The notes beneath the pieces are model-generated. The model worked only from the letters and a program-made list of their open reading frames with translations, had not been told where the DNA came from and ran no database searches. The position numbers and the translations under genes were made by a program. This document shows, piece by piece, positions 1-64,000 of a DNA stretch of 64,000 nucleotides. This stretch comes from Variovorax beijingensis. GTDB taxonomy: Bacteria; Pseudomonadota; Gammaproteobacteria; Burkholderiales; Burkholderiaceae_C. The DNA lies in the NCBI RefSeq assembly GCF_007828835.1, contig NZ_VIVL01000002.1:682001-746000 (forward strand), given 5' to 3'. Position 1 is the first letter of the stretch. The number at the start of each line of letters is the position of its first letter.

Positions 1-306
1 GAGGACCGGCTGCTGCTGCAGCTGCGCGTGGATCGCCTGAAGAACCCGCGTGCCCATTCGCAGCATCCCGCGAGCCACAGCCAGCATGTGCTGCAGTCTT
101 CGCGCATCGAGGAAGAGACGAGCGATGCAGTGCGCCTGCGCACGCCGTTCCTCTATATCGAAGCGCGCGGCGAATCGCAGATCCTGCTGACCGGCACCGC
201 CCGCCACCGCCTCGTGCGCACGCCCGAGGGATGGGCCATCCGCGAGAAGCGCATCGACCTGCTCAACGCCGCGCGCCCATTGCCGGCGATCCAGTTGTTC
301 ATCTGA
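1..306 (+). CDS. Aromatic-ring-hydroxylating dioxygenase beta subunit, C-terminal part
   Basis: The reading frame is open from the first base and ends at the TGA at 304-306, so only the last 101 residues are present. The segment has the look of the small (beta) subunit of Rieske-type ring-hydroxylating dioxygenases: a cone-shaped NTF2-like fold ending in TPEGWAIREKRIDLLNA, which resembles the usual W-x-I-x-x-K/R-x-I/V end of this family. The beta subunit is structural and normally follows the alpha subunit, which would lie to the left of the window. It is followed after 51 bases by a branched-chain-type ABC importer, so it probably belongs to the same catabolic cluster. The substrate cannot be told from this fragment. 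Confidence 0.75.
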   Translation, partial: EDRLLLQLRVDRLKNPRAHSQHPASHSQHVLQSSRIEEETSDAVRLRTPFLYIEARGESQILLTGTARHRLVRTPEGWAIREKRIDLLNAARPLPAIQLFI

Positions 307-357
307 GTTTTCCCCGTCCATTTCCATCCACCCATCCATCCTCACCGGAGCTACGAC

Positions 358-1521
358 ATGAAGAGCCTGATGCAGACTTTGACGCGCGGTGCCCTCGCCG
401 CGGCGCTGACCGCCTGTGGTGTTGCGAGCGCATTCGCGGCCGACCTCAAGGTCGGCCTGAGCGTGTCGCTGTCGGGGCCCAACTCCTCGCTGGGCGTGCC
501 CTATGCCAAGGGCATGCAGGCCGCGCTGGCCTACAAGCCGGAAGTCAACGGCCGCAAGGTGCAGCTCATCGTGCTGGACGACGGCTCCGACCCGACCACG
601 GCCGGGCGCAATGCCCGCAAGCTGATCGAGGAGGACAAGGTCGATGTGCTGATGGGCACCTCGGGCGTGCCTGCCGCCATTGCCATGGCGCAGGTCGGCA
701 AGGAAGCCAAGGTGCCGATGATCGGCCTCACGCCCATCCTGCTCGACCCGGCCGAGAACCCCTGGGTCATGACGGTGGCGCAGCCCACGCAGCTGATGAT
801 CGATGCGGTGGTCGAGCGCATGAAGCGCAACAACGTCAAGACCGTGGGCTACATCGGCTTCACCGATGCCTGGGGCGACCTGGTCTACAACGCACTGATG
901 AAGGCCGCGCCCGAAGCCGGCATCAAGGTGGTGAGCAACGAGCGCTATGCGCGCGCTGACGCTTCGGTGACCGGTCAGGTGCTGAAGATCGTGGCGCTGC
1001 GGCCCGATGCCGTGATGACGGGCGGTGCCGGCACGCCGGGCGCGCTGCCCTTCCTTGCGCTGCAGGAGCGCGGCTACAAGGGCGGCGTGTACGGCCAGCA
1101 CGGGCTGATCAACCCCGACTTCGTGCGCGTGGTCGGTGCCGCGGGGCAGAACGCACTGATGCCCACCGGCCCGGTGATCGTGGCCGAGCAGTTGCCCGAC
1201 AGCCATCCGACCAAGAAGATCGCGACCGATTTCCGCGCCGTGTTCCAGAAGGTCAACAACGCGCCCACCAGCGACGCGTTCTCGGCCTATTCCTTCGACG
1301 GCTGGCTGGTGTTTGCCGATGCCGCTTCGCGTGCCATGAAGAAGGCGGAGCCGGGCACGGCCGAATTCCGCGTGGCATTGCGCGATGCCATCTTCAGCAC
1401 CAGGGAAGTGGTGGGCACGCACGGCGTCTACACCTTCAAGCCCGGCAGCCTCTACGGTGTGGACGAACGCGCCCGCGTGATCGTCAAGCTCGACAACGGC
1501 CAGTGGAAGCTCGCACCTTGA
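358..1521 (+). CDS. Branched-chain-type ABC importer, periplasmic binding protein (LivK-like)
   Basis: The 387-residue protein starts with a Sec signal peptide (about residues 1-27, ending AFA before ADLKVGL). It continues as a Peripla_BP_6/LivK-type Venus-flytrap protein, with the family opening VGLSVSLSGPNSSLG and a middle GYIGFTDAWGD segment. Such proteins capture amino acids but, in this order, very often aromatic acids or amides. It heads a unit in which permease, permease-ATPase and ATPase genes follow with short gaps or ATGA overlaps. The next genes are an acyl-CoA ligase and dehydrogenases, which suggests a carboxylate ligand. The ligand itself is inference. Confidence 0.88.
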   Translation: MKSLMQTLTRGALAAALTACGVASAFAADLKVGLSVSLSGPNSSLGVPYAKGMQAALAYKPEVNGRKVQLIVLDDGSDPTTAGRNARKLIEEDKVDVLMGTSGVPAAIAMAQVGKEAKVPMIGLTPILLDPAENPWVMTVAQPTQLMIDAVVERMKRNNVKTVGYIGFTDAWGDLVYNALMKAAPEAGIKVVSNERYARADASVTGQVLKIVALRPDAVMTGGAGTPGALPFLALQERGYKGGVYGQHGLINPDFVRVVGAAGQNALMPTGPVIVAEQLPDSHPTKKIATDFRAVFQKVNNAPTSDAFSAYSFDGWLVFADAASRAMKKAEPGTAEFRVALRDAIFSTREVVGTHGVYTFKPGSLYGVDERARVIVKLDNGQWKLAP

Positions 1522-1573
1522 ACCACCCCATGCAAGCAACAACAACGACAACGATATTGCCAAGGGCTTTTCC

Positions 1574-2629
1574 ATGACATGGGACGTGGCGCTGATCCTC
1601 GTCACCGATGGCTTGGCCAACGGTGCCGTCTATCTGCTGGCCGGACTCGGGCTGGTATTGATCTTTTCCGTCACGCGGGTGGTGTTCGTGCCGTTCGGCG
1701 ACATCGCGGCCTTCGCGGCGCTGTCGCTCGCGGCCTTCGAAACCGGCCGCGTGCCGCCGACCATCGGCATGGTCGCCGTGCTCGCGGCGCTCGCCCTGGC
1801 GACGGAGATCGGCAGCCTGCTGCGGCGCAGGGAGGCCGCACGCATTCCGAAAGCCGTGTTGATGTGGGGCGTGCTGCCCGCCATTCCCTGCCTGCTGGCG
1901 TGGCTGGCCGCGCGGCCCGGCGTGCCGGTGGCGGTGCACATTGCCGTGGCCGTGCTGCTGGTGGTGCCCATTGCGCCGCTGCTCGCGCGGGTGGTGTTCC
2001 AGCCGATCGCGGATGCCTCGGTGCTGGTGCTGCTGATCGTCTCGCTGGCGCTGCACTTCCTGCTCTCGGGCCTGGGCCTTCTGTTCTTCGGGCCTGAAGG
2101 CTCGCGCACCACGCCGCTCACGAGTGCCGTGTTCACGCTGGGCGACGGCTTCACGGTCAGCGGCCAGGTGGTGCTGATGGTGGGTGCGGCCATCGTGCTG
2201 AGCGGATTGTTCTTTCTGGTGTTCGAGCGCACGGTGGCGGGCAAGGCGCTGCGCGCCACGGCCGTCAACCGCGTGGGCGCGCGGCTGGTCGGCATCCGGC
2301 CGGTGCGCACCGCGCTGCTGGCCTATGGCTGCGCTTCGCTGCTGGCCGGGCTCATCGGCGTGCTGATCGCGCCGGTGACCACCATGTACTACGACTCGGG
2401 CTTCATCATCGGCCTGAAGGCCTTCGTGGCCGCGATCATCGGCGGGCTCGTGAGCTATCCGATGACGGCCGTGGGCGCGCTCGCGGTCGGCGTGGTGGAA
2501 AGCTTCGCCTCGTTCTGGAGCGGGGCGCTGAAGGACGTGATCGTGTTCAGCCTGCTGATACCGGTGCTCATGCTGCGGTCCTTCATGGCCGCGCACTCCG
2601 AAGAGGAAGAAGACGAGGTGGAGCAATGA
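1574..2629 (+). CDS. Branched-chain-type ABC importer permease (LivH-like)
   Basis: The 351-residue polytopic membrane protein begins [20 protein letters not shown], and the N-terminal [15 protein letters not shown] stretch is typical of LivH permeases. A loop near the C-terminal third ([17 protein letters not shown]) matches the conserved family motif that contacts the ATPase. The protein is longer than the roughly 290-300 residues usual for LivH; an extra segment around residues 75-135 holds an additional charged and hydrophobic stretch. The C-terminus is a run of acidic residues. Its stop overlaps the ATG of the next gene by four bases, which supports translational coupling in the importer operon. 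Confidence 0.87.
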
Positions 2630-4413
2630 ACGGCAACCGCAAACGCATGGTGGGGATCGCCGCGGTGGTCGCCGTGCTGGCCCTGGTGCCGGCAGTGGCG
2701 GGCAGCTTCACGGTCTCGCTGCTCAACGACATCGGCATCGGCGCGCTGGTGGCGCTTGGGCTGGTGCTGCTCACCGGCGTGGGTGGAGCGACCTCGTTCG
2801 GGCAGGCGGCCTTCGTAGGCATCGCGGCCTATGCCACGGCCTGGCTCACCACCACGCAAGGCATGTCGCCATGGATCGGCCTCTTGTTCGCGCTGCTGCT
2901 CACGGGCCTCTCGGCACTGGCCATCGGCATGCTCACGCTGCGGCTGGGCGGGCACTTCCTGCCGCTCAGCACCATCGCATGGGGCCTGTCGATCGCGATG
3001 CTGTTCGGCAACGTCGATGCGCTCGGGCGCCACACGGGCCTGTCGAACATTCCGGCGCTGCGCATCGCGGGCTGGTCGCTGGCCGATCCGCGTTCCATGT
3101 ACTACCTGATCTGGGTGGTGGTCGGGCTGGCCTGCCTGTTCAGCCAGAACCTGCTGCAGTCGCGGCCGGGGCGCGCGATCCGCGGCCTGCGCGGCGGCGC
3201 CACGCTGCTCGCGAGCGTAGGGGCGGATGCCTACCGCGTGCGGCTCACGCTGTTCGTCACGGCGGCTCTCTTCGCAGGGCTGGCGGGCTGGCTCTATGCG
3301 CACATGAACCGCTTCGTGAGCCCGTCGCCCTTCGACGTGCGCGCCAGCATCGAATACCTGCTGATGGCGGTGGCCGGCGGGCTCGGGCAGCTGGCGGGCG
3401 CGCTGGTGGGTGCCGCGCTGGTGCTGGTGCTCAAGAACGGCCTGCAGGACGTGTTGCCGATGCTCACGCAGCGCGCCGGCCAGCTGGAGGCCGTTGCCTT
3501 TGCGACGCTCTTCATCCTGCTGCTGCACTTTGCGCGCGGCGGCCTCATGGGCCTGCTGCGGCGCTGGACGCGCCGCCGCGCCGGCACGCAAGCTGCCTCG
3601 CGCCACGAAGCGCCCGCGGTCGATCCGCTGCCGCACCGGCAGCTGCCCGCGCGCGGCACGCAGGTGCTGTCGGTGAACGGCGCGGTCAAGCGCTTCGGCG
3701 GGCTGGTGGCGGTCAACGACGTGAGCTTCGAGGTGAATGCGGGCGAGATCGTCGGGCTCATCGGGCCCAATGGCGCGGGCAAGTCGACCATGTTCAACCT
3801 GCTGACCTGCACGCTGCCGATGACCTCGGGCCAGGTGCGCTTTCTCGACCGCGATATCGCCGGCATGCCGCAGCGGCAGGTGGCGCGGCTGGGGCTGGCG
3901 CGCACCTTCCAGCATGTGAAGCTCAGGCCGCACATGAGCCTGCTCGACAACGTGGCGCTGGGCGCGCATTCGCGCACCCGCTCGGGCATCCTGAAGGCAG
4001 GCCTGCGGCTCGACCGCAGGGAAGAGATGCAGATCCTGCAGGAGGCGCAGCGCCAGCTCGACCGCATCGGCCTGGGGGACCGCGCGCACGAACTCGCGGG
4101 CAGCCTGCCGCTGGGCACGCAGCGCATCCTGGAGATTGCACGTGCGCTGGCCGCCGACCCGGTGCTGCTGGTGCTCGACGAGCCCGCGGCGGGCCTGCGC
4201 CGCAAGGAAAAGATGGCGCTCGGCGACCTGCTGCGCAAGCTGCGCGAGGAGGGCGTGACCATCCTCATCGTCGAGCACGACATGGACTTCGTGATGAAAC
4301 TGGTGGACCGTCTGGTGGTGATGAACTTCGGCTCCAAGCTCGTGGAGGGCGTACCGTCGGCGGTGCGCGCCGACGAGCGCGTGCAGGCGGCTTACCTGGG
4401 GAGTGTCGTATGA
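2626..4413 (+). CDS. Fused branched-chain-type permease/ATPase (LivM-LivG fusion)
   Basis: This 595-residue protein joins two importer subunits. Residues about 1-320 form a LivM-type permease with multiple membrane spans, including the [16 protein letters not shown]-like segment near residues 50-65. After a basic linker ([11 protein letters not shown]) comes a LivG-type ATPase from about residue 345. The ATPase has Walker [10 protein letters not shown] at residues 380-388, Walker B VLLVLDEP, and a degenerate signature SLPLGTQR in place of LSGGQ, as is common in LivG. The ends of both halves are intact, so this is a true fusion and not a frameshift. The stop overlaps the ATG of livF by four bases. 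Confidence 0.9.
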
Positions 4414-5141
4414 CGGCGATGCTGGAGATTGGCGACCTGCACGTGTCGTATGGGCAGGTCGAGGCGGTGCGCGGCGTGTCGCTGAACCTGCAGCCGGGGC
4501 AGATCATCTCGGTGATCGGCCCCAATGGCGCGGGCAAGACCACGCTGCTGGCGGCCGCCATGGGACTGCTGCCCTGCAAGGGCACGCTGCGCTTCGAGGG
4601 CGAAGACCTGCAGGGCCTCGACGTGGAGGCGCGCGTGGAGCGCGGCCTGTGCCTGGTGCCCGAAAAGCGCGAGCTGTTCGGCGAGCTCACCGTGCTCGAC
4701 AACCTGCAGCTCGGCGCCTATGCCAAGCGGCTGCGCGGCGACGCCATGAAGAAGCGGCTGCAGTCGGTGTACGACCGCTTCCCGCGCCTCGCCGAGCGCC
4801 GTTCGCAGCGCGCCGACACGCTCTCGGGCGGCGAGCGGCAGATGCTTGCGGTGGGCCGCGCCCTGATGTCCGCACCGCGCCTGCTGATGCTCGACGAGCC
4901 CAGCCTCGGCCTCGCGCCGCTGATCGTGCGCGACATTCTTTCCATCGTGCGCAAGCTGCGCGAGGACGGCGTCTCGATCCTGCTGGTGGAGCAGAACGCG
5001 CGTGCCGCGCTCGAAAGCTCGGACCATGGCTACGTGCTGGAAACCGGCGAGATTGCGCTGTCAGGCGCATCGGGCGAACTCGCGAGCGATCCGCGGGTGC
5101 AGGCCACCTACCTCGGCGGAGGCACGCACGATGACGAGTGA
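4410..5141 (+). CDS. Branched-chain-type ABC importer ATPase (LivF-like)
   Basis: The 243-residue protein starts at the ATG overlapping the previous stop (ATGA). It has Walker [10 protein letters not shown] at residues 37-45, signature LSGGERQ, Walker [14 protein letters not shown], and the LivF hallmark [13 protein letters not shown] (in most LivF proteins VPEGR.VF..LTV). The [12 protein letters not shown] segment containing the switch region is typical. It would pair with the LivG half of the preceding fusion as the second nucleotide-binding subunit. The acyl-CoA ligase gene begins 11 bases before its stop, so translation is coupled. Confidence 0.9.
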
Positions 5142-6735
5142 GGCGCGCGCGCTGCCGCCGTCCCAACGCACGCTGCCCGCGATACTGCAGCGGCAGTCGG
5201 AACGCTTCGCCGGGCGCCCGCTGCTTCGAATGGCGGCGCGGCAATGGACGCATGGCGACGCGGCCGGGGCGGCTGCGGTGCGTGCCGGCGCGCTGGCGCA
5301 GGCCGGCGTGGCGCGCGGCGACCGCATCGCCGTGATGTGCGGCAACCGCATCGAGTTTCTCGAAACCTTTCTCGGCGCGGGCTGGCTCGGCGCGTCGGTG
5401 GTGCCGGTCAACACCGCGTCGATGGGGCCGCAGATCGAATACTTCCTCGCCAACAGCGAGGCGAAGCTGCTGGTGATCGAGGCGGGTTTTCTCGAGCGGC
5501 TGAAGACCGCCGAGCTCGGCCGAACGGCGCTGCGCGAGCTCTGGGTCGTCGGCGAGGCGGCTGCTTCATGGGTGCCGCCTGCAGGCATTCGCGTCTCGAG
5601 CTATCCCGAAGGCGGGCCAGCCATTGCGCCAGCCGCGGTGCAGCCCGGCGAGCCGCTCGCCATCCTCTACACCTCCGGTACCACCGGCCCGGCCAAGGGC
5701 GTGGTCTGCCCGCATGCGCAGTATTTCTGGTGGGGCGTGAACAGCGCCGAGGTGCTCGGCGTCGGCCGCGACGACGTGCTGTGCACCACGCTGCCGCTGT
5801 TCCATATCAATGCGCTCAACACCTTCGCGCAGGCCGCGCTGACCGGGGCCGAGGTGGTGTTCGAATCGCGCTTCTCGGCCTCGGGCTTCTGGCCGTCGAT
5901 GCGCGCCAACGGAGCGACCGTGGTCTACCTGCTGGGCGCGATGGTGCCCATCCTGCTGGCCCAGCCCGAGGGCGACGGCGAGCGCGATCACCGCGTGCGC
6001 ATCGGGCTCGGGCCGGGCGTGCCGTCGGCGGCCGGGCAGGCCTTCAGGGCGCGAACCGGCGTGCCGCTGCTCGAGGGCTATGGATCGACCGAGACCAACT
6101 TCGCGATCGCCACCGCGCCGGATTCGCCGCGCGGCGGCGTCATGGGCTGGCTGCGCCCCGGCTTCCAGGCGCGCGTGGCCGATGAAGGCGATGCGGAACT
6201 GCCGGCAGGCGAGGCCGGCGAACTGCTGCTGCGCGCGGACGAGCCTCATGCCTTTGCGAGCGGCTACTTCAACATGCCCGAGAAGACGGTCGAGGCCTGG
6301 CGCAACCTCTGGTTCCATACCGGCGACCGCGTGGTGCGGGATGCCGATGGTGCCTTTCGTTTTGTCGACCGCATCAAGGACGCCATCCGCAGGCGCGGCG
6401 AGAACATCTCGTCGTTCGAGGTCGAGCAGGTGCTGCTGAGCCACCCTGGCGTGGCCTCCTGCGCCGTGTACCCGGTGCAATCCGAACTGGCCGAGGACGA
6501 GGTGATGGCCGCGCTGGTGCCGCGCGAGGGCCAGCGCATCGACCCGGCCGAACTGGCGCGCTTCTGCGAGAGCCGCCTGCCGTACTTCGCGGTGCCGCGC
6601 TACATTGACGTGCTGCCGGACCTGCCGCGCACCGAGAACGGCAAGGTGCAGAAGTTCAAGCTGCGCGAGCGCGGCGTCAGCGAACAGACCTGGGACGGGC
6701 GGCCCGGCCTGCGTCCCCCTGCAAAGACGGCATGA
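5131..6735 (+). CDS. AMP-forming acyl-CoA synthetase (carboxylate-CoA ligase)
   Basis: The 534-residue protein belongs to the AMP-binding (ANL) superfamily. The ATP-binding P-loop [11 protein letters not shown] starts at residue 180; further motifs are GYGSTETNF, a TGD aspartate and the hinge [14 protein letters not shown], followed by the C-terminal domain ending with [11 protein letters not shown], whose lysine should be the adenylation residue. I chose the ATG at 5131, which overlaps the end of livF, over an in-frame ATG further upstream because the longer form would run through the livF C-terminus. The gene should activate the imported acid to its CoA thioester. The specific acid is not evident; propionate- or crotonobetaine-type ligases are similar. 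Confidence 0.87.
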
Positions 6736-7493
6736 GTTCCGCGCCGCCACCGCTTGCTGGCCGGGCCGCGTTCGTGACCGGCGCGGGGCAGGGCCTGGGT
6801 GCCGCCATTGTGCGCGGATTGGCCGAAGCGGGTGCGCGCGTGGTGCTGGCGGACATCGATGCCCACGGCGCTGAATCCGCAGCCGCGGGCTTGCGCGCCG
6901 CGGGTGCCGACTGCATCGCGATGGAGCTCGACGTGCGCAGCGAGGCGGCGTTCTCCCGCTGCTTCGAAGCGGCAGTGGCCCATTTCGGCGCCGTCGACGT
7001 GCTGGTCAACAACGCCGCGCGCACGCCGCTCACCTCGCCCTGGGACATCACGCCCGAAGAGTGGGACGACGTGCTGGCCGTCAACCTGCGCGGCAGCTTC
7101 TTCGGCTGCCGCATTGCCGGGCGGCACATGCGCGAGCGCGGAGCCGGCCGCATCGTCAACCTGGCGTCGTTGGCGGGCCAGCAGCCCAGCGCCGCAACCG
7201 GCGTGCACTATGCAGCCAGCAAGGCGGCGCTGCTGGCCTTGACACGCAGCTTTGCGCAGGAACTCGCACCGCATGGCGTCACGGTGAATGCACTGGCGCC
7301 GGCGGCAGTTCGCAGCCCCGCGATTGATGCACTGGACCCGGCTCGGCGGCAGGCGCTCAAGGCGCAGATTCCGCTGGCCCGCTTCGGCCGGCCCGAAGAG
7401 GTGGCGGCCGCCGTGGTCTACCTCGCGTCGCCCGCGGCAGCCTTCATGACGGGCGCCACGCTGGACCTCAACGGCGGCCGCTTCATGCGCTGA
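6732..7493 (+). CDS. SDR-family NAD(P)-dependent oxidoreductase
   Basis: This is a 253-residue classical short-chain dehydrogenase. The cofactor loop TGAGQGLG lies at residues 16-23, the NNAA motif follows in the middle, and the catalytic pair is Y160 and K164 (YAASK). ADID after the second beta strand places an aspartate where NAD(H)-preferring enzymes carry one. The start overlaps the ligase stop by four bases, so it is the last gene of the first catabolic operon. In this setting it could oxidise a 3-hydroxyacyl-CoA or a dihydrodiol; the sequence alone does not decide. Confidence 0.85.
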   Translation: MSSAPPPLAGRAAFVTGAGQGLGAAIVRGLAEAGARVVLADIDAHGAESAAAGLRAAGADCIAMELDVRSEAAFSRCFEAAVAHFGAVDVLVNNAARTPLTSPWDITPEEWDDVLAVNLRGSFFGCRIAGRHMRERGAGRIVNLASLAGQQPSAATGVHYAASKAALLALTRSFAQELAPHGVTVNALAPAAVRSPAIDALDPARRQALKAQIPLARFGRPEEVAAAVVYLASPAAAFMTGATLDLNGGRFMR

Positions 7494-7515
7494 ACAGGCG
7501 ATGCGCCGCACACGG

Positions 7516-7536
7516 TAAAATGGTTCAGAACTAAAC
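7516..7536 (+). promoter_or_regulatory. Putative -10 box and MarR-type palindrome upstream of second SDR operon
   Basis: A TAAAAT -10 candidate (7516-7521) is followed directly by GTTCAGAACTAAAC (7523-7536). That sequence matches its own reverse complement at 12 of 14 positions. It lies only 9 bases before the ATG of the SDR gene, so a bound protein would block the start of transcription. The only regulator in the downstream operon is the MarR protein, and MarR proteins commonly repress their own operons through such sites. The assignment is inferred from position. Confidence 0.5.
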
Positions 7537-7545
7537 AATTCAGGT

Positions 7546-8322
7546 ATGTACGCAAATTCCTTGAACGGCCGCCATGCCCTCGTCACCGGAGCCGCACGCG
7601 GCATCGGGGCCGAGATCGCCCGCACCCTGGCTGCCGAGGGCGCAACGCTCACGCTGCTCGGGCGCGACCTTGATGCGCTCCAGCGTGTGGCCGCGTCGCT
7701 CGCGGGCCAGGGCCACGGCGTTGCCGCGGCCGACGTGGCCGACGCGCAGGCGGTGCAATCGGCCTTCGCGCTGGCGCGCGCCGAGCGCGGGCCGCTCGCC
7801 ATCCTCGTCAACAACGCGGGCGCGGCCGAGAGCGCGCCTTTTCTCAAGACCTCGGCCGAACTCTGGCAGCGCATGCTGTCGGTGAACCTCACCGGCACCT
7901 TCCTGTGCACTCAGGCCGCGCTGCCCGACATGCTCGAAGCCGGCTGGGGCCGCATCGTCAACATCGCCAGCACCGCGGGCCAGAAGGGCTATGCCTACGT
8001 CGCGGCCTATGCGGCCGCCAAGCATGGCGTGGTCGGGCTCACGCGCTCGCTTGCGCTCGAAGTGGCGCGCAAGGGCGTCACGGTGAACGCGGTGTGCCCC
8101 GGCTACACCGACACGGACATCCTGCGCGCGAGCGTTGCCAACGTGGTGGGCAAGACCGGGCGCAGCGAAGCCGATGCGCTGGCCGAGTTCTCCAGCGTCA
8201 ATCCGCAGCGCCGCATCGTGCAGCCCGCCGAGGTGGCCGACGCGGTGCGCTGGCTCTGCGGCAGCGGCGCTGCATCCGTCACCGGGCAGTCGGTTTCGGT
8301 GTCGGGCGGAGAGGTGATGTGA
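7546..8322 (+). CDS. SDR-family oxidoreductase (3-hydroxyacyl-CoA dehydrogenase-like)
   Basis: This 258-residue classical SDR has TGAARGIG at residues 14-21, NNAG, and the catalytic Y155/K159 (YAAAK). The C-terminal CPGYTDTDI segment and the SVSGGEVM end resemble 3-hydroxyacyl-CoA or 3-oxoacyl-ACP reductases. It opens a second operon, behind its own promoter and palindrome, and its TGA shares one base with the ATG of the MarR gene. It is paralogous to the SDR just upstream, which suggests two oxidation steps on the same route. Confidence 0.85.
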
Positions 8323-8849
8323 TGCGCAACGATGCCTCGCACGCCGCGCTCAGCGATGCCGAAGAGCTCGGCCACGAAGCCCGTGCCGGCCGCGAAGACC
8401 ACGCCATGCTCAGGCTGTGGCTGCGCATGCTCGCCAGCACCACGCAGATCGAGGCCGAGATCCGGCGCCGGCTGCGCGAGCGCTTCGGCATCTCGCTGGC
8501 GCGCTTCGACTACATGGCCCAGCTCTACCGCTATGAAGATGGCCTCAAGATGCGCGTGCTGTCGCGCTACCTGATGGTGACCGGCGGCAACGTCACGGGC
8601 CTGACCGACGAGCTGGAGCGCGATGGCCTGGTGGCGCGCGCCCACAGCCCCGACGACCGCCGCTCGTGGATCGTGAGCCTCACGCCCAAGGGCCGCGCGA
8701 GCTTCGAGACCATGGCCAAGGAGCACGAGCAATGGATCCTCGAGATGTTCTCGGGCCTCGACATGAAGACCGTCAGGCAGATGCATGCCCAGCTCGGCCA
8801 GCTGCGCGTGCACGTGATGCGCAGCGAGCCTGCGGGCGAGGAGGGCTGA
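8322..8849 (+). CDS. MarR-family transcriptional regulator
   Basis: This 175-residue winged-helix protein has the MarR core: a recognition region MTGGNVTGLTDELERDGLV-like (here VTGGNV) and the wing HSPDDRRSWIVSLTPKG at about residues 105-125. MarR regulators of aromatic-acid routes usually bind the substrate or its CoA ester and leave the DNA on binding. It sits between an SDR and a thioesterase with one-base overlaps on both sides, so it is very likely cotranscribed. A GTTCAGAACTAAAC palindrome in front of the operon is its most likely operator. Confidence 0.85.
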   Translation: MRNDASHAALSDAEELGHEARAGREDHAMLRLWLRMLASTTQIEAEIRRRLRERFGISLARFDYMAQLYRYEDGLKMRVLSRYLMVTGGNVTGLTDELERDGLVARAHSPDDRRSWIVSLTPKGRASFETMAKEHEQWILEMFSGLDMKTVRQMHAQLGQLRVHVMRSEPAGEEG

Positions 8850-9307
8850 TGGCGATGAGCACAGGCGGAACCGAGGCGCCCCAGGCAGAGTTCCAGCGCG
8901 CGCGGATGATCCGCTTTTCCGATTGCGACCCGGCGGGCATCGTCTTCTATCCGCAGTACTTCGTCATGCTCAACGGCCTGGTGGAAGACTGGGTGAGCGA
9001 AGGGCTCGGCGTCGACTACCACGCGCTCATCAGCGAGCGGCGCATCGGCCTGCCGACGGTGCGGCTCGAGGCCGACTTCCGTGCCGTGAGCCGGATGGGC
9101 GATCAAGTCATGCTGGGCCTGGCGGTGGAGCGGCTGGGCTCGCGCTCCATGGCGCTCGCGCTGCGCTGCTTCGACCCCGCCAGCGGCGAGCTGCGCATGC
9201 AGCTCAGGCAGGTGCTCGTGACCACATCGCTCGAGAGCCATCGCGCCGTGGAAATTCCGCAAGACCTGCGCACGGCCATCCTGCGTGGCGCGCCCTCGCT
9301 CGCCTGA
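8849..9307 (+). CDS. Acyl-CoA thioesterase, 4-hydroxybenzoyl-CoA type hot-dog fold
   Basis: The 152-residue protein carries the signature FSDCDPAGIVFYPQYF near its start; D27 corresponds to the catalytic aspartate of Pseudomonas-type 4-hydroxybenzoyl-CoA thioesterase. The start overlaps the marR stop (TGATG). A thioesterase together with a CoA ligase and a ring dioxygenase subunit in one cluster suggests a route in which a ring is modified as its CoA ester and then freed. Short or medium acyl-CoA substrates are also possible for this family. The gene ends 6 bases from the end of a convergent gene. Confidence 0.83.
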   Translation: MAMSTGGTEAPQAEFQRARMIRFSDCDPAGIVFYPQYFVMLNGLVEDWVSEGLGVDYHALISERRIGLPTVRLEADFRAVSRMGDQVMLGLAVERLGSRSMALALRCFDPASGELRMQLRQVLVTTSLESHRAVEIPQDLRTAILRGAPSLA

Positions 9308-9313
9308 AGCGCA

Positions 9314-9706
9314 TCAGGGCGGCGGCTCGTCGCCGGGCGCGCGCGCCGCGCGCTGCTTGAGCCAGCCGCTGAGTTCCCTCTTTCCCTTGGCATTGGCGTG
9401 CCGCCAAGCTTCGCGCGCGACCGCGATGAAGCGCTCTTCGGCCGCATCGGGCACTTCGGAGGGGCGGTCTTCCTTGTCGAGCCAGCCCGCCTCCACCTCG
9501 CAATGCTGCTCGATCTGCCGTGCCAGGTTGTCGCCGATGGGGCGGGAGCTCTTGATCTGGCTCCACATGCTGGGCGAGATTTCGATCTTCCTGGCAAAGG
9601 CCTGGTCCAGTCCCTTGGCAGGCAGGCCGGCGGCAATGGCCCCTTCGAGAAAGCGGCGGTGCAGCGCAAGAACATTGCGGCGGCGCGCGACGGTGATATT
9701 GGGCAC
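9314..9706 (-). CDS. Small helix-turn-helix regulator
   Basis: I read a 130-residue protein from a GTG at 9706. The central segment (ARKIEISPSMWSQIKSSRP) looks like a Cro/C1-type helix-turn-helix. The rest is helical and charged, ending in a proline tail. Longer forms begin at an ATG at 9790 or a GTG at 9808, but those extra codons include rare codons and a Cys-Cys-Cys run and overlap a shared promoter/operator, so I prefer the short form. It is divergent from a 36-codon ORF, and the operator lies inside that ORF's promoter. I do not recognise the family by name; the DNA-binding role is inferred. Confidence 0.6.
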   Translation of the reverse strand: MPNITVARRRNVLALHRRFLEGAIAAGLPAKGLDQAFARKIEISPSMWSQIKSSRPIGDNLARQIEQHCEVEAGWLDKEDRPSEVPDAAEERFIAVAREAWRHANAKGKRELSGWLKQRAARAPGDEPPP

Positions 9707-9739
9707 TGTTTGAAAACAACAACAACGAGACAACGAAAG

Positions 9740-9781
9740 ATTGTCCCGGTTGTTGACGCTGCCGTAAACACTATTTACAGT
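9740..9781. promoter_or_regulatory. Overlapping divergent promoters with palindromic operator
   Basis: On the plus strand TTGACG (9753-9758), a 17-base spacer and TACAGT (9776-9781) form a good sigma-70 promoter toward the small ORF at 9836. On the minus strand TTTACG (9768-9763), 17 bases and GACAAT (9745-9740) point to the HTH gene. The palindrome GTAAA-cacta-TTTAC (9764-9778) lies between the plus-strand -35 and -10 and covers the minus-strand -35. This is a classic arrangement for a repressor that controls both directions. Confidence 0.6.
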
Positions 9782-9835
9782 TCGGCTCATTCGCGGTTCC
9801 GGCCGCACAAAGAAAAAACTTCACCAGGAATCATC

Positions 9836-9946
9836 GTGACCTCCGCCGCACTGAACCTCACCAGCATTCGACCCGCTTCGGGCCGATCGCTCGTGCGCGT
9901 TGCAGCGCTCAAAGGTCAGATGCCCCCGGGCGGAGGTTGCGCTTAA
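9836..9946 (+). CDS. 36-residue peptide of unknown function
   Basis: A GTG-started ORF of 36 codons is preceded by AGGA six bases upstream, by a strong sigma-70-like promoter 55-80 bases upstream, and is followed 28 bases later by an intrinsic terminator, so it looks like a one-gene transcript. The product has no membrane span or signal peptide. It reads as a Ser/Ala/Arg-rich start, a basic middle (SLVRVAALKG) and a Gly/Pro end with a penultimate cysteine (PPGGGCA). It is divergent from a small HTH regulator. I recognise no family; a signalling or leader peptide is possible but unproven. Confidence 0.5.
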   Translation: MTSAALNLTSIRPASGRSLVRVAALKGQMPPGGGCA

Positions 9947-9974
9947 AGCGCACTTCCCAAGCTCTCTTCACCAG

Positions 9975-10007
9975 AGGCCCGGACACCGCAAGGTTCCGGG
10001 CCTTTTT
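9975..10007 (+). terminator. Rho-independent terminator after the 36-aa ORF
   Basis: The stem AGGCCCGGA (9975-9983) pairs with TCCGGGCCT (9995-10003), extended inside by ACC/GGT around a GCAA loop, and is followed by a run of T. Confidence 0.85.
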
Positions 10008-10116
10008 GTTTTGCCATTTCGGGTGTGCCTTCGCCACACCGCCAGTTTCCAGCCGCGTGGACGGCCTGGCGGGATGTGCAGGAAAGTGGACCGTTCCTGT
10101 GCGGCGACGTCGTACG

Positions 10117-10140
10117 GGGCAGCACCCCAGGGTGCTGCCC
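10117..10140 (+). repeat. Perfect 11-bp inverted repeat in the leader of a small gene
   Basis: GGGCAGCACCC (10117-10127), two bases, then GGGTGCTGCCC (10130-10140) would fold to a very stable hairpin. No T-run follows, so it is not a standard terminator. It lies about 60 bases before the small gene at 10202 and may act in its 5' leader or be a processing site. Confidence 0.6.
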
Positions 10141-10201
10141 GTCGCGCGAGGACACAACCGAAATGGAGAAAAAACCCGCGCCATCAACCCAAGGAGCCCC
10201 C

Positions 10202-10408
10202 ATGCGCAAGCGCAGCAACACCCCCATCCGCATGATCGCAGTCCGTCCGGCGCAGCCGCGCCGCCGCATGGCGTGGGCGCTTGCGCAGCGCCTGGGCATC
10301 GGCATGGCGGCCGGGCGGGGCGCACCGGCGCCTTCGCTTGCGCCGACGGACCGCAGCCTTGAATATCCCGACCTCGACCAGCGCGTGCGCGAGGTCGGCG
10401 AGTGGTAG
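10202..10408 (+). CDS. Small basic hypothetical protein
   Basis: The 68-residue protein starts at an ATG with GGAG five bases before it. The first half is very basic (MRKRSNTPIRMIAVRPAQPRRR), the middle is Ala/Gly-rich and the end is acidic (YPDLDQRVREVGEW). An in-frame ATG at 10025 would extend it, but that extension runs through the strong hairpin at 10117-10140 and lacks an obvious ribosome binding site. It is followed 42 bases later by another unknown gene in the same direction, which probably shares its transcript. I recognise no family. Confidence 0.5.
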   Translation: MRKRSNTPIRMIAVRPAQPRRRMAWALAQRLGIGMAAGRGAPAPSLAPTDRSLEYPDLDQRVREVGEW

Positions 10409-10450
10409 TGCTGCAAGGCGTCGACATGAACATGAAGGAGTGAGTGCCGC

Positions 10451-10858
10451 ATGGACAACAAGCAAGCCATCATCGAAAGCCTTGCGCGGGCATTGGAAAG
10501 CTGGGTGCGCCATGCCGGTGCCGCGCAGCTCTGGCAGGTGCAGCAGCGAGGCGGCCTGGGGGCGTCCATCGCGGTGGACGAGGACATCGTGCACGCCCGC
10601 ATCGAACTCGGCGGCCCGCGCAATCCGCTGTCGGAACTGGGCCGCACCGATGGGCGCCTGCCCGTGACGGAAGCTTTTCTAGGCAACGGCGCCGCAGCAT
10701 GGGGCGCGCCGCCCCCGCATGGAGACCCGACGCGCGAGGCCTGGTTCTTGTCGAACGAACTGGCACAGGAGCATGCGCGCCAATACCTGCTTGCAGAGTT
10801 CAGGGAAAAGCGGGAAGTGCTGTCGCGGTTTGTGGAGGCCTGGCTGGACAGCCAATAA
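10451..10858 (+). CDS. Hypothetical protein (135 aa)
   Basis: The 135-residue soluble protein has AAGGAG ten bases before its ATG. The N-terminal half is an amphipathic helix followed by predicted strands (IAVDEDIVHARIELGG), and the C-terminal half is helical (ELAQEHARQYLLAEFREKR, about residues 100-120). No signal peptide or membrane segment is seen. It follows the small basic protein gene and is closed by a terminator. I do not recognise the family. Confidence 0.6.
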   Translation: MDNKQAIIESLARALESWVRHAGAAQLWQVQQRGGLGASIAVDEDIVHARIELGGPRNPLSELGRTDGRLPVTEAFLGNGAAAWGAPPPHGDPTREAWFLSNELAQEHARQYLLAEFREKREVLSRFVEAWLDSQ

Positions 10859-10860
10859 AA

Positions 10861-10893
10861 AAGCCTGCTACCGATGAAGTAGCAGGCTTTTCA
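10861..10893. terminator. Bidirectional intrinsic terminator
   Basis: AAGCCTGCTAC (10861-10871) pairs with GTAGCAGGCTT (10879-10889). T-rich tails occur on both strands (TTTT to the right; six A just to the left), so it can end both the 10451 gene and the leftward tRNA transcript. Confidence 0.85.
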
Positions 10894-10912
10894 GCGTTTC
10901 CGCGATGTTGGT

Positions 10913-10988
10913 TGGTGGGCCCTGAGTGACTCGAACACTCGACCTACGGATTAAGAGTCCGCTGCTCTACCAACTGAGCTAAGAGCCC
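10913..10988 (-). tRNA. tRNA-Lys (anticodon CTT)
   Basis: The 76-base cloverleaf is complete. The acceptor is GGGCTCT/AGGGCCC with one U-G pair, the D arm GCTC/GAGC, the anticodon loop CTCTTAA with anticodon CTT, and the T loop TTCGAGT. The encoded 3' CCA lies at 10913-10915. It reads AAG lysine codons. Confidence 0.95.
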
Positions 10989-11025
10989 TTGCACAAAACG
11001 TTTTGCGTTTTTTGGCAAGACCGCA

Positions 11026-11053
11026 AGTATAGCGTAAAAATTCCGGGGCTCAA
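11026..11053 (-). promoter_or_regulatory. Promoter of tRNA-Lys
   Basis: On the minus strand TTGAGC (11053-11048), 16 bases and TATACT (11031-11026) form a sigma-70 promoter about 30 bases ahead of the tRNA. The leader contains a perfect palindrome CAAAACGTTTTG at 10994-11005. Confidence 0.6.
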
Positions 11054-11124
11054 CGATTTTGTGCGCGGCGGGGTTAGCATTCGTCATCATCGACGGGCCG
11101 CGGCCCTCCAGCAGGAGATATTCC

Positions 11125-11832
11125 ATGACAGACACGACCACCATGTCCCATGTTGTGATCACCGGGGCCGCGGGTGCGCTGGGCCGCGCGGTAGTCCAGC
11201 ATTTTCTCGAGCAGGGCGCGCGCCTGGCGCTGGTCGACCACCGAGCGGACCGCCTGGCCGAGGTCTTTCCGGGCCTGGACAATTCGCAGCACCTGCTGCT
11301 GGCGGGCGACGTGACCTCGGCAGCCGACATGTCGGAGCTTGCGGGCCAGGCGCTCAAGGCCTTCGGCCGCATCGACGCGCTGGTCCATATTGCCGGCGGC
11401 TTCGAGATGGGCGAGGCCACGCATGCGCTCACGCGGGCAAGCTGGGACCGGATGATGAACCTCAACGCCTGGTCCTTCGTGGCAGTGACGCAGGCGGTGC
11501 TGCCTTCGATGATCGAACACGGCGCCGGCCGCATCGTGGCGGTGACCGCCAAGGTGGCGGCGCGCGGCCTGCCGGCCATGGCGGCATACATCGCGTCGAA
11601 GAGCGCGCTGCAGCGCCTGGTCGAAGCCATGGCCGCCGAGGCCGCCCCGCATGGCGTGGCCGTCAACAGCGTGGCGCCCAGCGTGCTCGACACGCCGGCC
11701 AATCGGCAGGCCATGCCGGACACCAATCCCTCCGACTGGGTGTCGACCGCCGTCGCGGCGCAGACCATCGGCTTTCTTGCGTCGCCCGCGGCCGCGGCGC
11801 TGCATGGCCAGCACCTGACGCTCGACACCTGA
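11125..11832 (+). CDS. SDR-family oxidoreductase
   Basis: The 235-residue short-chain dehydrogenase has the cofactor loop TGAAGALG at residues 13-20 and the catalytic Y155/K159 (YIASK). The NNAG-type motif reads HIAGGFEMGE, an atypical form, so the asparagine that orders the active site in most SDRs is replaced. I chose the ATG at 11125 because GGAG stands eight bases upstream; an ATG at 11059 would add 22 residues without a good ribosome binding site. The gene stands alone between a tRNA and a strong terminator. Substrate unknown. Confidence 0.8.
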   Translation: MTDTTTMSHVVITGAAGALGRAVVQHFLEQGARLALVDHRADRLAEVFPGLDNSQHLLLAGDVTSAADMSELAGQALKAFGRIDALVHIAGGFEMGEATHALTRASWDRMMNLNAWSFVAVTQAVLPSMIEHGAGRIVAVTAKVAARGLPAMAAYIASKSALQRLVEAMAAEAAPHGVAVNSVAPSVLDTPANRQAMPDTNPSDWVSTAVAAQTIGFLASPAAAALHGQHLTLDT

Positions 11833-11852
11833 GCTGAGGCAAGAGCAACAGC

Positions 11853-11888
11853 AAGGGCCCTGGCGGCAACGCCAGGGCCCTTTTTTTC
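11853..11888 (+). terminator. Strong intrinsic terminator after SDR gene
   Basis: The 13-base stem AAGGGCCCTGGCG (11853-11865), GCAA loop, and CGCCAGGGCCCTT (11870-11882) is followed by a T-run. Confidence 0.9.
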
Positions 11889-12089
11889 GTTCCGCCGCGC
11901 GCCGCTTCCAGGCAGGCGGTTTGTCATGGTTGCGGGCCAAGAGGGCGGGGCACTTGTCTCCCTGGAAAAGGGGCGCACTGCTCATGTGCGCAGGCGGCGC
12001 GATTTCTACAGTGACTCCACGGCAAGACGCTTCGGCCCGGCAAGGGGAATGAAGCGGTGCCAGTCGACAACCATCACTGGGGAACACGC

Positions 12090-12236
12090 ATGGAAACGCT
12101 CAACCTGCTGCCAAGAAGCTTCATGACCCTGCTGCGCGAGGACGCGGGCATGTCGTTCATGGAAGCCGCGCTCATCGGTTCGCTGGTGGTGGTTGTGTGC
12201 CTGCTCCTGCTGCTTGCCGTACGGCGCAGCGCCTGA
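12090..12236 (+). CDS. Flp-pilin-like small peptide
   Basis: A 48-codon ORF directly before the prepilin peptidase encodes a short peptide with a charged start, then EDAG|MSFMEAAL followed by a 15-residue hydrophobic stretch and the basic end RRSA. This is the Flp/Tad pilin plan: glycine at -1 and glutamate at +5, although the tyrosine normally at +6 is alanine. GGGGAA lies seven bases upstream as a weak ribosome binding site. It lies 13 bases before tadV in the same direction and opens the pilus locus. It could be a minor pilin or a pseudopilin. Confidence 0.65.
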   Translation: METLNLLPRSFMTLLREDAGMSFMEAALIGSLVVVVCLLLLLAVRRSA

Positions 12237-12249
12237 AGGGGGCCGCAGC

Positions 12250-12834
12250 ATGCAGGAATTCAACGCTGTCCTCGATCTGCTGGCCATGCTGGCCTCGGAC
12301 TTCCGCATGGGCGGGCTCTTCGTGCTGCTGGTGATGGCCGCGGTGAGCGACGTGCGCTTCTACCGCATTCCCAACTGGCTGACCTTCGGCGGCATGGTGT
12401 TCGCGATCATCTACGGCACCTTCGCGGCGCGCACGCCGATGACCGGGGTGCAGAACGCCCTGGGCGGCCTGGGCACCGGCCTCGCGATCATGCTGCCGTT
12501 CTATGTGCTGGGGATCATGGGAGCGGGCGACGTCAAGCTGATGGCGATGGTCGGCGCCTTCATCGGCCCCTACCAGACGCTGCAGGCCATCCTGTTCACC
12601 TGCATCGTCGGCGGCTTTGCGGCCGTGACGGTGGCCATCCACCGCCGCCGCCTGGGCCACATGCTGGCCAACGTCAAGGGTGCTGCGCAGGGCATCGTCG
12701 TCTCGGGCATTGCGGGCATACGGCCGAGCGGAACGATCGACACGCGGCAATCCATTGGAAAGCTGCCTTACGGCATCTGCATTTGCGTGGGGACGATCGC
12801 ACAGGTCCTGGCGCATCAGTTGGGCTTCGTCTAG
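12250..12834 (+). CDS. tadV: Prepilin peptidase TadV/CpaA
   Basis: This is a 194-residue polytopic A24-family aspartic protease. The two catalytic aspartates are D34 in SDVRFYRIPNW and D94 in the GAGDVKL motif. It cleaves Flp prepilins and the TadE-type pseudopilins after glycine at the membrane. I start it at the ATG at 12250; an upstream in-frame ATG at 12193 would overlap the pilin-like ORF and add a cysteine-rich stretch. It lies between a pilin-like peptide and cpaB in the Tad operon. Confidence 0.88.
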   Translation: MQEFNAVLDLLAMLASDFRMGGLFVLLVMAAVSDVRFYRIPNWLTFGGMVFAIIYGTFAARTPMTGVQNALGGLGTGLAIMLPFYVLGIMGAGDVKLMAMVGAFIGPYQTLQAILFTCIVGGFAAVTVAIHRRRLGHMLANVKGAAQGIVVSGIAGIRPSGTIDTRQSIGKLPYGICICVGTIAQVLAHQLGFV

Positions 12835-12873
12835 CCCGTCCCGTTCTTCATTTCATCCACGGCGGAGATTCGC

Positions 12874-13716
12874 ATGAAAAACATCAAGGCGCTCGGGCTG
12901 CTTCTGCTGGCCCTCCTGACCGGCCTGGCGGCCGCGGTCTACGCAGCGGGCTGGGTCTCCCGACAGGGCGGCATCGCATCCAACAAGGTGGTGGTGGCCG
13001 CCGTCGACATCGAGCTCGGCAGCCGGGTCAACCCCCAGATGCTGTCGCTGGTCGACTGGCCGAGCGGCTCGCTGCCGCCCGGTTCCTTCAAGGACGCCAA
13101 GTCGCTGGAGGACCGCGTGGTCAAGGTCGGCGTGCTGCGCGGCGAGGCCATCCTGGAAGGCAAGCTCGCGCCCGTCGGCACCCAGGGCGGGCTCTCGGCG
13201 GTCATTGCCAGCGGCAAGCGCGCCATGACCGTGCGGGTCAACGACGTGGTCGGCGTGGCGGGCTTCGCGCTGCCGGGCAACTACGTCGACGTGATGGTCA
13301 ACGCGCAGCAGGACAAGAACCGTGGCGAGGAGAACCGCCAGATCAGCAAGACCGTGCTCGAGAAAGTGCTGGTGCTGGCGGTGGCGCAGGAAGCCAACCG
13401 CGACGACACCAAGCCGAAGGTCGTGAGCGCCGTGACGCTTGAGCTTTCGCTCGAGGACTCCGAAAAGCTTGATCTGGCACGCAGCGTGGGAACCCTCTCG
13501 CTGGTGCTGCGCAACCAGATGGACAAGACCACGGTCGCCACCGCAGGCATCACCAAGGGCCAGTTGTTCGGCGAGAAGGAAATCCTGCCGATCTCCACCA
13601 CCGTGGCAGCGCGGCCGGCCCCCGCGCGCGTGCCGCGCACCGCCCCCATGGCGCAGCGGCAATCGGAGTGCGTGGAAGTGATCCAGCACGCAGCCCGCAC
13701 GCTCAACTGCTTCTGA
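12874..13716 (+). CDS. cpaB: Flp pilus assembly protein CpaB/RcpC
   Basis: The 280-residue protein has one N-terminal membrane anchor (residues 5-25), then an SAF/CpaB domain (VVVAAVDIELGSRVNPQML) and an RcpC-type region with VNDVVGVAGFALPGNYVDV, the most conserved segment of this family. The last 45 residues are Pro/Arg-rich and include two cysteines (C268, C279 approximately), perhaps a disulfide. CpaB supports the secretin in the periplasm. It lies 39 bases after tadV and 24 bases before the secretin gene. Confidence 0.88.
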   Translation: MKNIKALGLLLLALLTGLAAAVYAAGWVSRQGGIASNKVVVAAVDIELGSRVNPQMLSLVDWPSGSLPPGSFKDAKSLEDRVVKVGVLRGEAILEGKLAPVGTQGGLSAVIASGKRAMTVRVNDVVGVAGFALPGNYVDVMVNAQQDKNRGEENRQISKTVLEKVLVLAVAQEANRDDTKPKVVSAVTLELSLEDSEKLDLARSVGTLSLVLRNQMDKTTVATAGITKGQLFGEKEILPISTTVAARPAPARVPRTAPMAQRQSECVEVIQHAARTLNCF

Positions 13717-13740
13717 TCACCCCCGCAGGAGGAACCACAA

Positions 13741-15246
13741 GTGCAACATCTCTCTTCTTCTTCACCCGCCTGGCTCTTGGCGGCACTCATGACGCTGGCG
13801 GCACCCGCGATGGCCGCGGACGCGGTCCCGGCGGCTGCTGCTGTGGCTGCAACCCCGGCTGCAGCACCGGCAGCGCCCGCCACCCGGCGCTGCACCGCGA
13901 TCATTCCGGACGACCAGCCGACCTACGCCGTGCTGGGCAAGTCGGTGGTCATTCCGCTGAAGGCACGCGTTGCGCGCATCGTGGTCAGCGGCCAGCCGCC
14001 GAGCCGCGCGCCGGCCGCCGCACCCGCAGCCGCGGGGCAGCCGGCACCGGCCGCCGCCACGGCGGCGAACGCGGGCGACGGCATCGCCGACGTCGACGTC
14101 ACGCTGCTGAGCCCGACCGACCTGTTCTTCCGCGGCCGCCAGGCGGGCTCGATGAACGTCGTACTGCAAAGCGTCGACGGCACCTGCTACATCAAGGACG
14201 TGATCGTCACCATCGATCCGGGCGCGCTGCAGTCCAAGCTCGCCGAGCTGATGCCGGAGGAAAACCACATCCGCGTACGCAGCGCCGAAAAATCGATCGT
14301 GCTCACCGGCGAGATCAGCGATGCGCTCAAGCTCGACGACGTGATGAGCCTGGCCATGGCCTATGGCGCCGACGGCAAGAAGGTGGTGAACCTGCTGCGC
14401 GTGACGGCGCCGCAGCAGGTGATGCTCGAAGTGAAGATCGCAGAGGTCAGCAAGACGCTGCTGGACCGGCTCGGTGCGCGCGTCGGCCTGAGCCGCTCGG
14501 GTAACGGCGGCCGCGACAGCTACTCGCTGATCTCCAGTTTCCTGAGCGGAGGCGGCGGCCTGCTCGAGGCGATAAGGATCGGCCGCACCTCGATCGGCAT
14601 CGACGGCCAGAAGGACGACGGCCTGGTGCGCATCCTCGCGGAGCCCAACATCATGGCCATCAGCGGCCAGCAGGCAAGCTTCCTGTCGGGCGGAAAGATC
14701 TTCATCCCGGTCGCGCAGAGCGCCGCCGGCGGCGGGGGAACGAACATCACGCTGGAAGAGAAGGAGTTCGGCATCGGGGTCAAGTTCACCCCGACCGTGC
14801 TCAACGGCGGACGCGTCAACCTCAAGATGGTCTCGGAGGTGTCGGACCTGTCGCAGACCGGCTCGCCCTTTACCACCGTGACTGGTGTGACCGCCGTGCT
14901 GCCCTCGCTCACGGTGCGCCGCGCAGACACCACCGTGCAGCTCAACGACGGCCAGAGCTTCGTCATCGCGGGGCTCATCAAGAGCAATGTCACGGAATCC
15001 ATCAAGCGCTACCCCGGGTTGGGCGAAGTGCCGGTGATGGGGGCGCTGTTCCGCAGCACCGAGTTCCAGAACGACCAGACCGAGCTGATGTTCGTGATCA
15101 CGCCGCGCCTGGTTCGTCCGCTGGCCGAGGCACCGCGCGTTCCGACCGACAACCACGTCGTTCCCAGCCGCGCGGAGGTGTACCTGAACGGCAGCCTCGA
15201 AAGCGCCACCCCGGCACCGGTTGCACCGGCCGGCCAAACCCAATGA
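13741..15246 (+). CDS. cpaC: Flp pilus outer-membrane secretin CpaC/RcpA
   Basis: The 501-residue secretin begins at a GTG behind AGGAGG. It has a signal peptide, an Ala/Pro-rich region (residues 20-45), an N-terminal secretin-associated domain (YAVLGKSVVIPLKARVARIVV), a second Ala/Pro linker near residue 85-110, a BON-type domain and the secretin beta-barrel domain (about 260-470). The RVNLKMVSEVS and DGQSFVIAGLI motifs are typical of this family. The C-terminus is Pro/Ala-rich. It forms the outer-membrane channel for the Flp pilus. The next ATG at 15243 overlaps its stop. Confidence 0.9.
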   Translation: MQHLSSSSPAWLLAALMTLAAPAMAADAVPAAAAVAATPAAAPAAPATRRCTAIIPDDQPTYAVLGKSVVIPLKARVARIVVSGQPPSRAPAAAPAAAGQPAPAAATAANAGDGIADVDVTLLSPTDLFFRGRQAGSMNVVLQSVDGTCYIKDVIVTIDPGALQSKLAELMPEENHIRVRSAEKSIVLTGEISDALKLDDVMSLAMAYGADGKKVVNLLRVTAPQQVMLEVKIAEVSKTLLDRLGARVGLSRSGNGGRDSYSLISSFLSGGGGLLEAIRIGRTSIGIDGQKDDGLVRILAEPNIMAISGQQASFLSGGKIFIPVAQSAAGGGGTNITLEEKEFGIGVKFTPTVLNGGRVNLKMVSEVSDLSQTGSPFTTVTGVTAVLPSLTVRRADTTVQLNDGQSFVIAGLIKSNVTESIKRYPGLGEVPVMGALFRSTEFQNDQTELMFVITPRLVRPLAEAPRVPTDNHVVPSRAEVYLNGSLESATPAPVAPAGQTQ

Positions 15247-15266
15247 CACCCGCGAGGAGCACCACC

Positions 15267-15548
15267 ATGTTCATCAAGTCGACCACTCTCGCGCTGACGC
15301 TGCTGCTGGCCACCGGCTGCTCCCACGTCACGCCCAACTACGACGCGCGCTTTGGCGATGCGGTGCGCGACGCGAAAAGGAAGATGACGATCAATCCGGA
15401 TGCCGGCAAGGACGGGGACCCGGTTGTCGGCATGGACGGCCGCTCGGCGCGCGAGTCGATGCTGCAGTACCACGAGTCCTACAAGACGCCGCCGCCCGCA
15501 GTGAACGTCATCAACATCGGCGGAGCGATTGGTGGTGGCACCAAGTGA
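15267..15548 (+). CDS. Small lipoprotein of the Tad locus
   Basis: The 93-residue protein has a lipoprotein signal peptide with lipobox LATGC (cysteine near residue 18), followed by a short polar domain (SHVTPNYDARFGDAVRDAKRK) and a Gly-rich end. GAGGAG stands six bases before the ATG at 15267; an ATG at 15243 overlapping cpaC is possible. Small lipoproteins follow the secretin gene in many beta-proteobacterial Tad loci, where a pilotin or stabilising role is assumed. No catalytic motif is seen. Confidence 0.72.
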   Translation: MFIKSTTLALTLLLATGCSHVTPNYDARFGDAVRDAKRKMTINPDAGKDGDPVVGMDGRSARESMLQYHESYKTPPPAVNVINIGGAIGGGTK

Positions 15549-15626
15549 ACGCGGCCTGCATTCCCAACCCCCCTGTTCGGAAAGGAGAACACCACGATCT
15601 GCAACAACCCGATTTCTCCAACCTGT

Positions 15627-15656
15627 TTGATGAACCACGAAATCCATTCGTTTATT
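15627..15656 (+). promoter_or_regulatory. Putative promoter of the flp pilin genes
   Basis: TTGATG (15627-15632), an 18-base spacer and TTTATT (15651-15656) lie just before the first pilin gene, in an AT-richer patch. A separate promoter would allow high pilin expression. Confidence 0.45.
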
Positions 15657-15678
15657 TGAACCTTGAAAGGAAAGACTC

Positions 15679-15888
15679 ATGAACAACTTCTTCCAGGCCA
15701 TCGGCCAATTCACCCGTGGTTTCCTCCGCGACGACGATGGCGCCCAGGTCATCGAGTACGCGCTGATCATCGCGGTCGTCTCGATCGCGCTGGTCGTTGC
15801 GCTGAAGGCGCTTACTGCCAACGGTGGCGGCTTCTCGACCTTCATCGCAACCGTGACCAGGTGCCTCACGGGAGGGGCTTGCCCGTAA
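15679..15888 (+). CDS. flp: Flp-family type IVb pilin (copy 1)
   Basis: The 69-residue prepilin has a long leader of about 21 residues, the processing site DDDG|AQVIEYAL and a hydrophobic helix (IIAVVSIALVVAL). The canonical G/XXXXEY motif is intact. The C-terminal tail TRCLTGGACP holds a cysteine pair five residues apart. AAGGAAAG precedes the ATG. It is the first of three tandem pilin genes and is very similar to the second, including their 3' flanks. Confidence 0.92.
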   Translation: MNNFFQAIGQFTRGFLRDDDGAQVIEYALIIAVVSIALVVALKALTANGGGFSTFIATVTRCLTGGACP

Positions 15889-15967
15889 GCAGCTCGAGGG
15901 CGGGGCGGGCAGGGCGTTGTCCGCTTCCCCCCGCTGTCCTTTTCAACACAGAAACGAGGTAGTCACC

Positions 15968-16147
15968 ATGTTCAAGTCATTTCTGCAGGACGAGAGCGGC
16001 GCTCAGGTCATCGAGTACGCGCTGATCATCGCCGTCGTCTCGATCGCGCTGGTTGTTGCGCTGAGAGCGCTCACCGATAACGGCGGCAGCTTCTCGACCT
16101 TCATCGCTACCGTGGGCAGGTGCCTCACGGGAGGGGCCTGCCCGTAA
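15968..16147 (+). CDS. flp: Flp-family type IVb pilin (copy 2)
   Basis: The 59-residue prepilin has DESG|AQVIEYAL and the same hydrophobic core as copy 1, with the tail GRCLTGGACP. I chose the ATG at 15968 because it gives the short basic leader shared with copy 3; longer in-frame forms read through the intergenic spacer. Copies 1 and 2 are nearly identical from the processing site to beyond the stop codon, so they arose by recent duplication. Either could be the major pilin. Confidence 0.9.
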   Translation: MFKSFLQDESGAQVIEYALIIAVVSIALVVALRALTDNGGSFSTFIATVGRCLTGGACP

Positions 16148-16165
16148 GAAGCTCGAGGGCTCGGC

Positions 16166-16191
16166 GCGGGGACGGCTTGTCCATTCCCCGC
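16166..16191 (+). repeat. Hairpin between pilin copies 2 and 3
   Basis: GCGGGGA (16166-16172) pairs with TCCCCGC (16185-16191), with no T-run. It may protect upstream pilin mRNA or attenuate the third copy. A related but less regular GC-rich stretch follows copy 1. Confidence 0.45.
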
Positions 16192-16237
16192 CCTCCGCCG
16201 TCCAAACGCCACCCAGCACAAAAGCGAGGTACTCATC

Positions 16238-16414
16238 ATGTTCAGTTCATTCCTGCGGGATGAAAGCGCTGCTCAGGTGGTGGAGTACGCGCTGGTCATT
16301 GCCGTGGTCTCGATCCTGCTGATCATCACGCTGCGGCCACTGGTAACGGACACCGGCCTCAGCGATCTCGTCGATCTGGTCCGCACCTGCCTCGACGGCG
16401 TGGACTGCGGCTGA
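16238..16414 (+). CDS. Flp-family pilin with variant processing site (copy 3)
   Basis: The 58-residue pilin begins MFSSFLRDESA|AQVVEYAL and has a hydrophobic core VIAVVSILLIITL. The residue before the expected cleavage site is alanine, whereas copies 1 and 2 have glycine, so processing by TadV may be slow or absent. The tail differs (DTGLSDLVDLVRTCLDGVDCG) but keeps the cysteine pair at the same spacing. It is too short for many gene callers. It may be a minor or anchored pilin. Confidence 0.82.
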   Translation: MFSSFLRDESAAQVVEYALVIAVVSILLIITLRPLVTDTGLSDLVDLVRTCLDGVDCG

Positions 16415-16460
16415 AGCGCAAGGCTTTTTCGAACCGCCACCACTGCACAGGAAGCCGATC

Positions 16461-17723
16461 ATGCAAGTCCACACTCCCGGCCGCCGTCAGCGCGGCGCGA
16501 TGATCATCACCGCCGCGCTAGTGCTGCTGTTCCTCCTCGGATTCATGGGCATCGCGCTGGACTTCGGCCACCTGTTCGTTGTCAGGACAGAGCTGCAGAC
16601 CGCCGTGGACAGTTGCGCACTGGGTGCAGCGCGCGAACTCGACAAGCAGGGCACGGCGATAGATCGAGCTCGCAGCGCTGGTCAAACGGCTGGCAACGCG
16701 AACAGCGTCAATATGCAGTCGGCCACCTGGAGCGGGCAGGGCCAGCTGGTCTTTGCCGACATCACTTTTCGCGATGCTTCCTATGCCCCCACGACCGATC
16801 CCCTCGTGGCCACCTATGCACAGTGCGTGCACACCCAGCCCAACATCGTCATCTGGCTCATGAAGGCCATGGGTGCCTTCTCCGGAAATGCGGCCGACTA
16901 TCCTGCGACGGGCAGCGTTGCGGCCAGCGCAGTGGCAACCCGCGCCAGCGCGCAAACGACGTGCCCCATTCCGGTCGGCATGAAACCCAAGCCGGGTAAC
17001 GGGGCGCCAAACTATGGCTTCGCCGTCGGCGAATGGGTGAAGCTGATCCAGGCGCAGAGCGGGGCCGCCGGTGGCGAAATCGGCTGGGCCAATCTCGATG
17101 GCAGCAACAGCGCCTCGGAAACCGAGTCCGAGATGAACAATCACTGCGGAACGAAGGTGGGCGACACGCTCGGTACGCCCGGCGTACAAACCTCCATCGT
17201 CGACGTCTGGAACCAGCGCTTCGGCATCTATAAGAACACCGGCGATCCGAGCACCCAGCGGCCCGACTACACCGGCTATGCCTACACCGCGCTCAATTGG
17301 CCCGCGCAGTTCAATGCCTACGACGGCAGCCCCGGTGGCGGTAGCGCCCAGAACTTCCTGATCAAGCGGGCGGCTTATGCGTCCTGCGCCGACACCGGCA
17401 CGAAAGTGAACGGCGCGAACAGCTGCGAGTCGATCACCGGGCTTTCGCTCAACAGCTTTCAGAAGCTGGCAGCGCCCGGGAACGTCGCAGGCGGCCACAA
17501 GCAATATGGGCTCGATCGTCGCATCGTCACGGCGCCGATCATCGACGGCGCCGGGCATGTGATCGACTACGCCTGCCTGCTGATGCTGCAGCCGCTGAGC
17601 ATTCCGATGACCGATACGTGGCTGGAATTCCGCGGCAATGCGGGCGATCCCCTTAGCCCGTGCACCACGAGCGGGCTCGCTGGCGGCGCGGCAGGCCCAC
17701 TGGTTCCGGTCCTGGTGAGGTGA
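16461..17723 (+). CDS. TadG-like pilus assembly protein
   Basis: The 420-residue protein has an N-terminal TadG/TadE-like membrane segment (RRQRGAMIITAALVLLFLLGF) followed by the DFGHLFVVRTELQTAVDSCALGAA-type region, which is diagnostic of TadG-family proteins with a putative VWA-related periplasmic domain. Several cysteines in the large exported part suggest disulfides. The conserved glutamate of cleavable pseudopilins is missing after RG, so it is probably anchored rather than processed. It ends TGA, next to the TadE gene. Confidence 0.78.
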   Translation: MQVHTPGRRQRGAMIITAALVLLFLLGFMGIALDFGHLFVVRTELQTAVDSCALGAARELDKQGTAIDRARSAGQTAGNANSVNMQSATWSGQGQLVFADITFRDASYAPTTDPLVATYAQCVHTQPNIVIWLMKAMGAFSGNAADYPATGSVAASAVATRASAQTTCPIPVGMKPKPGNGAPNYGFAVGEWVKLIQAQSGAAGGEIGWANLDGSNSASETESEMNNHCGTKVGDTLGTPGVQTSIVDVWNQRFGIYKNTGDPSTQRPDYTGYAYTALNWPAQFNAYDGSPGGGSAQNFLIKRAAYASCADTGTKVNGANSCESITGLSLNSFQKLAAPGNVAGGHKQYGLDRRIVTAPIIDGAGHVIDYACLLMLQPLSIPMTDTWLEFRGNAGDPLSPCTTSGLAGGAAGPLVPVLVR

Positions 17724-17728
17724 TGCAA

Positions 17729-18190
17729 ATGAAAAGAACATCGAACCACAGGCAGCGCGGCGCGGCGCTGGTCGAACTGGCACTCGTCACGCCGCTCCTG
17801 CTGCTGCTCACATTCATCACGACCGAGTTCGGCCGCGCCATGTACGAATACAACCTGGTCGTCAAGTCGACGCGCGATGCGGTTCGCTACCTGTCGGTCC
17901 AGACGCCGGGCACGCACATCGCCGAGGCGCGCAACCTCATGGTGTACGGCAACACCACCGGCACGGGCACGCCGCTCGCGCGTGGCCTGAGCCTCGCGAA
18001 TGTGCCTGTGGGCAGCTGCTGCACCTGGCAGACGGCGGGGGCGAACCCGCTCATCACGACCGTGACGGTGCGCATCAGCAGCTACACCTTCCATTCGCTC
18101 TTTCCGTCGGTGACGGGCGTCGTGTTTGCCGATGCGAACGGCAACATCGTCTTCAGCGACATCACCGCCACCATGAGGGCTCCGTCATGA
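17729..18190 (+). CDS. tadE: TadE-family pseudopilin
   Basis: The 153-residue protein carries RQRG|AALVELALVTPLLLLLT, a pseudopilin processing site with glutamate at +5, followed by one membrane helix and a periplasmic domain with a Cys-Cys pair (GSCCTW). Two start codons are possible: the ATG at 17723 overlapping the previous stop, and the ATG at 17729. I chose the latter because GAGG is then eight bases upstream. It overlaps the next TadE-like gene by four bases. Confidence 0.82.
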   Translation: MKRTSNHRQRGAALVELALVTPLLLLLTFITTEFGRAMYEYNLVVKSTRDAVRYLSVQTPGTHIAEARNLMVYGNTTGTGTPLARGLSLANVPVGSCCTWQTAGANPLITTVTVRISSYTFHSLFPSVTGVVFADANGNIVFSDITATMRAPS

Positions 18191-18615
18191 GACACCGCAC
18201 ATCCGGGGCGACCACCGTGGAATTTGCGCTGGGCCTGCTCATCTTCCTCATGCTGCTGCTGGGCATCCTGGACTTCGCGCGCATGCTGTTCACGTGGAGC
18301 ATGGCCAGCGAGGCAACGCGCGCCGGCGCGCGTTACGCGGTGGTATGCGACGACACGGGACAGCAGGCGCTGGTGCTGGCCCGCATGCAGGCATTGCTGC
18401 CGCAGATCACGGCGGTGAGCGTGGCCTGGACGCCGTCGGGCTGCACGGCTGCCACCTGCGAGGGCGTCACGGTCGGCATCACCGGTCTCAACTACCAATG
18501 GATCTCGCCCATCGTCGAGGCAACGGCGCCGCTGATCCCGATGCCGAGTTTTTCCACCTTCCTGCCGCGCGAAGTCATGCGGAAGGACCCCCACAGCCCA
18601 ACCATCTGCTTGTAG
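18187..18615 (+). CDS. TadE-like pseudopilin (second copy, TadF position)
   Basis: This 142-residue protein has RTSG|ATTVEFALGLLIFLMLLLG near the start, a site for TadV with glutamate at +5, and a short exported domain with a Cys pair (GCTAATC). It begins within the stop region of the previous gene (ATGA). Pairs of TadE and TadF pseudopilins are usual in Tad loci; this one occupies the TadF place although its sequence is TadE-like. Confidence 0.8.
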   Translation: MRHRTSGATTVEFALGLLIFLMLLLGILDFARMLFTWSMASEATRAGARYAVVCDDTGQQALVLARMQALLPQITAVSVAWTPSGCTAATCEGVTVGITGLNYQWISPIVEATAPLIPMPSFSTFLPREVMRKDPHSPTICL

Positions 18616-18634
18616 AGACGAAACGGAACCCGCC

Positions 18635-19786
18635 ATGAAGATCTCCATCATCTCCCCCAATCCCGGCCACCTGCAGGACATGCGCAAGGTGCTGGAGGCC
18701 CGCTCCCACGTGGTCTCGCTGTTCGAAGGAGGCAAGAGCCGCATGCAATGGGTCGTCGAACGGTCGGCGCCCGAACTGCTGCTGGTGGACGGCATGTGCT
18801 GCGATACTCAGGAACTGGCGATGGTGGAGCAGCTCACGATGCGCCATCCGGCAATCGCCGTGGTGCTGATGTGCGCAATGCAGACGCCCGAGTTCCTGAT
18901 TCTCGCCATGCGTTCGGGCGTGCGCGAAGTGTTGCCTTCGCCGCCCGAGCCGGCGGCGCTCGAGGCGGCCGTGGAGCGCATCGCGCTCAAGATGGCCGGC
19001 ACGCAGGCGCGCGAGCCGGGGCAGGTAGTCGCGTTCATGCCCTGCAAGGGCGGCAGCGGCGCCACCTTTCTCGCCACCAACATCGGACATCAGCTCTCCA
19101 TGCGGCGCTCGGTGCTGCTGATCGACCTGAATCTGCAGTTCGGCGACGCCCTTTCCTATGTGAGCGACCTGCGGCCCACCTCCACGGTGGCGGACGTGGC
19201 CCGCGACATCGGCCGGCTCGATGCCTCGCTGCTCGCTGCCAGCGTGGTGAAGGTGGCGCCGGGATTCAGCATTCTTGCCGCACCGGAGGATCTCACACGC
19301 GCCTTGGAGGTCAAGGCCGAGCACGTCGATGCGATCCTTCAAGTGGCCGCGGCCCAGTACGACTTCGTGCTGTTCGACCTGGGCCTGCGCATCGATCCGC
19401 TCACCATCCGCGTGCTGGACCGCGCGGACCGCATTTTCCCGGTGCTCCAGCCGAGCCTGCCGCACATCCGCAACGTGACGCGCCTCATGCAGATGTTCAA
19501 GTCGCTGGGCTATGCGGCCGGCAAGGTCGAACTGCTGGTCAACCGCAGTGCGGGTGGCGGGGAGATCGGGTTGTCCGACATGCGCCGCTCGCTGGGCGGG
19601 GCCACGCTGGTCAGCGTGCCCGACGGCGGCAAGGATGTGGACGCCTCGATCAACCGCGGCGTGCCCCTGGCGGAGATGTCGCGGGGCAGCGCGCTCTGCA
19701 AGCGGCTCGAGGAGATCTCCCACACGCTCAGTCCACGCCCGAAGGAAGCACCAGGCTTCATCGGCCGGCTCTTTCGCCGCGCCTGA
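18635..19786 (+). CDS. cpaE: Pilus assembly ATPase CpaE/TadZ
   Basis: The 383-residue protein has an N-terminal receiver-like domain (about 1-120) lacking a clear phosphoacceptor pocket, then a MinD/ParA-type ATPase domain. The deviant Walker A reads KGGSGATF from K138, with alanine in place of the second lysine, which is frequent in CpaE/TadZ. CpaE places the Tad machinery at the cell pole. It lies between the pseudopilin genes and cpaF. Confidence 0.88.
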   Translation: MKISIISPNPGHLQDMRKVLEARSHVVSLFEGGKSRMQWVVERSAPELLLVDGMCCDTQELAMVEQLTMRHPAIAVVLMCAMQTPEFLILAMRSGVREVLPSPPEPAALEAAVERIALKMAGTQAREPGQVVAFMPCKGGSGATFLATNIGHQLSMRRSVLLIDLNLQFGDALSYVSDLRPTSTVADVARDIGRLDASLLAASVVKVAPGFSILAAPEDLTRALEVKAEHVDAILQVAAAQYDFVLFDLGLRIDPLTIRVLDRADRIFPVLQPSLPHIRNVTRLMQMFKSLGYAAGKVELLVNRSAGGGEIGLSDMRRSLGGATLVSVPDGGKDVDASINRGVPLAEMSRGSALCKRLEEISHTLSPRPKEAPGFIGRLFRRA

Positions 19787-19840
19787 TTCCCGCGTTGCAC
19801 TCTTACGAATCTTCTTCTTCCAACATCAAGGCAGGTCCAC

Positions 19841-21214
19841 ATGTCATTCAGAGAACAGCTCAATGCGATCGAAGCCGAGCCGGTCGTGCGCTCGCCGGCG
19901 CTGCCCCTGGCCGATGCGCCGCTTTCATCCTTCGCTTCGGACACCTACAAGCTCCTGAAGGAGCGGATGCACCTGAAACTGCTGGACCGCTTCGACCTGG
20001 CGGTGCTCGAAACCCTGAAGCCCGAGGTGCTGCGCCACGAGATCTCCACGATGGTCACGCGGCTGCTGCAGGAAGAGCCCGAGGCGCTGAACGACATCGA
20101 GCGGCGCACGCTGATCCGCGACATCCAGCACGAAATGCTCGGCTTCGGGCCGATCGAGCTGCTCATGGCGGACCCGACGGTGTCCGACATCCTGGTCAAC
20201 TCGCATGACCAGATCTATGTGGAGCGCAAGGGCCGCCTGGAGCTGACGGATGTCAGTTTCACCGACGAGAAGCACCTGCTGCGCATCATCGACAAGATCG
20301 TCTCGCTGGTGGGGCGGCGCATCGACGAATCGAGCCCCATGGTCGATGCCCGCCTGCCGGACGGGTCGCGCGTCAATGCGGTGATCGCGCCGGTGGCGCT
20401 GGATGGCCCGATGATGTCGATTCGCCGCTTCGCGAAGATCCCGCTGAGGATGGAAAACCTGGTGAATGACCTGAAGACGCTGACGCCCCAGATGGCGCTG
20501 ATGCTCGAAGGCCTGGCCGGCGCAAAGATCAACATGCTCATCTCCGGCGGCACCGGCGCCGGCAAGACGACGCTGCTGAACATTCTCTCCGGCTTTATTC
20601 CCGCCACCGAACGCATCATCACCATCGAGGATGCGGCCGAGCTCCAGCTCCAGCAGCCGCACGTCGCGCGGATGGAAACCCGGCCGATGAACATCGAGGG
20701 CAAGGGCGAGATCACGCAGCGCGCGCTGGTGCGCAACGCGCTGCGCATGCGGCCCGACCGCATCGTGATCGGCGAGGTGCGTGGCGCCGAGGCGGTCGAC
20801 ATGCTGCAGGCGATGAACACCGGCCATGAAGGCTCGCTGACGACCATCCACGCCAACACCCCGCGCGACGCGCTGGCGCGGCTGGAGAACATGATCAGCA
20901 TGGCCAACCTGAACCTTCCGCATCACTCCGTGCGCCAGCAGATCGCGTCGGCCATCACCGTCGTGATCCAGGTCCTGCGCCTGGTCGACGGCCGGCGCAA
21001 GGTCACCAGCATCCAGGAGATCACCGGCATGGAAGGCGAGGTGGTCACGATGCAGGAGATCTTCGCGTTCCGCCAGACCGGCATGGGCCCCGACGGCCTG
21101 GTGCGCGGGTATTTCCAGGCCACGGGCGTGCGGCCGAAATTCGTCGAGCGCCTGCACTCTTTCGGCGTTGTGCTGCCCGACGCCATGTTCGATCCCGACA
21201 AGCACTACGAATAG
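19841..21214 (+). CDS. cpaF: Pilus secretion ATPase CpaF/TadA
   Basis: The 457-residue type II/IV secretion ATPase has Walker [10 protein letters not shown] at residues 236-244, Walker B-region [11 protein letters not shown], and the His box [12 protein letters not shown]. The N-terminal helical domain ([19 protein letters not shown]) is typical of CpaF. It powers Flp pilin assembly through TadB and TadC. The start follows an 54-base gap after cpaE, and tadB begins 9 bases downstream. Confidence 0.93.
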
Positions 21215-21223
21215 GAGGCCATC

Positions 21224-22216
21224 ATGCTCGACAACCTGGTTGGCGACACGCTCATCACACTGTCCGTGCTGGTCTTCGTGACAGTGCTGATGGTGATCGA
21301 GGGGCTGTACATGCTGTGGCGTTCTTACAGGGGCCCCGAGGCGCAGAAGATCGGCAAGCGCCTGCAGGCGCTGTCGGCCGCCACCGACCGCATCGCGCAG
21401 GCACGGCTCGTGAAGGACCGCGTGCTCAGCGATGCGCCGTGGCTGCAGCGCGTTCTGCTGAAGCTTCCGCGAGCCCACGGCCTGGATCGCTTCATTCTTC
21501 AGGCCGGGCTGGAGTGGACGGTGTCCCACGTGCTGCTCGCCTGCGCGCTGTCCGGCATGCTTGTTTTCTTCGCGATGGTGTCGCTTGCGAACCAGCCCGC
21601 GTGGATTGCCATGCTCGCGGGCGCCGCTGGCGCGGCGGTGCCATTGCTCTACCTGAATTACCGGCGCAGCCGCCGCCTGGCCCATCTCGAAAGGCAACTG
21701 CCGGACGCGCTGGACCTGGTGACACGCGCACTGCGCGCAGGCCATTCGTTCGCCAGCAGCGTGCAGATGATCGGCGACGAGATGTCCGAGCCCATTGCGG
21801 GCGAGTTCCGCATGGTGGCTGACGAGGTCGGCTTCGGGGTCTCGCTGCAGCAGGCGCTCACGAACATGAGCGAACGCGTGCCGCTCACCGACCTGCGCTA
21901 CTTCGTGGTGTCGGTGCTGATCCAGCGCGACTCCGGCGGCAACCTGACCGAGGTGCTCGGCAACTTGAGCCGGCTCATCCGCGACCGGCTCAAGCTGCTG
22001 GCGCGGGTAAGGGTGCTGTCGGCGGAAGGGCGCCTGTCGGCCTGGATCCTCGGCCTGATGCCCTTTGCGCTGGTGGCGCTCATGAACGCCTTCAATCCAG
22101 AGTTCATGTCGCCGCTGTGGACCGATCCGATCGGCATCACGGCCATCAAGTACATGCTGGGCCTGATGGTGGTCGGCGTGCTGATCCTGCGCAAGATCGT
22201 GAAGATTCGTGTCTGA
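21224..22216 (+). CDS. tadB: Pilus inner-membrane platform protein TadB
   Basis: This 330-residue T2SSF-domain protein has a membrane helix at the N-terminus (LSVLVFVTVLMVIEGLYM), two central helices near residues 100-145, the T2SSF core with LPDALDLVTRALRAGHSF, and a C-terminal helix. TadB forms the inner-membrane platform with TadC and couples to CpaF. It is placed directly after cpaF and 12 bases before tadC. Confidence 0.9.
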   Translation: MLDNLVGDTLITLSVLVFVTVLMVIEGLYMLWRSYRGPEAQKIGKRLQALSAATDRIAQARLVKDRVLSDAPWLQRVLLKLPRAHGLDRFILQAGLEWTVSHVLLACALSGMLVFFAMVSLANQPAWIAMLAGAAGAAVPLLYLNYRRSRRLAHLERQLPDALDLVTRALRAGHSFASSVQMIGDEMSEPIAGEFRMVADEVGFGVSLQQALTNMSERVPLTDLRYFVVSVLIQRDSGGNLTEVLGNLSRLIRDRLKLLARVRVLSAEGRLSAWILGLMPFALVALMNAFNPEFMSPLWTDPIGITAIKYMLGLMVVGVLILRKIVKIRV

Positions 22217-22228
22217 AGGAGAAATGCC

Positions 22229-23137
22229 ATGCTGTTTCCCATCCTCGTGTTCGTTACCGTGTCCCTCGCCATTGGCGGATTCGCGGTCTGGATGCTGCCC
22301 ACGCGCACCGAGCAGCGCCTGCGGGCGGTGGCGCCTTCATCGGGCAAGTCGGCCTGGACCGAAACCGCCGTCAAGGTCGTTGGCCCCTTCGCCCAGCTGT
22401 CCTCGCCCACGGGCGAAGGCGAGACCTCGCCGCTGCGCCTGCGGTTCCTGAACGCGGGCATCCGCCACCCGGATGCGAGCCTGTTCTACTTCGGCCTGAA
22501 GACGCTGCTGCCCCTCGGCCTTGCCGGCCTGGTCTTTGTGACCATACGCGCGGCAGGGGCCGGCGAGGGGCTCACGACCCTGCTCTGGCTGGCGGTGGCT
22601 GCGTTGTTCGGCTGCTACCTGCCCAACATCGTGCTGCGCGTGATGATCAAGGGGCGCCAACGCGAGATCTTCGAGAATTTTCCCGATGCCGCCGACCTGA
22701 TGCTGGTGTGCGTCGAGGCGGGCCTCGGGCTCGATGCCGCCCTGGTCAAGGTGACCGAGGAAATCCGCGTCAAGAGCACGGCCCTGGCGCAGGAACTGCA
22801 TTGGACCAACCTCGAAATGCGCGCGGGCGGCACACGCGAGAAGTCGCTGCACAACCTTGCGCTGCGCACCGGCGTGGAGGAAATCGGGACCTTCGCCACC
22901 ATGCTGGCCCAGGCCGACCGGTTTGGCACCAGCATCGGCGAATCGCTGCGCGTGTTTTCGGACGACCTGCGCCACAAGCGCCAGGTTCGCGCGGAAGAGC
23001 TTGCCGCCAAGGTGCCGACCAAGATGCTGCTGCCGCTGGTGCTGTGCATCTTTCCGTGTATCTCGATGGTCATCCTCACGCCGGCGGCCATCCGCATGGT
23101 CCGCATCATCGGGCCGATGCTCGGCGGCGGGCAGTGA
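22229..23137 (+). CDS. tadC: Pilus inner-membrane platform protein TadC
   Basis: The 302-residue protein has an N-terminal helix, two central helices (about 90-140) and a T2SSF domain containing FPDAADLMLVCVEAGLGLDAAL, followed by a C-terminal membrane segment LVLCIFPCISMVILTP. It is the second platform protein of the Flp pilus. From codon 168 onward (22730) its sequence recurs just downstream as part of a segmental duplication, so the 3' half exists twice in the locus. This first copy is full length and is the functional candidate. Confidence 0.9.
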   Translation: MLFPILVFVTVSLAIGGFAVWMLPTRTEQRLRAVAPSSGKSAWTETAVKVVGPFAQLSSPTGEGETSPLRLRFLNAGIRHPDASLFYFGLKTLLPLGLAGLVFVTIRAAGAGEGLTTLLWLAVAALFGCYLPNIVLRVMIKGRQREIFENFPDAADLMLVCVEAGLGLDAALVKVTEEIRVKSTALAQELHWTNLEMRAGGTREKSLHNLALRTGVEEIGTFATMLAQADRFGTSIGESLRVFSDDLRHKRQVRAEELAAKVPTKMLLPLVLCIFPCISMVILTPAAIRMVRIIGPMLGGGQ

Positions 23138-23249
23138 GCCCGGGAGCCCGCGCTCAGTTGAGCGCGGCGTCGAGCTGGTGCTTGATGGCGTAGATATACA
23201 ACTCGAGCCGGTTCGCCACGTCGAGCTTCTGGTAGACCGACGTGAGGTG
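22730..23249. repeat. Segmental duplication, copy 1 (3' tadC plus 3' end of response regulator)
   Basis: The segment holds the last 45% of tadC and, convergent with it, the last ~32 codons of the response-regulator gene. It recurs at 23253-23786. The offset is 523 bases within the tadC part and 537 bases within the regulator part, because the spacer between the genes differs by 14 bases. The copies differ at scattered, mostly synonymous sites, so the event is not very recent. Confidence 0.85.
23154..23249 (-). pseudogene. 3' fragment of response regulator gene
   Basis: On the minus strand this fragment encodes the end of a LuxR-type HTH (HLTSVYQKLDVANRLELY...). It differs from the end of the intact gene at 23691-24380 by a few substitutions. 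It has no start, receiver domain or promoter of its own and is a duplication remnant. Confidence 0.85.
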
Positions 23250-23660
23250 ATGCTCGATGCCGCCTTGGTCAAGGTCACCGAAGAGATCCGCGTCAAGAGC
23301 GAGGCCCTGGCGCTGGAGCTGCACTGGACCAATCTGGAGATGCGCGCAGGCGGCACGCGCGAGAAGTCGCTGCGCAACCTTGCGCTGCGCACCGGCGTGG
23401 AGGAACTCGGCACCTTCGCCACCATGCTGACCCAGGCCGACCGGTTCGGCACCAGCATCGGCGAATCGCTGCGCGTTTTTTCTGAGGACTTGCGCCACAA
23501 GCGCCAGGTTCGCGCGGAAGAACTGGCCGCCAAGGTGCCGACCAAGATGCTGCTGCCGCTGGTGCTGTGCATCTTTCCATGCATCTCGATGGTCATCCTG
23601 ACGCCGGCGGCCATCCGCGTGATCCGCATCATCGCGCCGATGCTCAGCGGCGGGCTGTGA
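23250..23660 (+). pseudogene. Truncated tadC copy (C-terminal half)
   Basis: A 136-codon frame begins with an ATG created at the duplication junction (GAGG precedes it by two bases). It then repeats the TadC T2SSF core from LDAALVKVTEEIRVKS to the C-terminus with a few conservative changes. The frame is intact and most changes are synonymous, so it may still be translated or exchange sequence with tadC. It lacks the N-terminal and central helices and cannot be a normal platform protein. Confidence 0.8.
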
Positions 23661-23786
23661 GCCCTGGAGCGCCGCCCGCATTCGACGCATTCAATGGGGC
23701 GTGGCGTCGAGCTGGTGCTTGACCGCGTAGATGTAGAGCTCCAGCCGGTTCGCCACGTCGAGCTTCTGGTAGATCGACGTGAGGTG
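23253..23786. repeat. Segmental duplication, copy 2
   Basis: The second copy of the tadC/response-regulator segment joins the truncated tadC to the 3' end of the intact regulator gene. The junction with copy 1 is at about 23249-23253, where GACGTGAGGTG of regulator sequence meets CTCGATGCCGCC of tadC sequence. Confidence 0.85.
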
Positions 23787-24380
23787 GTTGCGGAAGGTGT
23801 GCTCGGTCACGAACAGCCGCGAGGCGAGCGTCTTGTTCGCGGCGCCGCTGCCTTCCACCACGGCGCGGATGATCTGCCGCTCCTTCTGCGTCAAGCTCGC
23901 GATCCTGGCCGCTTCGGGGTCGGCCTTCACCGGCTTCTTCGGTGCGGTCAGTTCGGAGAACACGCGGCCCATGGCCTGCGCGTCGATGCACAGCTCGCCG
24001 TTGTGCACGCGCGCGATCGCATCGAGCACCTCTTCGGCCGAAGCGTCCTTGCACAGCACGCCCCTGGCGCCGCGCAGCACGGCAAGGTCCAGCGTCTGCT
24101 GCTTGCGCTCGGCCGTGAGGATGAGCGCGCGCGAGACGTCGTTCGACAGCAGCTTGGGGAGAATGTCGAGGGAGCATCGGCCCCCCAGGTCCAGATCGAG
24201 CAGGATGACGTCGGGCACCACGTGCTCGGTCTGTTCCAGCGCCTGCTCGAAGCAGTTGGCGGTGGCGACAACCTTCATGCGCGGCTGCTCGCCGTCGATC
24301 AGCTTCGACAGGCCCCACAGCATGGTCTGGTGGTCGTCCACGAGCATGACGCCGATGGGGTGCGTTGTTGTGGCTTGCAT
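23691..24380 (-). CDS. NarL/LuxR-type response regulator
   Basis: The 229-residue regulator has a receiver domain with the acidic pair D15-D16, the phosphorylation site D62 in VILLDLDLGG, and K-containing VLCKDASAEE. It is followed by a LuxR-type HTH: LTQKERQIIRAVVEG, TEHTFRNHLTSIYQKL and DVANRLELYIYAV. It is encoded 18 bases after the histidine kinase gene on the minus strand and converges on the Tad operon, so it plausibly controls pilus genes; that target is inferred from position. Its last 32 codons also exist as a separate fragment in the duplication. Confidence 0.9.
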   Translation of the reverse strand: MQATTTHPIGVMLVDDHQTMLWGLSKLIDGEQPRMKVVATANCFEQALEQTEHVVPDVILLDLDLGGRCSLDILPKLLSNDVSRALILTAERKQQTLDLAVLRGARGVLCKDASAEEVLDAIARVHNGELCIDAQAMGRVFSELTAPKKPVKADPEAARIASLTQKERQIIRAVVEGSGAANKTLASRLFVTEHTFRNHLTSIYQKLDVANRLELYIYAVKHQLDATPH

Positions 24381-24398
24381 GTTGACACCTTCGCCTTC

Positions 24399-26087
24399 CT
24401 AGATGGGTATTTCGATCAGTACGGCCGTGGCGCCGCCCGCGCCTTGGCCGACTTGCGCATGCCCGCCGAGGGCGGCTGCGCGTTCGCTGATGGAACGTGG
24501 GCGGAAGTCCGAGAAGTCCATGCCGCAGGACTCGTTTTCGATCCTGATCTGCAGCTTGCCGTCCGTGCAGCCGATGCGGATGCAGCCGCGGTGCGCGTGG
24601 GTGTGCTTGCAGATGTTGTTCAGCCCTTCGCGCACCAGCTGCAGCACTTCGGCCGTCATCCGGTCGTCCAGGTGGACGTCGCCATCGACCAGGATCTCCA
24701 TGTCGATGCCGTAGAGCGTCTTGATGCGCGCGGCCTGGCGGTGCAGGTGAGGAAGAATGAACTCGCAGTGGCTTTCTCCGCCATGCTTGACGATGCCCGC
24801 ATAGTGGCGCAGGTCGGCCACCACGCCCTCGGCCATGCTGGCGAGCTTGTCCAGGTCTTCGACCAGCGGGTTGTCGGCGCCCGCCTTCTTGCGCAGCGCG
24901 CTCAGTCCCAGCTTCAGGCCGATGTAGGGCTGGATCGCCGTGTCGTGCAGGTCCAGCGAGATCTTCAGGCGCTCCTTCGAGGCGGCCTCCGAGGCCATCC
25001 GGTCGAGCACCCCGATCGTCTCGATCACCGGAAAGACCTGGCTCATCATGTGCGAAAGGAACAGCGCATCGGACTTGCGGAACAGCCCTTCGTTCGTCGA
25101 CACGTAGATGCGTCCCTCTCCCTGGCGCATCGGCAGCGGTGCGCTGATGAAGGAGCGCGCCTCCAGCATGGCGGCAACCGCAGCGCTGCGCCGAAGGCCC
25201 GGCTCGTCTTGCGGGTACCAGCGGCGCAGGCGCAGGTCGAAGGCATGGCCCTGCACGCACAGCCGGCTCAGCGGCCACGGCAGGCGGTTGCGCAGCACGA
25301 TGTGGCCGGGGTTCAGCGCCATCAGCGGCAATTCGAAAGCCTGGTCGATGGTCTCGACGTCGACCGCCTCGCCCGCGTGGCTTTGCCTGAGCGTACGCAT
25401 GACCCAGCAGCCATTGGCCGTGTCGCGCGTCAGGAGCACGCAGTGGCTTGCCTTGTAGAAGGCCAGCGTCTTCTCCAGGGTACTGGCGATGGTGCGGGCC
25501 ACGCCGAAGCGGGGGTTCGACAGCCGGCTCACCTGGCTCAGGAGGGACAGGCGCCGCCGCAGTTCGACCTTCGAGCCGCCCCAGTGCCCGATCATGTGGC
25601 CCAGCGCCAGCAGGAAGGTGGTGCGCATCAGCAGCTGCGGCGTGTCGTTCGCGAGGTTCGTTCCCAGGCCGCAGACGGCAAAAGAGGCGACCGAGGCCAT
25701 GGTGACCCGGGCGCCTTCCTCGTATCCCCACCTGAAGGACGAGGTGAGGATGGCAAAGAAATAGAAGAGGAAATACAGGCTGCCACTGCCGCCGCTCGCG
25801 AAGACGATGAGCGTGAACCACAGCACGTCGAACCAATGGATGGCCTTGCCCTGGAAGTAGGGCTGGCCCTTTCGCGTGCAGATGTACACGCCGAGGCTGT
25901 AGAGCGCGTAGCAGGAGAACGTGAGCCAGACGGCGCTGCCTACGCGCAGTTGCGGATCGCGAAGGTCAACCGCAACCGCCAGCAGCGCCGACACCGACAG
26001 CACCAGCCGCATCCGCGACACCATGAGCGCATCGGCGGTGAGGCTGGAGTCGGTCCCGTAATCGGGGTCGATGGAATGGGCTTGCAT
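24399..26087 (-). CDS. Membrane sensor histidine kinase, NarX/DegS type
   Basis: The 562-residue protein has about six membrane helices in residues 25-190, a GAF-like sensory part (about 200-355), and a HisKA_3 dimerisation helix with phosphoacceptor H381 in LDLHDTAIQPYIG. The ATPase domain has N box REGLNNICKHTHA. The G1 box is poor (ENESCGMD where D-x-G-x-G is expected), although the later ISERAAALGGH region is normal. It forms a two-component pair with the downstream regulator. The input signal is unknown. Confidence 0.88.
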   Translation of the reverse strand: MQAHSIDPDYGTDSSLTADALMVSRMRLVLSVSALLAVAVDLRDPQLRVGSAVWLTFSCYALYSLGVYICTRKGQPYFQGKAIHWFDVLWFTLIVFASGGSGSLYFLFYFFAILTSSFRWGYEEGARVTMASVASFAVCGLGTNLANDTPQLLMRTTFLLALGHMIGHWGGSKVELRRRLSLLSQVSRLSNPRFGVARTIASTLEKTLAFYKASHCVLLTRDTANGCWVMRTLRQSHAGEAVDVETIDQAFELPLMALNPGHIVLRNRLPWPLSRLCVQGHAFDLRLRRWYPQDEPGLRRSAAVAAMLEARSFISAPLPMRQGEGRIYVSTNEGLFRKSDALFLSHMMSQVFPVIETIGVLDRMASEAASKERLKISLDLHDTAIQPYIGLKLGLSALRKKAGADNPLVEDLDKLASMAEGVVADLRHYAGIVKHGGESHCEFILPHLHRQAARIKTLYGIDMEILVDGDVHLDDRMTAEVLQLVREGLNNICKHTHAHRGCIRIGCTDGKLQIRIENESCGMDFSDFRPRSISERAAALGGHAQVGQGAGGATAVLIEIPI

Positions 26088-26410
26088 GGCGCTTTTTTTT
26101 CAAGTGCATAGAGCGGCTCATGCCCTGCCAGCCAACCACGACAAAACGCCCATGCCCCTGGGAAGGAAGCTCTGTGACGTAACACCTTGGTTCACTTTTG
26201 CGCCAAAATTAATATCTGCGAGGATTTCACATTACTACTTTTGTAGTCGAAAGCAATACTTTTCGGTTAACCCCGTTTGCAATGTGTACTTTTGTTACCG
26301 AATGATGCAAATTGCGGCCACCGGCCAGCAGATGTATCGGTGCCCAAGGGAGTGCCCATCGGCCGGGCAAAGAAAAAGGGCTCGGAAAGATCCGAGCCCT
26401 TCTGATGGGA
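26088..26410. promoter_or_regulatory. AT-rich intergenic region with TACTTTTG repeat array (no gene)
   Basis: This 323-base gap upstream of the kinase is much AT-richer than its surroundings. It contains TACTTTTG at 26236-26243, TACTTTTC at 26257-26264 and TACTTTTG at 26287-26294, that is 21 and 30 bases apart, close to two and three helical turns. The first lies in a palindrome ACTAC-TTTT-GTAGT. The array looks like binding sites for a regulator of the kinase-regulator pair. The tRNA terminator occupies the right end. Confidence 0.5.
26370..26399 (-). terminator. Intrinsic terminator of tRNA-Ala
   Basis: On the minus strand GGGCTCGGA-TCTT-TCCGAGCCC (26399-26378) is followed by TTTTTCT. It ends the leftward tRNA transcript. 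Confidence 0.85.
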
Positions 26411-26486
<76 letters not shown>

Positions 26487-26580
26487 AACGCAAGCCGGAT
26501 TTTAACCAGAACCCGCCCGGGAACGCATGGCCCGCATGCCAAGATGCGCGCTTCGAAAAAAGAAGGAAAGCACAACCCGC

Positions 26581-27447
26581 ATGGCCTCGTACGAACCCGC
26601 CTGGCTGGAAGGCATGTACAACAATCTTGCGCGCGTGAAGGAGCACCCGGCGTACTTCGCCCGCTGGGGCCGCGACTCGCAAGCCGTGCGCGAAACCCTG
26701 CCTGGCCGGATCGACGTGCCCTACGGCCAGGGCGTGAACGAGACGCTCGACATCTTTCCGGCACCCGTGCCCGGCGCACCGGTGCTGGTGTTCATTCACG
26801 GCGGCTACTGGCGCGCGATGGACAAGCGGGACCATTCGTTCATTGCGCCCGCGTTCAACGACCGCGGCGTGTGCGTGGTGATGCCCAACTACGCGCTGTG
26901 CCCCGGAACGGCGGAAGCGCCCGTGACCGTGCCGGGCATCCTCATGCAGATGGTGCGCGCGCTCGAGTGGACCTGGCGCCATGCCGCGAGCTTCGGCGCC
27001 GACCCCTCGCGCATCACCGTGGCCGGGCACTCGGCCGGCGGCCACATGGCGGCCGCGCTGCTGGCCTGCGATTGGAAGGCAGTCTCGCCTGATCTGCCGG
27101 TGCGGCTGGTGCGCAATGCGCTGTCGATCTCGGGCCTCTACGACCTTCGCCCGCTGCAGCGCACGCCGTTCCTGGAAAACGTCCTGAAGCTCTCCGATGC
27201 GGATGCCCTGCGCGCCAGCCCGGCGCTGTGGCCGGCCCCAGCGCGCGGCCAGCTGCACGCGCTGGTGGGCGGCGACGAAAGCGAGGAGTTCATCCGCCAC
27301 AACGCGCTGATCCGCGATGCGTGGGGCCGCAACGCCGTGCCCGTGTGCGAATCGCTGCCGGGGCTGAACCACTTCAGCATCGTCGACGCGCTGGCGGACC
27401 CGGCCCACAGGCTGCATCGCGGCGCGGCGCAGCTGCTGGAGGCCTGA
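26581..27447 (+). CDS. Alpha/beta hydrolase, kynurenine-formamidase-like esterase
   Basis: This 288-residue hydrolase has the oxyanion motif HGGYW, the nucleophile elbow GHSAGG, and a late histidine in LPGLNHFSIVD, with an aspartate/glutamate-rich GGDESEEF segment for the acid. The HGGYW form and length resemble arylformamidase-like enzymes of the hormone-sensitive-lipase group. I start at the ATG at 26581; an ATG at 26527 would add 18 basic residues. No kynurenine genes are adjacent, so the substrate is open. Confidence 0.78.
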   Translation: MASYEPAWLEGMYNNLARVKEHPAYFARWGRDSQAVRETLPGRIDVPYGQGVNETLDIFPAPVPGAPVLVFIHGGYWRAMDKRDHSFIAPAFNDRGVCVVMPNYALCPGTAEAPVTVPGILMQMVRALEWTWRHAASFGADPSRITVAGHSAGGHMAAALLACDWKAVSPDLPVRLVRNALSISGLYDLRPLQRTPFLENVLKLSDADALRASPALWPAPARGQLHALVGGDESEEFIRHNALIRDAWGRNAVPVCESLPGLNHFSIVDALADPAHRLHRGAAQLLEA

Positions 27448-27459
27448 CCCGGCGAGGGC

Positions 27460-28437
27460 CTACATCAGCAGGTGCTCGCCTGCGTTGTCGCCGCCGAGCG
27501 TGACGTAGTTGACCTTGCGGATGTCCATCAGCGCGCGGCCGCCCGCGTAGCTGATGGAGCTCTGCACGTCCTGCTCCATCTCGATCAGCGTGTCGGCCAG
27601 CTTGCCCTTGATGGGCTCGAGGATGCGCTTGCCCTCGACGTGCTTGTACTCGCCCTTGTTGAAGTCACTGGCGGAGCCGTAGTACTCCTTGAAGAGCGCG
27701 CCGTCGACCTCGACGGTGCGGCCCGGCGATTCCTCGTGCCCCGCGAACAGCGAGCCGATCATCACCATCGAGGCGCCGAAGCGCACGCTCTTGGCGATGT
27801 CGCCGTGGTCGCGGATGCCGCCGTCCGCGATGATCGGCTTGGTGGCCACGCGCGCGCACCACTTGAGCGCGCTGAGCTGCCAGCCGCCGGTGCCGAAGCC
27901 GGTCTTGAGCTTGGTGATGCAGACCTTGCCCGGGCCGATGCCGACCTTGGTGGCGTCGGCGCCCCAGTTCTCCAGGTCGATCACCGCTTCGGGCGTGCCG
28001 ATGTTGCCGGCAATCACGAAGGAGCCCGGCAGCTTCTGCTTGAGGTAGCCGATCATGTTCTTCACGCTGTCGGCATGGCCGTGCGCGATGTCGATGGTGA
28101 CGTATTCGGGCACCAAGCCCTCGGCCGCCAACTGGTCGACGGTGTCGTAGTCGGGCTTCTTCACACCCAGCGAGATCGAGGCGAACACGCCCTTGCCGTG
28201 CATCTGCCTGACGAACTTCACGTTGTCCAGGTCGAAGCGGTGCATCACGTAGAAGTAGCCGTTCTGCGCCAGCCACAGGCAGATCGGCTCGTCCACCACC
28301 GTCTTCATGTTGGCCGGCACCACCGGCAGTCGGAAGCTGCGTGCGCCGAGCGTCACGCTGGCGTCGCACTCCGAGCGGCTTTCCACGCGGCACTTGCGCG
28401 GCAGCAGAAGAATGTTGTCGTAATCGAAGATTTGCAT
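27460..28437 (-). CDS. guaC: GMP reductase
   Basis: The 325-residue protein starts [18 protein letters not shown], typical of GMP reductases, and has the IMPDH/GMPR barrel. The catalytic cysteine is C173 in GPGKVCITK, followed by the substrate loop [10 protein letters not shown] and the [12 protein letters not shown] phosphate site. It turns GMP into IMP with NADPH and loss of ammonia. No CBS domains are present, which separates it from IMP dehydrogenase. A longer reading frame reaches 28533, but only this start fits the family. A terminator-like hairpin lies in its leader. Confidence 0.92.
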
Positions 28438-28531
28438 GAGAAACCAAGCTTCCTGTGAAGGGTGCGCCGCCGAACGATTTCGGCGGCGTGGGCGCTTGGT
28501 CCCGGCCCGGTCATTGGCGCCATGCAGGCAC

Positions 28532-28576
28532 AAAAAAACCGGGCGACAAGAAACTTGGGCCCGGTGATTGATTATA
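28532..28576 (-). promoter_or_regulatory. TATAAT box and leader hairpin upstream of guaC
   Basis: On the minus strand a perfect TATAAT (28576-28571) is followed directly by ACCGGGC (28565-28559), an inner CAAG/CTTG stem, GCCCGGT (28544-28538) and a T-run. The hairpin therefore begins about where transcription should start, with guaC 95 bases further on. It resembles an intrinsic terminator/attenuator. The rest of the 343-base gap 28438-28780 holds only this element and the azurin promoter. Confidence 0.55.
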
Positions 28577-28682
28577 GGGAGGTGGTGCTCCGCCTTCCTG
28601 CGCGCTTTCGTATAGACCTTATTCGCCGGCCGGTCTGCCCGGCCGGGCCGCGGCGGCGATGCGCAGCCCGCGGCAGTACCAT

Positions 28683-28723
28683 TTGATCCAGATCAGTGCC
28701 GCGCGGCGGGCGCGCTCGACAAT
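28683..28723 (+). promoter_or_regulatory. FNR/Anr-type box and -10 of azurin
   Basis: TTGATCCAGATCAG (28683-28696) differs by one base from the FNR consensus TTGATnnnnATCAA. GACAAT (28718-28723) follows at the distance expected for a class II FNR-activated promoter (box centre near -41). It suggests oxygen-dependent control of the copper protein downstream. Confidence 0.65.
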
Positions 28724-28780
28724 GCCGCTGGCGCAGCACGTCCTGCGCCCCGTTCATTTCTTCTTCTGGAGATCGTTCCC

Positions 28781-29253
28781 ATGCTTCGCCGCCACCTCGC
28801 CGCCACCTCGCCGCCACCGCCGTTCTGGCGCTCGCTTCTCTCGCCGCTTCCTCCGCCTTCGCTGCCGACTGCAGCGTGGAGATCGAAGGCAACGACGCGA
28901 TGCAGTTCAACAAGCCTGCCATCGAGGTGAGCAAGAGCTGCAAGGAATTCACCGTCAAGCTCAAGCACGTCGGCAAGCTGCCGAAGCAGGCCATGGGCCA
29001 CAACTGGGTGCTTGCCAGGACGGCCGACGTGCAGGCGGTCGCCGCCGACGGCATCGCTGCCGGCCTGCCGCAGAACTATGTGAAGGCTGGCGACGCGCGC
29101 GTCGTGGCGCACACCAAGATCATCGGCGGCGGCGAAAGCGACAGCGTGAGCTTTCCGGTCGCCAAGCTGGGCGCGGCCGACAGCTACACCTTCTTCTGCT
29201 CCTTTCCGGGCCATTCGTCGATCATGAAGGGCACGCTGAAACTCGCGAAGTAA
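28781..29253 (+). CDS. azu: Azurin, with start codon out of frame with mature protein
   Basis: The mature blue copper protein is clear: [16 protein letters not shown], the disulfide pair Cys3/Cys26, copper ligands in MGHNWVL and [12 protein letters not shown] (His, Cys, His, Met). It would carry electrons in the periplasm, often to denitrification or peroxidase enzymes. The only good start, the ATG at 28781 behind GGAGA, is one base out of frame with it. Between them lie three copies of an 11-bp unit (28785-28817). Removing one copy restores a perfect signal peptide ([20 protein letters not shown]...AFA). Without that, the ATG yields a 49-residue dead-end peptide. It is either a phase-variable switch, a recent mutation or a sequence error. 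Confidence 0.85.
28785..28817 (+). repeat. Three tandem 11-bp units in azurin signal-peptide region
   Basis: The units TTCGCCGCCAC (28785-28795), CTCGCCGCCAC (28796-28806) and CTCGCCGCCAC (28807-28817) are adjacent. Gain or loss of one unit changes the frame by two, so copy number decides whether azurin is made. Confidence 0.9.
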
Positions 29254-29311
29254 GAGGGCGCGGGCAACCCCGCCGCCGCGTCGGGACGCCCCGGCTTCCT
29301 ACAATGCCGGG

Positions 29312-31741
29312 ATGTCTCTTTTCGGCTCGTACGACGCCACTGCCGGCGCACCCCCATCCCCAGCGGCCGATTCGCCCCTGCTCGCCAACCTCAACCCGGA
29401 GCAGCGCGCCGCGGTCACCCTGCCTGCGGGCAATGCCCTGATCCTTGCCGGCGCCGGCTCGGGCAAGACGCGGGTGCTGACCACCCGCATCGCCTGGCTG
29501 CTGCAGACCGGCCAGGTCTCCGCCGGCGGCATCCTGGCCGTGACCTTCACCAACAAGGCCGCCAAGGAAATGATGACGCGGCTCACGGCGATGCTGCCCG
29601 TGAATGTGCGCGGCATGTGGATCGGCACCTTCCACGGCCTGTGCAACCGCTTCCTGCGCGCGCACTGGAAGCTGGCCAACCTCCCTTCCACCTTCCAGAT
29701 CCTCGACACGCAGGACCAGCTCTCGGCCATCAAGCGGCTGATGAAGCAGTTCAACGTCGACGACGAGCGCTTTCCGGCCAAGCAGACCCAGTGGTTCATT
29801 GCCGGCGCCAAGGAAGACGGCCTGCGCCCGAAGGACGTGGAGATCCGCACCGAGGACGACCGCAAGAAGGTCGAGCTCTACCAGCTCTATGAAGAGCAGT
29901 GCCAGCGCGAAGGCGTGGTCGACTTCGGCGAACTCATGCTGCGCAGCTACGAACTCCTGCGCGACAACGACGCGGTGCGCGAGCACTACCAGCGGCGCTT
30001 CCGCCACATCCTGATCGACGAGTTCCAGGACACCAACCGCCTGCAGTACGCGTGGATCAAGATGATCTCGGGCAGCACCGCGGCGGGAGGCCAGTTCGTG
30101 CCGGGCCAGAACAACAGCGTGATCGCCGTGGGCGACGACGACCAGAGCATCTACGCCTTCCGCGGCGCGCGCGTGGGCAACATGGCCGACTTCGTGCGCG
30201 AGTTCGACGTGCAGCACCAGATCAAGCTGGAGCAGAACTACCGCAGCTACAGCAACATCCTCGATTCGGCCAACGAGCTCATCAGCCACAACAAGAAGCG
30301 CCTGGGCAAGAACCTGCGCACCGACCAGGGGCCCGGCGAGCCGGTACGCGTGTACGAGTCGCCCACCGACCTGGCCGAGGCGCAGTGGATGGTCGAGGAA
30401 ATGCGCCAGCTCGTGCGCGACGGCTTCGACCGCAAGGAAATGGCCGTGCTCTACCGCAGCAATGCGCAGAGCCGGGTGATCGAAACGGCGCTCTTCAACG
30501 CCTCGGTGCCGTACCGCGTGTACGGCGGCCTGCGCTTCTTCGAGCGCGCCGAAATCAAGCACGCGCTCGCCTACCTGCGCCTGCTCGAGAACAAGGACGA
30601 CGACACCAGCTTTCTGCGCGTGGTCAACTTTCCGCCGCGCGGCATCGGCGCGCGCACGCTCGAGCAGCTGCAGGACGCGGCGCGCACGGCGGGCCGCTCG
30701 CTGCACGACGCGGTGCATGCCGTCGGCGGCAAGGCGGGCTCGAACCTCACGGCCTTCGTCGCCAAGATCGACGTGCTGCGCGAGCAGACGCAGGGCGCCA
30801 GCCTGCGCGAGATCATCGAACTGGTGCTCGACCACAGCGGCCTCGTCGAACACTACAAGGCCGACCGCGAAGGCGCCGACCGCATCGAGAACCTGGAAGA
30901 ACTGGTGAACGCGGCCGAGAGCTTCGTCACGCAGGAAGGCTTCGGCCGCGATGCGGTGGCGCTGCCCATCGACGAACTGCGCCAGTCGCCCGCGAGCCAG
31001 GGGCTCGATCCGAACCGGCCCGTCATCGACGAGCCGCTCGCGCCCGATGCCGAAACCGGCGAAACGCTGAGCCCGCTGGCCGCCTTCCTCACGCATGCGG
31101 CGCTCGAATCGGGCGACAACCAGGCGCAGGCCGGGCAGGACGCGGTGCAGCTCATGACCGTTCACGCCGCCAAGGGCCTGGAGTTCGACTGCGTGTTCAT
31201 CACCGGCATGGAAGAGGGCCTGTTCCCGCACGAGAACTCGATGAGCGATTTCGAGAGCCTCGAGGAAGAGCGCCGCCTGATGTACGTGGCGATCACGCGC
31301 GCGCGCAAGCGCCTCTACCTGAGCCATTCGCAGACGCGCATGCTGCACGGCCAGACGCGCTACAACGTGAAGAGCCGCTTCTTCGAGGAGCTGCCCGAAG
31401 GCGCGCTCAAGTGGCTCACGCCGAAGAACCAGGCCTTCACGCCCTCGGCCTTCGGCTATGGCGGCGGCTATGCGAGCACGCGCGGCGGCGGCGGCAGCTA
31501 CAGCAGCGGAGGCGGCTACGGCGGCAGCAAGGACACTTTCGCGAGCCCGCCAGTGCCGCCGCAGAAGGCCGCGCCCTCGCACGGCCTGCGCTCGGGTATG
31601 CAGGTGTTCCACAACAAGTTCGGCGAAGGCACGGTGCTGTCGCTCGAAGGCACCGGCGACGACGCGCGCGCGCAGGTCAAGTTCGCGCGCCACGGCGTGA
31701 AGTGGCTCGCGCTGTCGGTGGCCAAGCTCACGCCGGTGTGA
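29312..31741 (+). CDS. uvrD: UvrD/PcrA-family ATP-dependent DNA helicase
   Basis: The 809-residue superfamily 1A helicase has Walker A GAGSGKT at residues 47-53, DEFQDTN (motif II), GDDDQSIYAFRGA (motif III), and TVHAAKGLEFDCVFITGMEEGLFPH (motifs V/VI region). A Gly/Ser-rich linker (YGGGYASTRGGGGSYSSGGG) near residue 715-735 leads to a Tudor-like C-terminal domain (HNKFGEGTVLSLEG). It unwinds DNA in excision and mismatch repair. The protein is somewhat longer than E. coli UvrD (720 residues). Confidence 0.92.
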   Translation: MSLFGSYDATAGAPPSPAADSPLLANLNPEQRAAVTLPAGNALILAGAGSGKTRVLTTRIAWLLQTGQVSAGGILAVTFTNKAAKEMMTRLTAMLPVNVRGMWIGTFHGLCNRFLRAHWKLANLPSTFQILDTQDQLSAIKRLMKQFNVDDERFPAKQTQWFIAGAKEDGLRPKDVEIRTEDDRKKVELYQLYEEQCQREGVVDFGELMLRSYELLRDNDAVREHYQRRFRHILIDEFQDTNRLQYAWIKMISGSTAAGGQFVPGQNNSVIAVGDDDQSIYAFRGARVGNMADFVREFDVQHQIKLEQNYRSYSNILDSANELISHNKKRLGKNLRTDQGPGEPVRVYESPTDLAEAQWMVEEMRQLVRDGFDRKEMAVLYRSNAQSRVIETALFNASVPYRVYGGLRFFERAEIKHALAYLRLLENKDDDTSFLRVVNFPPRGIGARTLEQLQDAARTAGRSLHDAVHAVGGKAGSNLTAFVAKIDVLREQTQGASLREIIELVLDHSGLVEHYKADREGADRIENLEELVNAAESFVTQEGFGRDAVALPIDELRQSPASQGLDPNRPVIDEPLAPDAETGETLSPLAAFLTHAALESGDNQAQAGQDAVQLMTVHAAKGLEFDCVFITGMEEGLFPHENSMSDFESLEEERRLMYVAITRARKRLYLSHSQTRMLHGQTRYNVKSRFFEELPEGALKWLTPKNQAFTPSAFGYGGGYASTRGGGGSYSSGGGYGGSKDTFASPPVPPQKAAPSHGLRSGMQVFHNKFGEGTVLSLEGTGDDARAQVKFARHGVKWLALSVAKLTPV

Positions 31742-31764
31742 ACGGGCGCCGGCCCTGAGGTCGA

Positions 31765-32589
31765 TCAGCCCGGATCGAAGCTGTCGCGGAAGGTGAACCA
31801 GGTGGAGCTCAGCGACATGGCCGCGAGCACCAGTGCCGATCCCACGATCAGCACGTTGCCGATGAGGGCCGCGCCGCCGGCCGCCGCGCCCACGCCGATC
31901 AGCACGGTGGCGATGAGCCCCATGCCGATGCCCGCGAGAAGGAACACGCCGAACCACGCCAGCACGAAGAGGGCGTAGGCGCCGAAGTTGCGGAACAGCG
32001 CCACCACGCTGAAGAAGATGCTCTTGACCGGCTCCACGCCGTGCCAGTGCACGAGCGCCGGGGCGTGCCACATCGCCAGCGAGAGCGGCAGGTTCAGGCA
32101 CATCAGGAACATGCGCGCCACCTGGAAGTCGCTGCTGGCCATGGTCTCGGCTGACGGCATGTCGTCGAGCAGGTAGGCGCGTGCCAGCTGGCCGCCGTCG
32201 ATGAAGCTCGTGAGCAGCACGGCCACCACGAAATACGCCGCCGAGATCACGCCGAGCTTGACCAGCGAGCGCCACTCGGTGCGCATGGCGCCGGCCACCG
32301 CCACGAACATGGCGGAGCCGGTGGGCCGCTGCGCGTGGCCGGCGGTGCCGACGCCCTCTGCGTTGTCGGTGTAGGCCACCGAAGTGGCCACCATCAGGCC
32401 CAGCGTCATGAAGGGCAGCAGGACCGGCGCCAGCACGCTGCCCACCAGCGGCAGCAGCGACACCGTCGAAATCAGCGCCATCAGCAGGAAGAACAGCGAG
32501 ATGAAGGCGAGCGGCTGCCGCCAGAAGGTCTTGAGCCCGAGGCGGACCCATTCGGCGCCGGTTCGCGCCGGCACGATGTGGAGTTTCAT
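31765..32589 (-). CDS. BPSS1780-family membrane protein
   Basis: This 274-residue protein has about six membrane helices. Its start MKLHIVPARTGAEWVRLGLKT and the layout of a short N-terminal cytosolic segment followed by LAFISLFFLLMALIS match a family of unknown function common in Burkholderiales. The ATG at 32589 is chosen because the family opening begins there; the frame extends upstream without a good start. It lies 10 bases after the homoserine kinase gene and is probably cotranscribed with it. Confidence 0.8.
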   Translation of the reverse strand: MKLHIVPARTGAEWVRLGLKTFWRQPLAFISLFFLLMALISTVSLLPLVGSVLAPVLLPFMTLGLMVATSVAYTDNAEGVGTAGHAQRPTGSAMFVAVAGAMRTEWRSLVKLGVISAAYFVVAVLLTSFIDGGQLARAYLLDDMPSAETMASSDFQVARMFLMCLNLPLSLAMWHAPALVHWHGVEPVKSIFFSVVALFRNFGAYALFVLAWFGVFLLAGIGMGLIATVLIGVGAAAGGAALIGNVLIVGSALVLAAMSLSSTWFTFRDSFDPG

Positions 32590-32599
32590 TTTTGAAGGG

Positions 32600-33646
32600 T
32601 CAGGCGGGCAGCGGCTCGAGCGACTGCGCCATGGCATGCGGATGGTTGGCGCGCTCGCGCAGCACGCGCTCGAAGTGCGCCGGGTCGTGCGGCTTGAGCA
32701 TGCTGGCTTCGCGCGGCAGGTGGAAGTCCCACAGCCGAGAAATCCAGAAGCGCAGCGCCGCGGCCCGCAGCATGGCGGGCAGCAGGGCGCGCTCTGCCGC
32801 ATTCAGCGGGCGCACGCTTTCGTAGGCCGCAAGCAGCGCGTCGGCGCGTTCGGCGTCGTGCCGGCCGGTCGGGAGATCGACGGCCCAGTCGTTCAGGCAC
32901 ACGGCCAGGTCGAACAGCCAGGTGTCGGTGCCCGCGAAATAGAAGTCGAACACGCCGGTGAGGCGCGGCGCCGTGCCGGCCGTCTCGCCGGTGGCGAACA
33001 TCACGTTGTCGCGGAACATGTCGGCATGCACCGGGCCGCGCGGCAGCGCCGCATAGGCCGAGGATTCGGCGATGTGGTTCTGGTAGGCGAGCTCGGCGCG
33101 CAGCAGCGCGGCCTGCGATTCGTCGACGTAGGGCAGCACCACCGGCACGGTGTCGTTCCACCAGGCGAGGCCGCGCAAGTTCGGCTGGATGCGCGGAAAG
33201 TCGCGCGCGGCCAGGTGCATGCGCGCGAGCAGGGCGCCCAGTTCGGCGCAATGGGCCGTGCCCGGCGCCAGTTCGCTGCGGCCCGAGAGCCGCTGCACCA
33301 GCGCGGCCGGCTTGCCCGCCACCTGGAGCAGCAGTTCGCACGGGGCGTTCGCGGGAATGGTGAGCGCATGGCCCGACGGCGGCTGGATGGCCGGGTCGGC
33401 CACCGGCTCGGGCACCGGCAGGCCGCGGCCCGCCAGGTGCTTCATGAGACAAAGGTAGTAGGGGAGCTGCTCGGCACTGAGGCGCTCGAACAGCGTCAGC
33501 ACGAACTCGCCGCTTTCGGTGGTCGCGAAGTAGTTGGTGTTCTCGATGCCGCCCTCGATGCCGCGCAGCTCGCGCAGCGGGCCGAGACCCAGGCGCTGCA
33601 CGAGCGCGTCCGCCTCGCCGAACTCGACTTCGGTAAAAACTGCCAT
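32600..33646 (-). CDS. thrB: Homoserine kinase (APH-fold type)
   Basis: This 348-residue protein is the aminoglycoside-phosphotransferase-like homoserine kinase of beta- and gamma-proteobacteria, not the GHMP type. Key motifs are MAVFTEVEFGEADAL, GGIENTNYF (nucleotide loop), the catalytic GPVHADMFRDNVMF and the metal-binding GVFDFYFAG. It phosphorylates homoserine in the threonine pathway. The downstream membrane protein is close on the same strand. Confidence 0.9.
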   Translation of the reverse strand: MAVFTEVEFGEADALVQRLGLGPLRELRGIEGGIENTNYFATTESGEFVLTLFERLSAEQLPYYLCLMKHLAGRGLPVPEPVADPAIQPPSGHALTIPANAPCELLLQVAGKPAALVQRLSGRSELAPGTAHCAELGALLARMHLAARDFPRIQPNLRGLAWWNDTVPVVLPYVDESQAALLRAELAYQNHIAESSAYAALPRGPVHADMFRDNVMFATGETAGTAPRLTGVFDFYFAGTDTWLFDLAVCLNDWAVDLPTGRHDAERADALLAAYESVRPLNAAERALLPAMLRAAALRFWISRLWDFHLPREASMLKPHDPAHFERVLRERANHPHAMAQSLEPLPA

Positions 33647-33689
33647 GGCGATGCTCAGCGTCTTGCTGCAGATGGAAGGCGCGGCACGG

Positions 33690-34055
33690 TCAGAACTTCA
33701 TCACGTTCCAGACCCGGGCGCCGTTGCCGTTCGAGTTGGCATCACCCGAACCCGCACGGGCGCCTGGATCGTTGGGCCGCACCTCGTAGCCCGGCACGTT
33801 GGCCTTGGGCTTCACGTTGATGCTCTGCGTGCGGCCGCCGTAGCGCACCTCGTCGACCGAGGCGCCGCTGTCTTCCGTGTGGATGTGCTCGACCTTCTGG
33901 TTGCGGCGGCCGTCGGCCTGCTCCTGATTTTGTAGCGGCTCGGCCGGCGCAGGCGTTGCGGCGGGCGCAGGCTGCGCCTGGACGGCGGCAACGGGGACGG
34001 CAAAGGCCAGCGCCAGCAGGATGCGGCGGGCGACCAGGAGTGTGGGGCTAGGCAT
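33690..34055 (-). CDS. Exported small protein, DUF2782-like
   Basis: The 121-residue protein has a signal peptide (about 1-28, ending AVQAQ) and an Ala/Pro-rich linker. A conserved segment then reads VDEVRYGGRTQSINVKPK and PGYEVRP, which resembles the DUF2782 family. The C-terminus is Gly/Asn-rich and ends ARVWNVMKF. Genes of this family often sit near polA and thrB in beta-proteobacteria, as here. Function is unknown. Confidence 0.68.
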   Translation of the reverse strand: MPSPTLLVARRILLALAFAVPVAAVQAQPAPAATPAPAEPLQNQEQADGRRNQKVEHIHTEDSGASVDEVRYGGRTQSINVKPKANVPGYEVRPNDPGARAGSGDANSNGNGARVWNVMKF

Positions 34056-34152
34056 GCAGGGATTGTAGGCGCGGGGGCGCTTTCGGGGTGTCGGCCGGCG
34101 GCGCTTGCCGGCGTGGTTCGGGATGCCGGTCCGGGCACGGCAAAATGGCCCG

Positions 34153-36975
34153 ATGACCGACAAGAAAACGCTGCTGCTCGTCGATGGCTCGAGCTATCTC
34201 TACCGCGCCTTCCATGCCATGCCCGACCTGCGGGCCGTGCCCGGCGACCCGAAGAGCCCGGCGACCGGCGCCATCCGCGGAATGATCAACATGATGACGG
34301 CGCTGCGCCGCGAGGTGCGCGCCGACTACGCGGCCTGCGTCTTCGATGCGCCCGGCAAGACTTTCCGCGACGACCTGTACCCCGAGTACAAGGCCAACCG
34401 CTCTCCCATGCCCGACGACCTGCGCAGCCAGATCGACCCTATCCACCAGGTGGTCAAGCTGATGGGCTGGCCGGTGCTCTGCGTGCCCGACATCGAGGCC
34501 GACGACGTGATCGGCACGCTCGCCAAGACGGCGGCGCAGCAGGGCATCGAAGTCATCGTGTCGAGCGGCGACAAGGACCTGAGCCAGCTGGTGGACGAGC
34601 ACATCACGATCATCGACACGATGAACGGCAAGAAGCGCGACGTGGCGGGGGTCACGGCCGAATTCGGCGTGCCGCCCACCTTGATGATCGACTACCAGAC
34701 GCTGGTGGGCGATGCCGTCGACAATGTGCCCGGCGTCGAGAAGGTCGGCCCCAAGACTGCTGCCAAGTGGCTGCTCGAATACGGCTCGCTCGACGCGCTG
34801 ATCGAACGCGCCGCCGAGGTGAAAGGCCAGGCTGGTGAAAACCTGCGCAAGGCCCTGGACAAGCTCCCGCTGAGCCGCCAGCTCGTCACCATCCGCACCG
34901 ATTGCGACCTGGCCGCGCATGTGGCCGGCCTGCCTTCGCTCGAAGGCCTGCCGGTGGGTGCACCGCAGACCGCGGAGCTCAAGCCCTTCTACGAGAGGTT
35001 CGGCTTCAAGAGCCTGGTCAAGTCCCTCGAGGCGCTGGAAGTGCCGCCCGAGCTGATCGAAGAGAACATCAAGAAGCAGTTGGCCCGGGGCGCCGCCGCG
35101 AGCGCCGACCAGGGCGGCCTGTTCGACGAATCGGCCGAGCTCGGCGCGCTGGAGGCCGCTGCGCCCGCGAGCAACCTCAAGTACGAGACGATCACCACCT
35201 GGGAGCAGTTCGATGCCTGGCTCGCCAAGCTCGAGGCCGCCGAGCTGGCCGCCATCGACACCGAGACCACCTCGCTCGACGAGATGGTCGCGCGCATCGT
35301 CGGCGTGAGCTTCAGCATCGAGCCCGGCGCGGCGGCCTACGTTCCGCTCGCGCACAACTATCCCGACGCGCCCGCGCAGCTGCCCATCGACGAAGTGCTC
35401 GCCAGGCTCAAGCCCTGGCTCGAAAACCCCGCGAAGAAGAAGCTCGGCCAGCACATCAAGTACGACCGCCATGTGTTCGCCAACCACGGCATCGAGGTGC
35501 AGGGCTATGCGCACGACACCATGCTGCAGAGCTACGTGCTCGAGGCGCACCGGCCGCACGGGCTCGCGAGCCTGGCCGAACGGCACCTGGGCCGCAGCGG
35601 CATCTCGTACGAAGACCTGTGCGGCAAGGGCGCGCACCAGATCCCGTTCAGCCAGGTTGACATCGCCAAGGCCGCCGAATATTCGTGCGAGGACAGCGAC
35701 CAGACGCTCGACGTGCACCTGGCGCTGTGGCCCCAGATCGAGCGCGACGAGAAGCTGCGCTTCATCTACCAGCTCGAGATGGATTCGAGCGAGGCGCTCT
35801 ACCGCGTCGAACGCAACGGCGTGCTGATCGATGCGCCCACGCTGGCCGCGCAGAGCCACGAACTCGGCACGCGCATCATGGCGCTCGAGCAGGAGGCTTA
35901 CGAGATCGCCGGCCAGCCCTTCAACCTGGGCTCGCCCAAGCAGATCGGCGAGATCTTCTTCACCAAGCTGGGCCTGCCGGTGGTCAAGAAGACGCCGAGC
36001 GGCGCACCCAGCACCGACGAGGAAGTGCTCGAGAAGCTGGCCGAGGACTATCCGCTGCCGGCCAAGATCCTCGAGCACCGCGGCCTGTCCAAGCTCAAGG
36101 GCACCTACACCGACAAGCTGGGCCAGCTCGCCAACCCGCGCACCGGCCGCGTCCACACGCACTATGCGCAGGCGGTGGCGGTCACGGGGCGGCTGTCGAG
36201 CAACGATCCCAACCTGCAGAACATTCCGATCCGCACGCCCGAAGGCCGCCGCGTGCGCGAGGCCTTCATCGCGCCGCTCGGCAGCGTGATCGCGAGCGCC
36301 GACTACTCGCAGATCGAGCTGCGCATCATGGCCCACATCAGCGGCGACGAGTCGCTGCTGCGCGCCTTCAGGGAAGGCATCGACGTGCACCGCGCCACCG
36401 CGGCGGAGGTGTTCGGCGCCACGCCCGACCAGGTGTCGAGCGAGCAGCGCCGCTATGCCAAGGTGATCAACTTCGGGCTCATCTACGGCATGAGCAGCTT
36501 CGGCCTGGCGCGCAACCTGGGCATCGAGACCAAGGCCGCGGCCTCCTACATCGACCGCTACTTTGCGCGCTATCCGGGCGTGAAGGCGTACATGGACGAG
36601 ACCAAGGCGCTGGCCAAGGAGAAGGGCTATGTGGAGACCGTGTTCGGCCGGCGCCTCTACCTGCCCGAGATCAATTCGCCCAACGGCCCGCGCCGCGGCG
36701 GTGCCGAGCGCGCCGCCATCAACGCGCCGATGCAGGGCACGGCGGCCGACCTGATCAAGCTCAGCATGATCAAGGTACAGAACGTGCTTGACGAGGAGAA
36801 GCGCGCCACCCGCATGATCATGCAGGTGCACGACGAACTGGTGTTCGAGGTGCCCGAAGCCGAGATCGAATGGGTGCGCACCGAAATCCCGCGCCTGATG
36901 GCCGGCGTGGCCGAGCTCAAGGTGCCGCTCCTGGCCGAGATCGGCATCGGTCCCAACTGGGACAAGGCGCACTGA
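34153..36975 (+). CDS. polA: DNA polymerase I
   Basis: The 940-residue enzyme has all three domains. The 5'-3' exonuclease domain (1-290) opens LLLVDGSSYLYRAFHAMP. The 3'-5' exonuclease domain (about 355-540) keeps the AIDTETTSLD metal ligands, so proofreading should be active. The polymerase domain (about 560-940) shows LQNIPIRTPEGRRVR, ASADYSQIELRIMAH and MQVHDELVFEVPE. I start at the ATG at 34153 by family alignment; an upstream frame adds 16 residues. It fills repair gaps and removes RNA primers. Confidence 0.95.
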   Translation: MTDKKTLLLVDGSSYLYRAFHAMPDLRAVPGDPKSPATGAIRGMINMMTALRREVRADYAACVFDAPGKTFRDDLYPEYKANRSPMPDDLRSQIDPIHQVVKLMGWPVLCVPDIEADDVIGTLAKTAAQQGIEVIVSSGDKDLSQLVDEHITIIDTMNGKKRDVAGVTAEFGVPPTLMIDYQTLVGDAVDNVPGVEKVGPKTAAKWLLEYGSLDALIERAAEVKGQAGENLRKALDKLPLSRQLVTIRTDCDLAAHVAGLPSLEGLPVGAPQTAELKPFYERFGFKSLVKSLEALEVPPELIEENIKKQLARGAAASADQGGLFDESAELGALEAAAPASNLKYETITTWEQFDAWLAKLEAAELAAIDTETTSLDEMVARIVGVSFSIEPGAAAYVPLAHNYPDAPAQLPIDEVLARLKPWLENPAKKKLGQHIKYDRHVFANHGIEVQGYAHDTMLQSYVLEAHRPHGLASLAERHLGRSGISYEDLCGKGAHQIPFSQVDIAKAAEYSCEDSDQTLDVHLALWPQIERDEKLRFIYQLEMDSSEALYRVERNGVLIDAPTLAAQSHELGTRIMALEQEAYEIAGQPFNLGSPKQIGEIFFTKLGLPVVKKTPSGAPSTDEEVLEKLAEDYPLPAKILEHRGLSKLKGTYTDKLGQLANPRTGRVHTHYAQAVAVTGRLSSNDPNLQNIPIRTPEGRRVREAFIAPLGSVIASADYSQIELRIMAHISGDESLLRAFREGIDVHRATAAEVFGATPDQVSSEQRRYAKVINFGLIYGMSSFGLARNLGIETKAAASYIDRYFARYPGVKAYMDETKALAKEKGYVETVFGRRLYLPEINSPNGPRRGGAERAAINAPMQGTAADLIKLSMIKVQNVLDEEKRATRMIMQVHDELVFEVPEAEIEWVRTEIPRLMAGVAELKVPLLAEIGIGPNWDKAH

Positions 36976-37008
36976 TCCCCACCCACTGAAGAAAGAAGAA
37001 GCACGCAC

Positions 37009-38295
37009 ATGACATTCCAGCCCCGCAAATTCTTGCTCGCCGCCGTTTGCGCCGCATGCCTTGGCACCGCGTTTGCCGCGCCCGATGCCCGCATCGCCTC
37101 GCTGGCCGCCAAGGAAAAGCCCGCGCTGCTCGAGACGCTGAAGGAGCTGGTCTCCATCGAATCCGGCAGCCGCGACCTCGAAGGCCTCGAGAAGATCTCC
37201 GAGCTCATCGCCGCAAAGTTCAAGGCCATGGGCGGCGAGGTCGAGCTGGTCGACACCAGCGCCGAGGCCTACCGCATGGAAGACACGCCCGAGAAGATCG
37301 GCCGGGCGGTGCGCGCCACCTTCAAGGGCACGGGCAAGAAGAAGTTCATGTTGATCGCGCACATGGACACGGTCTACACCGTGGGCATGCTCGACAAGCA
37401 GCCGTTCCGCGTCGAAGGCGACAAGGCCTATGGCCTGGGCATTGCCGACGACAAGCAGGGCGTGGCCGTCATCACGCACACGGTGGCGATGCTGCAGGCG
37501 CTGAAGTTCAAGGACTACGGCACGCTCACGGTGCTGATCAACGGCGACGAGGAAATCAGCTCGCCGGGTTCGCGCGCGCTCATCACGCGGCTGGGCGGCG
37601 AGCACGATGCGGTGCTGTCGTTCGAGGGCGCCTCGGTCAAGGAAGACAAGCTCTCGCTGGCTACCGCGGGCATCGCCTCGGTCACGCTGAACGTCACGGG
37701 CAAGGCCTCGCACGCGGGTTCGGCGCCGGAGCTGGGCGTGAACGCGCTCTACGAGCTGTCGCACCAGATCCTGCAGATGCGCGACCTGTCCGATCCCGCC
37801 ACCGGGCTCAAGATGAACTGGACCATCTCGCGCTCGGGCAGCAACCGCAACGTGATTCCGGCCAGCGCCACCGCGGGCGCCGACGTGCGCGTGCTCAAGG
37901 TGAGCGACTACGACCGCATCGAGCAGCAGGTGCAGGAGCGCGTGAAGAAGCAGCTGATCCCGGAGGCCAAGGTCGTGATGAAGTTCGAGCGCCGCCGTCC
38001 GCCGCTCGAAGCCACCGATGCCTCGCTGGCGCTTGCGAAGCACGCGCAGCAGATCTACAAGGACGAGCTCGGCCGGCCGCTGGGCGCCGACGACAAGGTG
38101 GCCGGCGGCGGCACCGATGCCGCCTTTGCCGCGCTCAAGACCAAGGCGCCGGTGGTCGAGCGCTTCGGCCTGCAGGGCTTCGGCGCGCATTCGGCCGATG
38201 CCGAGTACGTGCTGGTCGACTCCATCGAGCCGAGGCTCTATCTTGCAACCCGCATGGTGATGGACCTCTCGCGCAGCAAGGTCGCAGGCAACTGA
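37009..38295 (+). CDS. Glutamate carboxypeptidase (CPG2-like, M20)
   Basis: This 428-residue zinc peptidase has a signal peptide (about 1-23) and the M20 motifs SHMDTVY-like AHMDTVYTVGM, GLGIADDKQG, NGDEEISSPGS (catalytic Glu), and GKASHAGSAPELGVNALYE. It closely resembles Pseudomonas carboxypeptidase G2, which removes C-terminal glutamate from folates and peptides. It is a paralogue of the gene at 56940-58211. It ends 7 bases before a LysR gene on the same strand. Confidence 0.87.
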   Translation: MTFQPRKFLLAAVCAACLGTAFAAPDARIASLAAKEKPALLETLKELVSIESGSRDLEGLEKISELIAAKFKAMGGEVELVDTSAEAYRMEDTPEKIGRAVRATFKGTGKKKFMLIAHMDTVYTVGMLDKQPFRVEGDKAYGLGIADDKQGVAVITHTVAMLQALKFKDYGTLTVLINGDEEISSPGSRALITRLGGEHDAVLSFEGASVKEDKLSLATAGIASVTLNVTGKASHAGSAPELGVNALYELSHQILQMRDLSDPATGLKMNWTISRSGSNRNVIPASATAGADVRVLKVSDYDRIEQQVQERVKKQLIPEAKVVMKFERRRPPLEATDASLALAKHAQQIYKDELGRPLGADDKVAGGGTDAAFAALKTKAPVVERFGLQGFGAHSADAEYVLVDSIEPRLYLATRMVMDLSRSKVAGN

Positions 38296-38302
38296 GCCGG
38301 CC

Positions 38303-39205
38303 ATGCGCCTGCGCCACATCGAGGTCTTCAACGCGATCATGCTCACGGGCAGCGTGAGCGCGGCGGCGCGGCTCATCAACATCACGCAGCCGGCCGTGAG
38401 CCGCACCTTGCAGCATGCCGAGCTGCAACTGGGCTTTCCGCTGTTCCAGCGCGCCAAGGGCCGGCTCACGCCGACCACCGAGGCGCTCACGCTCTATCCG
38501 CACATCGAGCGGCTGTTCGCGCAGCTCGACGAGGTGCAGCGCCTCGCGGCCAACCTGCGGGCGGGCAGCGACACCGGCGAGCTGCGCATCCTGAGCGTGC
38601 TGGCGCTGAGCTACGAGGTGCTGCCGCGCGCGCTCAAGGCCTTCCGCGAGAAGCACCCCGGCTATTCGATCACCGTCGAGTCGCTGCATTCGCCGCAGAT
38701 CATGTCGGCGCTGCTGCTGCAGGAGGCCGACGTGGGCTTTGTCTTCAGCCCCGCGGTGCATCCCTCGCTCACGCAGGAGACGCTGGCCGACACGCGCATG
38801 GTGTGCATCGCGCCCAAGGGCATGCTGCCGCGCGCACTGGTGCGCAACGGCTCGGTGGCGCTGCACGACCTGGTCGACCGGCCGGTGATCGGCCTGGACA
38901 GCCGTGACCCGGTGGGCACCAGCCTGAGCCAGGCCTGCCGCCAGGCGGGCGTCGGCTTCCAGCAGGCGGTGGTCACGGTGCAGACCTACCACGCGGCGCT
39001 GTCGATGGCGCACCACGGCCTCGGCGTGGCGCTGGTCGACGGCTGCACGGCGCGCTCGGCGGACGCCGCCAAGGTCGACGTGCTCGCGCTGGAGCCGCAC
39101 ATCCCGGTGCCGGTGCGCGCCTTGCGTTTTGCGGGCAAGCCCGATTCGGTGGCGGTGCGTGGCATCACGCGCTGCATGCGCGAGGCGATCGAACAGGCGG
39201 CCTGA
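38303..39205 (+). CDS. LysR-family transcriptional regulator
   Basis: The 300-residue regulator has an N-terminal HTH (LRHIEVFNAIMLTGSVSAAA, ITQPAVSRTLQHAE) and a periplasmic-binding-like effector domain. LysR genes usually act on a neighbouring divergent gene; here candidates are the downstream oxidase, the orphan binding protein or the carboxypeptidase it follows. The effector is unknown. A GCGGCC-tgag-GGCCGC inverted repeat covers its stop codon. Confidence 0.87.
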   Translation: MRLRHIEVFNAIMLTGSVSAAARLINITQPAVSRTLQHAELQLGFPLFQRAKGRLTPTTEALTLYPHIERLFAQLDEVQRLAANLRAGSDTGELRILSVLALSYEVLPRALKAFREKHPGYSITVESLHSPQIMSALLLQEADVGFVFSPAVHPSLTQETLADTRMVCIAPKGMLPRALVRNGSVALHDLVDRPVIGLDSRDPVGTSLSQACRQAGVGFQQAVVTVQTYHAALSMAHHGLGVALVDGCTARSADAAKVDVLALEPHIPVPVRALRFAGKPDSVAVRGITRCMREAIEQAA

Positions 39206-39223
39206 GGGCCGCAGCGGGGAAAC

Positions 39224-40444
39224 TCAGGAGTCCGCGGACTCCAGCGCCTCGGCAATCCGCTGCGCCGAGCCGAAGGCCAGCGTGAAGCCCAGCGCGCCGT
39301 GCCCGGTGTTGAACAGCATGTTGGCCGGCGCGCTCGCCAGCCGCCCGATGATCGGCAGCCCCTTGGGCGTGGCCGGCCGCATGCCAGTCCACGGGTGCAG
39401 TTCCTCGAGCCGGCTTGCATGCGGGAAGACGGCGCGCGTGGCCGCGGCCAGCGTCTCGATGCGCGTGGCCGGAATGCTCGCATCGTGCCCCACCAGTTCC
39501 GCCATGCCCGCCACGCGCAGCCGCGAGCCGATGCGCGCGAACACCACCTTGCGGGCGCTGTCGGTCACGTTCACCGTGGGTGCGGCGCCCGGCGAAGGAT
39601 CGACCTCCACCGTGATGCTGTAGCCCTTGAGCGGATACACCGGCAGGTAGGCGCCCAGCGCGCGCCCGAGCCGGTGAGAGGCCGAGCCCAGCGCCATGAC
39701 GAAGGCATCGGCCTCGATGCTGCCGGCACTGGTGTTCACTGCCGCCACCCGGCCCTTGCTGCGTGCGAATCCATGCACGTCGGTGCCGAGCAGAAAGCGC
39801 ACGCCGCGTGCGCCGAGCACCCGCTGCAGTTCGGCGCAGACCTTGAGGCAGTCGGCCGCGCATTCGCTCGGCGTGTAGACCGCGCCCGCCATCTGGCCGC
39901 GGTAGCCCGCGAGTGCGGGCTCGATGGCCACGCACTCGTCGGGCGAGACGATGCGCTGCGCGCTGCCCATGGTGCGCTGCAGTTCGAGCTGCGCGCGCGC
40001 CCCGTCGAGCGAGGCCGCGCTGGCGTACAGCACCAGCTTGCCGGTGGCGGAAAAGTCGCAGTCGGGTGCCACGTCGGCCTGCATGGCCTCGAATCCGGTG
40101 CGGCTCAGCGCGGCCAGCGCGAGCAGCTGGGCCGTGGTGCTGCGGGAGGTCTGCGCATTGCAGGCAGCCATGAACGCCAACCCCCAGCGCCATTGCAGCG
40201 GATCGAGCTGGGGCCGCAGCTTGAGCGGCGACGAGGGCGAGAGCAGCAGCTTGGGCAGCTGCTTCCAGATCGACGGGTCGGCCAGCGGCTGCACGTACGA
40301 GTAGCTGAGCTGCGCGCCGTTGCCGCCGCTGGCGCCCGCACCGGGGGCTGCGCGGTCGACGACCGTGACTTGGTGGCCCCGGCGTTCGAGCTGCCAGGCG
40401 GTGGCCAGGCCCACGATGCCGGCGCCCAGCACACACACATGCAT
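39224..40444 (-). CDS. FAD-dependent D-amino-acid dehydrogenase (DadA-like)
   Basis: The 406-residue protein has the dinucleotide motif GAGIVGLATAWQLERRGHQVTVVDR at its start (MHVCVLGAG), GASGGNGAQLSYSYVQPLADPS, a DadA hallmark, and a C-terminal FAD motif GHGALGFTLAFGSAQRIAE. It should oxidise D-amino acids at the inner membrane face. The frame extends 26 codons upstream, but the family start is the ATG at 40444. It is divergent from the glutamate-type binding protein gene across a region with operator-like repeats. Confidence 0.85.
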   Translation of the reverse strand: MHVCVLGAGIVGLATAWQLERRGHQVTVVDRAAPGAGASGGNGAQLSYSYVQPLADPSIWKQLPKLLLSPSSPLKLRPQLDPLQWRWGLAFMAACNAQTSRSTTAQLLALAALSRTGFEAMQADVAPDCDFSATGKLVLYASAASLDGARAQLELQRTMGSAQRIVSPDECVAIEPALAGYRGQMAGAVYTPSECAADCLKVCAELQRVLGARGVRFLLGTDVHGFARSKGRVAAVNTSAGSIEADAFVMALGSASHRLGRALGAYLPVYPLKGYSITVEVDPSPGAAPTVNVTDSARKVVFARIGSRLRVAGMAELVGHDASIPATRIETLAAATRAVFPHASRLEELHPWTGMRPATPKGLPIIGRLASAPANMLFNTGHGALGFTLAFGSAQRIAEALESADS

Positions 40445-40590
40445 GAAGGCAACTTTCCGGGAGGGAGTGAAGAGGGGACGGCATCGACTGTAGGTGCACG
40501 CCGCGCCGGCCGGAAATGCCAAAAGCGTGGTGGCCCATAGCCAAAGCGCATGCCTTGCCGACTGCGTTTTCCTGGGGCGTTAACAGGCCC

Positions 40591-40660
40591 TACCCATAAC
40601 CTTTGGGTATGGCCTAGGGTTCAATTGGAATTGTCGCGCTGTGTCACTCCTTCTTACACT
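40591..40660. promoter_or_regulatory. Inverted repeats and promoter between D-aa dehydrogenase and binding protein
   Basis: TACCCA-taacctt-TGGGTA (40591-40609) is a LysR-like dyad. CAATT-gg-AATTG (40622-40633) follows. TTGTCG (40631-40636), 18 bases, TACACT (40655-40660) is a promoter candidate for the rightward binding-protein gene. The dyad may be the site of the nearby LysR protein. Confidence 0.45.
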
Positions 40661-40695
40661 GGCCGTTCTGTTCAACCAACCTGAAGAAGGCTCGC

Positions 40696-41583
40696 ATGAA
40701 ACTCTCCGCATTGATGGCCGCCGCTGCCGTGGTGCTGCTTACCGCCACCGGCGTCCAGGCCGCCGACACGCTGGCCAAGATCGCCGAGACCGGCAAGATC
40801 ACGCTCGCCTACCGCGAGTCGTCGGTGCCCTTCAGCTACCTGGACGGCCCCAACAAGCCGATCGGTTTCTCGGTCGAACTCTCCAACGCCGTGGTCGAGG
40901 CGGTGAAGAAGAAGCTCAACAAGCCCAGCCTGCAGGTGCAGCTGATGCCGGTGACCTCGCAGAACCGCATTCCGCTCATCACCAACGGCACCATCGACCT
41001 GGAGTGCGGCTCCACCACCAACAACAGCGCGCGCGGCAAGGACGTGGCCTTTGCCGTCAACCATTTCTACACGGGCACGCGCCTGCTGGTGAAAAAGTCC
41101 TCGAAGATCAAGGACTACGCCGACCTCGCCAAGAAGACGGTGGCCAGCACCACCGGCACCACCAATGCGCTGGTCATGCGCAAGTACAACACCGAGAAGA
41201 ACCTCGACATGGACATCGTGCTCGGCAAGGACCACGCCGACGCCTTCCTGCTCGTGGAAAGCGACCGCGCCATGGCGTTTGCCATGGACGACATCCTGCT
41301 GTACGGCCTGATCGCCAACGCCAAGAACCCGGCCGACTACGAGGTGGTGGGCGAGGCGCTGCAGGTCGAGCCCTATGCCTGCATGCTGCCCAAGGACGAT
41401 CCGGCCTTCAAGAAGCTGGTGGACGACACCTTCATCGGCATGATGAAGAGCGGCGAGTTCGAGAAGCTCTACACCAAGTGGTTCATGTCGCCGATCCCGC
41501 CGAAGAACGTGCCGCTGAACCTGCCCATGAGCCAGCAGCTCAAGGACAACATCAAGGCGCCTTCGGACAAGCCAGCTACTTGA
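40696..41583 (+). CDS. Glutamate/aspartate-type ABC transporter binding protein (GltI-like)
   Basis: This 295-residue SBP_bac_3 protein has a signal peptide (1-22, ending VQA), an ITLAYRESSVPFSYLDG opening, and the DLECGSTTNN and SDRAMAFAMDD segments characteristic of GltI. It should bind glutamate or aspartate in the periplasm. No permease or ATPase gene adjoins it, so it must share those of another locus. A racemase for Asp/Glu follows after a hairpin repeat. Confidence 0.86.
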   Translation: MKLSALMAAAAVVLLTATGVQAADTLAKIAETGKITLAYRESSVPFSYLDGPNKPIGFSVELSNAVVEAVKKKLNKPSLQVQLMPVTSQNRIPLITNGTIDLECGSTTNNSARGKDVAFAVNHFYTGTRLLVKKSSKIKDYADLAKKTVASTTGTTNALVMRKYNTEKNLDMDIVLGKDHADAFLLVESDRAMAFAMDDILLYGLIANAKNPADYEVVGEALQVEPYACMLPKDDPAFKKLVDDTFIGMMKSGEFEKLYTKWFMSPIPPKNVPLNLPMSQQLKDNIKAPSDKPAT

Positions 41584-41588
41584 GCTCG

Positions 41589-41676
41589 CCCCCAGGCTGC
41601 GCGCACTTCGTGTCGCTTCGCCCACCCCCTACCGGGGGCAATACCAGCGGCCCGGCAAAGCCGGTTCCGCGGTATT
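41589..41676 (+). repeat. Intergenic hairpin repeat (REP-like), copy A
   Basis: An 88-base element contains CCCCCTACCGGGGG and GCGGCCCGGCAAAGCCGGTTCCGC-type bulged stems. The same element occurs inverted at 51795-51880. The stem loops lie just after the binding-protein stop. Confidence 0.75.
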
Positions 41677-41695
41677 CCTGAAACAGAGAAAGATC

Positions 41696-42433
41696 ATGGC
41701 TTCCACGAACGTAGTTGGCATTCTGGGCGGCATGGGCCCCGCGGCGGGGGCCGACTTCGTCCGGCTGTTCGTGCAGGCCTGCGCGCAGCAGATGCGCGCG
41801 CGCGGGGAGCCGGTGCGGGACCAGTCCTTTCCGGAACACTGGCTCGCGCAGGTGCCGGTGCCCGACCGCACCGACGCGCTGGGCTCGGCCGAAAACGGCG
41901 CACACCAGCCGCTCGAGCCGATGCTGCAGGCGCTCGGGCGCCTGGCCGCGCTGGGCAGCCAGGCCGTGGCCATCGCCTGCAACACCGCGCATGCCTGGCA
42001 TGACCGCCTGCAGGAGCGCTTTCCGCAGATCGAGCTGCTGCACATGGCGCGCGAGGTGGCGCGGCATCTGGCCGCGCAGGGCACGGGCAGCGTGGCGCTG
42101 ATGGCCACCGAAGGCACCTACCGCGTGCGGCTCTACGAGCAGGCGCTGGCCGAGGCAGGGCTCGACTGCCATGTGCCGCTGGCCGAAGAGCGGCGCATCA
42201 TCACGCGCGGCATCTTCGACGGGGTCAAGGCCGGCAACATGCAGCTCGCCGAGGCCTGCTTTTCGCAGGTGGCGCTGCAGCTCGCGCAGCGCCACGGGCC
42301 GGTCACCATCATCATGGGCTGCACCGAGGTGCCGCTCGGGCTCCAGGGCTCGGCCGCCGTGGCCGGGCTGGACCTGGTCGACCCGGCGCAGGTGCTGGCC
42401 GCCGCACTGGCGCGCCGCGCCTACCGCGACTAG
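41696..42433 (+). CDS. Aspartate/glutamate racemase family protein
   Basis: The 245-residue enzyme has the GGMGPAAGADFV opening of amino-acid racemases, an IACNTAHAWHD segment with the first catalytic cysteine, and the second cysteine in MGCTEVPLGL. Both catalytic cysteines are present, so it should be active; it may act on aspartate or another amino acid. The start is the ATG at 41696 behind GAGAAAG. It follows the glutamate-type binding protein and suits D-amino-acid use in this region. Confidence 0.85.
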   Translation: MASTNVVGILGGMGPAAGADFVRLFVQACAQQMRARGEPVRDQSFPEHWLAQVPVPDRTDALGSAENGAHQPLEPMLQALGRLAALGSQAVAIACNTAHAWHDRLQERFPQIELLHMAREVARHLAAQGTGSVALMATEGTYRVRLYEQALAEAGLDCHVPLAEERRIITRGIFDGVKAGNMQLAEACFSQVALQLAQRHGPVTIIMGCTEVPLGLQGSAAVAGLDLVDPAQVLAAALARRAYRD

Positions 42434-42542
42434 TCCGGCAGCAACCCTGCCGGCAGACGGGCCGGGCTGGTTTCGCCTACATTGCGGCGTGCGTTTTTCG
42501 CGCATGCCCTCCTTGTCCGACGATTCAACTGGAGCCCTACCC

Positions 42543-43442
42543 ATGTCCCTTCGCGACGACAGCCGTTCCGATTTCGATTCGCTTCGCCCCGGCCAGAGCA
42601 CAGAGCAGGGTGCCACGCGGCGCACCGCGCTCAAGGCCGCCATTGGCGTGGGCTACGCGGCCGCGGTCATGCCGGTCATGGCGCAGACCGCCATCAGCAC
42701 CTCGGCCGAAGGCCTGAAGGCCGGCCCCGTCAAGTACACCGTCAATGGCTTCGAGGTGCCGGCCTATGCGGCCGCACCGGCCGGCGAGTCCGGCCTGCCC
42801 GTGATCCTGGTGGTGCAGGAAATCTTCGGCGTGCACGAATACATCGCCGACACCTGCCGCCGCTTCGCCCAGCTCGGCTACCTGGCGATCGCGCCCGAAC
42901 TCTATGCGCGGCAGGGCAATCCGCGCGGCTATACCGACATCCCGAAACTGCAGGCCGACATCGTGAGCAAGGTGCCCGATGCGCAGGTGCTGGCCGACCT
43001 CGATGGTGCACTTTCGTATGCATCGGCCAATGGCGGCAACGTGGCCAAGGCCGGCATCACCGGCTTCTGCTGGGGCGGGCGCATCGTGTGGCTCTACGCC
43101 GCCACCGGCAAGGTCAAGGCCGGCGTGGCCTGGTACGGCCGGCTGGTTGGCCAGCCGAGCGAACTCACGCCCAGGCACCCGGTCGACATCGCGGCCAGCC
43201 TGCAGGCGCCGGTGCTCGGCCTCTACGGCGGCAAGGACCAGGGCATCCCCCTTGACACGGTTGATAAGATGAAAGCCGCCCTGGCCACCGGAACCCCGGC
43301 GGCCAAGGCTTCGAGCTTCGTCGTGTATCCCGAAGCAGGCCACGCGTTCCATGCCGATTACCGCCCGAGCTACGTGAAGAGCGCGGCCGAGGACGGATGG
43401 CAGCGCGCCACGGCCTGGTTCAAAGCCAATGGCGTCGCCTGA
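42543..43442 (+). CDS. Dienelactone hydrolase family protein, exported
   Basis: The 299-residue protein has the DLH triad: nucleophile C176 in GFCWGG, D232 and H267 (AGHAFH). An N-terminal segment RRTALKAAIGVGYAAAVM resembles a Tat signal peptide with twin arginines, although the tail of the Tat motif is weak. GGAG stands eight bases before the ATG. Dienelactone hydrolases act on cyclic enol lactones, but exported members often act on other esters. The gene is closed by a terminator. Confidence 0.82.
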   Translation: MSLRDDSRSDFDSLRPGQSTEQGATRRTALKAAIGVGYAAAVMPVMAQTAISTSAEGLKAGPVKYTVNGFEVPAYAAAPAGESGLPVILVVQEIFGVHEYIADTCRRFAQLGYLAIAPELYARQGNPRGYTDIPKLQADIVSKVPDAQVLADLDGALSYASANGGNVAKAGITGFCWGGRIVWLYAATGKVKAGVAWYGRLVGQPSELTPRHPVDIAASLQAPVLGLYGGKDQGIPLDTVDKMKAALATGTPAAKASSFVVYPEAGHAFHADYRPSYVKSAAEDGWQRATAWFKANGVA

Positions 43443-43468
43443 CGGCGGCCAGCAGCCACCCACCGCCG

Positions 43469-43500
43469 AAGGCCGTCCGAGTGACGGCCTTTCTCTTTTT
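43469..43500 (+). terminator. Intrinsic terminator after dienelactone hydrolase
   Basis: AAGGCCGTC (43469-43477), loop CGAGT, GACGGCCTT (43483-43491), then TTCTCTTTTT. Confidence 0.8.
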
Positions 43501-43520
43501 ATGAACGGTATCGGGCATCA

Positions 43521-44426
43521 ATGCCCATCGACATTGCGCAAGCAGCTATGAATTTGATAGTGATCATCGTGGCGACCCTGGTTGCCGGCATCGGAAGCGT
43601 GTGGCTGGCCGCATTGCTCTTGCGCGTGGGCGTTCGCAACGGTTCGGGCGGCGTGAATTCGCAGCACCTGCTGAGCCTGGCCGCGGGCGCGCTGCTGGCC
43701 ACCGCATTCATGCACCTGTTGCCCGAAGCCTTCGAGAGCCGCATCGAGCCCGCGCTGCTGTTCGGCGTGCTGCTGTTCGGCCTGGTGTTCTTCTTCCTGC
43801 TCGACAAGGCCGAGCTCTGGCATCACGGGCACGAGCACCATCACGGCGATCACGGCCATGCCCACGATCACGGCCACGATCACGGCCATGCGCATGCCCA
43901 CGCGCCCCGCATGGGCGGCGGCTGGGCGGTGCTCACCGGCGACAGTGTGCACTGCTTCGGCGACGGCATCCTGATTGCGTCGGCCTTCATCGCGGACATC
44001 CGCCTGGGCCTGGTGGCGGCCGTGGCCGTGCTCGCGCACGAGGTGCCGCACCACATCGGCGACCTGGTCGTGCTGCGCCAGAGCTCGGCCAACCAGCGCG
44101 CGGCGCTCGTCAAGGTGTCGCTGGCCGGCACCATGACCATGCTCGGGGGCATCGTGGGATGGTGGCTGGTCGACCAGTTGCACGGCTGGCTGCCGTACTT
44201 CCTGGTGCTGGCCAGCAGCAGCTTCGTCTACGTGGCGCTGGCCGACCTGATTCCCCAGCTGCAGAAGCGGTTGCCCGCGCGGCAGACCGCGGCGCAGATC
44301 GTGTGGCTGGTGGTGGGCATTGCGCTGGTTTCGCTGGTGAGCCGGCTGGCCCACGGCGAGCATGGCCATGGCGAGCACGGCCATGACGAGGGCCATGGGG
44401 AACACGGCCACGTCCACAAGGACTGA
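43521..44426 (+). CDS. ZIP-family metal transporter
   Basis: This 301-residue protein has about eight membrane helices. The helix IV motif SVHCFGDGILIASAF and helix V motif AVLAHEVPHHIGDL carry the metal-site histidines and acidic residue of ZIP importers. A loop at about residues 100-130 is unusually rich in histidine (HHGHEHHHGDHGHAHDHGH) and the C-terminus ends in a second His/Gly run (about residues 280-300). It should import zinc or a similar divalent metal. An in-frame ATG at 43548 is an alternative start. Confidence 0.85.
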   Translation: MPIDIAQAAMNLIVIIVATLVAGIGSVWLAALLLRVGVRNGSGGVNSQHLLSLAAGALLATAFMHLLPEAFESRIEPALLFGVLLFGLVFFFLLDKAELWHHGHEHHHGDHGHAHDHGHDHGHAHAHAPRMGGGWAVLTGDSVHCFGDGILIASAFIADIRLGLVAAVAVLAHEVPHHIGDLVVLRQSSANQRAALVKVSLAGTMTMLGGIVGWWLVDQLHGWLPYFLVLASSSFVYVALADLIPQLQKRLPARQTAAQIVWLVVGIALVSLVSRLAHGEHGHGEHGHDEGHGEHGHVHKD

Positions 44427-44565
44427 AGGCGGGGCCCGGCAAGTCAGGCGGCGCCGGGCGAGAAACTTTCCGACACCGACGCCGCGACTCAGGTGAAGCG
44501 GAACGGCCGAAACAGGCGCACTATAGGGGTTCGTTCAGTCCAGTATTCAGTCTGAGGAGCCGATC

Positions 44566-44778
44566 ATGATCAACGTCGACGCCACCGCGCGTTCCGCCTC
44601 GTTGCCCGACGAAGACGACGACAACACGCCAGCCGACGATTTCGAGGAAACCGACAGCGAAATCTCCGACGACCTGTCGGAGGAAACGGGCATCGATCTC
44701 ACGGATGCGAGCGAGCTCGACGCCGACAACGTTCCGGCCGACGAGGAGTTCGACCGCGTGATGAACGCCCCCGACTGA
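44566..44778 (+). CDS. Small acidic hypothetical protein
   Basis: The 70-residue protein has about 28 Asp/Glu residues and very few basic ones. AGGAG lies seven bases before the ATG. It has no hydrophobic stretch and should be disordered or a regulator's partner. It stands alone, convergent with the D-aminoacylase gene seven bases away. I recognise no family. Confidence 0.6.
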   Translation: MINVDATARSASLPDEDDDNTPADDFEETDSEISDDLSEETGIDLTDASELDADNVPADEEFDRVMNAPD

Positions 44779-44784
44779 TTCTCG

Positions 44785-46245
44785 TCAGGCCGCCGTTTCG
44801 CGCCGCACGATCACCTGCCCGTTGCGCGCGCCGCTGTGCGCGCCGTGCTGCCAGGTGAGGGCGCCATTCACGATCACTGCATCGATGCCTTCGGCCGCCC
44901 GTGTCGGCGTCTCGTAGTTCGCGGTGTCGCGTACCGTGGCCGCATTGAAGATCACCACGTCGGCGTGGTGGCCCGGCTTCAAGGTGCCGCGCTCGTGCAG
45001 CCCGAAGTTGCGCGCGGTGAGCCCGGTCATCTTCCACACCGCCGTCTCCAGCGGAAACAGGCCGACGTCGCGGCTGTAGTGGCCGAGCACGCGCGGGAAG
45101 GTGCCCCAGAGGCGCGGATGCGGCTTCTCGCCGAGCGGGATGCCGTCGGAGCCGATCATGGTGTCCTCGAAGGCGAGGATGCGCTGCACGTCGTCCTCGT
45201 CCATCATGAAATAGATCGCGCTGCCGGGCGACAGCCGCTTCGCCGCCTCTTCGCCGGAGACGCCCCATTCGGCCGCGATGTCCTTCAGGTCGCGCCCCGC
45301 GCACTCGGGGCGCGGCACGCTCGACGCGATCAGCACCCGGCCGTCCATCATGCCCCGGTCGGTGCGGATCATGGTGGAACCCGCGGTGTAGGGATAGCAG
45401 TCGAGGCCAATGCACTGGTGGCGCATCGCTTCCTTGATGAAGGGCAGCGTCACCTTGCTCTTGCCGAAGTTCTGCGCGTTCTGCACCTTGTGGTGCGACA
45501 CCACCACCGGAATGCCGAGCGCGCGGCCGATGTGGAAGGTTTCCTCCAGCGACTCCATCACGCGGTCCGCCTCGTCGCGCATGTGCGTCACGTAGAGCGC
45601 CTTGCGCGCGCTGAGCGGGCGGCCGACTTCGATGATCTCCTCGGTCGTCGCCTTGACGGCCGGCGGATAGAAGGTGCCGGTCGACAGGCCGATGGCGCCG
45701 GCCTGCATCGCCTCTTCGACCAGCGCCTGCATGGCTGCGATCTCGCTGTCGTTGGCGGGGCGGTCGAGGTCGGACATGGTCACGGCGCGCAAGGTCGAGT
45801 GGCCGACCATCGCGGCCACGTTCACCGACGAGGGCGTGGCGCGCAGCGCATCGAAGTAGGCCGCGAAGGTCGTGAACCGGTCTTCCGGCGGCGTCTCGAG
45901 CAGGCTAAGCGGCATCGGCAGTTCCATGTCTTCGCGCAGCGGCGCGGCGCTGATGCCGCAGTTGCCCGCCACCACCGTGGTCACGCCCTGCGACACCTTG
46001 AACGGCATCTGCGCCTGCGAAAGAACGGCCTGGTCGTCATGCGTGTGCGAATCGATGAAGCCCGGCGCGACGATGCGGCCGGTGGCGTCGAGCGTTTGGT
46101 CGGCGGTGTGGCCAGCGAGATTGCCGATGGCCGCGATGCGGCCGCCCGAGATGCCCACGTCGGCATCGAAGCGCGGCGCCTTGGTGCCGTCGATCACGGT
46201 GCCGCCGCGGATCAGCAGGTCGTAGTGGGGTGTCTTGTCGCTCAT
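44785..46245 (-). CDS. N-acyl-D-amino-acid deacylase (D-aminoacylase)
   Basis: The 486-residue amidohydrolase opens with DLLIRGGTVIDGTKAPRF, then has SHTHDDQAV (metal site), the GHSTLR and HMRDEADRVMESLEE segments, VSHHKVQNAQNFGKS, and a C-terminal strand domain ending RRETAA. This order matches D-aminoacylases, which release D-amino acids from N-acyl forms. It is the last gene of an eight-gene minus-strand operon with a peptide importer and a D-amino-acid oxidase. Confidence 0.87.
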   Translation of the reverse strand: MSDKTPHYDLLIRGGTVIDGTKAPRFDADVGISGGRIAAIGNLAGHTADQTLDATGRIVAPGFIDSHTHDDQAVLSQAQMPFKVSQGVTTVVAGNCGISAAPLREDMELPMPLSLLETPPEDRFTTFAAYFDALRATPSSVNVAAMVGHSTLRAVTMSDLDRPANDSEIAAMQALVEEAMQAGAIGLSTGTFYPPAVKATTEEIIEVGRPLSARKALYVTHMRDEADRVMESLEETFHIGRALGIPVVVSHHKVQNAQNFGKSKVTLPFIKEAMRHQCIGLDCYPYTAGSTMIRTDRGMMDGRVLIASSVPRPECAGRDLKDIAAEWGVSGEEAAKRLSPGSAIYFMMDEDDVQRILAFEDTMIGSDGIPLGEKPHPRLWGTFPRVLGHYSRDVGLFPLETAVWKMTGLTARNFGLHERGTLKPGHHADVVIFNAATVRDTANYETPTRAAEGIDAVIVNGALTWQHGAHSGARNGQVIVRRETAA

Positions 46246-46257
46246 CGGTGGGATCTT

Positions 46258-47252
46258 TCAGCGGAAGTGGCAGGCGACCCAGTGGCCGCCGATGGAAGAC
46301 GAAGGCCGCTCGCTCAACTCGGGCGCTTTTTCCTTGCACACGGCCTGCGCCATCGGGCAGCGCGTGTGGAAGCGGCAGCCCGAAGGCGGATTGGCGGGGC
46401 TCGGTGGATCGCCCTGCAGTAGCATGCGGCGCGCGGGGGTGCGTGGATTGGGCACGGGTACCGCCGAGAGAAGGATCTCGGTGTAGGGATGCAGCGGCGC
46501 GGAGAACAGCGTGTTGCGGTCGGCAATCTCGACGATGTGGCCGAGATACATCACCGCTACGCGATGGCTGATGTGGCGCACCACCGCAAGGTCGTGCGCG
46601 ACGAACAGGTAGGCAATGCCGAATTCGGCCTGCAGGTCCATCAGCAGGTTCACCACCTGCGCCTGCACCGACACGTCGAGTGCCGACACCGGCTCGTCGC
46701 AGACGATCAGCTTGGGGTTGAGCGCCAGCGCGCGCGCAATGCCCAGCCGCTGCCGCTGGCCGCCCGAGAACTCGTGCGGGAATTTCTTCGCCGCCTCGGG
46801 CCTGAGGCCCACGCGCGAGAACAGCCACTGCACGCGCTCGCGCCGCTCGGCGGCCGTGCCCGTGCCAAGATGGCTGAAGTTGCGCATGGGCTCGGCCACG
46901 ATGTCGCCGGCCGTCAGGCGTGGGTTCAGCGAGGCATACGGGTCCTGGAAGATGATCTGCAGCTGGCGCCGGCGCAGCCGCATCTCGTTGGCGGAGAGCG
47001 TCAGCAGTTCCTCGCCCTCGAGCTGCACCGAGCCCGAGGTCGGCTCGACCAGCCGCATCACCGACTTGGCGGTGGTCGTCTTGCCGCAGCCCGATTCGCC
47101 GACCAGCGACAGCGTCTCGCCGCGCGCCACCGAGAACGAGACTCCATCGACCGCCTGGATCGCGGGCCTGGCCGGCCGCAGCCAGCGCTTGGGCGAGAGG
47201 TAGTGCTTGCGCAGGTTGCGCACCTGGAGCAGCGGCGCTGCGGTTGTCGTGG

Positions 47253-47256
<4 letters not shown>
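46258..47256 (-). CDS. Peptide ABC importer ATPase (DppF-like)
   Basis: This 332-residue ATPase has Walker [10 protein letters not shown] (about residues 53-61), signature SGGQRQR, Walker [13 protein letters not shown], and a C-terminal oligopeptide domain with the [14 protein letters not shown] cysteine motif that in DppF/OppF binds an Fe-S cluster or structural metal. It overlaps the other ATPase by four bases. It should pair with the DppD-like ATPase in the importer. Confidence 0.9.
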
Positions 47257-48281
<1,025 letters not shown>

Positions 48282-48289
48282 GGTGGGCC

Positions 48290-49198
48290 TCACAGCTGCC
48301 GCGCCAGGCGCGGGTCGAGCGCATCGCGCAGGCCGTCGCCGAGCAGGTTGATCGCCAGCACCGTGGCCGCCAGCAGCAGGCCCGGGTACAGGATGATGTG
48401 GAACGCCACTGCCACGAAGTTGCGGCCCTCGGCCATCATGTTGCCCCAGCTGGGCATCTGCGCCGGCACGCCCACGCCGAGGAAGGACAGCGCCGCTTCC
48501 GTCAGCACCGCGGCGGCGGCCACGAAGGTCGACTGCACGATCAGCGGGGCCACCATGTTGGGCAGCACGTGTCGCAGCAGGATCACGGGCAGCCGCGTGC
48601 CGACCGCATGCGCGGCCTCGACATACAGCTGCTCGCGCAGGGTGAGCGCGAGCGAGCGCACCAGCCGCACCACGCGCGGAATCTCCGGCACCGTGATGGC
48701 GACGATCACCGTCGTGAGGCTGGCGCGCGTCACCGCCATGAGCGCAATGGCCAGCAGGATGCCGGGAATGGCCATGAGCCCGTCCATCACGCGCATCACC
48801 GGCCCGTCGGCCCAGCGCACGAAGCCCGCGATGAGGCCGATCAGCACGCCGAAGAAGGTGGCGAGCAGCGCGACCGAGGCGCCGACGATCATCGACACCT
48901 GTCCGCCCCACACGGCGCGGCTGAACACGTCGCGGCCGAGCGCATCGGTGCCGAACAGGTGCTCGGCCGAGGGCGGCTGCATGCGCGCGAGCGGGTCGAT
49001 GTCCTGCGGATCGAAGGTGGCGATCCAGGGCGCGCCGATGGAGACCGCGGCCACTGCAACCAGCAGCAGCCCGCCGACGATCAGCGTCGGATGCTTGCGC
49101 ACCCAGCGCCAGCGCGGCGGCACGAAGGGCGCTTCGTCGGCCGCGGCAACGGGCGGCGCGGGCAGGGGGCTTTCACTCATCGGAAGTACGGTGGACAT
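48290..49198 (-). CDS. Peptide ABC importer permease (DppC-like)
   Basis: The 302-residue permease has an N-terminal cytosolic tail, an OppC-type membrane helix near residues 35-55, and the inner-membrane BPD domain with about five helices. The [21 protein letters not shown] segment is the EAA loop that contacts the ATPases. The next gene starts eight bases downstream. It is part of the Dpp-type importer. Confidence 0.9.
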
Positions 49199-49205
49199 GG
49201 ATCAT

Positions 49206-50141
49206 CTAGTACGTGATGCGCGGATCGAACAGCCCGTAGCTCAGATCGATCAGCAGGTTGATCAGCACGTACACGCCGGCCGACAGCAGCAGCACGCTCT
49301 GGATCACGGGATAGTCGTGGCGCTGCACCGAATCGATCACGAGCCGGCCCACGCCCGGAATGGCGAACACCGTCTCGGTGACCACCACGCCGCCGATCAG
49401 GAGCGCGATGCCCACGCCCACCGTGGTGGCGATGGGAATGGCCGCATTGCGCAGCGCATGGCCCAGCACCGGCAGCACGCCCAGGCCCTTGGCGCGCGCG
49501 GTGCGGATGTAGTCTTCATGCAGCACCTCGAGCACGGTGGCGCGCGTCATGCGCGTGACGAGCGCGATGTACACCAGCGCGAGGTTCACGCAGGGCAGCA
49601 CCAGGCCGCGCAGCCATTGGCCGGGGCTGTCGGAGAAGCGCACGTAGCCCTGCACCGGAAACCACGGCAGCTGGATCGCGAAGGCGTAGATCAGCAGGTA
49701 GCCCACCAGGAACACCGGCACCGAGAACGCGAGCACCGCGAACAGCATCACGAGCCGGTCGATCCAGCTGCCCGCGCGGTAGGCCGCGAGCGTGCCCAGC
49801 GGCACCGCCAGAACGAGCGTGATGGCCATGGTCAGCACCGCGATCGACACCGTGGGCTCCAGCCGCTGCGCGAGCAGCTGCGCCACCGGCACCTGGGTGA
49901 AGATCGAGGTGCCGAGGTCGCCCGTGAAGAGCTTGCCCAGCCAGATTGCGAACTGCTGCCACAGCGGCAGGTTGAGGCCCAGCGCGGCGCGCAGTTTCTC
50001 GATGTCTTCGACCGAGGCCAGGTCGCCCGCGATCAGCGCCGCGGGGTCGCCCGGCGACAGGTGGATCAGCAGGAACACCACCACCGCCACCACGGCCATC
50101 ACGGGCAGCGTCGAGAGGAATCGTCGGAGGATGTAGCCCAT
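49206..50141 (-). CDS. Peptide ABC importer permease (DppB-like)
   Basis: The 311-residue permease opens MGYILRRFLSTLPVMAVV, typical of DppB/OppB, with FLLIHLSPGDPA after the first helix and an EAA loop TARAKGLGVLPVLGHALRN-type region. It has about six helices. It follows the binding protein gene by 21 bases, in the usual BCDF order. Confidence 0.9.
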   Translation of the reverse strand: MGYILRRFLSTLPVMAVVAVVVFLLIHLSPGDPAALIAGDLASVEDIEKLRAALGLNLPLWQQFAIWLGKLFTGDLGTSIFTQVPVAQLLAQRLEPTVSIAVLTMAITLVLAVPLGTLAAYRAGSWIDRLVMLFAVLAFSVPVFLVGYLLIYAFAIQLPWFPVQGYVRFSDSPGQWLRGLVLPCVNLALVYIALVTRMTRATVLEVLHEDYIRTARAKGLGVLPVLGHALRNAAIPIATTVGVGIALLIGGVVVTETVFAIPGVGRLVIDSVQRHDYPVIQSVLLLSAGVYVLINLLIDLSYGLFDPRITY

Positions 50142-50162
50142 GGTGCTGCCGTGCGATGCCGC

Positions 50163-51743
50163 TTACTTGTCGAGCATCCAGACCGTCGGCATGCCGGCCC
50201 AGAGCTTGTCCGTGCCCTTGAGGCTCGCGCGCGCGGCAAACGCGGCCGTGTACTGGCCGGCGTTGATGTAGGGCACCGTTTCGTAGGCGCGGGCCTGGAA
50301 GGCGTCGAGGATCTCGCGGCGCTTGGCCGGCACGGTCTCCTTGAGCCAGGCGTTGCGCAGGTCGTCGAGCGTCTTGTCGCAGGGCCAGCCGGGCAGGGTG
50401 TTGCCGCAGGCCGCGCTCAGGTAGGCGTTGGTGATGGGGGAGTTGACGTCGAACTCGCCGGCCACCGTGACGTACATGTTCCAGCCGCCGGCTTCGGGCG
50501 CATCGCGCTTGGCGCGGCGCGCGCCGATGGAGGCCCAGTCCATGGTCTGCGCATCGACGTTCATGCCGATGCTGCGCATGGTCTGCGCGGCCATCAGCGC
50601 CTCGGCGTTGAGGTAGGTGACGTCGCTCGGCACCAGGATGGTGACCTTCTCGCCCTTGTAGCCGGCGTCCGCGAGCATCTTCTTGGCCTTGGCCACGTCG
50701 GCCTTGCGGTAGGGTTCGGCGCCCGCGGCGGTGTCGTTGGGGCTGCCGCAGATGAAGAAGGTCTGGCAGTAGCTCATGCGCATGTCCAGCGGATAGCCCA
50801 TGGCCGCGACGATGCGCTCCTGGCTCACGGCCTGCAGTAGCGCCTGGCGCACCTTCGGGTTGTTGAAGGGCGGCAGCAGGTGGTTCATCACCAGGAAGCC
50901 CTGGTAGGTGCCGCCCGAGCCGATCTTCACGCCCGGGTCGGTGCGCAGCGGCGCGATGTAGTCGGGCGGCACTTGCTCCACCAGGTCGACCTCGCCGCGC
51001 TTGAGCGCCGCGATGGCGCTGTTGGCGTCGGGCAGGTAGAGCCATTCCACGCGATCGAAGCTGGTCTTCTTGCTGCCGGCCAGGCCGCTCGGCGCTTCGC
51101 TGCGCGGCAGGTAGTTGGGGTTGCGCACGAACACGGTCTTGTTGCCCGGCACCCATTCGTCGCGCTTGAAGATGAAGGGGCCGGAGCCGATCACCTCGGG
51201 CAGCGGCGCGGTGGCGGGCATCTTCGCGAGCCGCTCGGGCAGGATCACCGGCGGAAAGCTCGAGGGCTTGGCGAGCCCCTCGAGCACCAGGCCGAAGGGC
51301 TCGGCGAGCGTGAGCGTGAAGGTGCGCGCATCCACCGCCTTCCACTCGGCGCCGCCCGCCACCATGGCGCGGCCGATGCTGTCGCGTGCGGCCCAGCGCT
51401 GCAGCGAGGCAATCGCGTCGGCCGAGGTCACGGCGCTGCCGTCGGAGAACTTCAGGCCCGGGCGCAGCGTGAAGCTCCACTGTTTGCCGTCCTTGGAGGA
51501 GGTGTACTTCTCGGCCATCTGCGGCTGCGGCTTGCCGTTCGCATCCTGCGCGAACAGCGTGTCGTAGACCATGTAGCCGAAGTTGCGCGAAATGTAGGCG
51601 GTGGTGAAGGTCGGGTCGAGGATCTTCAGGTCGGCATGCGCCACCACCTTGAGCGTCTTGGGCGGCGCCGTCTGGGCGAGCGCCGGCAGGTACGCGGCCG
51701 AAAGCGCCAGGGTGGCAAGGGCTGCAAGCGTTCGTCGTTTCAT
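50163..51743 (-). CDS. Peptide ABC importer binding protein (DppA-like)
   Basis: The 526-residue SBP_bac_5 protein has a signal peptide (1-23, ending ALA) and the family segments KTLKVVAHADLKILDPTFTT and the GSGPFIFKRDEWVPGN loop. It captures short peptides or peptide-like molecules. Two cysteine pairs (YCQTFFICG and AACGNTLPGWPC) may form disulfides. It is 21 bases before the permease gene. A repeat element separates it from the upstream MlrC gene. Confidence 0.88.
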   Translation of the reverse strand: MKRRTLAALATLALSAAYLPALAQTAPPKTLKVVAHADLKILDPTFTTAYISRNFGYMVYDTLFAQDANGKPQPQMAEKYTSSKDGKQWSFTLRPGLKFSDGSAVTSADAIASLQRWAARDSIGRAMVAGGAEWKAVDARTFTLTLAEPFGLVLEGLAKPSSFPPVILPERLAKMPATAPLPEVIGSGPFIFKRDEWVPGNKTVFVRNPNYLPRSEAPSGLAGSKKTSFDRVEWLYLPDANSAIAALKRGEVDLVEQVPPDYIAPLRTDPGVKIGSGGTYQGFLVMNHLLPPFNNPKVRQALLQAVSQERIVAAMGYPLDMRMSYCQTFFICGSPNDTAAGAEPYRKADVAKAKKMLADAGYKGEKVTILVPSDVTYLNAEALMAAQTMRSIGMNVDAQTMDWASIGARRAKRDAPEAGGWNMYVTVAGEFDVNSPITNAYLSAACGNTLPGWPCDKTLDDLRNAWLKETVPAKRREILDAFQARAYETVPYINAGQYTAAFAARASLKGTDKLWAGMPTVWMLDK

Positions 51744-51794
51744 CGTCGGTACTCCGATAGAGGCTGAAAAGAAGCGGGCCAGATTCATTCGCGA

Positions 51795-51880
51795 AACACC
51801 GCGGAACCGGCTTTGCCGGGCCGCTGGTGTTGCCCCCTGGAAGGGGGTTGGAGGCCACACGAAGTGGGCAAGCCTGGGGG
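51795..51880 (-). repeat. Intergenic hairpin repeat (REP-like), copy B
   Basis: The inverted counterpart of the element at 41589-41676. It reaches the base next to the MlrC stop codon and lies inside the operon, where it may act on mRNA stability or differential expression. Confidence 0.75.
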
Positions 51881-53326
51881 TCATGCCGTGATCGGCCACT
51901 TGGGCAGGCGCGCCTTGCGGTAGGGCAGGGTGTTCAGGTCGAGCGTCACGGCGCCGGGAGCGCCGGCGTAGATCACGTGCTTCGCAACCTTCGAGTAAGA
52001 AGCGTAGAAGTGCTGCGACGACTTCACGACGATGATCTTCCTGGCCGCCAGGTCGCATCCGAGCTGCGTGAACAGGTCGGTGCCCATGGCCTGGTTGCGC
52101 AGCGTGACCAGCACGATCTCGATGCCGTTGGCCTCGACCAGTGCGCTGTCTCCCATGAGCGTGGGCGTGCCCGCCAGGCCCGTCATCACCAGGTCGTGCT
52201 TGAGCGCCTTCACGGTGCAGTCGAGGTCGATCGGGTCGCCCGAGAGCGGGCTGATCTTGCCGCCGATGCGCATGGCCAGCTTCGCGCCCACGCCGGCATC
52301 GAAGGCGATGCGCACCGCGATCGGGTCCCACATCGGACCGATGGCCGCGTTCGCGATGCCGCGCTCGACCATGCGGCGCAGGATGAAGGTGGAGTCGCTG
52401 GCCGCGCCGCCGCCGGGGTTGTCGGCGCCGTCGGACAGCACTACCGGGCCACCGTCGAAGGCCAGCGCCTGGTCGAGCGAGGCGTCGATGCCCGGGTAGT
52501 CGATCGTGAGCCCGTCGCGCATGGCGATGACTTCGTCCGCGAGCTGGCGGGCGAGCGCATCGGCCTTGGCCTGGTCGCCGTCAGTGTAGACCAGCACCTT
52601 GGTGCCCATCTCGGCAACGTCGCCCCATGAGAAGCCGTGCGTGAGCGAGATCGACAGCACGCCGTCCCTGCCCTCGAGCGATTGCATGCGTTCGACGAAC
52701 CCGCGCGCCGGCTCGCGCGAGGTGTGAACGGTAACGATCATGTCGCAGTCGACCATCGCGGCCACCGGCTTCACCTTGCCCTCGACCATCGCGGCGCAGA
52801 TGTCCACCAGCTCCAGGCCGCGTTCGAGCACGTCGGTGTGCGGGTATTCCTTGAACGAGATCATCAGGTCGGCGTTGGCGACCATCTGGGGCGTCAGGTG
52901 GTTGTGCGGATCGAGTTCGGCGCCGATCACCGCGCCGGGCCTGACGATCTGCCGCACGCGCGCGAGCAGATCGCCCTCGCAGTCGTCATAGCCGTCGGCC
53001 ACCATCGCCCCGTGCAGGCCGAGCAGCACCATGTCGACCGGCAGCACCGCACGCAGGTCGGCCAGCAGTTCGTCGCGCAGCGTTTCGTAGGCGTGGCGCG
53101 TGGTGGTGCCGCTGGGCTGCGCACCGGCCACCATGCCTTCGAACAGCTCCCAGCCGCGGTCGGCGCCGCGCATGCGCGCGGCCCACAGCGGGCCCGAGAA
53201 CAGCGTCATCGCGTCCGGATGCTGGCCGGCCGGGAAGTAGCCGCGGTCCCTGAAGGAGGCGAGGCCGGTCGGCATCGGGCCGAAGGTGTTGGTTTCGGTG
53301 GCGAGGGAGGCGCTGAAGACACGCAT
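51881..53326 (-). CDS. MlrC-family (M81) peptidase
   Basis: This 481-residue protein opens MRVFSASLATETNTFGPMPT, the hallmark of MlrC-type metallopeptidases, with LGLHGAMVADGYDDCEGD and LDPHNHLT supplying metal ligands, and a C-terminal domain with KSSQHFYASY. MlrC of Sphingomonas cleaves linearised microcystin fragments at residues next to D-Glu or Adda. In this operon an action on D-residue-containing peptides is plausible. Many homologues have unknown substrates. Confidence 0.85.
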   Translation of the reverse strand: MRVFSASLATETNTFGPMPTGLASFRDRGYFPAGQHPDAMTLFSGPLWAARMRGADRGWELFEGMVAGAQPSGTTTRHAYETLRDELLADLRAVLPVDMVLLGLHGAMVADGYDDCEGDLLARVRQIVRPGAVIGAELDPHNHLTPQMVANADLMISFKEYPHTDVLERGLELVDICAAMVEGKVKPVAAMVDCDMIVTVHTSREPARGFVERMQSLEGRDGVLSISLTHGFSWGDVAEMGTKVLVYTDGDQAKADALARQLADEVIAMRDGLTIDYPGIDASLDQALAFDGGPVVLSDGADNPGGGAASDSTFILRRMVERGIANAAIGPMWDPIAVRIAFDAGVGAKLAMRIGGKISPLSGDPIDLDCTVKALKHDLVMTGLAGTPTLMGDSALVEANGIEIVLVTLRNQAMGTDLFTQLGCDLAARKIIVVKSSQHFYASYSKVAKHVIYAGAPGAVTLDLNTLPYRKARLPKWPITA

Positions 53327-53359
53327 GGGTTTGTCTCTGTGGTGGTGGGAGTGTTCTTG

Positions 53360-54638
<1,279 letters not shown>

Positions 54639-54723
54639 TTCCGGGCCTGCACCGCCCGGGCCGCAAGGAACGGCGCGGCACCGGGCTGGCAGAATTGCGC
54701 TGCACCACAAGAGAAAGCCAAGC

Positions 54724-55458
54724 GTGAATCCACACACAGGGACCAAGCCGGGGACAAGGCCGAAGGACGAGGCGCCCACGCTGGACCGCACCACCTTCGG
54801 CCATCGCCTGCGCGCCGCGCGCAAGCGCTTCGGCTGGACGCTGGCGCAGCTGGCCGAGCGCTCGGGCGTGTCGATCACCACCATCTCGCGCGCCGAGCGC
54901 GGCCAGCTCGCGCTGGGCTACGAGAACTTCACCGCGCTCGGCCGCGCGCTGGAGATGGACATGAACGCCATGTTCGCGGGCGCCGGCGTCAAGCCCGCGC
55001 AGCTCGACGGGCCGGTCGTCACGCGCGCCGGCAAGGGCGTGGTGTACCGGGGCCTGTCGATCGCGTATGAATTCCTCGGCACCACGGCGGCCGGCAAGCA
55101 GATGAGCCCCATCGTGGGCACCGTGCATGCGCGCCGCATCCACGGCCCGGAAGACTTCGTGCGGCACTCCGGCGAGGAATTCGCCTACGTGCTGTCGGGC
55201 GAGATCGAGGTGCACTTCGACAACGGCGAGGTGGTGCGCCTGGCGCGCGGCGACTCGCTGTACTTCGACAGCCGCATCGGCCACGCCTATGTGAGCGTGA
55301 GCCGGCAGCTCGCCAAGATCGTGGGCATGACCACCGCGGAGAGCGGGCACATGAGGTCGGCGCGCGAGGCGCCTGAGCCGGGGCCGGAGCCGAAGCCGAA
55401 GCCGAAGCCGAAGCGCAAGGCCGCGGCAAGGAAGACCCGCCGCGGCCGGAAGGATTGA
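54724..55458 (+). CDS. XRE-family regulator with cupin sensor domain
   Basis: The 244-residue protein begins at a GTG with GAGAAAG upstream. It has a Cro/C1 HTH (RLRAARKRFGWTLAQLAERS, VSITTISRAERGQ), then a cupin domain with HSGEEFAYVLSGEIEVHF and GDSLYFDSRIGHAY. Its tail is a Pro/Lys run (EPKPKPKPKPKRKAAARK), probably disordered. Upstream ATGs exist from 54586, but those extra codons contain the operators. It is the natural candidate to sense D-amino acids and control the divergent operon. Confidence 0.85.
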   Translation: MNPHTGTKPGTRPKDEAPTLDRTTFGHRLRAARKRFGWTLAQLAERSGVSITTISRAERGQLALGYENFTALGRALEMDMNAMFAGAGVKPAQLDGPVVTRAGKGVVYRGLSIAYEFLGTTAAGKQMSPIVGTVHARRIHGPEDFVRHSGEEFAYVLSGEIEVHFDNGEVVRLARGDSLYFDSRIGHAYVSVSRQLAKIVGMTTAESGHMRSAREAPEPGPEPKPKPKPKRKAAARKTRRGRKD

Positions 55459-55622
55459 AAGGACGGCTCTTGCAAGGTGTTGACTGCGGCGCGGTGCCAA
55501 CGCTATAGTCGCGGCCGCAGTCGCCCACGCGGCGCTGCCGTAAGCGTTACCGTCATCCAACGCGTCCTTTGTCGAGAGGATCCCAGCGGGGAATATCTCG
55601 ATCCATAAAGACGCGCCTTGGC

Positions 55623-56825
55623 ATGACATCACTTTTCTCATCCGCTTCCGTTCGCCCCCTCGAGACCCGTTCTGCTTTCACGGGGCTCGCCCCGGTGGTG
55701 CTGGCGGTCTTCCTCGGATTCCTTGCAATCAGCGTTCCGCTGGCCGCGCTCGCGCTCCAGGTGCGCGACCACCTGGGATTCGGCACGGCCACCGTCGGCT
55801 GGGCCATCGGCCTTCAGTCGCTCGCCACCTTGCTGACCCGCCACCAGGCCGGCACGCTCTGCGACCAGCGCGGCCCGCGGGCCGCTGTGCTTCTCGGCCT
55901 TCCGCTGGCCGCCTGTTCGGGCCTGGCCTATGGCTTGTCGAACGCCCTGCCCATCGATCCCGCTGCGAAGCTTGCCGTCCTGCTGCTGGGCCGGCTGTTG
56001 GCGGGCATTGGCGAAAGCCTGTTTCTCACCGGCTTGATGAGCTGGGGCATTGCACGCGTGGGCGCCGCCCGCACCGGACAGGTGATGTCATGGACGGGCA
56101 TTGCCATCTACGCCGCGCTCGGGCTCGGCGCGCCGCTCGGGCTGGCCGTGCAGGCGTCGCATGGCTTCACCGGTGTGGGCGTGGCCGCGCTGCTGGCACC
56201 GATGCTGGCCTGGGCCATCGCGGCGCGCCTTCCGGCGGTGGCCGCGGCAGGCGGGCAGCGCGTGCCCTTTCATCGGGTGCTCGGACTGATCTGGCGGCCA
56301 GGTCTCGTGCTCGCGCTGGCGACCGTGCCCTATGCCGCGATGGCGGCCTTCCTGACGCTCGACTACGCCGCCCACGGCTGGCCGCATGCCGGCACGGCGC
56401 TGCTCGGCTTCGGTGTCGCCTATGTCTTCGTGCGGCTGGCCGGTTCGGGCCTGCCGGACCGCTTCGGCGCGACGCGCGTGGCCGTGGGTTCGTTGATTTT
56501 CGAGGCCGTGGGGCAGGTGCTCGTCTGGTGCGCCGCCACGCCCGCGATGGCCGTGTGCGGAGCCACGCTGACGGGGCTCGGCTTTTCGCTCGTGTTCCCG
56601 GCGATGGGCGTGCTGGCGACCCGGTCGGTGCCGCCGCAGCAGCGCGGCCGCGCGGTGGGCAACTTCATTGCGTTTGCGGACATCGCAATGGGGGTGACCG
56701 GACCCGCGGTCGGCATTGCGACGCAGTGGCTCGGGATCACGGCAGCTTTCCTCGTGGGTGCCGGCGCGACCTGTGCCGCGCTGTGCCTGCTGCCTTCCTT
56801 GCGGCTCGGCCGCAGCAGCGGCTAG
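55623..56825 (+). CDS. MFS transporter
   Basis: The 400-residue protein has about twelve membrane helices. Family motifs include LCDQRGPRAAVLLGL after helix 2 and the GRLLAGIGESLFLTGLMSW segment, as in YfcJ/YhhS-type arabinose-efflux relatives. I start at MTSLFSSASVRP; an ATG 18 codons upstream is less likely. It should export or import a small molecule. It is not coupled to neighbours; a 164-base gap with a GC-rich stretch precedes it. Confidence 0.82.
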   Translation: MTSLFSSASVRPLETRSAFTGLAPVVLAVFLGFLAISVPLAALALQVRDHLGFGTATVGWAIGLQSLATLLTRHQAGTLCDQRGPRAAVLLGLPLAACSGLAYGLSNALPIDPAAKLAVLLLGRLLAGIGESLFLTGLMSWGIARVGAARTGQVMSWTGIAIYAALGLGAPLGLAVQASHGFTGVGVAALLAPMLAWAIAARLPAVAAAGGQRVPFHRVLGLIWRPGLVLALATVPYAAMAAFLTLDYAAHGWPHAGTALLGFGVAYVFVRLAGSGLPDRFGATRVAVGSLIFEAVGQVLVWCAATPAMAVCGATLTGLGFSLVFPAMGVLATRSVPPQQRGRAVGNFIAFADIAMGVTGPAVGIATQWLGITAAFLVGAGATCAALCLLPSLRLGRSSG

Positions 56826-56939
56826 CGGCGCGAAGCGCTACCGCATGGGGCCGCCATGGCACTGTCGCCGATTTGCAGCGCGCCGCGCTTCGGCTCGCTA
56901 TGCTGGCGCCCGCCATCCACTCCAACAAAGAGAACCTTC

Positions 56940-58211
56940 ATGACCATGCGCTCCTCGCCTTTCTTCGCCCTGCGCTCCATTGCACTGGCCTGCGGCCTCG
57001 TGTTCGGTGCCGCCGCCGCCGCGCATGCCGCGCCCGATGCCAAGCTGCTCGCCGCCGCTGAAAAGGCGCAGCCCGCGGTGATCGACAACCTCAAGGAAAT
57101 GGTGCTGATCGAGTCGGGCAGCCTCAACGTCGACGGCCTGCTCAAGATGGCCGACGTGGTGGAAGCGCGCCTGAAGGCCGCCGGCTTCAAGACCGAGCGG
57201 CGCAAGGCCACATCCGGTGCGGGCGCCGACATCGTCATCGGCACCCTCAAGGGAACCGGCAAGCGCAAGATCATGCTGCAGGGCCACATGGACACGGTGT
57301 ACGCCGCCGGCATCCTGAACAGCCAGCCCTACAAGGTCGACGGCAACCGCATCTACGGACCGGGCATCGCGGACGACAAGGGCGGACTCGCGGTGATGAT
57401 GGCTTCGCTGAAGATCCTGGCCGACGCGGGCTGGCGCGACTACGACACGCTCACGGTGCTCATGAACCCCGACGAAGAGGTGGGCTCGGTCGGCTCCGGC
57501 GAACTCATCGCAACCATGGCCGATCAGCACGACACGGTGCTGTCCTTCGAGCCCACCGCGGCCAAGTCGGTGGCCAAGGGCGAATCGCTGCTGCTGGGCG
57601 CGGCCGGCATCGCGCAGGCCACGCTCGATGTGAAGGGCCGCGCATCGCATGCAGGTGCTGCACCCGAGCTGGGCCGCAACGCCCTGTACGAGCTGTCGTA
57701 CCAGCTGCTGCAGACCCGCGACGTGGCAAAGGACATTCCCGGCGTCGCACTCAACTGGACCGTGGCTCGCGCCACCGGGCCGATCAACCAGATCACCGAA
57801 AAGGCGCAGGCGCTCGGCGACATCCGCATCACGCAGCCTGGCGCCGAGAAGAAGCTCGAAGCCGCGCTGCAGGCGAAGATCGCGAGCGGCAAGCTGGTGC
57901 CCGACACCGAGACCACGCTCAAGGTGGAAGTGGGCCGTCCGGCTTTCGTGGCGGGCGAGAAGGGCCGCGCGCTGGGCGAGAAGGCGCAGGCCATCTACAA
58001 GGAGATCGATCGCGAGCTCGCGCTCACGCCAATGACCGGCGGCGGCACCGATGCCGGCTATGCAGGCCGCTCCGGCAAGGCCACCGTGGTCGAGAGCTTC
58101 GGCCTGGCGGGCTTCGGCTATCACGCGCGCGACGAATACATCGAGGTCGACTCGATCGTGCCGCGCCTTTATCTCGTCACCCGGCTGCTGACCGAAATCG
58201 GCAAGCAATAG
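56940..58211 (+). CDS. Glutamate carboxypeptidase (CPG2-like, M20), second copy
   Basis: The 423-residue exported peptidase has a signal peptide (about 1-28, ending AHA) and the M20 metal and catalytic motifs QGHMDTVYAAGI, GPGIADDKGG, NPDEEVGSVGS and GRASHAGAAPELGRN. It resembles Pseudomonas carboxypeptidase G2 and is a paralogue of the gene at 37009. It should release C-terminal glutamate from peptides or folate-like compounds. It ends in a hairpin shared with the convergent DUF3300 gene. Confidence 0.87.
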   Translation: MTMRSSPFFALRSIALACGLVFGAAAAAHAAPDAKLLAAAEKAQPAVIDNLKEMVLIESGSLNVDGLLKMADVVEARLKAAGFKTERRKATSGAGADIVIGTLKGTGKRKIMLQGHMDTVYAAGILNSQPYKVDGNRIYGPGIADDKGGLAVMMASLKILADAGWRDYDTLTVLMNPDEEVGSVGSGELIATMADQHDTVLSFEPTAAKSVAKGESLLLGAAGIAQATLDVKGRASHAGAAPELGRNALYELSYQLLQTRDVAKDIPGVALNWTVARATGPINQITEKAQALGDIRITQPGAEKKLEAALQAKIASGKLVPDTETTLKVEVGRPAFVAGEKGRALGEKAQAIYKEIDRELALTPMTGGGTDAGYAGRSGKATVVESFGLAGFGYHARDEYIEVDSIVPRLYLVTRLLTEIGKQ

Positions 58212-58233
58212 CAGCGCGCGCCGCGGCGCTGCT
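58210..58233. terminator. Convergent hairpin between CPG2 and DUF3300 genes
   Basis: AGCAGCGC (58210-58217) pairs with GCGCTGCT (58226-58233) around GCGCCGCG. There is no long T-run, so termination may be weak or Rho-assisted. Confidence 0.45.
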
Positions 58234-58235
58234 TC

Positions 58236-60143
58236 TCAGGGTTGATCCTTGGGAGGTTCGCCGGGGCGGCCGGGTGGCCGGCGATGGGCGGCTGCGGCTG
58301 CGGCCGCATGCTGCTGGGCCTGCTGTTGGCGCTGGGCCGCCTGTTGCTGCTGCTGTTGTTGGTGGAGCTGGGCCTGTTGCTGTTGGCGCTGCTGCTGCAT
58401 CGCCTGTTGTTGTTGCTGGCGCGCGGCTTGCGCCTGCTGTTCCTGCTGCCGGTGCATCTGCTCTTGCTGCTGCTGGCGGGCCTGTTGCTGCGCCTGCTGC
58501 CGCTGCATCTGTTGCTGCTGCGCCTGCTGCTGCTGGAGCACGCGGGCTTGTTGCTGGGCTTGCTGCTGCTGTGCCTGCTGGCGCCGCGATTGCTCCTGCT
58601 GTGCCGACTGCCTTTGCTGCTGGCGCTCCTGCATGGCCTGCTGCTGTTGTTGAGCCTGCTGGCTGGCGGCGCGCGCCTGTTGCTGCTGGGCCGCCTGCTG
58701 CCGCCGTGCCTGGTCCTGCTGCTGTTGTTGAAGCAAGGCCTGCGGCGCCTGCGTGGGCGCGTTGTGTGCCTGCTGCCGTGCCAGCCGTTCCTGTTGTTGT
58801 GCCTGTTGCCGTGCCTGCCGCTGTGCCTGCTGTTGTGCCTGCTGTTGTGCCTGTCGCTGTGCTTGTTGCTGCGCCTGCCGTTCTTGCTGTTCCTGCTGGC
58901 GCTGGCGGGCCTGCAACTGCTGGGCTTGTTGCGCGGCTTGCTGCTGTTCCTGCTGCTGGCGCATGAAGGCTTGCTGCTGCCGTGCCTGCTGCTCCCGTTG
59001 TTGTTGCTGTTGCTGCGCGAACTGGGCGTTCTGTGGCGGGGGCAGGCTCGGCGCGGCCGCGAAATTGGGCGCGGGAGCGCCTGGCGGCAGGCTGCGCGGT
59101 GCGTTGTTGTAGACATTGCGCACGTTGTTGACCACGGTCGTCGAACGCGAGATGTAGGTGCTGTTGTTGTAGATCACGGCAGGCCGCGCATAGGCCGGCG
59201 GCACCGCGCGGTCGCGATCGCTATCGCGGTCACGGTAGCGCGGCGCACCCCAGTTCACATCCCAGGAGCGCCAGCCCCAGTCGTGCCGCTGGAGCGCGGC
59301 GCCCACGACCACGCCGAGCCCGAAGGTGAACGCGCCTGCCGCCACCTGGCCGCGGCCGTAGCCGGGCGCAACCTCGACGGGCGGGGTGTACGCATAGCCG
59401 GGGTACACGGGCACGGGTTCGCCGTAGATGCGCTGCGGGTCGTAGCTCGGTACGTAGACCACGTCGGGCTGTGCGGGCTCGATGGTGATGAACTGCGGCG
59501 GCGGCTCGACCACGGCGGGGCCCGCGTAGACGGGCTGCATGTCAGGCGCCGGTGCGTAGTTGCGCGGTGTGGCGGCGCTGGCCACGCGCAGCTTGTCGTT
59601 GTTCTTGAGCCGGCCCGCCGCCGATGCGCGCTGGCGCATGACCTGGATCGCGTTCATCACGTCGGCCGGATCGTTGTAGTAGGCCTGCCCCAGCGCTTCG
59701 GTCCACGAGATGTTGCCGGCCATCTGGTCCAGCACCGGGCGGAATGCGGTGAGCGCCTTGACGCTCGGGTCCCAGGGCTGCTGATTGGCCGCGTCGGCGA
59801 GCGCGCCGCCCTTCAAGGCCGCGTTCTGCACGAGCCAGCCGTGCGCCGCAGTGATCTGCTCGGGATAGGTGGCGCCGGCCAGCACCTGCGCCACCAGCTT
59901 GTCGGGGTACAGCGCGACGGGTGCGACCAGCTGGTAGAGCTGCTCGGCCGGGGGCGGCGTGTAGGCCGCGGGTGCGGGGGCAGCCGGCGCTGGTGCGGGC
60001 GCCGCAGCCGCTGGAGGCGAGGGCGCGGGTGCCGGCACCGAAGGCGTGTCGGTCCTGTTGCAGCCAGCGATGGCGAGCGCGCCGGTGCACAGCGAGATCG
60101 TCAGGAGCCGCGCGAGCGGTGTGCGGCGCAGTGATGTTGTCAT
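58236..60143 (-). CDS. DUF3300 lipoprotein with long glutamine-rich tail
   Basis: The 635-residue protein has a lipoprotein signal (TGALAIAGC, Cys about 28), a Pro/Ala-rich linker (about 30-60) and a DUF3300 domain (about 65-260) opening LYQLVAPVALYPDKLVAQVLAGATYPEQI. A Tyr/Pro-rich part follows. From about residue 370 to 620 the sequence is largely Q, A and R repeats (QQQAQQ, RQQQAQQ), close to half glutamine. The tail is probably disordered. DUF3300 function is unknown. It is encoded opposite to a CTG-rich, strongly biased strand. Confidence 0.85.
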   Translation of the reverse strand: MTTSLRRTPLARLLTISLCTGALAIAGCNRTDTPSVPAPAPSPPAAAAPAPAPAAPAPAAYTPPPAEQLYQLVAPVALYPDKLVAQVLAGATYPEQITAAHGWLVQNAALKGGALADAANQQPWDPSVKALTAFRPVLDQMAGNISWTEALGQAYYNDPADVMNAIQVMRQRASAAGRLKNNDKLRVASAATPRNYAPAPDMQPVYAGPAVVEPPPQFITIEPAQPDVVYVPSYDPQRIYGEPVPVYPGYAYTPPVEVAPGYGRGQVAAGAFTFGLGVVVGAALQRHDWGWRSWDVNWGAPRYRDRDSDRDRAVPPAYARPAVIYNNSTYISRSTTVVNNVRNVYNNAPRSLPPGAPAPNFAAAPSLPPPQNAQFAQQQQQQREQQARQQQAFMRQQQEQQQAAQQAQQLQARQRQQEQQERQAQQQAQRQAQQQAQQQAQRQARQQAQQQERLARQQAHNAPTQAPQALLQQQQQDQARRQQAAQQQQARAASQQAQQQQQAMQERQQQRQSAQQEQSRRQQAQQQQAQQQARVLQQQQAQQQQMQRQQAQQQARQQQQEQMHRQQEQQAQAARQQQQQAMQQQRQQQQAQLHQQQQQQQAAQRQQQAQQHAAAAAAAHRRPPGRPGEPPKDQP

Positions 60144-60298
60144 CTGGAGTTCCTGTGGGCGCAGAAGTCACGCCTTCGAAACTCTTCAACGGCGCGCTAC
60201 CTGTAGCGACGACGCCAGCGTGCATCGTCGATGCAACGGTCTGTGTCGGTGTTGCGCCGCCTGTGCTGTCGGCGCAGAACCACAAGTCGCCAGAAACC

Positions 60299-60937
60299 CT
60301 ACTTGGCCCCGCCCGTGTATTTGCTGACGCTCGTTGCGTTCACGTGGTAGCCGCTCACGCCCATCATCGAATCATTGCGCAGGGTCTGCAGCTTGCCGGT
60401 GACCCACACGGTGTCCATGGCGCGGAACTTGGCGCCCTTGGGCGTGACCACGTGCAGGATCTGGTTGGCCGGCGGCGGCGGCGTATGGATGCAGGCGCCG
60501 AAGTAAGGCACGAGCAGGAACTCGGTGACTTCGCCCTTGGCTTCCTCGAGCGGCACGATGAAACCCGGGATCTTGATGTCCGCGCCGTTCATGGCCGGGT
60601 TGGTCGGCGCGTTGTTCGACACTTCCTGCATTTTCATGAGCAGCTCGTTGGCGCGCGGGTCGCCGTCGTTGAGCGCGCTCAGGTCCATGCCCTTGAATTC
60701 CTTGGCCGGGTCCCAGTCCTTGGGCACGAGTTCTTCCCAGGTGATCTGGCGCGGCTGGCCCGGCGCGGCCTTGGCCGCTGCGGCAGGTGCGGCCTTTCCG
60801 CCGAGCGGGTTCGATGCGGTCGTGTCCTTGGGCGCCGGCTCGGCGGCCCATGTGGCGGCGGCCAGGCCGGCGCCGGCCAGCAGCATCGAAAGCCGCGTGA
60901 AAGCCTTGATCGTGGGGTTCTTCTTTGCGATGCGCAT
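60299..60937 (-). CDS. DUF3299 family exported protein
   Basis: This 212-residue protein has a signal peptide (about 1-30) and a conserved C-terminal part with FIVPLEEAKGEVTEFLLVPYFGACIHTPPPPANQI and the GACIH cysteine-histidine motif. It ends VSGYHVNATSVSKYTGG. The same gene lies next to ZrgA-type zinc uptake genes in Vibrio and Pseudomonas-like genomes. It is the last gene of the four-gene ABC operon here. Its role may be metal handling in the periplasm. Confidence 0.82.
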   Translation of the reverse strand: MRIAKKNPTIKAFTRLSMLLAGAGLAAATWAAEPAPKDTTASNPLGGKAAPAAAAKAAPGQPRQITWEELVPKDWDPAKEFKGMDLSALNDGDPRANELLMKMQEVSNNAPTNPAMNGADIKIPGFIVPLEEAKGEVTEFLLVPYFGACIHTPPPPANQILHVVTPKGAKFRAMDTVWVTGKLQTLRNDSMMGVSGYHVNATSVSKYTGGAK

Positions 60938-60940
60938 GGT

Positions 60941-62203
60941 TCAAATCCTCGGTGAGAGGCCGTCGGCAAGAGAGAGTCGGTAGGCCCGGATGCCGGGCAA
61001 GAGGCTCGCCAGCCAACCCGCGACCAGCAGGCTCGCCATCAGCAGCCATTCGTTCAGTGTAGGTGGCGAAAGGGTCAATGTCAGCCCGAGCTGCGCCTGC
61101 AGCCATGGCGCGAGCAGGGCGATGCCGAGCACCGCCATCAGCACGCCGAAGGCCACGCCCAGCACTGTGACCATGGCGCCTTCGAGCGCAAGCAGCGCCA
61201 GCACATGGCGCAGGCCGGCGCCCACGGCGCGCAGCACGGCCAGCTCGCGCCGCCTTTCGTTGAGCCCGGCCATCACCACCGAGACCAGGCCCGCAAGGCT
61301 CACGAGCGCGACCAGTGCCGACATCAGCAGCAGGGCGTTCTCGCCGATGCCGATCACGCTCCACAGCTCGTCGAGCGCCACGCCCGGCAGGATGGCCATC
61401 AGCGGCTCGCCGGTGTAGGTGGAAATCCAGCGCTGCACGCCGAACACGGCGGAACGGTTCTTCAGGCCCACGAGCGCGGCCGTCACGTTCTTGGGCGTGA
61501 GATCGAACTTGCGCACCTGCTCGGCCGGGATCTTCACGCCCGGCATCGGCGCGCCGCCCACCCACTCGAGATGGATCGCTTCCATCGCCTCGAGGCCGAT
61601 GTGCACCGTGCGGTCGACCGGCGTGCCGGTGCGCGCGAGCACGCCCACCACGGTGAAGGGCTTGTCGGCATGCTCGGACGCATTGAGTTCGCCGCTGCCG
61701 TGCGCGAGCGTGATCCTCTGGCCGACGTGGTAGCCGAGCTTGTCGGCCACTTCGGCGCCCACCACCGCATCGAACAGCGCGCTGAAGGGCTTGCCCTCGC
61801 GCAGCGCGAGCGGCTGGCGGTTGCCGTAGCGAAAGCGCGTGAAGTATTCGGGCGAGGTGGCGAACACCGCGAAGCCGCGGTGCGAATCGCCCAGCGAAAG
61901 CGGCACCACCCAGTCGACGCCGGGGTGCGCGGCCAGCGCCTGCACGCTCTTCCATGAAATGTTGTTGGTGGCCGCGCCGATGCGGAACACCGAGTACAGC
62001 AGCAACTGCGTGGCGCCGGTGCGCGCGCCCACGATCAGGTCGGTGCCCGAGACGGACGAGGCGAAGTTCTCGCGCAGCTCGGTGCGGATGCGCTCGACGC
62101 CGAGCAGGAGGAAGGTCGACAGCGCGATCGAGAACACCGTGAGCGCCAGCGTGAAACGCCGGTTCCAGGCACTGCGCCAGGCAATGGAAAAGAGCGCCTT
62201 CAT
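60941..62203 (-). CDS. FtsX/MacB-type ABC permease
   Basis: The 420-residue protein has one N-terminal helix (LALTVFSIALSTFLLLG), a large periplasmic domain (about 45-275) and three C-terminal helices (about 285-405), the layout of FtsX-like permeases of the MacB/LolC type. It should pair with the upstream ATPase. It is in the operon with DUF2796 and DUF3299 genes, which points to a zinc-related (Zrg-type) system rather than drug export. The start at 62203 fits the family; an upstream frame overlaps the ATPase. Confidence 0.85.
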   Translation of the reverse strand: MKALFSIAWRSAWNRRFTLALTVFSIALSTFLLLGVERIRTELRENFASSVSGTDLIVGARTGATQLLLYSVFRIGAATNNISWKSVQALAAHPGVDWVVPLSLGDSHRGFAVFATSPEYFTRFRYGNRQPLALREGKPFSALFDAVVGAEVADKLGYHVGQRITLAHGSGELNASEHADKPFTVVGVLARTGTPVDRTVHIGLEAMEAIHLEWVGGAPMPGVKIPAEQVRKFDLTPKNVTAALVGLKNRSAVFGVQRWISTYTGEPLMAILPGVALDELWSVIGIGENALLLMSALVALVSLAGLVSVVMAGLNERRRELAVLRAVGAGLRHVLALLALEGAMVTVLGVAFGVLMAVLGIALLAPWLQAQLGLTLTLSPPTLNEWLLMASLLVAGWLASLLPGIRAYRLSLADGLSPRI

Positions 62204-62204
62204 C

Positions 62205-62954
62205 TCACGCGTCCGCCGCCATGGCGGCAGGCGCCGCGCGGTTGATCTCGGGCAGCAGCACATGCCGCGCAAAGCGCTGCGCAATGCGCTGGTCGTGGCT
62301 CACGAAGACGAGCGCGCTGTTGTTGACTGCGCAGGCCGTCAGCAGCACGTCGAGGAAGGCTTCGCGCCGGTCTTCGTCGAGCGCGGAGGTGGGTTCGTCG
62401 GCAATCACCACCTCGGGCTGGCCAATGAGCGCGCGCGCCGCGGCCACGCGCTGCTGCTGGCCCACCGAGAGCTGCATTGCCTGCCGCTTCCAGAGGTTGC
62501 GGTCGAGGCCCATCTGCTCGAGCAGGTGTTCGGCCTCTTCGCGCGCGCTGCCGCCGCGCGCGGCCTGGGATTCGCGCCGCTGTGAGAAGCGGCAGGGCAG
62601 CAGCACGTTGTCGAGCACGCTCAAATACGGCAGCAGGTTGAACTGCTGGAAGATGTAGCCGACATGCGCGACGCGGCAGCGGTCGCGCGCGGCGCCCGAG
62701 AGCTGCGACCAGTCGTGCCCCAGCAGCATGACGCGGCCTTCGTCCGCCACCAGCACGCCGGCCAGCAGCGACAGCAGCGTGCTCTTGCCGCAGCCGCTCG
62801 GCCCGTGCAGGAAGACCGCCTCGCCCGCGGTGATGCGCAAGGCCTCGATGTCGATGCACGGCCTTGGCATGCCGGGCCACGAGAAGCGCAGCCCTTCGGC
62901 GGCGAGCACCACGCGCAGCGGCGGCGCGGCCTCGCCCTGGGGGACGGTGCTCAC
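62205..62954 (-). CDS. LolD/MacB-type ABC ATPase
   Basis: The 249-residue ATPase begins at a GTG and has Walker A GPSGCGKST (about residues 54-62), VGYIFQQFNLLPYLSV (Q loop of the MacB class), signature LSVGQQQRV and Walker B VVIADEPTSALD. It lies one base before the permease gene and follows the DUF2796 gene by four bases. It should energise the FtsX-like permease in the Zrg-type system. Confidence 0.88.
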   Translation of the reverse strand: MSTVPQGEAAPPLRVVLAAEGLRFSWPGMPRPCIDIEALRITAGEAVFLHGPSGCGKSTLLSLLAGVLVADEGRVMLLGHDWSQLSGAARDRCRVAHVGYIFQQFNLLPYLSVLDNVLLPCRFSQRRESQAARGGSAREEAEHLLEQMGLDRNLWKRQAMQLSVGQQQRVAAARALIGQPEVVIADEPTSALDEDRREAFLDVLLTACAVNNSALVFVSHDQRIAQRFARHVLLPEINRAAPAAMAADA

Positions 62955-62958
62955 GGCG

Positions 62959-63537
62959 TCACTTGCCCAGGTTCAGGCGAACGGGCTGGGTAGCTTGCGC
63001 ACCGGCCGGGCGCTTGAGTTGGCGCTTGGACTGGCCTTGGGCAGTCGCAATCTGCACATCGATCTGGCGCGTGCCCTTGAAGGCGGAGAAAAGATTCACG
63101 TCGATGAACTTTGCCGCGGCCGCATGGGTGCAGTTGAACGAAATGGTGGCGTCGAGGTCGGCGTGGCCCGCGGGCTCGCCCGGGTCGGGGTTGCCCAGGC
63201 CCAGTGCGCTGGAGCGCAGCTCGACCGGGCCGAGCTTGCAGTTGGCGGCCGGGTCGATGGCAAACAGCTTGTCGGCTGCGCGCAGCTGGGCGATGGCGTC
63301 TTCGGCGGTCTTCTTCTCGGCATCGGTCTTGGGCGCGCGCTCGAAGCCGACGATGTTGTCGAGCGGGGACTCCATGTCGATCACCACCGTGGGCCCGTCG
63401 ACCGCCACGTCGAGCTTGAGTTGCCCATGCACGTGCGCATGCTGCTGCTGCGCCTGGGCGGAAAGAAAGGGGGCTGCGAACAGTGCCGCGGCCAAAGCGA
63501 AGCCGGATGAAATGCGTCGAAGTCGGGTCTTGCTCAT
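62959..63537 (-). CDS. ZrgA-type (DUF2796) periplasmic protein
   Basis: The 192-residue protein has a signal peptide (about 1-28) and the DUF2796 start HAHVHGQLKLDVAVDGPTVVIDMESPLDNIVGFE, with a small His cluster. The C-terminal KFIDVNLFSAFKGTRQIDVQI segment is typical. In Vibrio, ZrgA is a zinc-regulated uptake component. The start lies inside the sulfurtransferase stop region (four-base overlap). Confidence 0.85.
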   Translation of the reverse strand: MSKTRLRRISSGFALAAALFAAPFLSAQAQQQHAHVHGQLKLDVAVDGPTVVIDMESPLDNIVGFERAPKTDAEKKTAEDAIAQLRAADKLFAIDPAANCKLGPVELRSSALGLGNPDPGEPAGHADLDATISFNCTHAAAAKFIDVNLFSAFKGTRQIDVQIATAQGQSKRQLKRPAGAQATQPVRLNLGK

Positions 63538-64000
63538 GGTTCTGCGCCTTGCCGGGTCGGCAGCCCCGGCGTGTTGCTCCATTCGCTCCAGCTGCCGGCA
63601 TAGAGCGCGGTCGTCCCAAGGCCCGCGATCTGCATCGCAAGCAGGTTGGGCACAGCGCTCACGCCGCTGCCGCAATGGTGGACGACCGTCGCCGGGTCGC
63701 GTCCCGCGAGCAGCGCTTCGAACTCGGCACGCAGTTGCGATGCCGGCTTGAACTTGCCGTCGGGGCCGAGGTTCTCGGCGAAGGGCCGGTTCACAGCCCC
63801 GGGGATGTGACCCGCAATCGGGTCCAGAGGTTCCACCTCTCCGCGATAACGCGCAGCGGCACGCGCGTCGATCAGGTTCTGGTCAGGCTGGCCGAGCCGG
63901 CGCGCCACGACGTCGGTGGTCACCAGTTCCACCAGCGGCTCGCCCATCACAAAGTTCGACTGGAAGTGCGCGGGCTCTTCGCGGTTCGTGACTTCGCCGC
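63534..64000 (-). CDS. sseA: 3-mercaptopyruvate/thiosulfate sulfurtransferase, C-terminal part
   Basis: The frame is open to the window edge, so the 5' part (the first rhodanese domain and start) lies beyond base 64000. The visible 155 residues form the C-terminal rhodanese domain, with LIDARAAARYRGEVEPLDPIAGHIPGAVNRP and the active-site loop CGSGVSA. This loop form is characteristic of SseA-type mercaptopyruvate sulfurtransferases (CGSGVTA). It may supply sulfur carriers; it is cotranscribed with the Zrg-type operon. Confidence 0.85.
   Translation of the reverse strand, partial: GEVTNREEPAHFQSNFVMGEPLVELVTTDVVARRLGQPDQNLIDARAAARYRGEVEPLDPIAGHIPGAVNRPFAENLGPDGKFKPASQLRAEFEALLAGRDPATVVHHCGSGVSAVPNLLAMQIAGLGTTALYAGSWSEWSNTPGLPTRQGAEP

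Follow-up and report, generated by a model that had tools for sequence, protein, structure and literature searches.

Within the 64,000-nucleotide stretch of Variovorax beijingensis DNA analysed here (the window), a gene for an HTH protein was found to lie divergent to a short ORF, and the following features were recognized at and downstream of this pair:

9314-9706, minus strand: HTH repressor gene, 130 aa with a GTG start, lambda-repressor-like and of the A-type (start conserved in a 28-row alignment).
9740-9768, minus strand: putative promoter of the HTH gene, TTTACG-17-GACAAT (consensus resemblance only).
9753-9781, plus strand: promoter of the leader unit, TTGACG-17-TACAGT (consensus scan and sequence inspection).
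9764-9778, no strand: putative operator GTAAACACTATTTAC, a palindrome between the leader -35 and -10.
9836-9946, plus strand: leader ORF of 36 codons, a short form of a leader family of 29-92 codons (alignment, lengths and frame conservation).
9926-9931, plus strand: region 1, CCGGGC in the Pro-Gly codons, which can pair with GCCCGG at 9977-9982 as a putative antiterminator stem (folds of the window and relatives).
9932-9957, plus strand: hairpin H2, whose loop is the TAA stop codon at 9944-9946 (window fold; covarying pairs in relatives).
9964-9976, plus strand: hairpin H3 (CUCU...AGAG), small and ahead of the terminator (folds).
9976-10012, plus strand: bulged intrinsic terminator, a probable attenuator (fold; pairs kept across 37 leaders, the core being a search anchor).
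10014-10166, plus strand: RNA150, a new structured RNA of about 150 nt with the closing stem CCATTTCGG...CCGAAATGG (covariance model R1, 109 bits).
10202-10408, plus strand: small 68-aa ORF that is conserved as part of the array unit (of 16 Variovorax stretches fetched, 11 contain a full-length match).
10451-10858, plus strand: ORF of 135 aa, a conserved downstream neighbour whose membership of the unit is uncertain (matches in 8 of the 16 fetched Variovorax stretches).

The original prediction, made from the letters of the window, described an HTH regulator and a divergent lone 36-codon ORF with an operator between the -35 and -10 of the latter. All of the elements it named are present, but the unit runs on beyond 10007, the last position of the piece it described. 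Upstream on the plus strand (5002-9307) lie an acyl-CoA ligase-like ORF, two SDR-like ORFs, a MarR regulator and a 4HBT thioesterase, the family scan within this cluster having covered the MarR and 4HBT ORFs.

The divergent HTH gene is there as described, but its start is most likely the conserved GTG at 9706 and not 9808. The protein was matched by transcriptional repressors of the PHROG collection at 1.7e-7, while Pfam and NCBIfam returned no match for it. Its AlphaFold model is all-helical (mean pLDDT 82.9) and the nearest fold in the PDB is the Salmonella phage repressor Rep (Rep-Ant complex, PDB 5d50; 24% identity, E 2.9e-3), with lambda cI and restriction-controller proteins lower in the structural match list; no match in this PDB search reached E 0.001. 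We infer that the HTH protein is a phage-type (lambda-type) repressor, which would bind the predicted operator and hold the unit off. It shares the predicted HTH fold with phage Rep; unlike Rep, it would here be used for a chromosomal gene set, and among its neighbours no antirepressor gene was noticed.

The -35 (9753-9758) and -10 (9776-9781) of the leader promoter are separated by 17 nt, and this was the sole promoter-like site in the consensus-scan list for 9300-10900 (shuffle mean 0.2). The opposing promoter proposed for the HTH gene is also recognizable, with TTTACG at 9768-9763 and GACAAT at 9745-9740 on the minus strand, and its -35 overlaps the palindrome. A terminator-like site on the minus strand (9748-9726) was listed by the simple terminator scan inside this promoter region. 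The pattern GTAAA-N5-TTTAC has a single match in the 64 kb and none in 100 shuffles, so the palindrome that had been placed between the -35 and -10 is unique in the window. From 148 HTH relatives found, 80 named loci were examined; all 80 have a palindrome resembling the operator at 32-90 nt from the start of the HTH gene, and in 73 the operator is preceded by TTGAC at a distance of at most 14 nt. Taken as sequence, the operator in the leader promoter and the divergent HTH gene support the proposal that the peptide is repressor-controlled.

The leader promoter is missing in seven of the 80 loci. Among them are L054, where the leader has been lost, and L099, L105, L107 and L115, which retain an HTH relative and the operator and have a different gene where the leader would be; we take this gene, by eye, to be pyrrolidone-carboxylate peptidase-like. 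The B-type loci (G000:C22, also numbered L141, together with L142, L143 and L163) have another operator core (GTAAACCCAGTTTAC and variants) and their own paralogous HTH protein, suggesting that A-type and B-type represent two separate repressor-operator specificities within one genome.

The leader ORF starts with GTG, has AGGAA upstream as ribosome binding site and, as described, encodes a peptide ending in PPGGGCA. Twenty-eight related loci were counted in the genus Variovorax, after L002 (antisense) and L004, L005, L028, L031 and L034 (matches without the motif) had been left out, and the divergent HTH gene occupies the same place in every one of them, which bears out the co-conservation of peptide and HTH protein that had been proposed as a check. 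The peptide is 64-69 aa long in 25 of these loci and 35-36 aa in three (the window, L006 and L007), where the middle segment is absent. In other Burkholderiales (Acidovorax, Aquabacterium, Albitalea, Caenimonas, Ramlibacter, Rubrivivax and others), the only parts usually kept are an R-P-x-x-G close to the N-terminus and a P-G-x-G close to the C-terminus.

Based on 16 close Variovorax members, dN/dS was 0.34 in the N-terminal part, 0.79 in the middle and 0 in the C-terminal part, the bases of which are constrained by RNA structure as well. The value for the whole ORF (0.59) is only modestly lower than those of the other frames (0.78 and 1.17), and no third-position excess of changes was seen in the middle (954, 602 and 672 by codon position). 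These dN/dS values and codon-position counts indicate a leader whose frame is conserved and whose peptide middle is hardly constrained and nearly neutral. In 56 of 57 leaders, the ORF stays in frame across the CCGG motif and its stop precedes the terminator by 28-44 nt, which is the sequence arrangement of a leader attenuator; the 57 are the 80 named loci minus 23 without operator or terminator by pattern, some of which have one by eye. A chance ORF is rejected because of this fixed stop and kept frame. Since CCGG and GGCCC...GGGCC served as anchors for picking leaders, the invariance of those letters is no evidence, and the same applies to the proline codon, which is always CCG.

The original prediction considered a lone product (signal peptide, antitoxin, bacteriocin-like leader or small effector) and drew attention to the penultimate cysteine. 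A secreted or effector role of this kind now appears very improbable. A small ORF with a ribosome binding site and a repressor would suit it, as would the cysteine near the end of many Variovorax forms; however, relatives have Ser, Arg or Ala in place of that residue, the C-terminal codons overlap a covarying RNA hairpin, tRNA arrays lie downstream in relatives, and no export, modification or immunity protein was found among the neighbouring ORFs scanned. The lone-peptide readings give way to an ORF that forms the 5' leader of a longer unit with RNA150, a tRNA array and an HNH nuclease.

A terminator does follow the ORF, as had been stated. It is visible by folding, with a stem spanning 9976-10002, and was not listed by the simple terminator scan, probably owing to the bulge in the stem. 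For comparative folding, 37 leaders were retained from the 57 after removal of 20 at >93% identity, and the H2 stem covaries among them. In the nascent RNA, with the 3' arm of the terminator absent, the 5' arm is fully paired upstream in 35 of the 37 leaders versus 944 of 3700 shuffles, and in 32 of the 37 all five region-1 bases are its partner. Pairing of region 1 with the terminator arm also occurs in the window fold and in eight of ten trans loci folded; the other two fold otherwise, and four of 14 trans loci escaped the terminator pattern. The core of this 1:3 stem is invariant and anchored, and its two outer pairs are changed on both sides in two sequences each and broken in 15 and 18 of the 37. 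For the whole structure, ten pairs are changed on both sides, a number that 41 of 500 shuffles and two slid versions also reach, although all 500 shuffles are exceeded in the count of doubly changed cells and in the covariation score.

In full-length folds that include the 3' arm, the terminator is the minimum-energy structure in all 37 leaders, so that antitermination would have to depend on kinetics, a ribosome or a factor. The stop codon in H2 and the predicted mutually exclusive pairing fit attenuation by leader translation, and the leader is probably a translation-attenuated switch ahead of RNA150 and the tRNAs. Attenuators of the trp type consist of a short ORF with its stop codon in a hairpin and a terminator arm with mutually exclusive pairing. 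The present leader resembles them in its short ORF, in the stop codon within a hairpin and in the predicted alternative pairing of the terminator arm; unlike the trp type, it has no regulatory codon run, none suited to sensing one tRNA being found in the ORF, and its target is an RNA operon.

RNA150 has 30 predicted pairs, eight of which show changes on both sides among 27 aligned sequences (55 minus 27 near-duplicates and L051). On the sense strand of its own genome it occurs at the window locus and in the array on contig C22 only, two further matches being the antisense copies of these. No Rfam family matched RNA150, whether the window was searched at gathering scores, 9300-10900 at E up to 1 or ten loci at E up to 0.1. 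A ctRNA_p42d match (9973-10014) is below the gathering score and covers the terminator, and YrlA matches in L104 and L095, likewise below the gathering score, are positioned on array tRNA genes. A retron RNA was also considered, given the complementary ends of RNA150, yet no reverse transcriptase was noticed among the ORFs looked at.

Only 11 nt separate the terminator stem from RNA150 in the window, leaving no room for a second promoter there. This spacing bears on another reading, in which the transcript ending at the terminator acts by itself as a regulatory or dual-function small RNA, the tRNA arrays being transcribed from separate promoters. The highly structured and covarying 3' end of the transcript would agree with such an RNA, and in several other genera the terminator and RNA150 are about 150-250 nt apart, room enough for a promoter. 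The spacing is, however, just about 10-45 nt in the window and the compared A-type Variovorax loci, and the leader is found ahead of arrays and also of an RNA ligase gene, which fits a cis-acting device. A stand-alone RNA is on balance unlikely, and the leader is treated below as part of the downstream unit.

Further elements were observed around RNA150. The 68-aa ORF directly precedes tRNA-His in seven of the 11 matching Variovorax stretches and could be assigned to no family; the 135-aa ORF had no significant family either, and its match is about 8 kb distant in one of the eight stretches. In L053, L055, L061, L065, L066, L069 and L121, a third conserved segment (approximately GGCGGAAA-CCGGCCGCAA-GATTGGGCGGCGCCGGAAC-CGTAACCGG), perhaps another structured RNA, follows RNA150; it was not seen in the window copy. 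A tRNA-Gly gene stands immediately before RNA150 in L118, L122, L141 and L142, its 3' end overlapping the first bases of RNA150, and a few bases away in L095. A loose pattern picked up a boxA-like motif in 24 of the 80 named loci, at a distance of 150-900 nt from the start of the HTH gene; boxA (GCTCTTTAACA) we take to be the rrn antitermination signal, and the motif is read in that sense.

In relatives, RNA150 is followed by tRNA genes, 8 to 23 of them in L131, L140-L143, L159 and L161, and most reduced A-type loci carry one to five tRNAs on the leader strand. Within 1.5 kb, at least one tRNA lies on the leader strand in 58 of the 80 HTH loci and on the other strand in one, and in 22 none was found over the distance examined (up to 1.5 kb). 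Of 25 stretches fetched, 16 have an HNH gene at the far end, the one scanned being HNH_5. RNA150 is not followed by any tRNA at L132, at L133 and L144 (both relatives of the window copy with short leaders) or in the window itself; the window has a lone tRNA-Lys on the opposite strand (10913-10988). The window copy lacks the dense tRNA genes of a long array and is a relative, not a member, of that class: it is a reduced copy in which the leader, RNA150 and the small ORF are left and the tRNAs and the HNH gene are absent.

A complete second locus is present in the same genome. Contig C22 bears a paralogous HTH gene (47% identity), a leader, RNA150 and 21 tRNAs, the dense extra tRNA genes that define a long array. 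These 21 are among a total of 63 tRNAs in the genome and are on average 70% identical to housekeeping tRNAs with matching anticodons, a comparison possible for 19 of the 21. CCA is encoded by all 21 and by all 42 others.

The regulon was surveyed with the exact operator GTAAASACTMTTTAC, which gave 58 sites in 27 of 61 Variovorax genomes, the reversed-pattern control giving none. Classed by nearby matches, the 58 comprise 27 HTH loci, 12 further leader/tRNA arrays, 17 hrpA/AAA-M41 sites and two leader/RNA ligase sites, with none elsewhere. The HTH-locus sites number one per genome and 25 of them have the leader, while no HTH match was found within 700 nt of the 12 leader/array sites. The 17 hrpA sites sit between hrpA and the gene for an AAA/M41-type protein; at L206 (3533-5719) this partner is a 728-aa ORF in which an AAA domain precedes one resembling peptidase M41. 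The L206 HrpA and the L218 and L221 ligases pass NCBIfam cut-offs, the others being identified by tblastn, and the L218 ligase matches a Naegleria RNA ligase structure. In the genome of the window, the second exact operator is the hrpA promoter (C11:179299). Among the 27 genomes that have an HTH site, 17 also have the hrpA site, versus none of the 34 without an exact site (Fisher 1.6e-8, which is overstated since the genomes are related and the 34 were scored by operator site and not by hrpA presence). The operator is thus shared with RNA-repair and translation genes elsewhere in the genome, as in a TrcR-like regulon. In E. coli, stalled ribosomes are rescued by HrpA (PMC13159725).

These site classes also bear on two other explanations of the peptide. 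A toxin-antitoxin pair of HTH protein and peptide, suggested by the small ORF beside a divergent HTH gene, is hardly credible: the two genes are divergent and do not form one operon, so that the co-transcription typical of type II pairs is lacking, the 12 array sites have a leader and no adjacent HTH match, and PADLOC had no match for the HTH protein. A defence system in general was also rejected, as PADLOC matched only HNH-domain and AAA proteins and none of HrpA, the ligase or the window ORFs.

The other explanation is that the leader peptide serves as an antirepressor or autoinducer which binds the HTH protein and lifts repression, in the manner of phage antirepressors. The conservation of the N-terminal part as protein (dN/dS 0.34) would favour this, as would the fact that the structure closest to the HTH protein is that of a phage repressor in complex with its antirepressor, and the presence of the leader at arrays without their own HTH gene. 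Against it stand the nearly neutral middle and the variable length (29-92 aa) of the peptide, the little that other genera usually share past the two short motifs, the absence of any leader at the 17 hrpA sites and its loss from two of the 27 genomes that keep the HTH gene and the operator. An antirepressor is quite unlikely on this evidence, and a leader that is read by the ribosome remains the preferred reading.

The pattern which the original prediction had set against itself, an operator persisting after loss of the peptide, was seen only in part, namely in those two genomes and at L054, where the peptide and the -10 are missing. L210, L212 and L054 retain the HTH gene and the operator, while the leader, -35 and -10 are gone. 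Since the hrpA operator site is retained in G042 and G004, the repressor may have been kept for hrpA in leader-less genomes.

Outside Variovorax and its relatives, the system is scattered and rare as judged by sequence searches. The peptide profile matched 10 of 299 family genomes, including four weak cases (G092, G252, G277 and G326; E 0.0016-0.006), and R1 with strict filters matched five of 300 order genomes. Besides the genome of the window, three of these five have the HTH gene and tRNAs nearby, and nothing was recognized at L158, where the match is at a contig end. The HTH profile at E 1e-10 found only the window's own genome among 369 class genomes.

The closest comparison is the trn operon of Anabaena sp. 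PCC 7120, a long supernumerary tRNA array under the dedicated repressor TrcR (PMC10272220). According to that paper, TrcR is a ribbon-helix-helix protein restricted to cyanobacteria and two cyanophages, its sites overlap -10 boxes or are close to them, its regulon includes HNH endonuclease genes and further genes of translation or RNA repair (rtcB, rsgA and rimK) and is induced on translation block, and its level drops when translation is blocked (PMC10272220). In the same paper, the words operator, HTH, terminator and proteobacteria are absent and peptide appears once.

Measured against this system, the Burkholderiales unit has the long extra tRNA array, dedicated repressor, HNH nuclease and translation/RNA-repair targets in common with trn/TrcR. 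Unlike TrcR, its repressor is a lambda-type HTH protein with an all-helical model and another operator, and lacks the ribbon-helix-helix fold; unlike trn/TrcR as described there, the unit adds a translated leader with a terminator, RNA150 and the hrpA, AAA-M41 and RNA ligase targets. By sequence, the unit would resemble the TrcR-controlled array in function, and it differs from that array in its repressor family, operator, leader/terminator, RNA150 and targets.

So-called L-arrays are reportedly dense, with about one tRNA per amino acid in addition to the housekeeping set, as Santamaria-Gomez in 2021 and Tran in 2015 are said to have described. Dense tRNA genes beyond the housekeeping set are likewise found at C22 and the relatives' loci, and the literature searched describes no control region of leader peptide and attenuator for L-arrays. 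No description of the leader/RNA150/tRNA-array unit was found either, in a search made without preprints and most subscription journals.

Taken together, the 36-codon ORF is most probably, with a probability of about 0.7, the translated leader of an inducible tRNA-array operon under a phage-type repressor. There is good support for the gene content and regulon of the leader/tRNA-array system; attenuation and the stress that induces it are what we infer. In the proposed mechanism, the HTH protein would bind the operator and keep the unit off. When translation fails, the repressor would be lost or inactivated and the unit transcribed, a translation block being the presumed trigger by analogy with TrcR. 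A ribosome finishing the leader would cover the last codons and allow the terminator to form, and with the ribosome stalled or missing, free CCGGG would hold CCCGG and the polymerase would continue through RNA150 to the spare tRNAs. This repressor would also control hrpA/AAA-M41 and, in some strains, the RNA ligase, as a regulon for translation failure and RNA repair. It is reasonably likely that Burkholderiales possess an undescribed emergency regulon for failing translation, which would unite the phage-type repressor and the leader gating read-through with the tRNA arrays, RNA150, the HNH nuclease, the ribosome-rescue helicase HrpA with AAA-M41 and the RNA ligase.

Supernumerary tRNA arrays are known in many bacteria, and a known control mechanism was found for one only, TrcR in Anabaena. 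In the present case, the genome sequence shows a repressor together with its likely operator and targets and a candidate for a leader that reads translation directly, and RNA150 adds a new structured RNA. If the proposal is true, a single operator at spare tRNAs, RNA ligase and HrpA would tie together tRNA supply, RNA repair and ribosome rescue, and the question of whether bacteria hold a spare set of tRNAs for the failure of their own tRNAs or ribosomes becomes testable.
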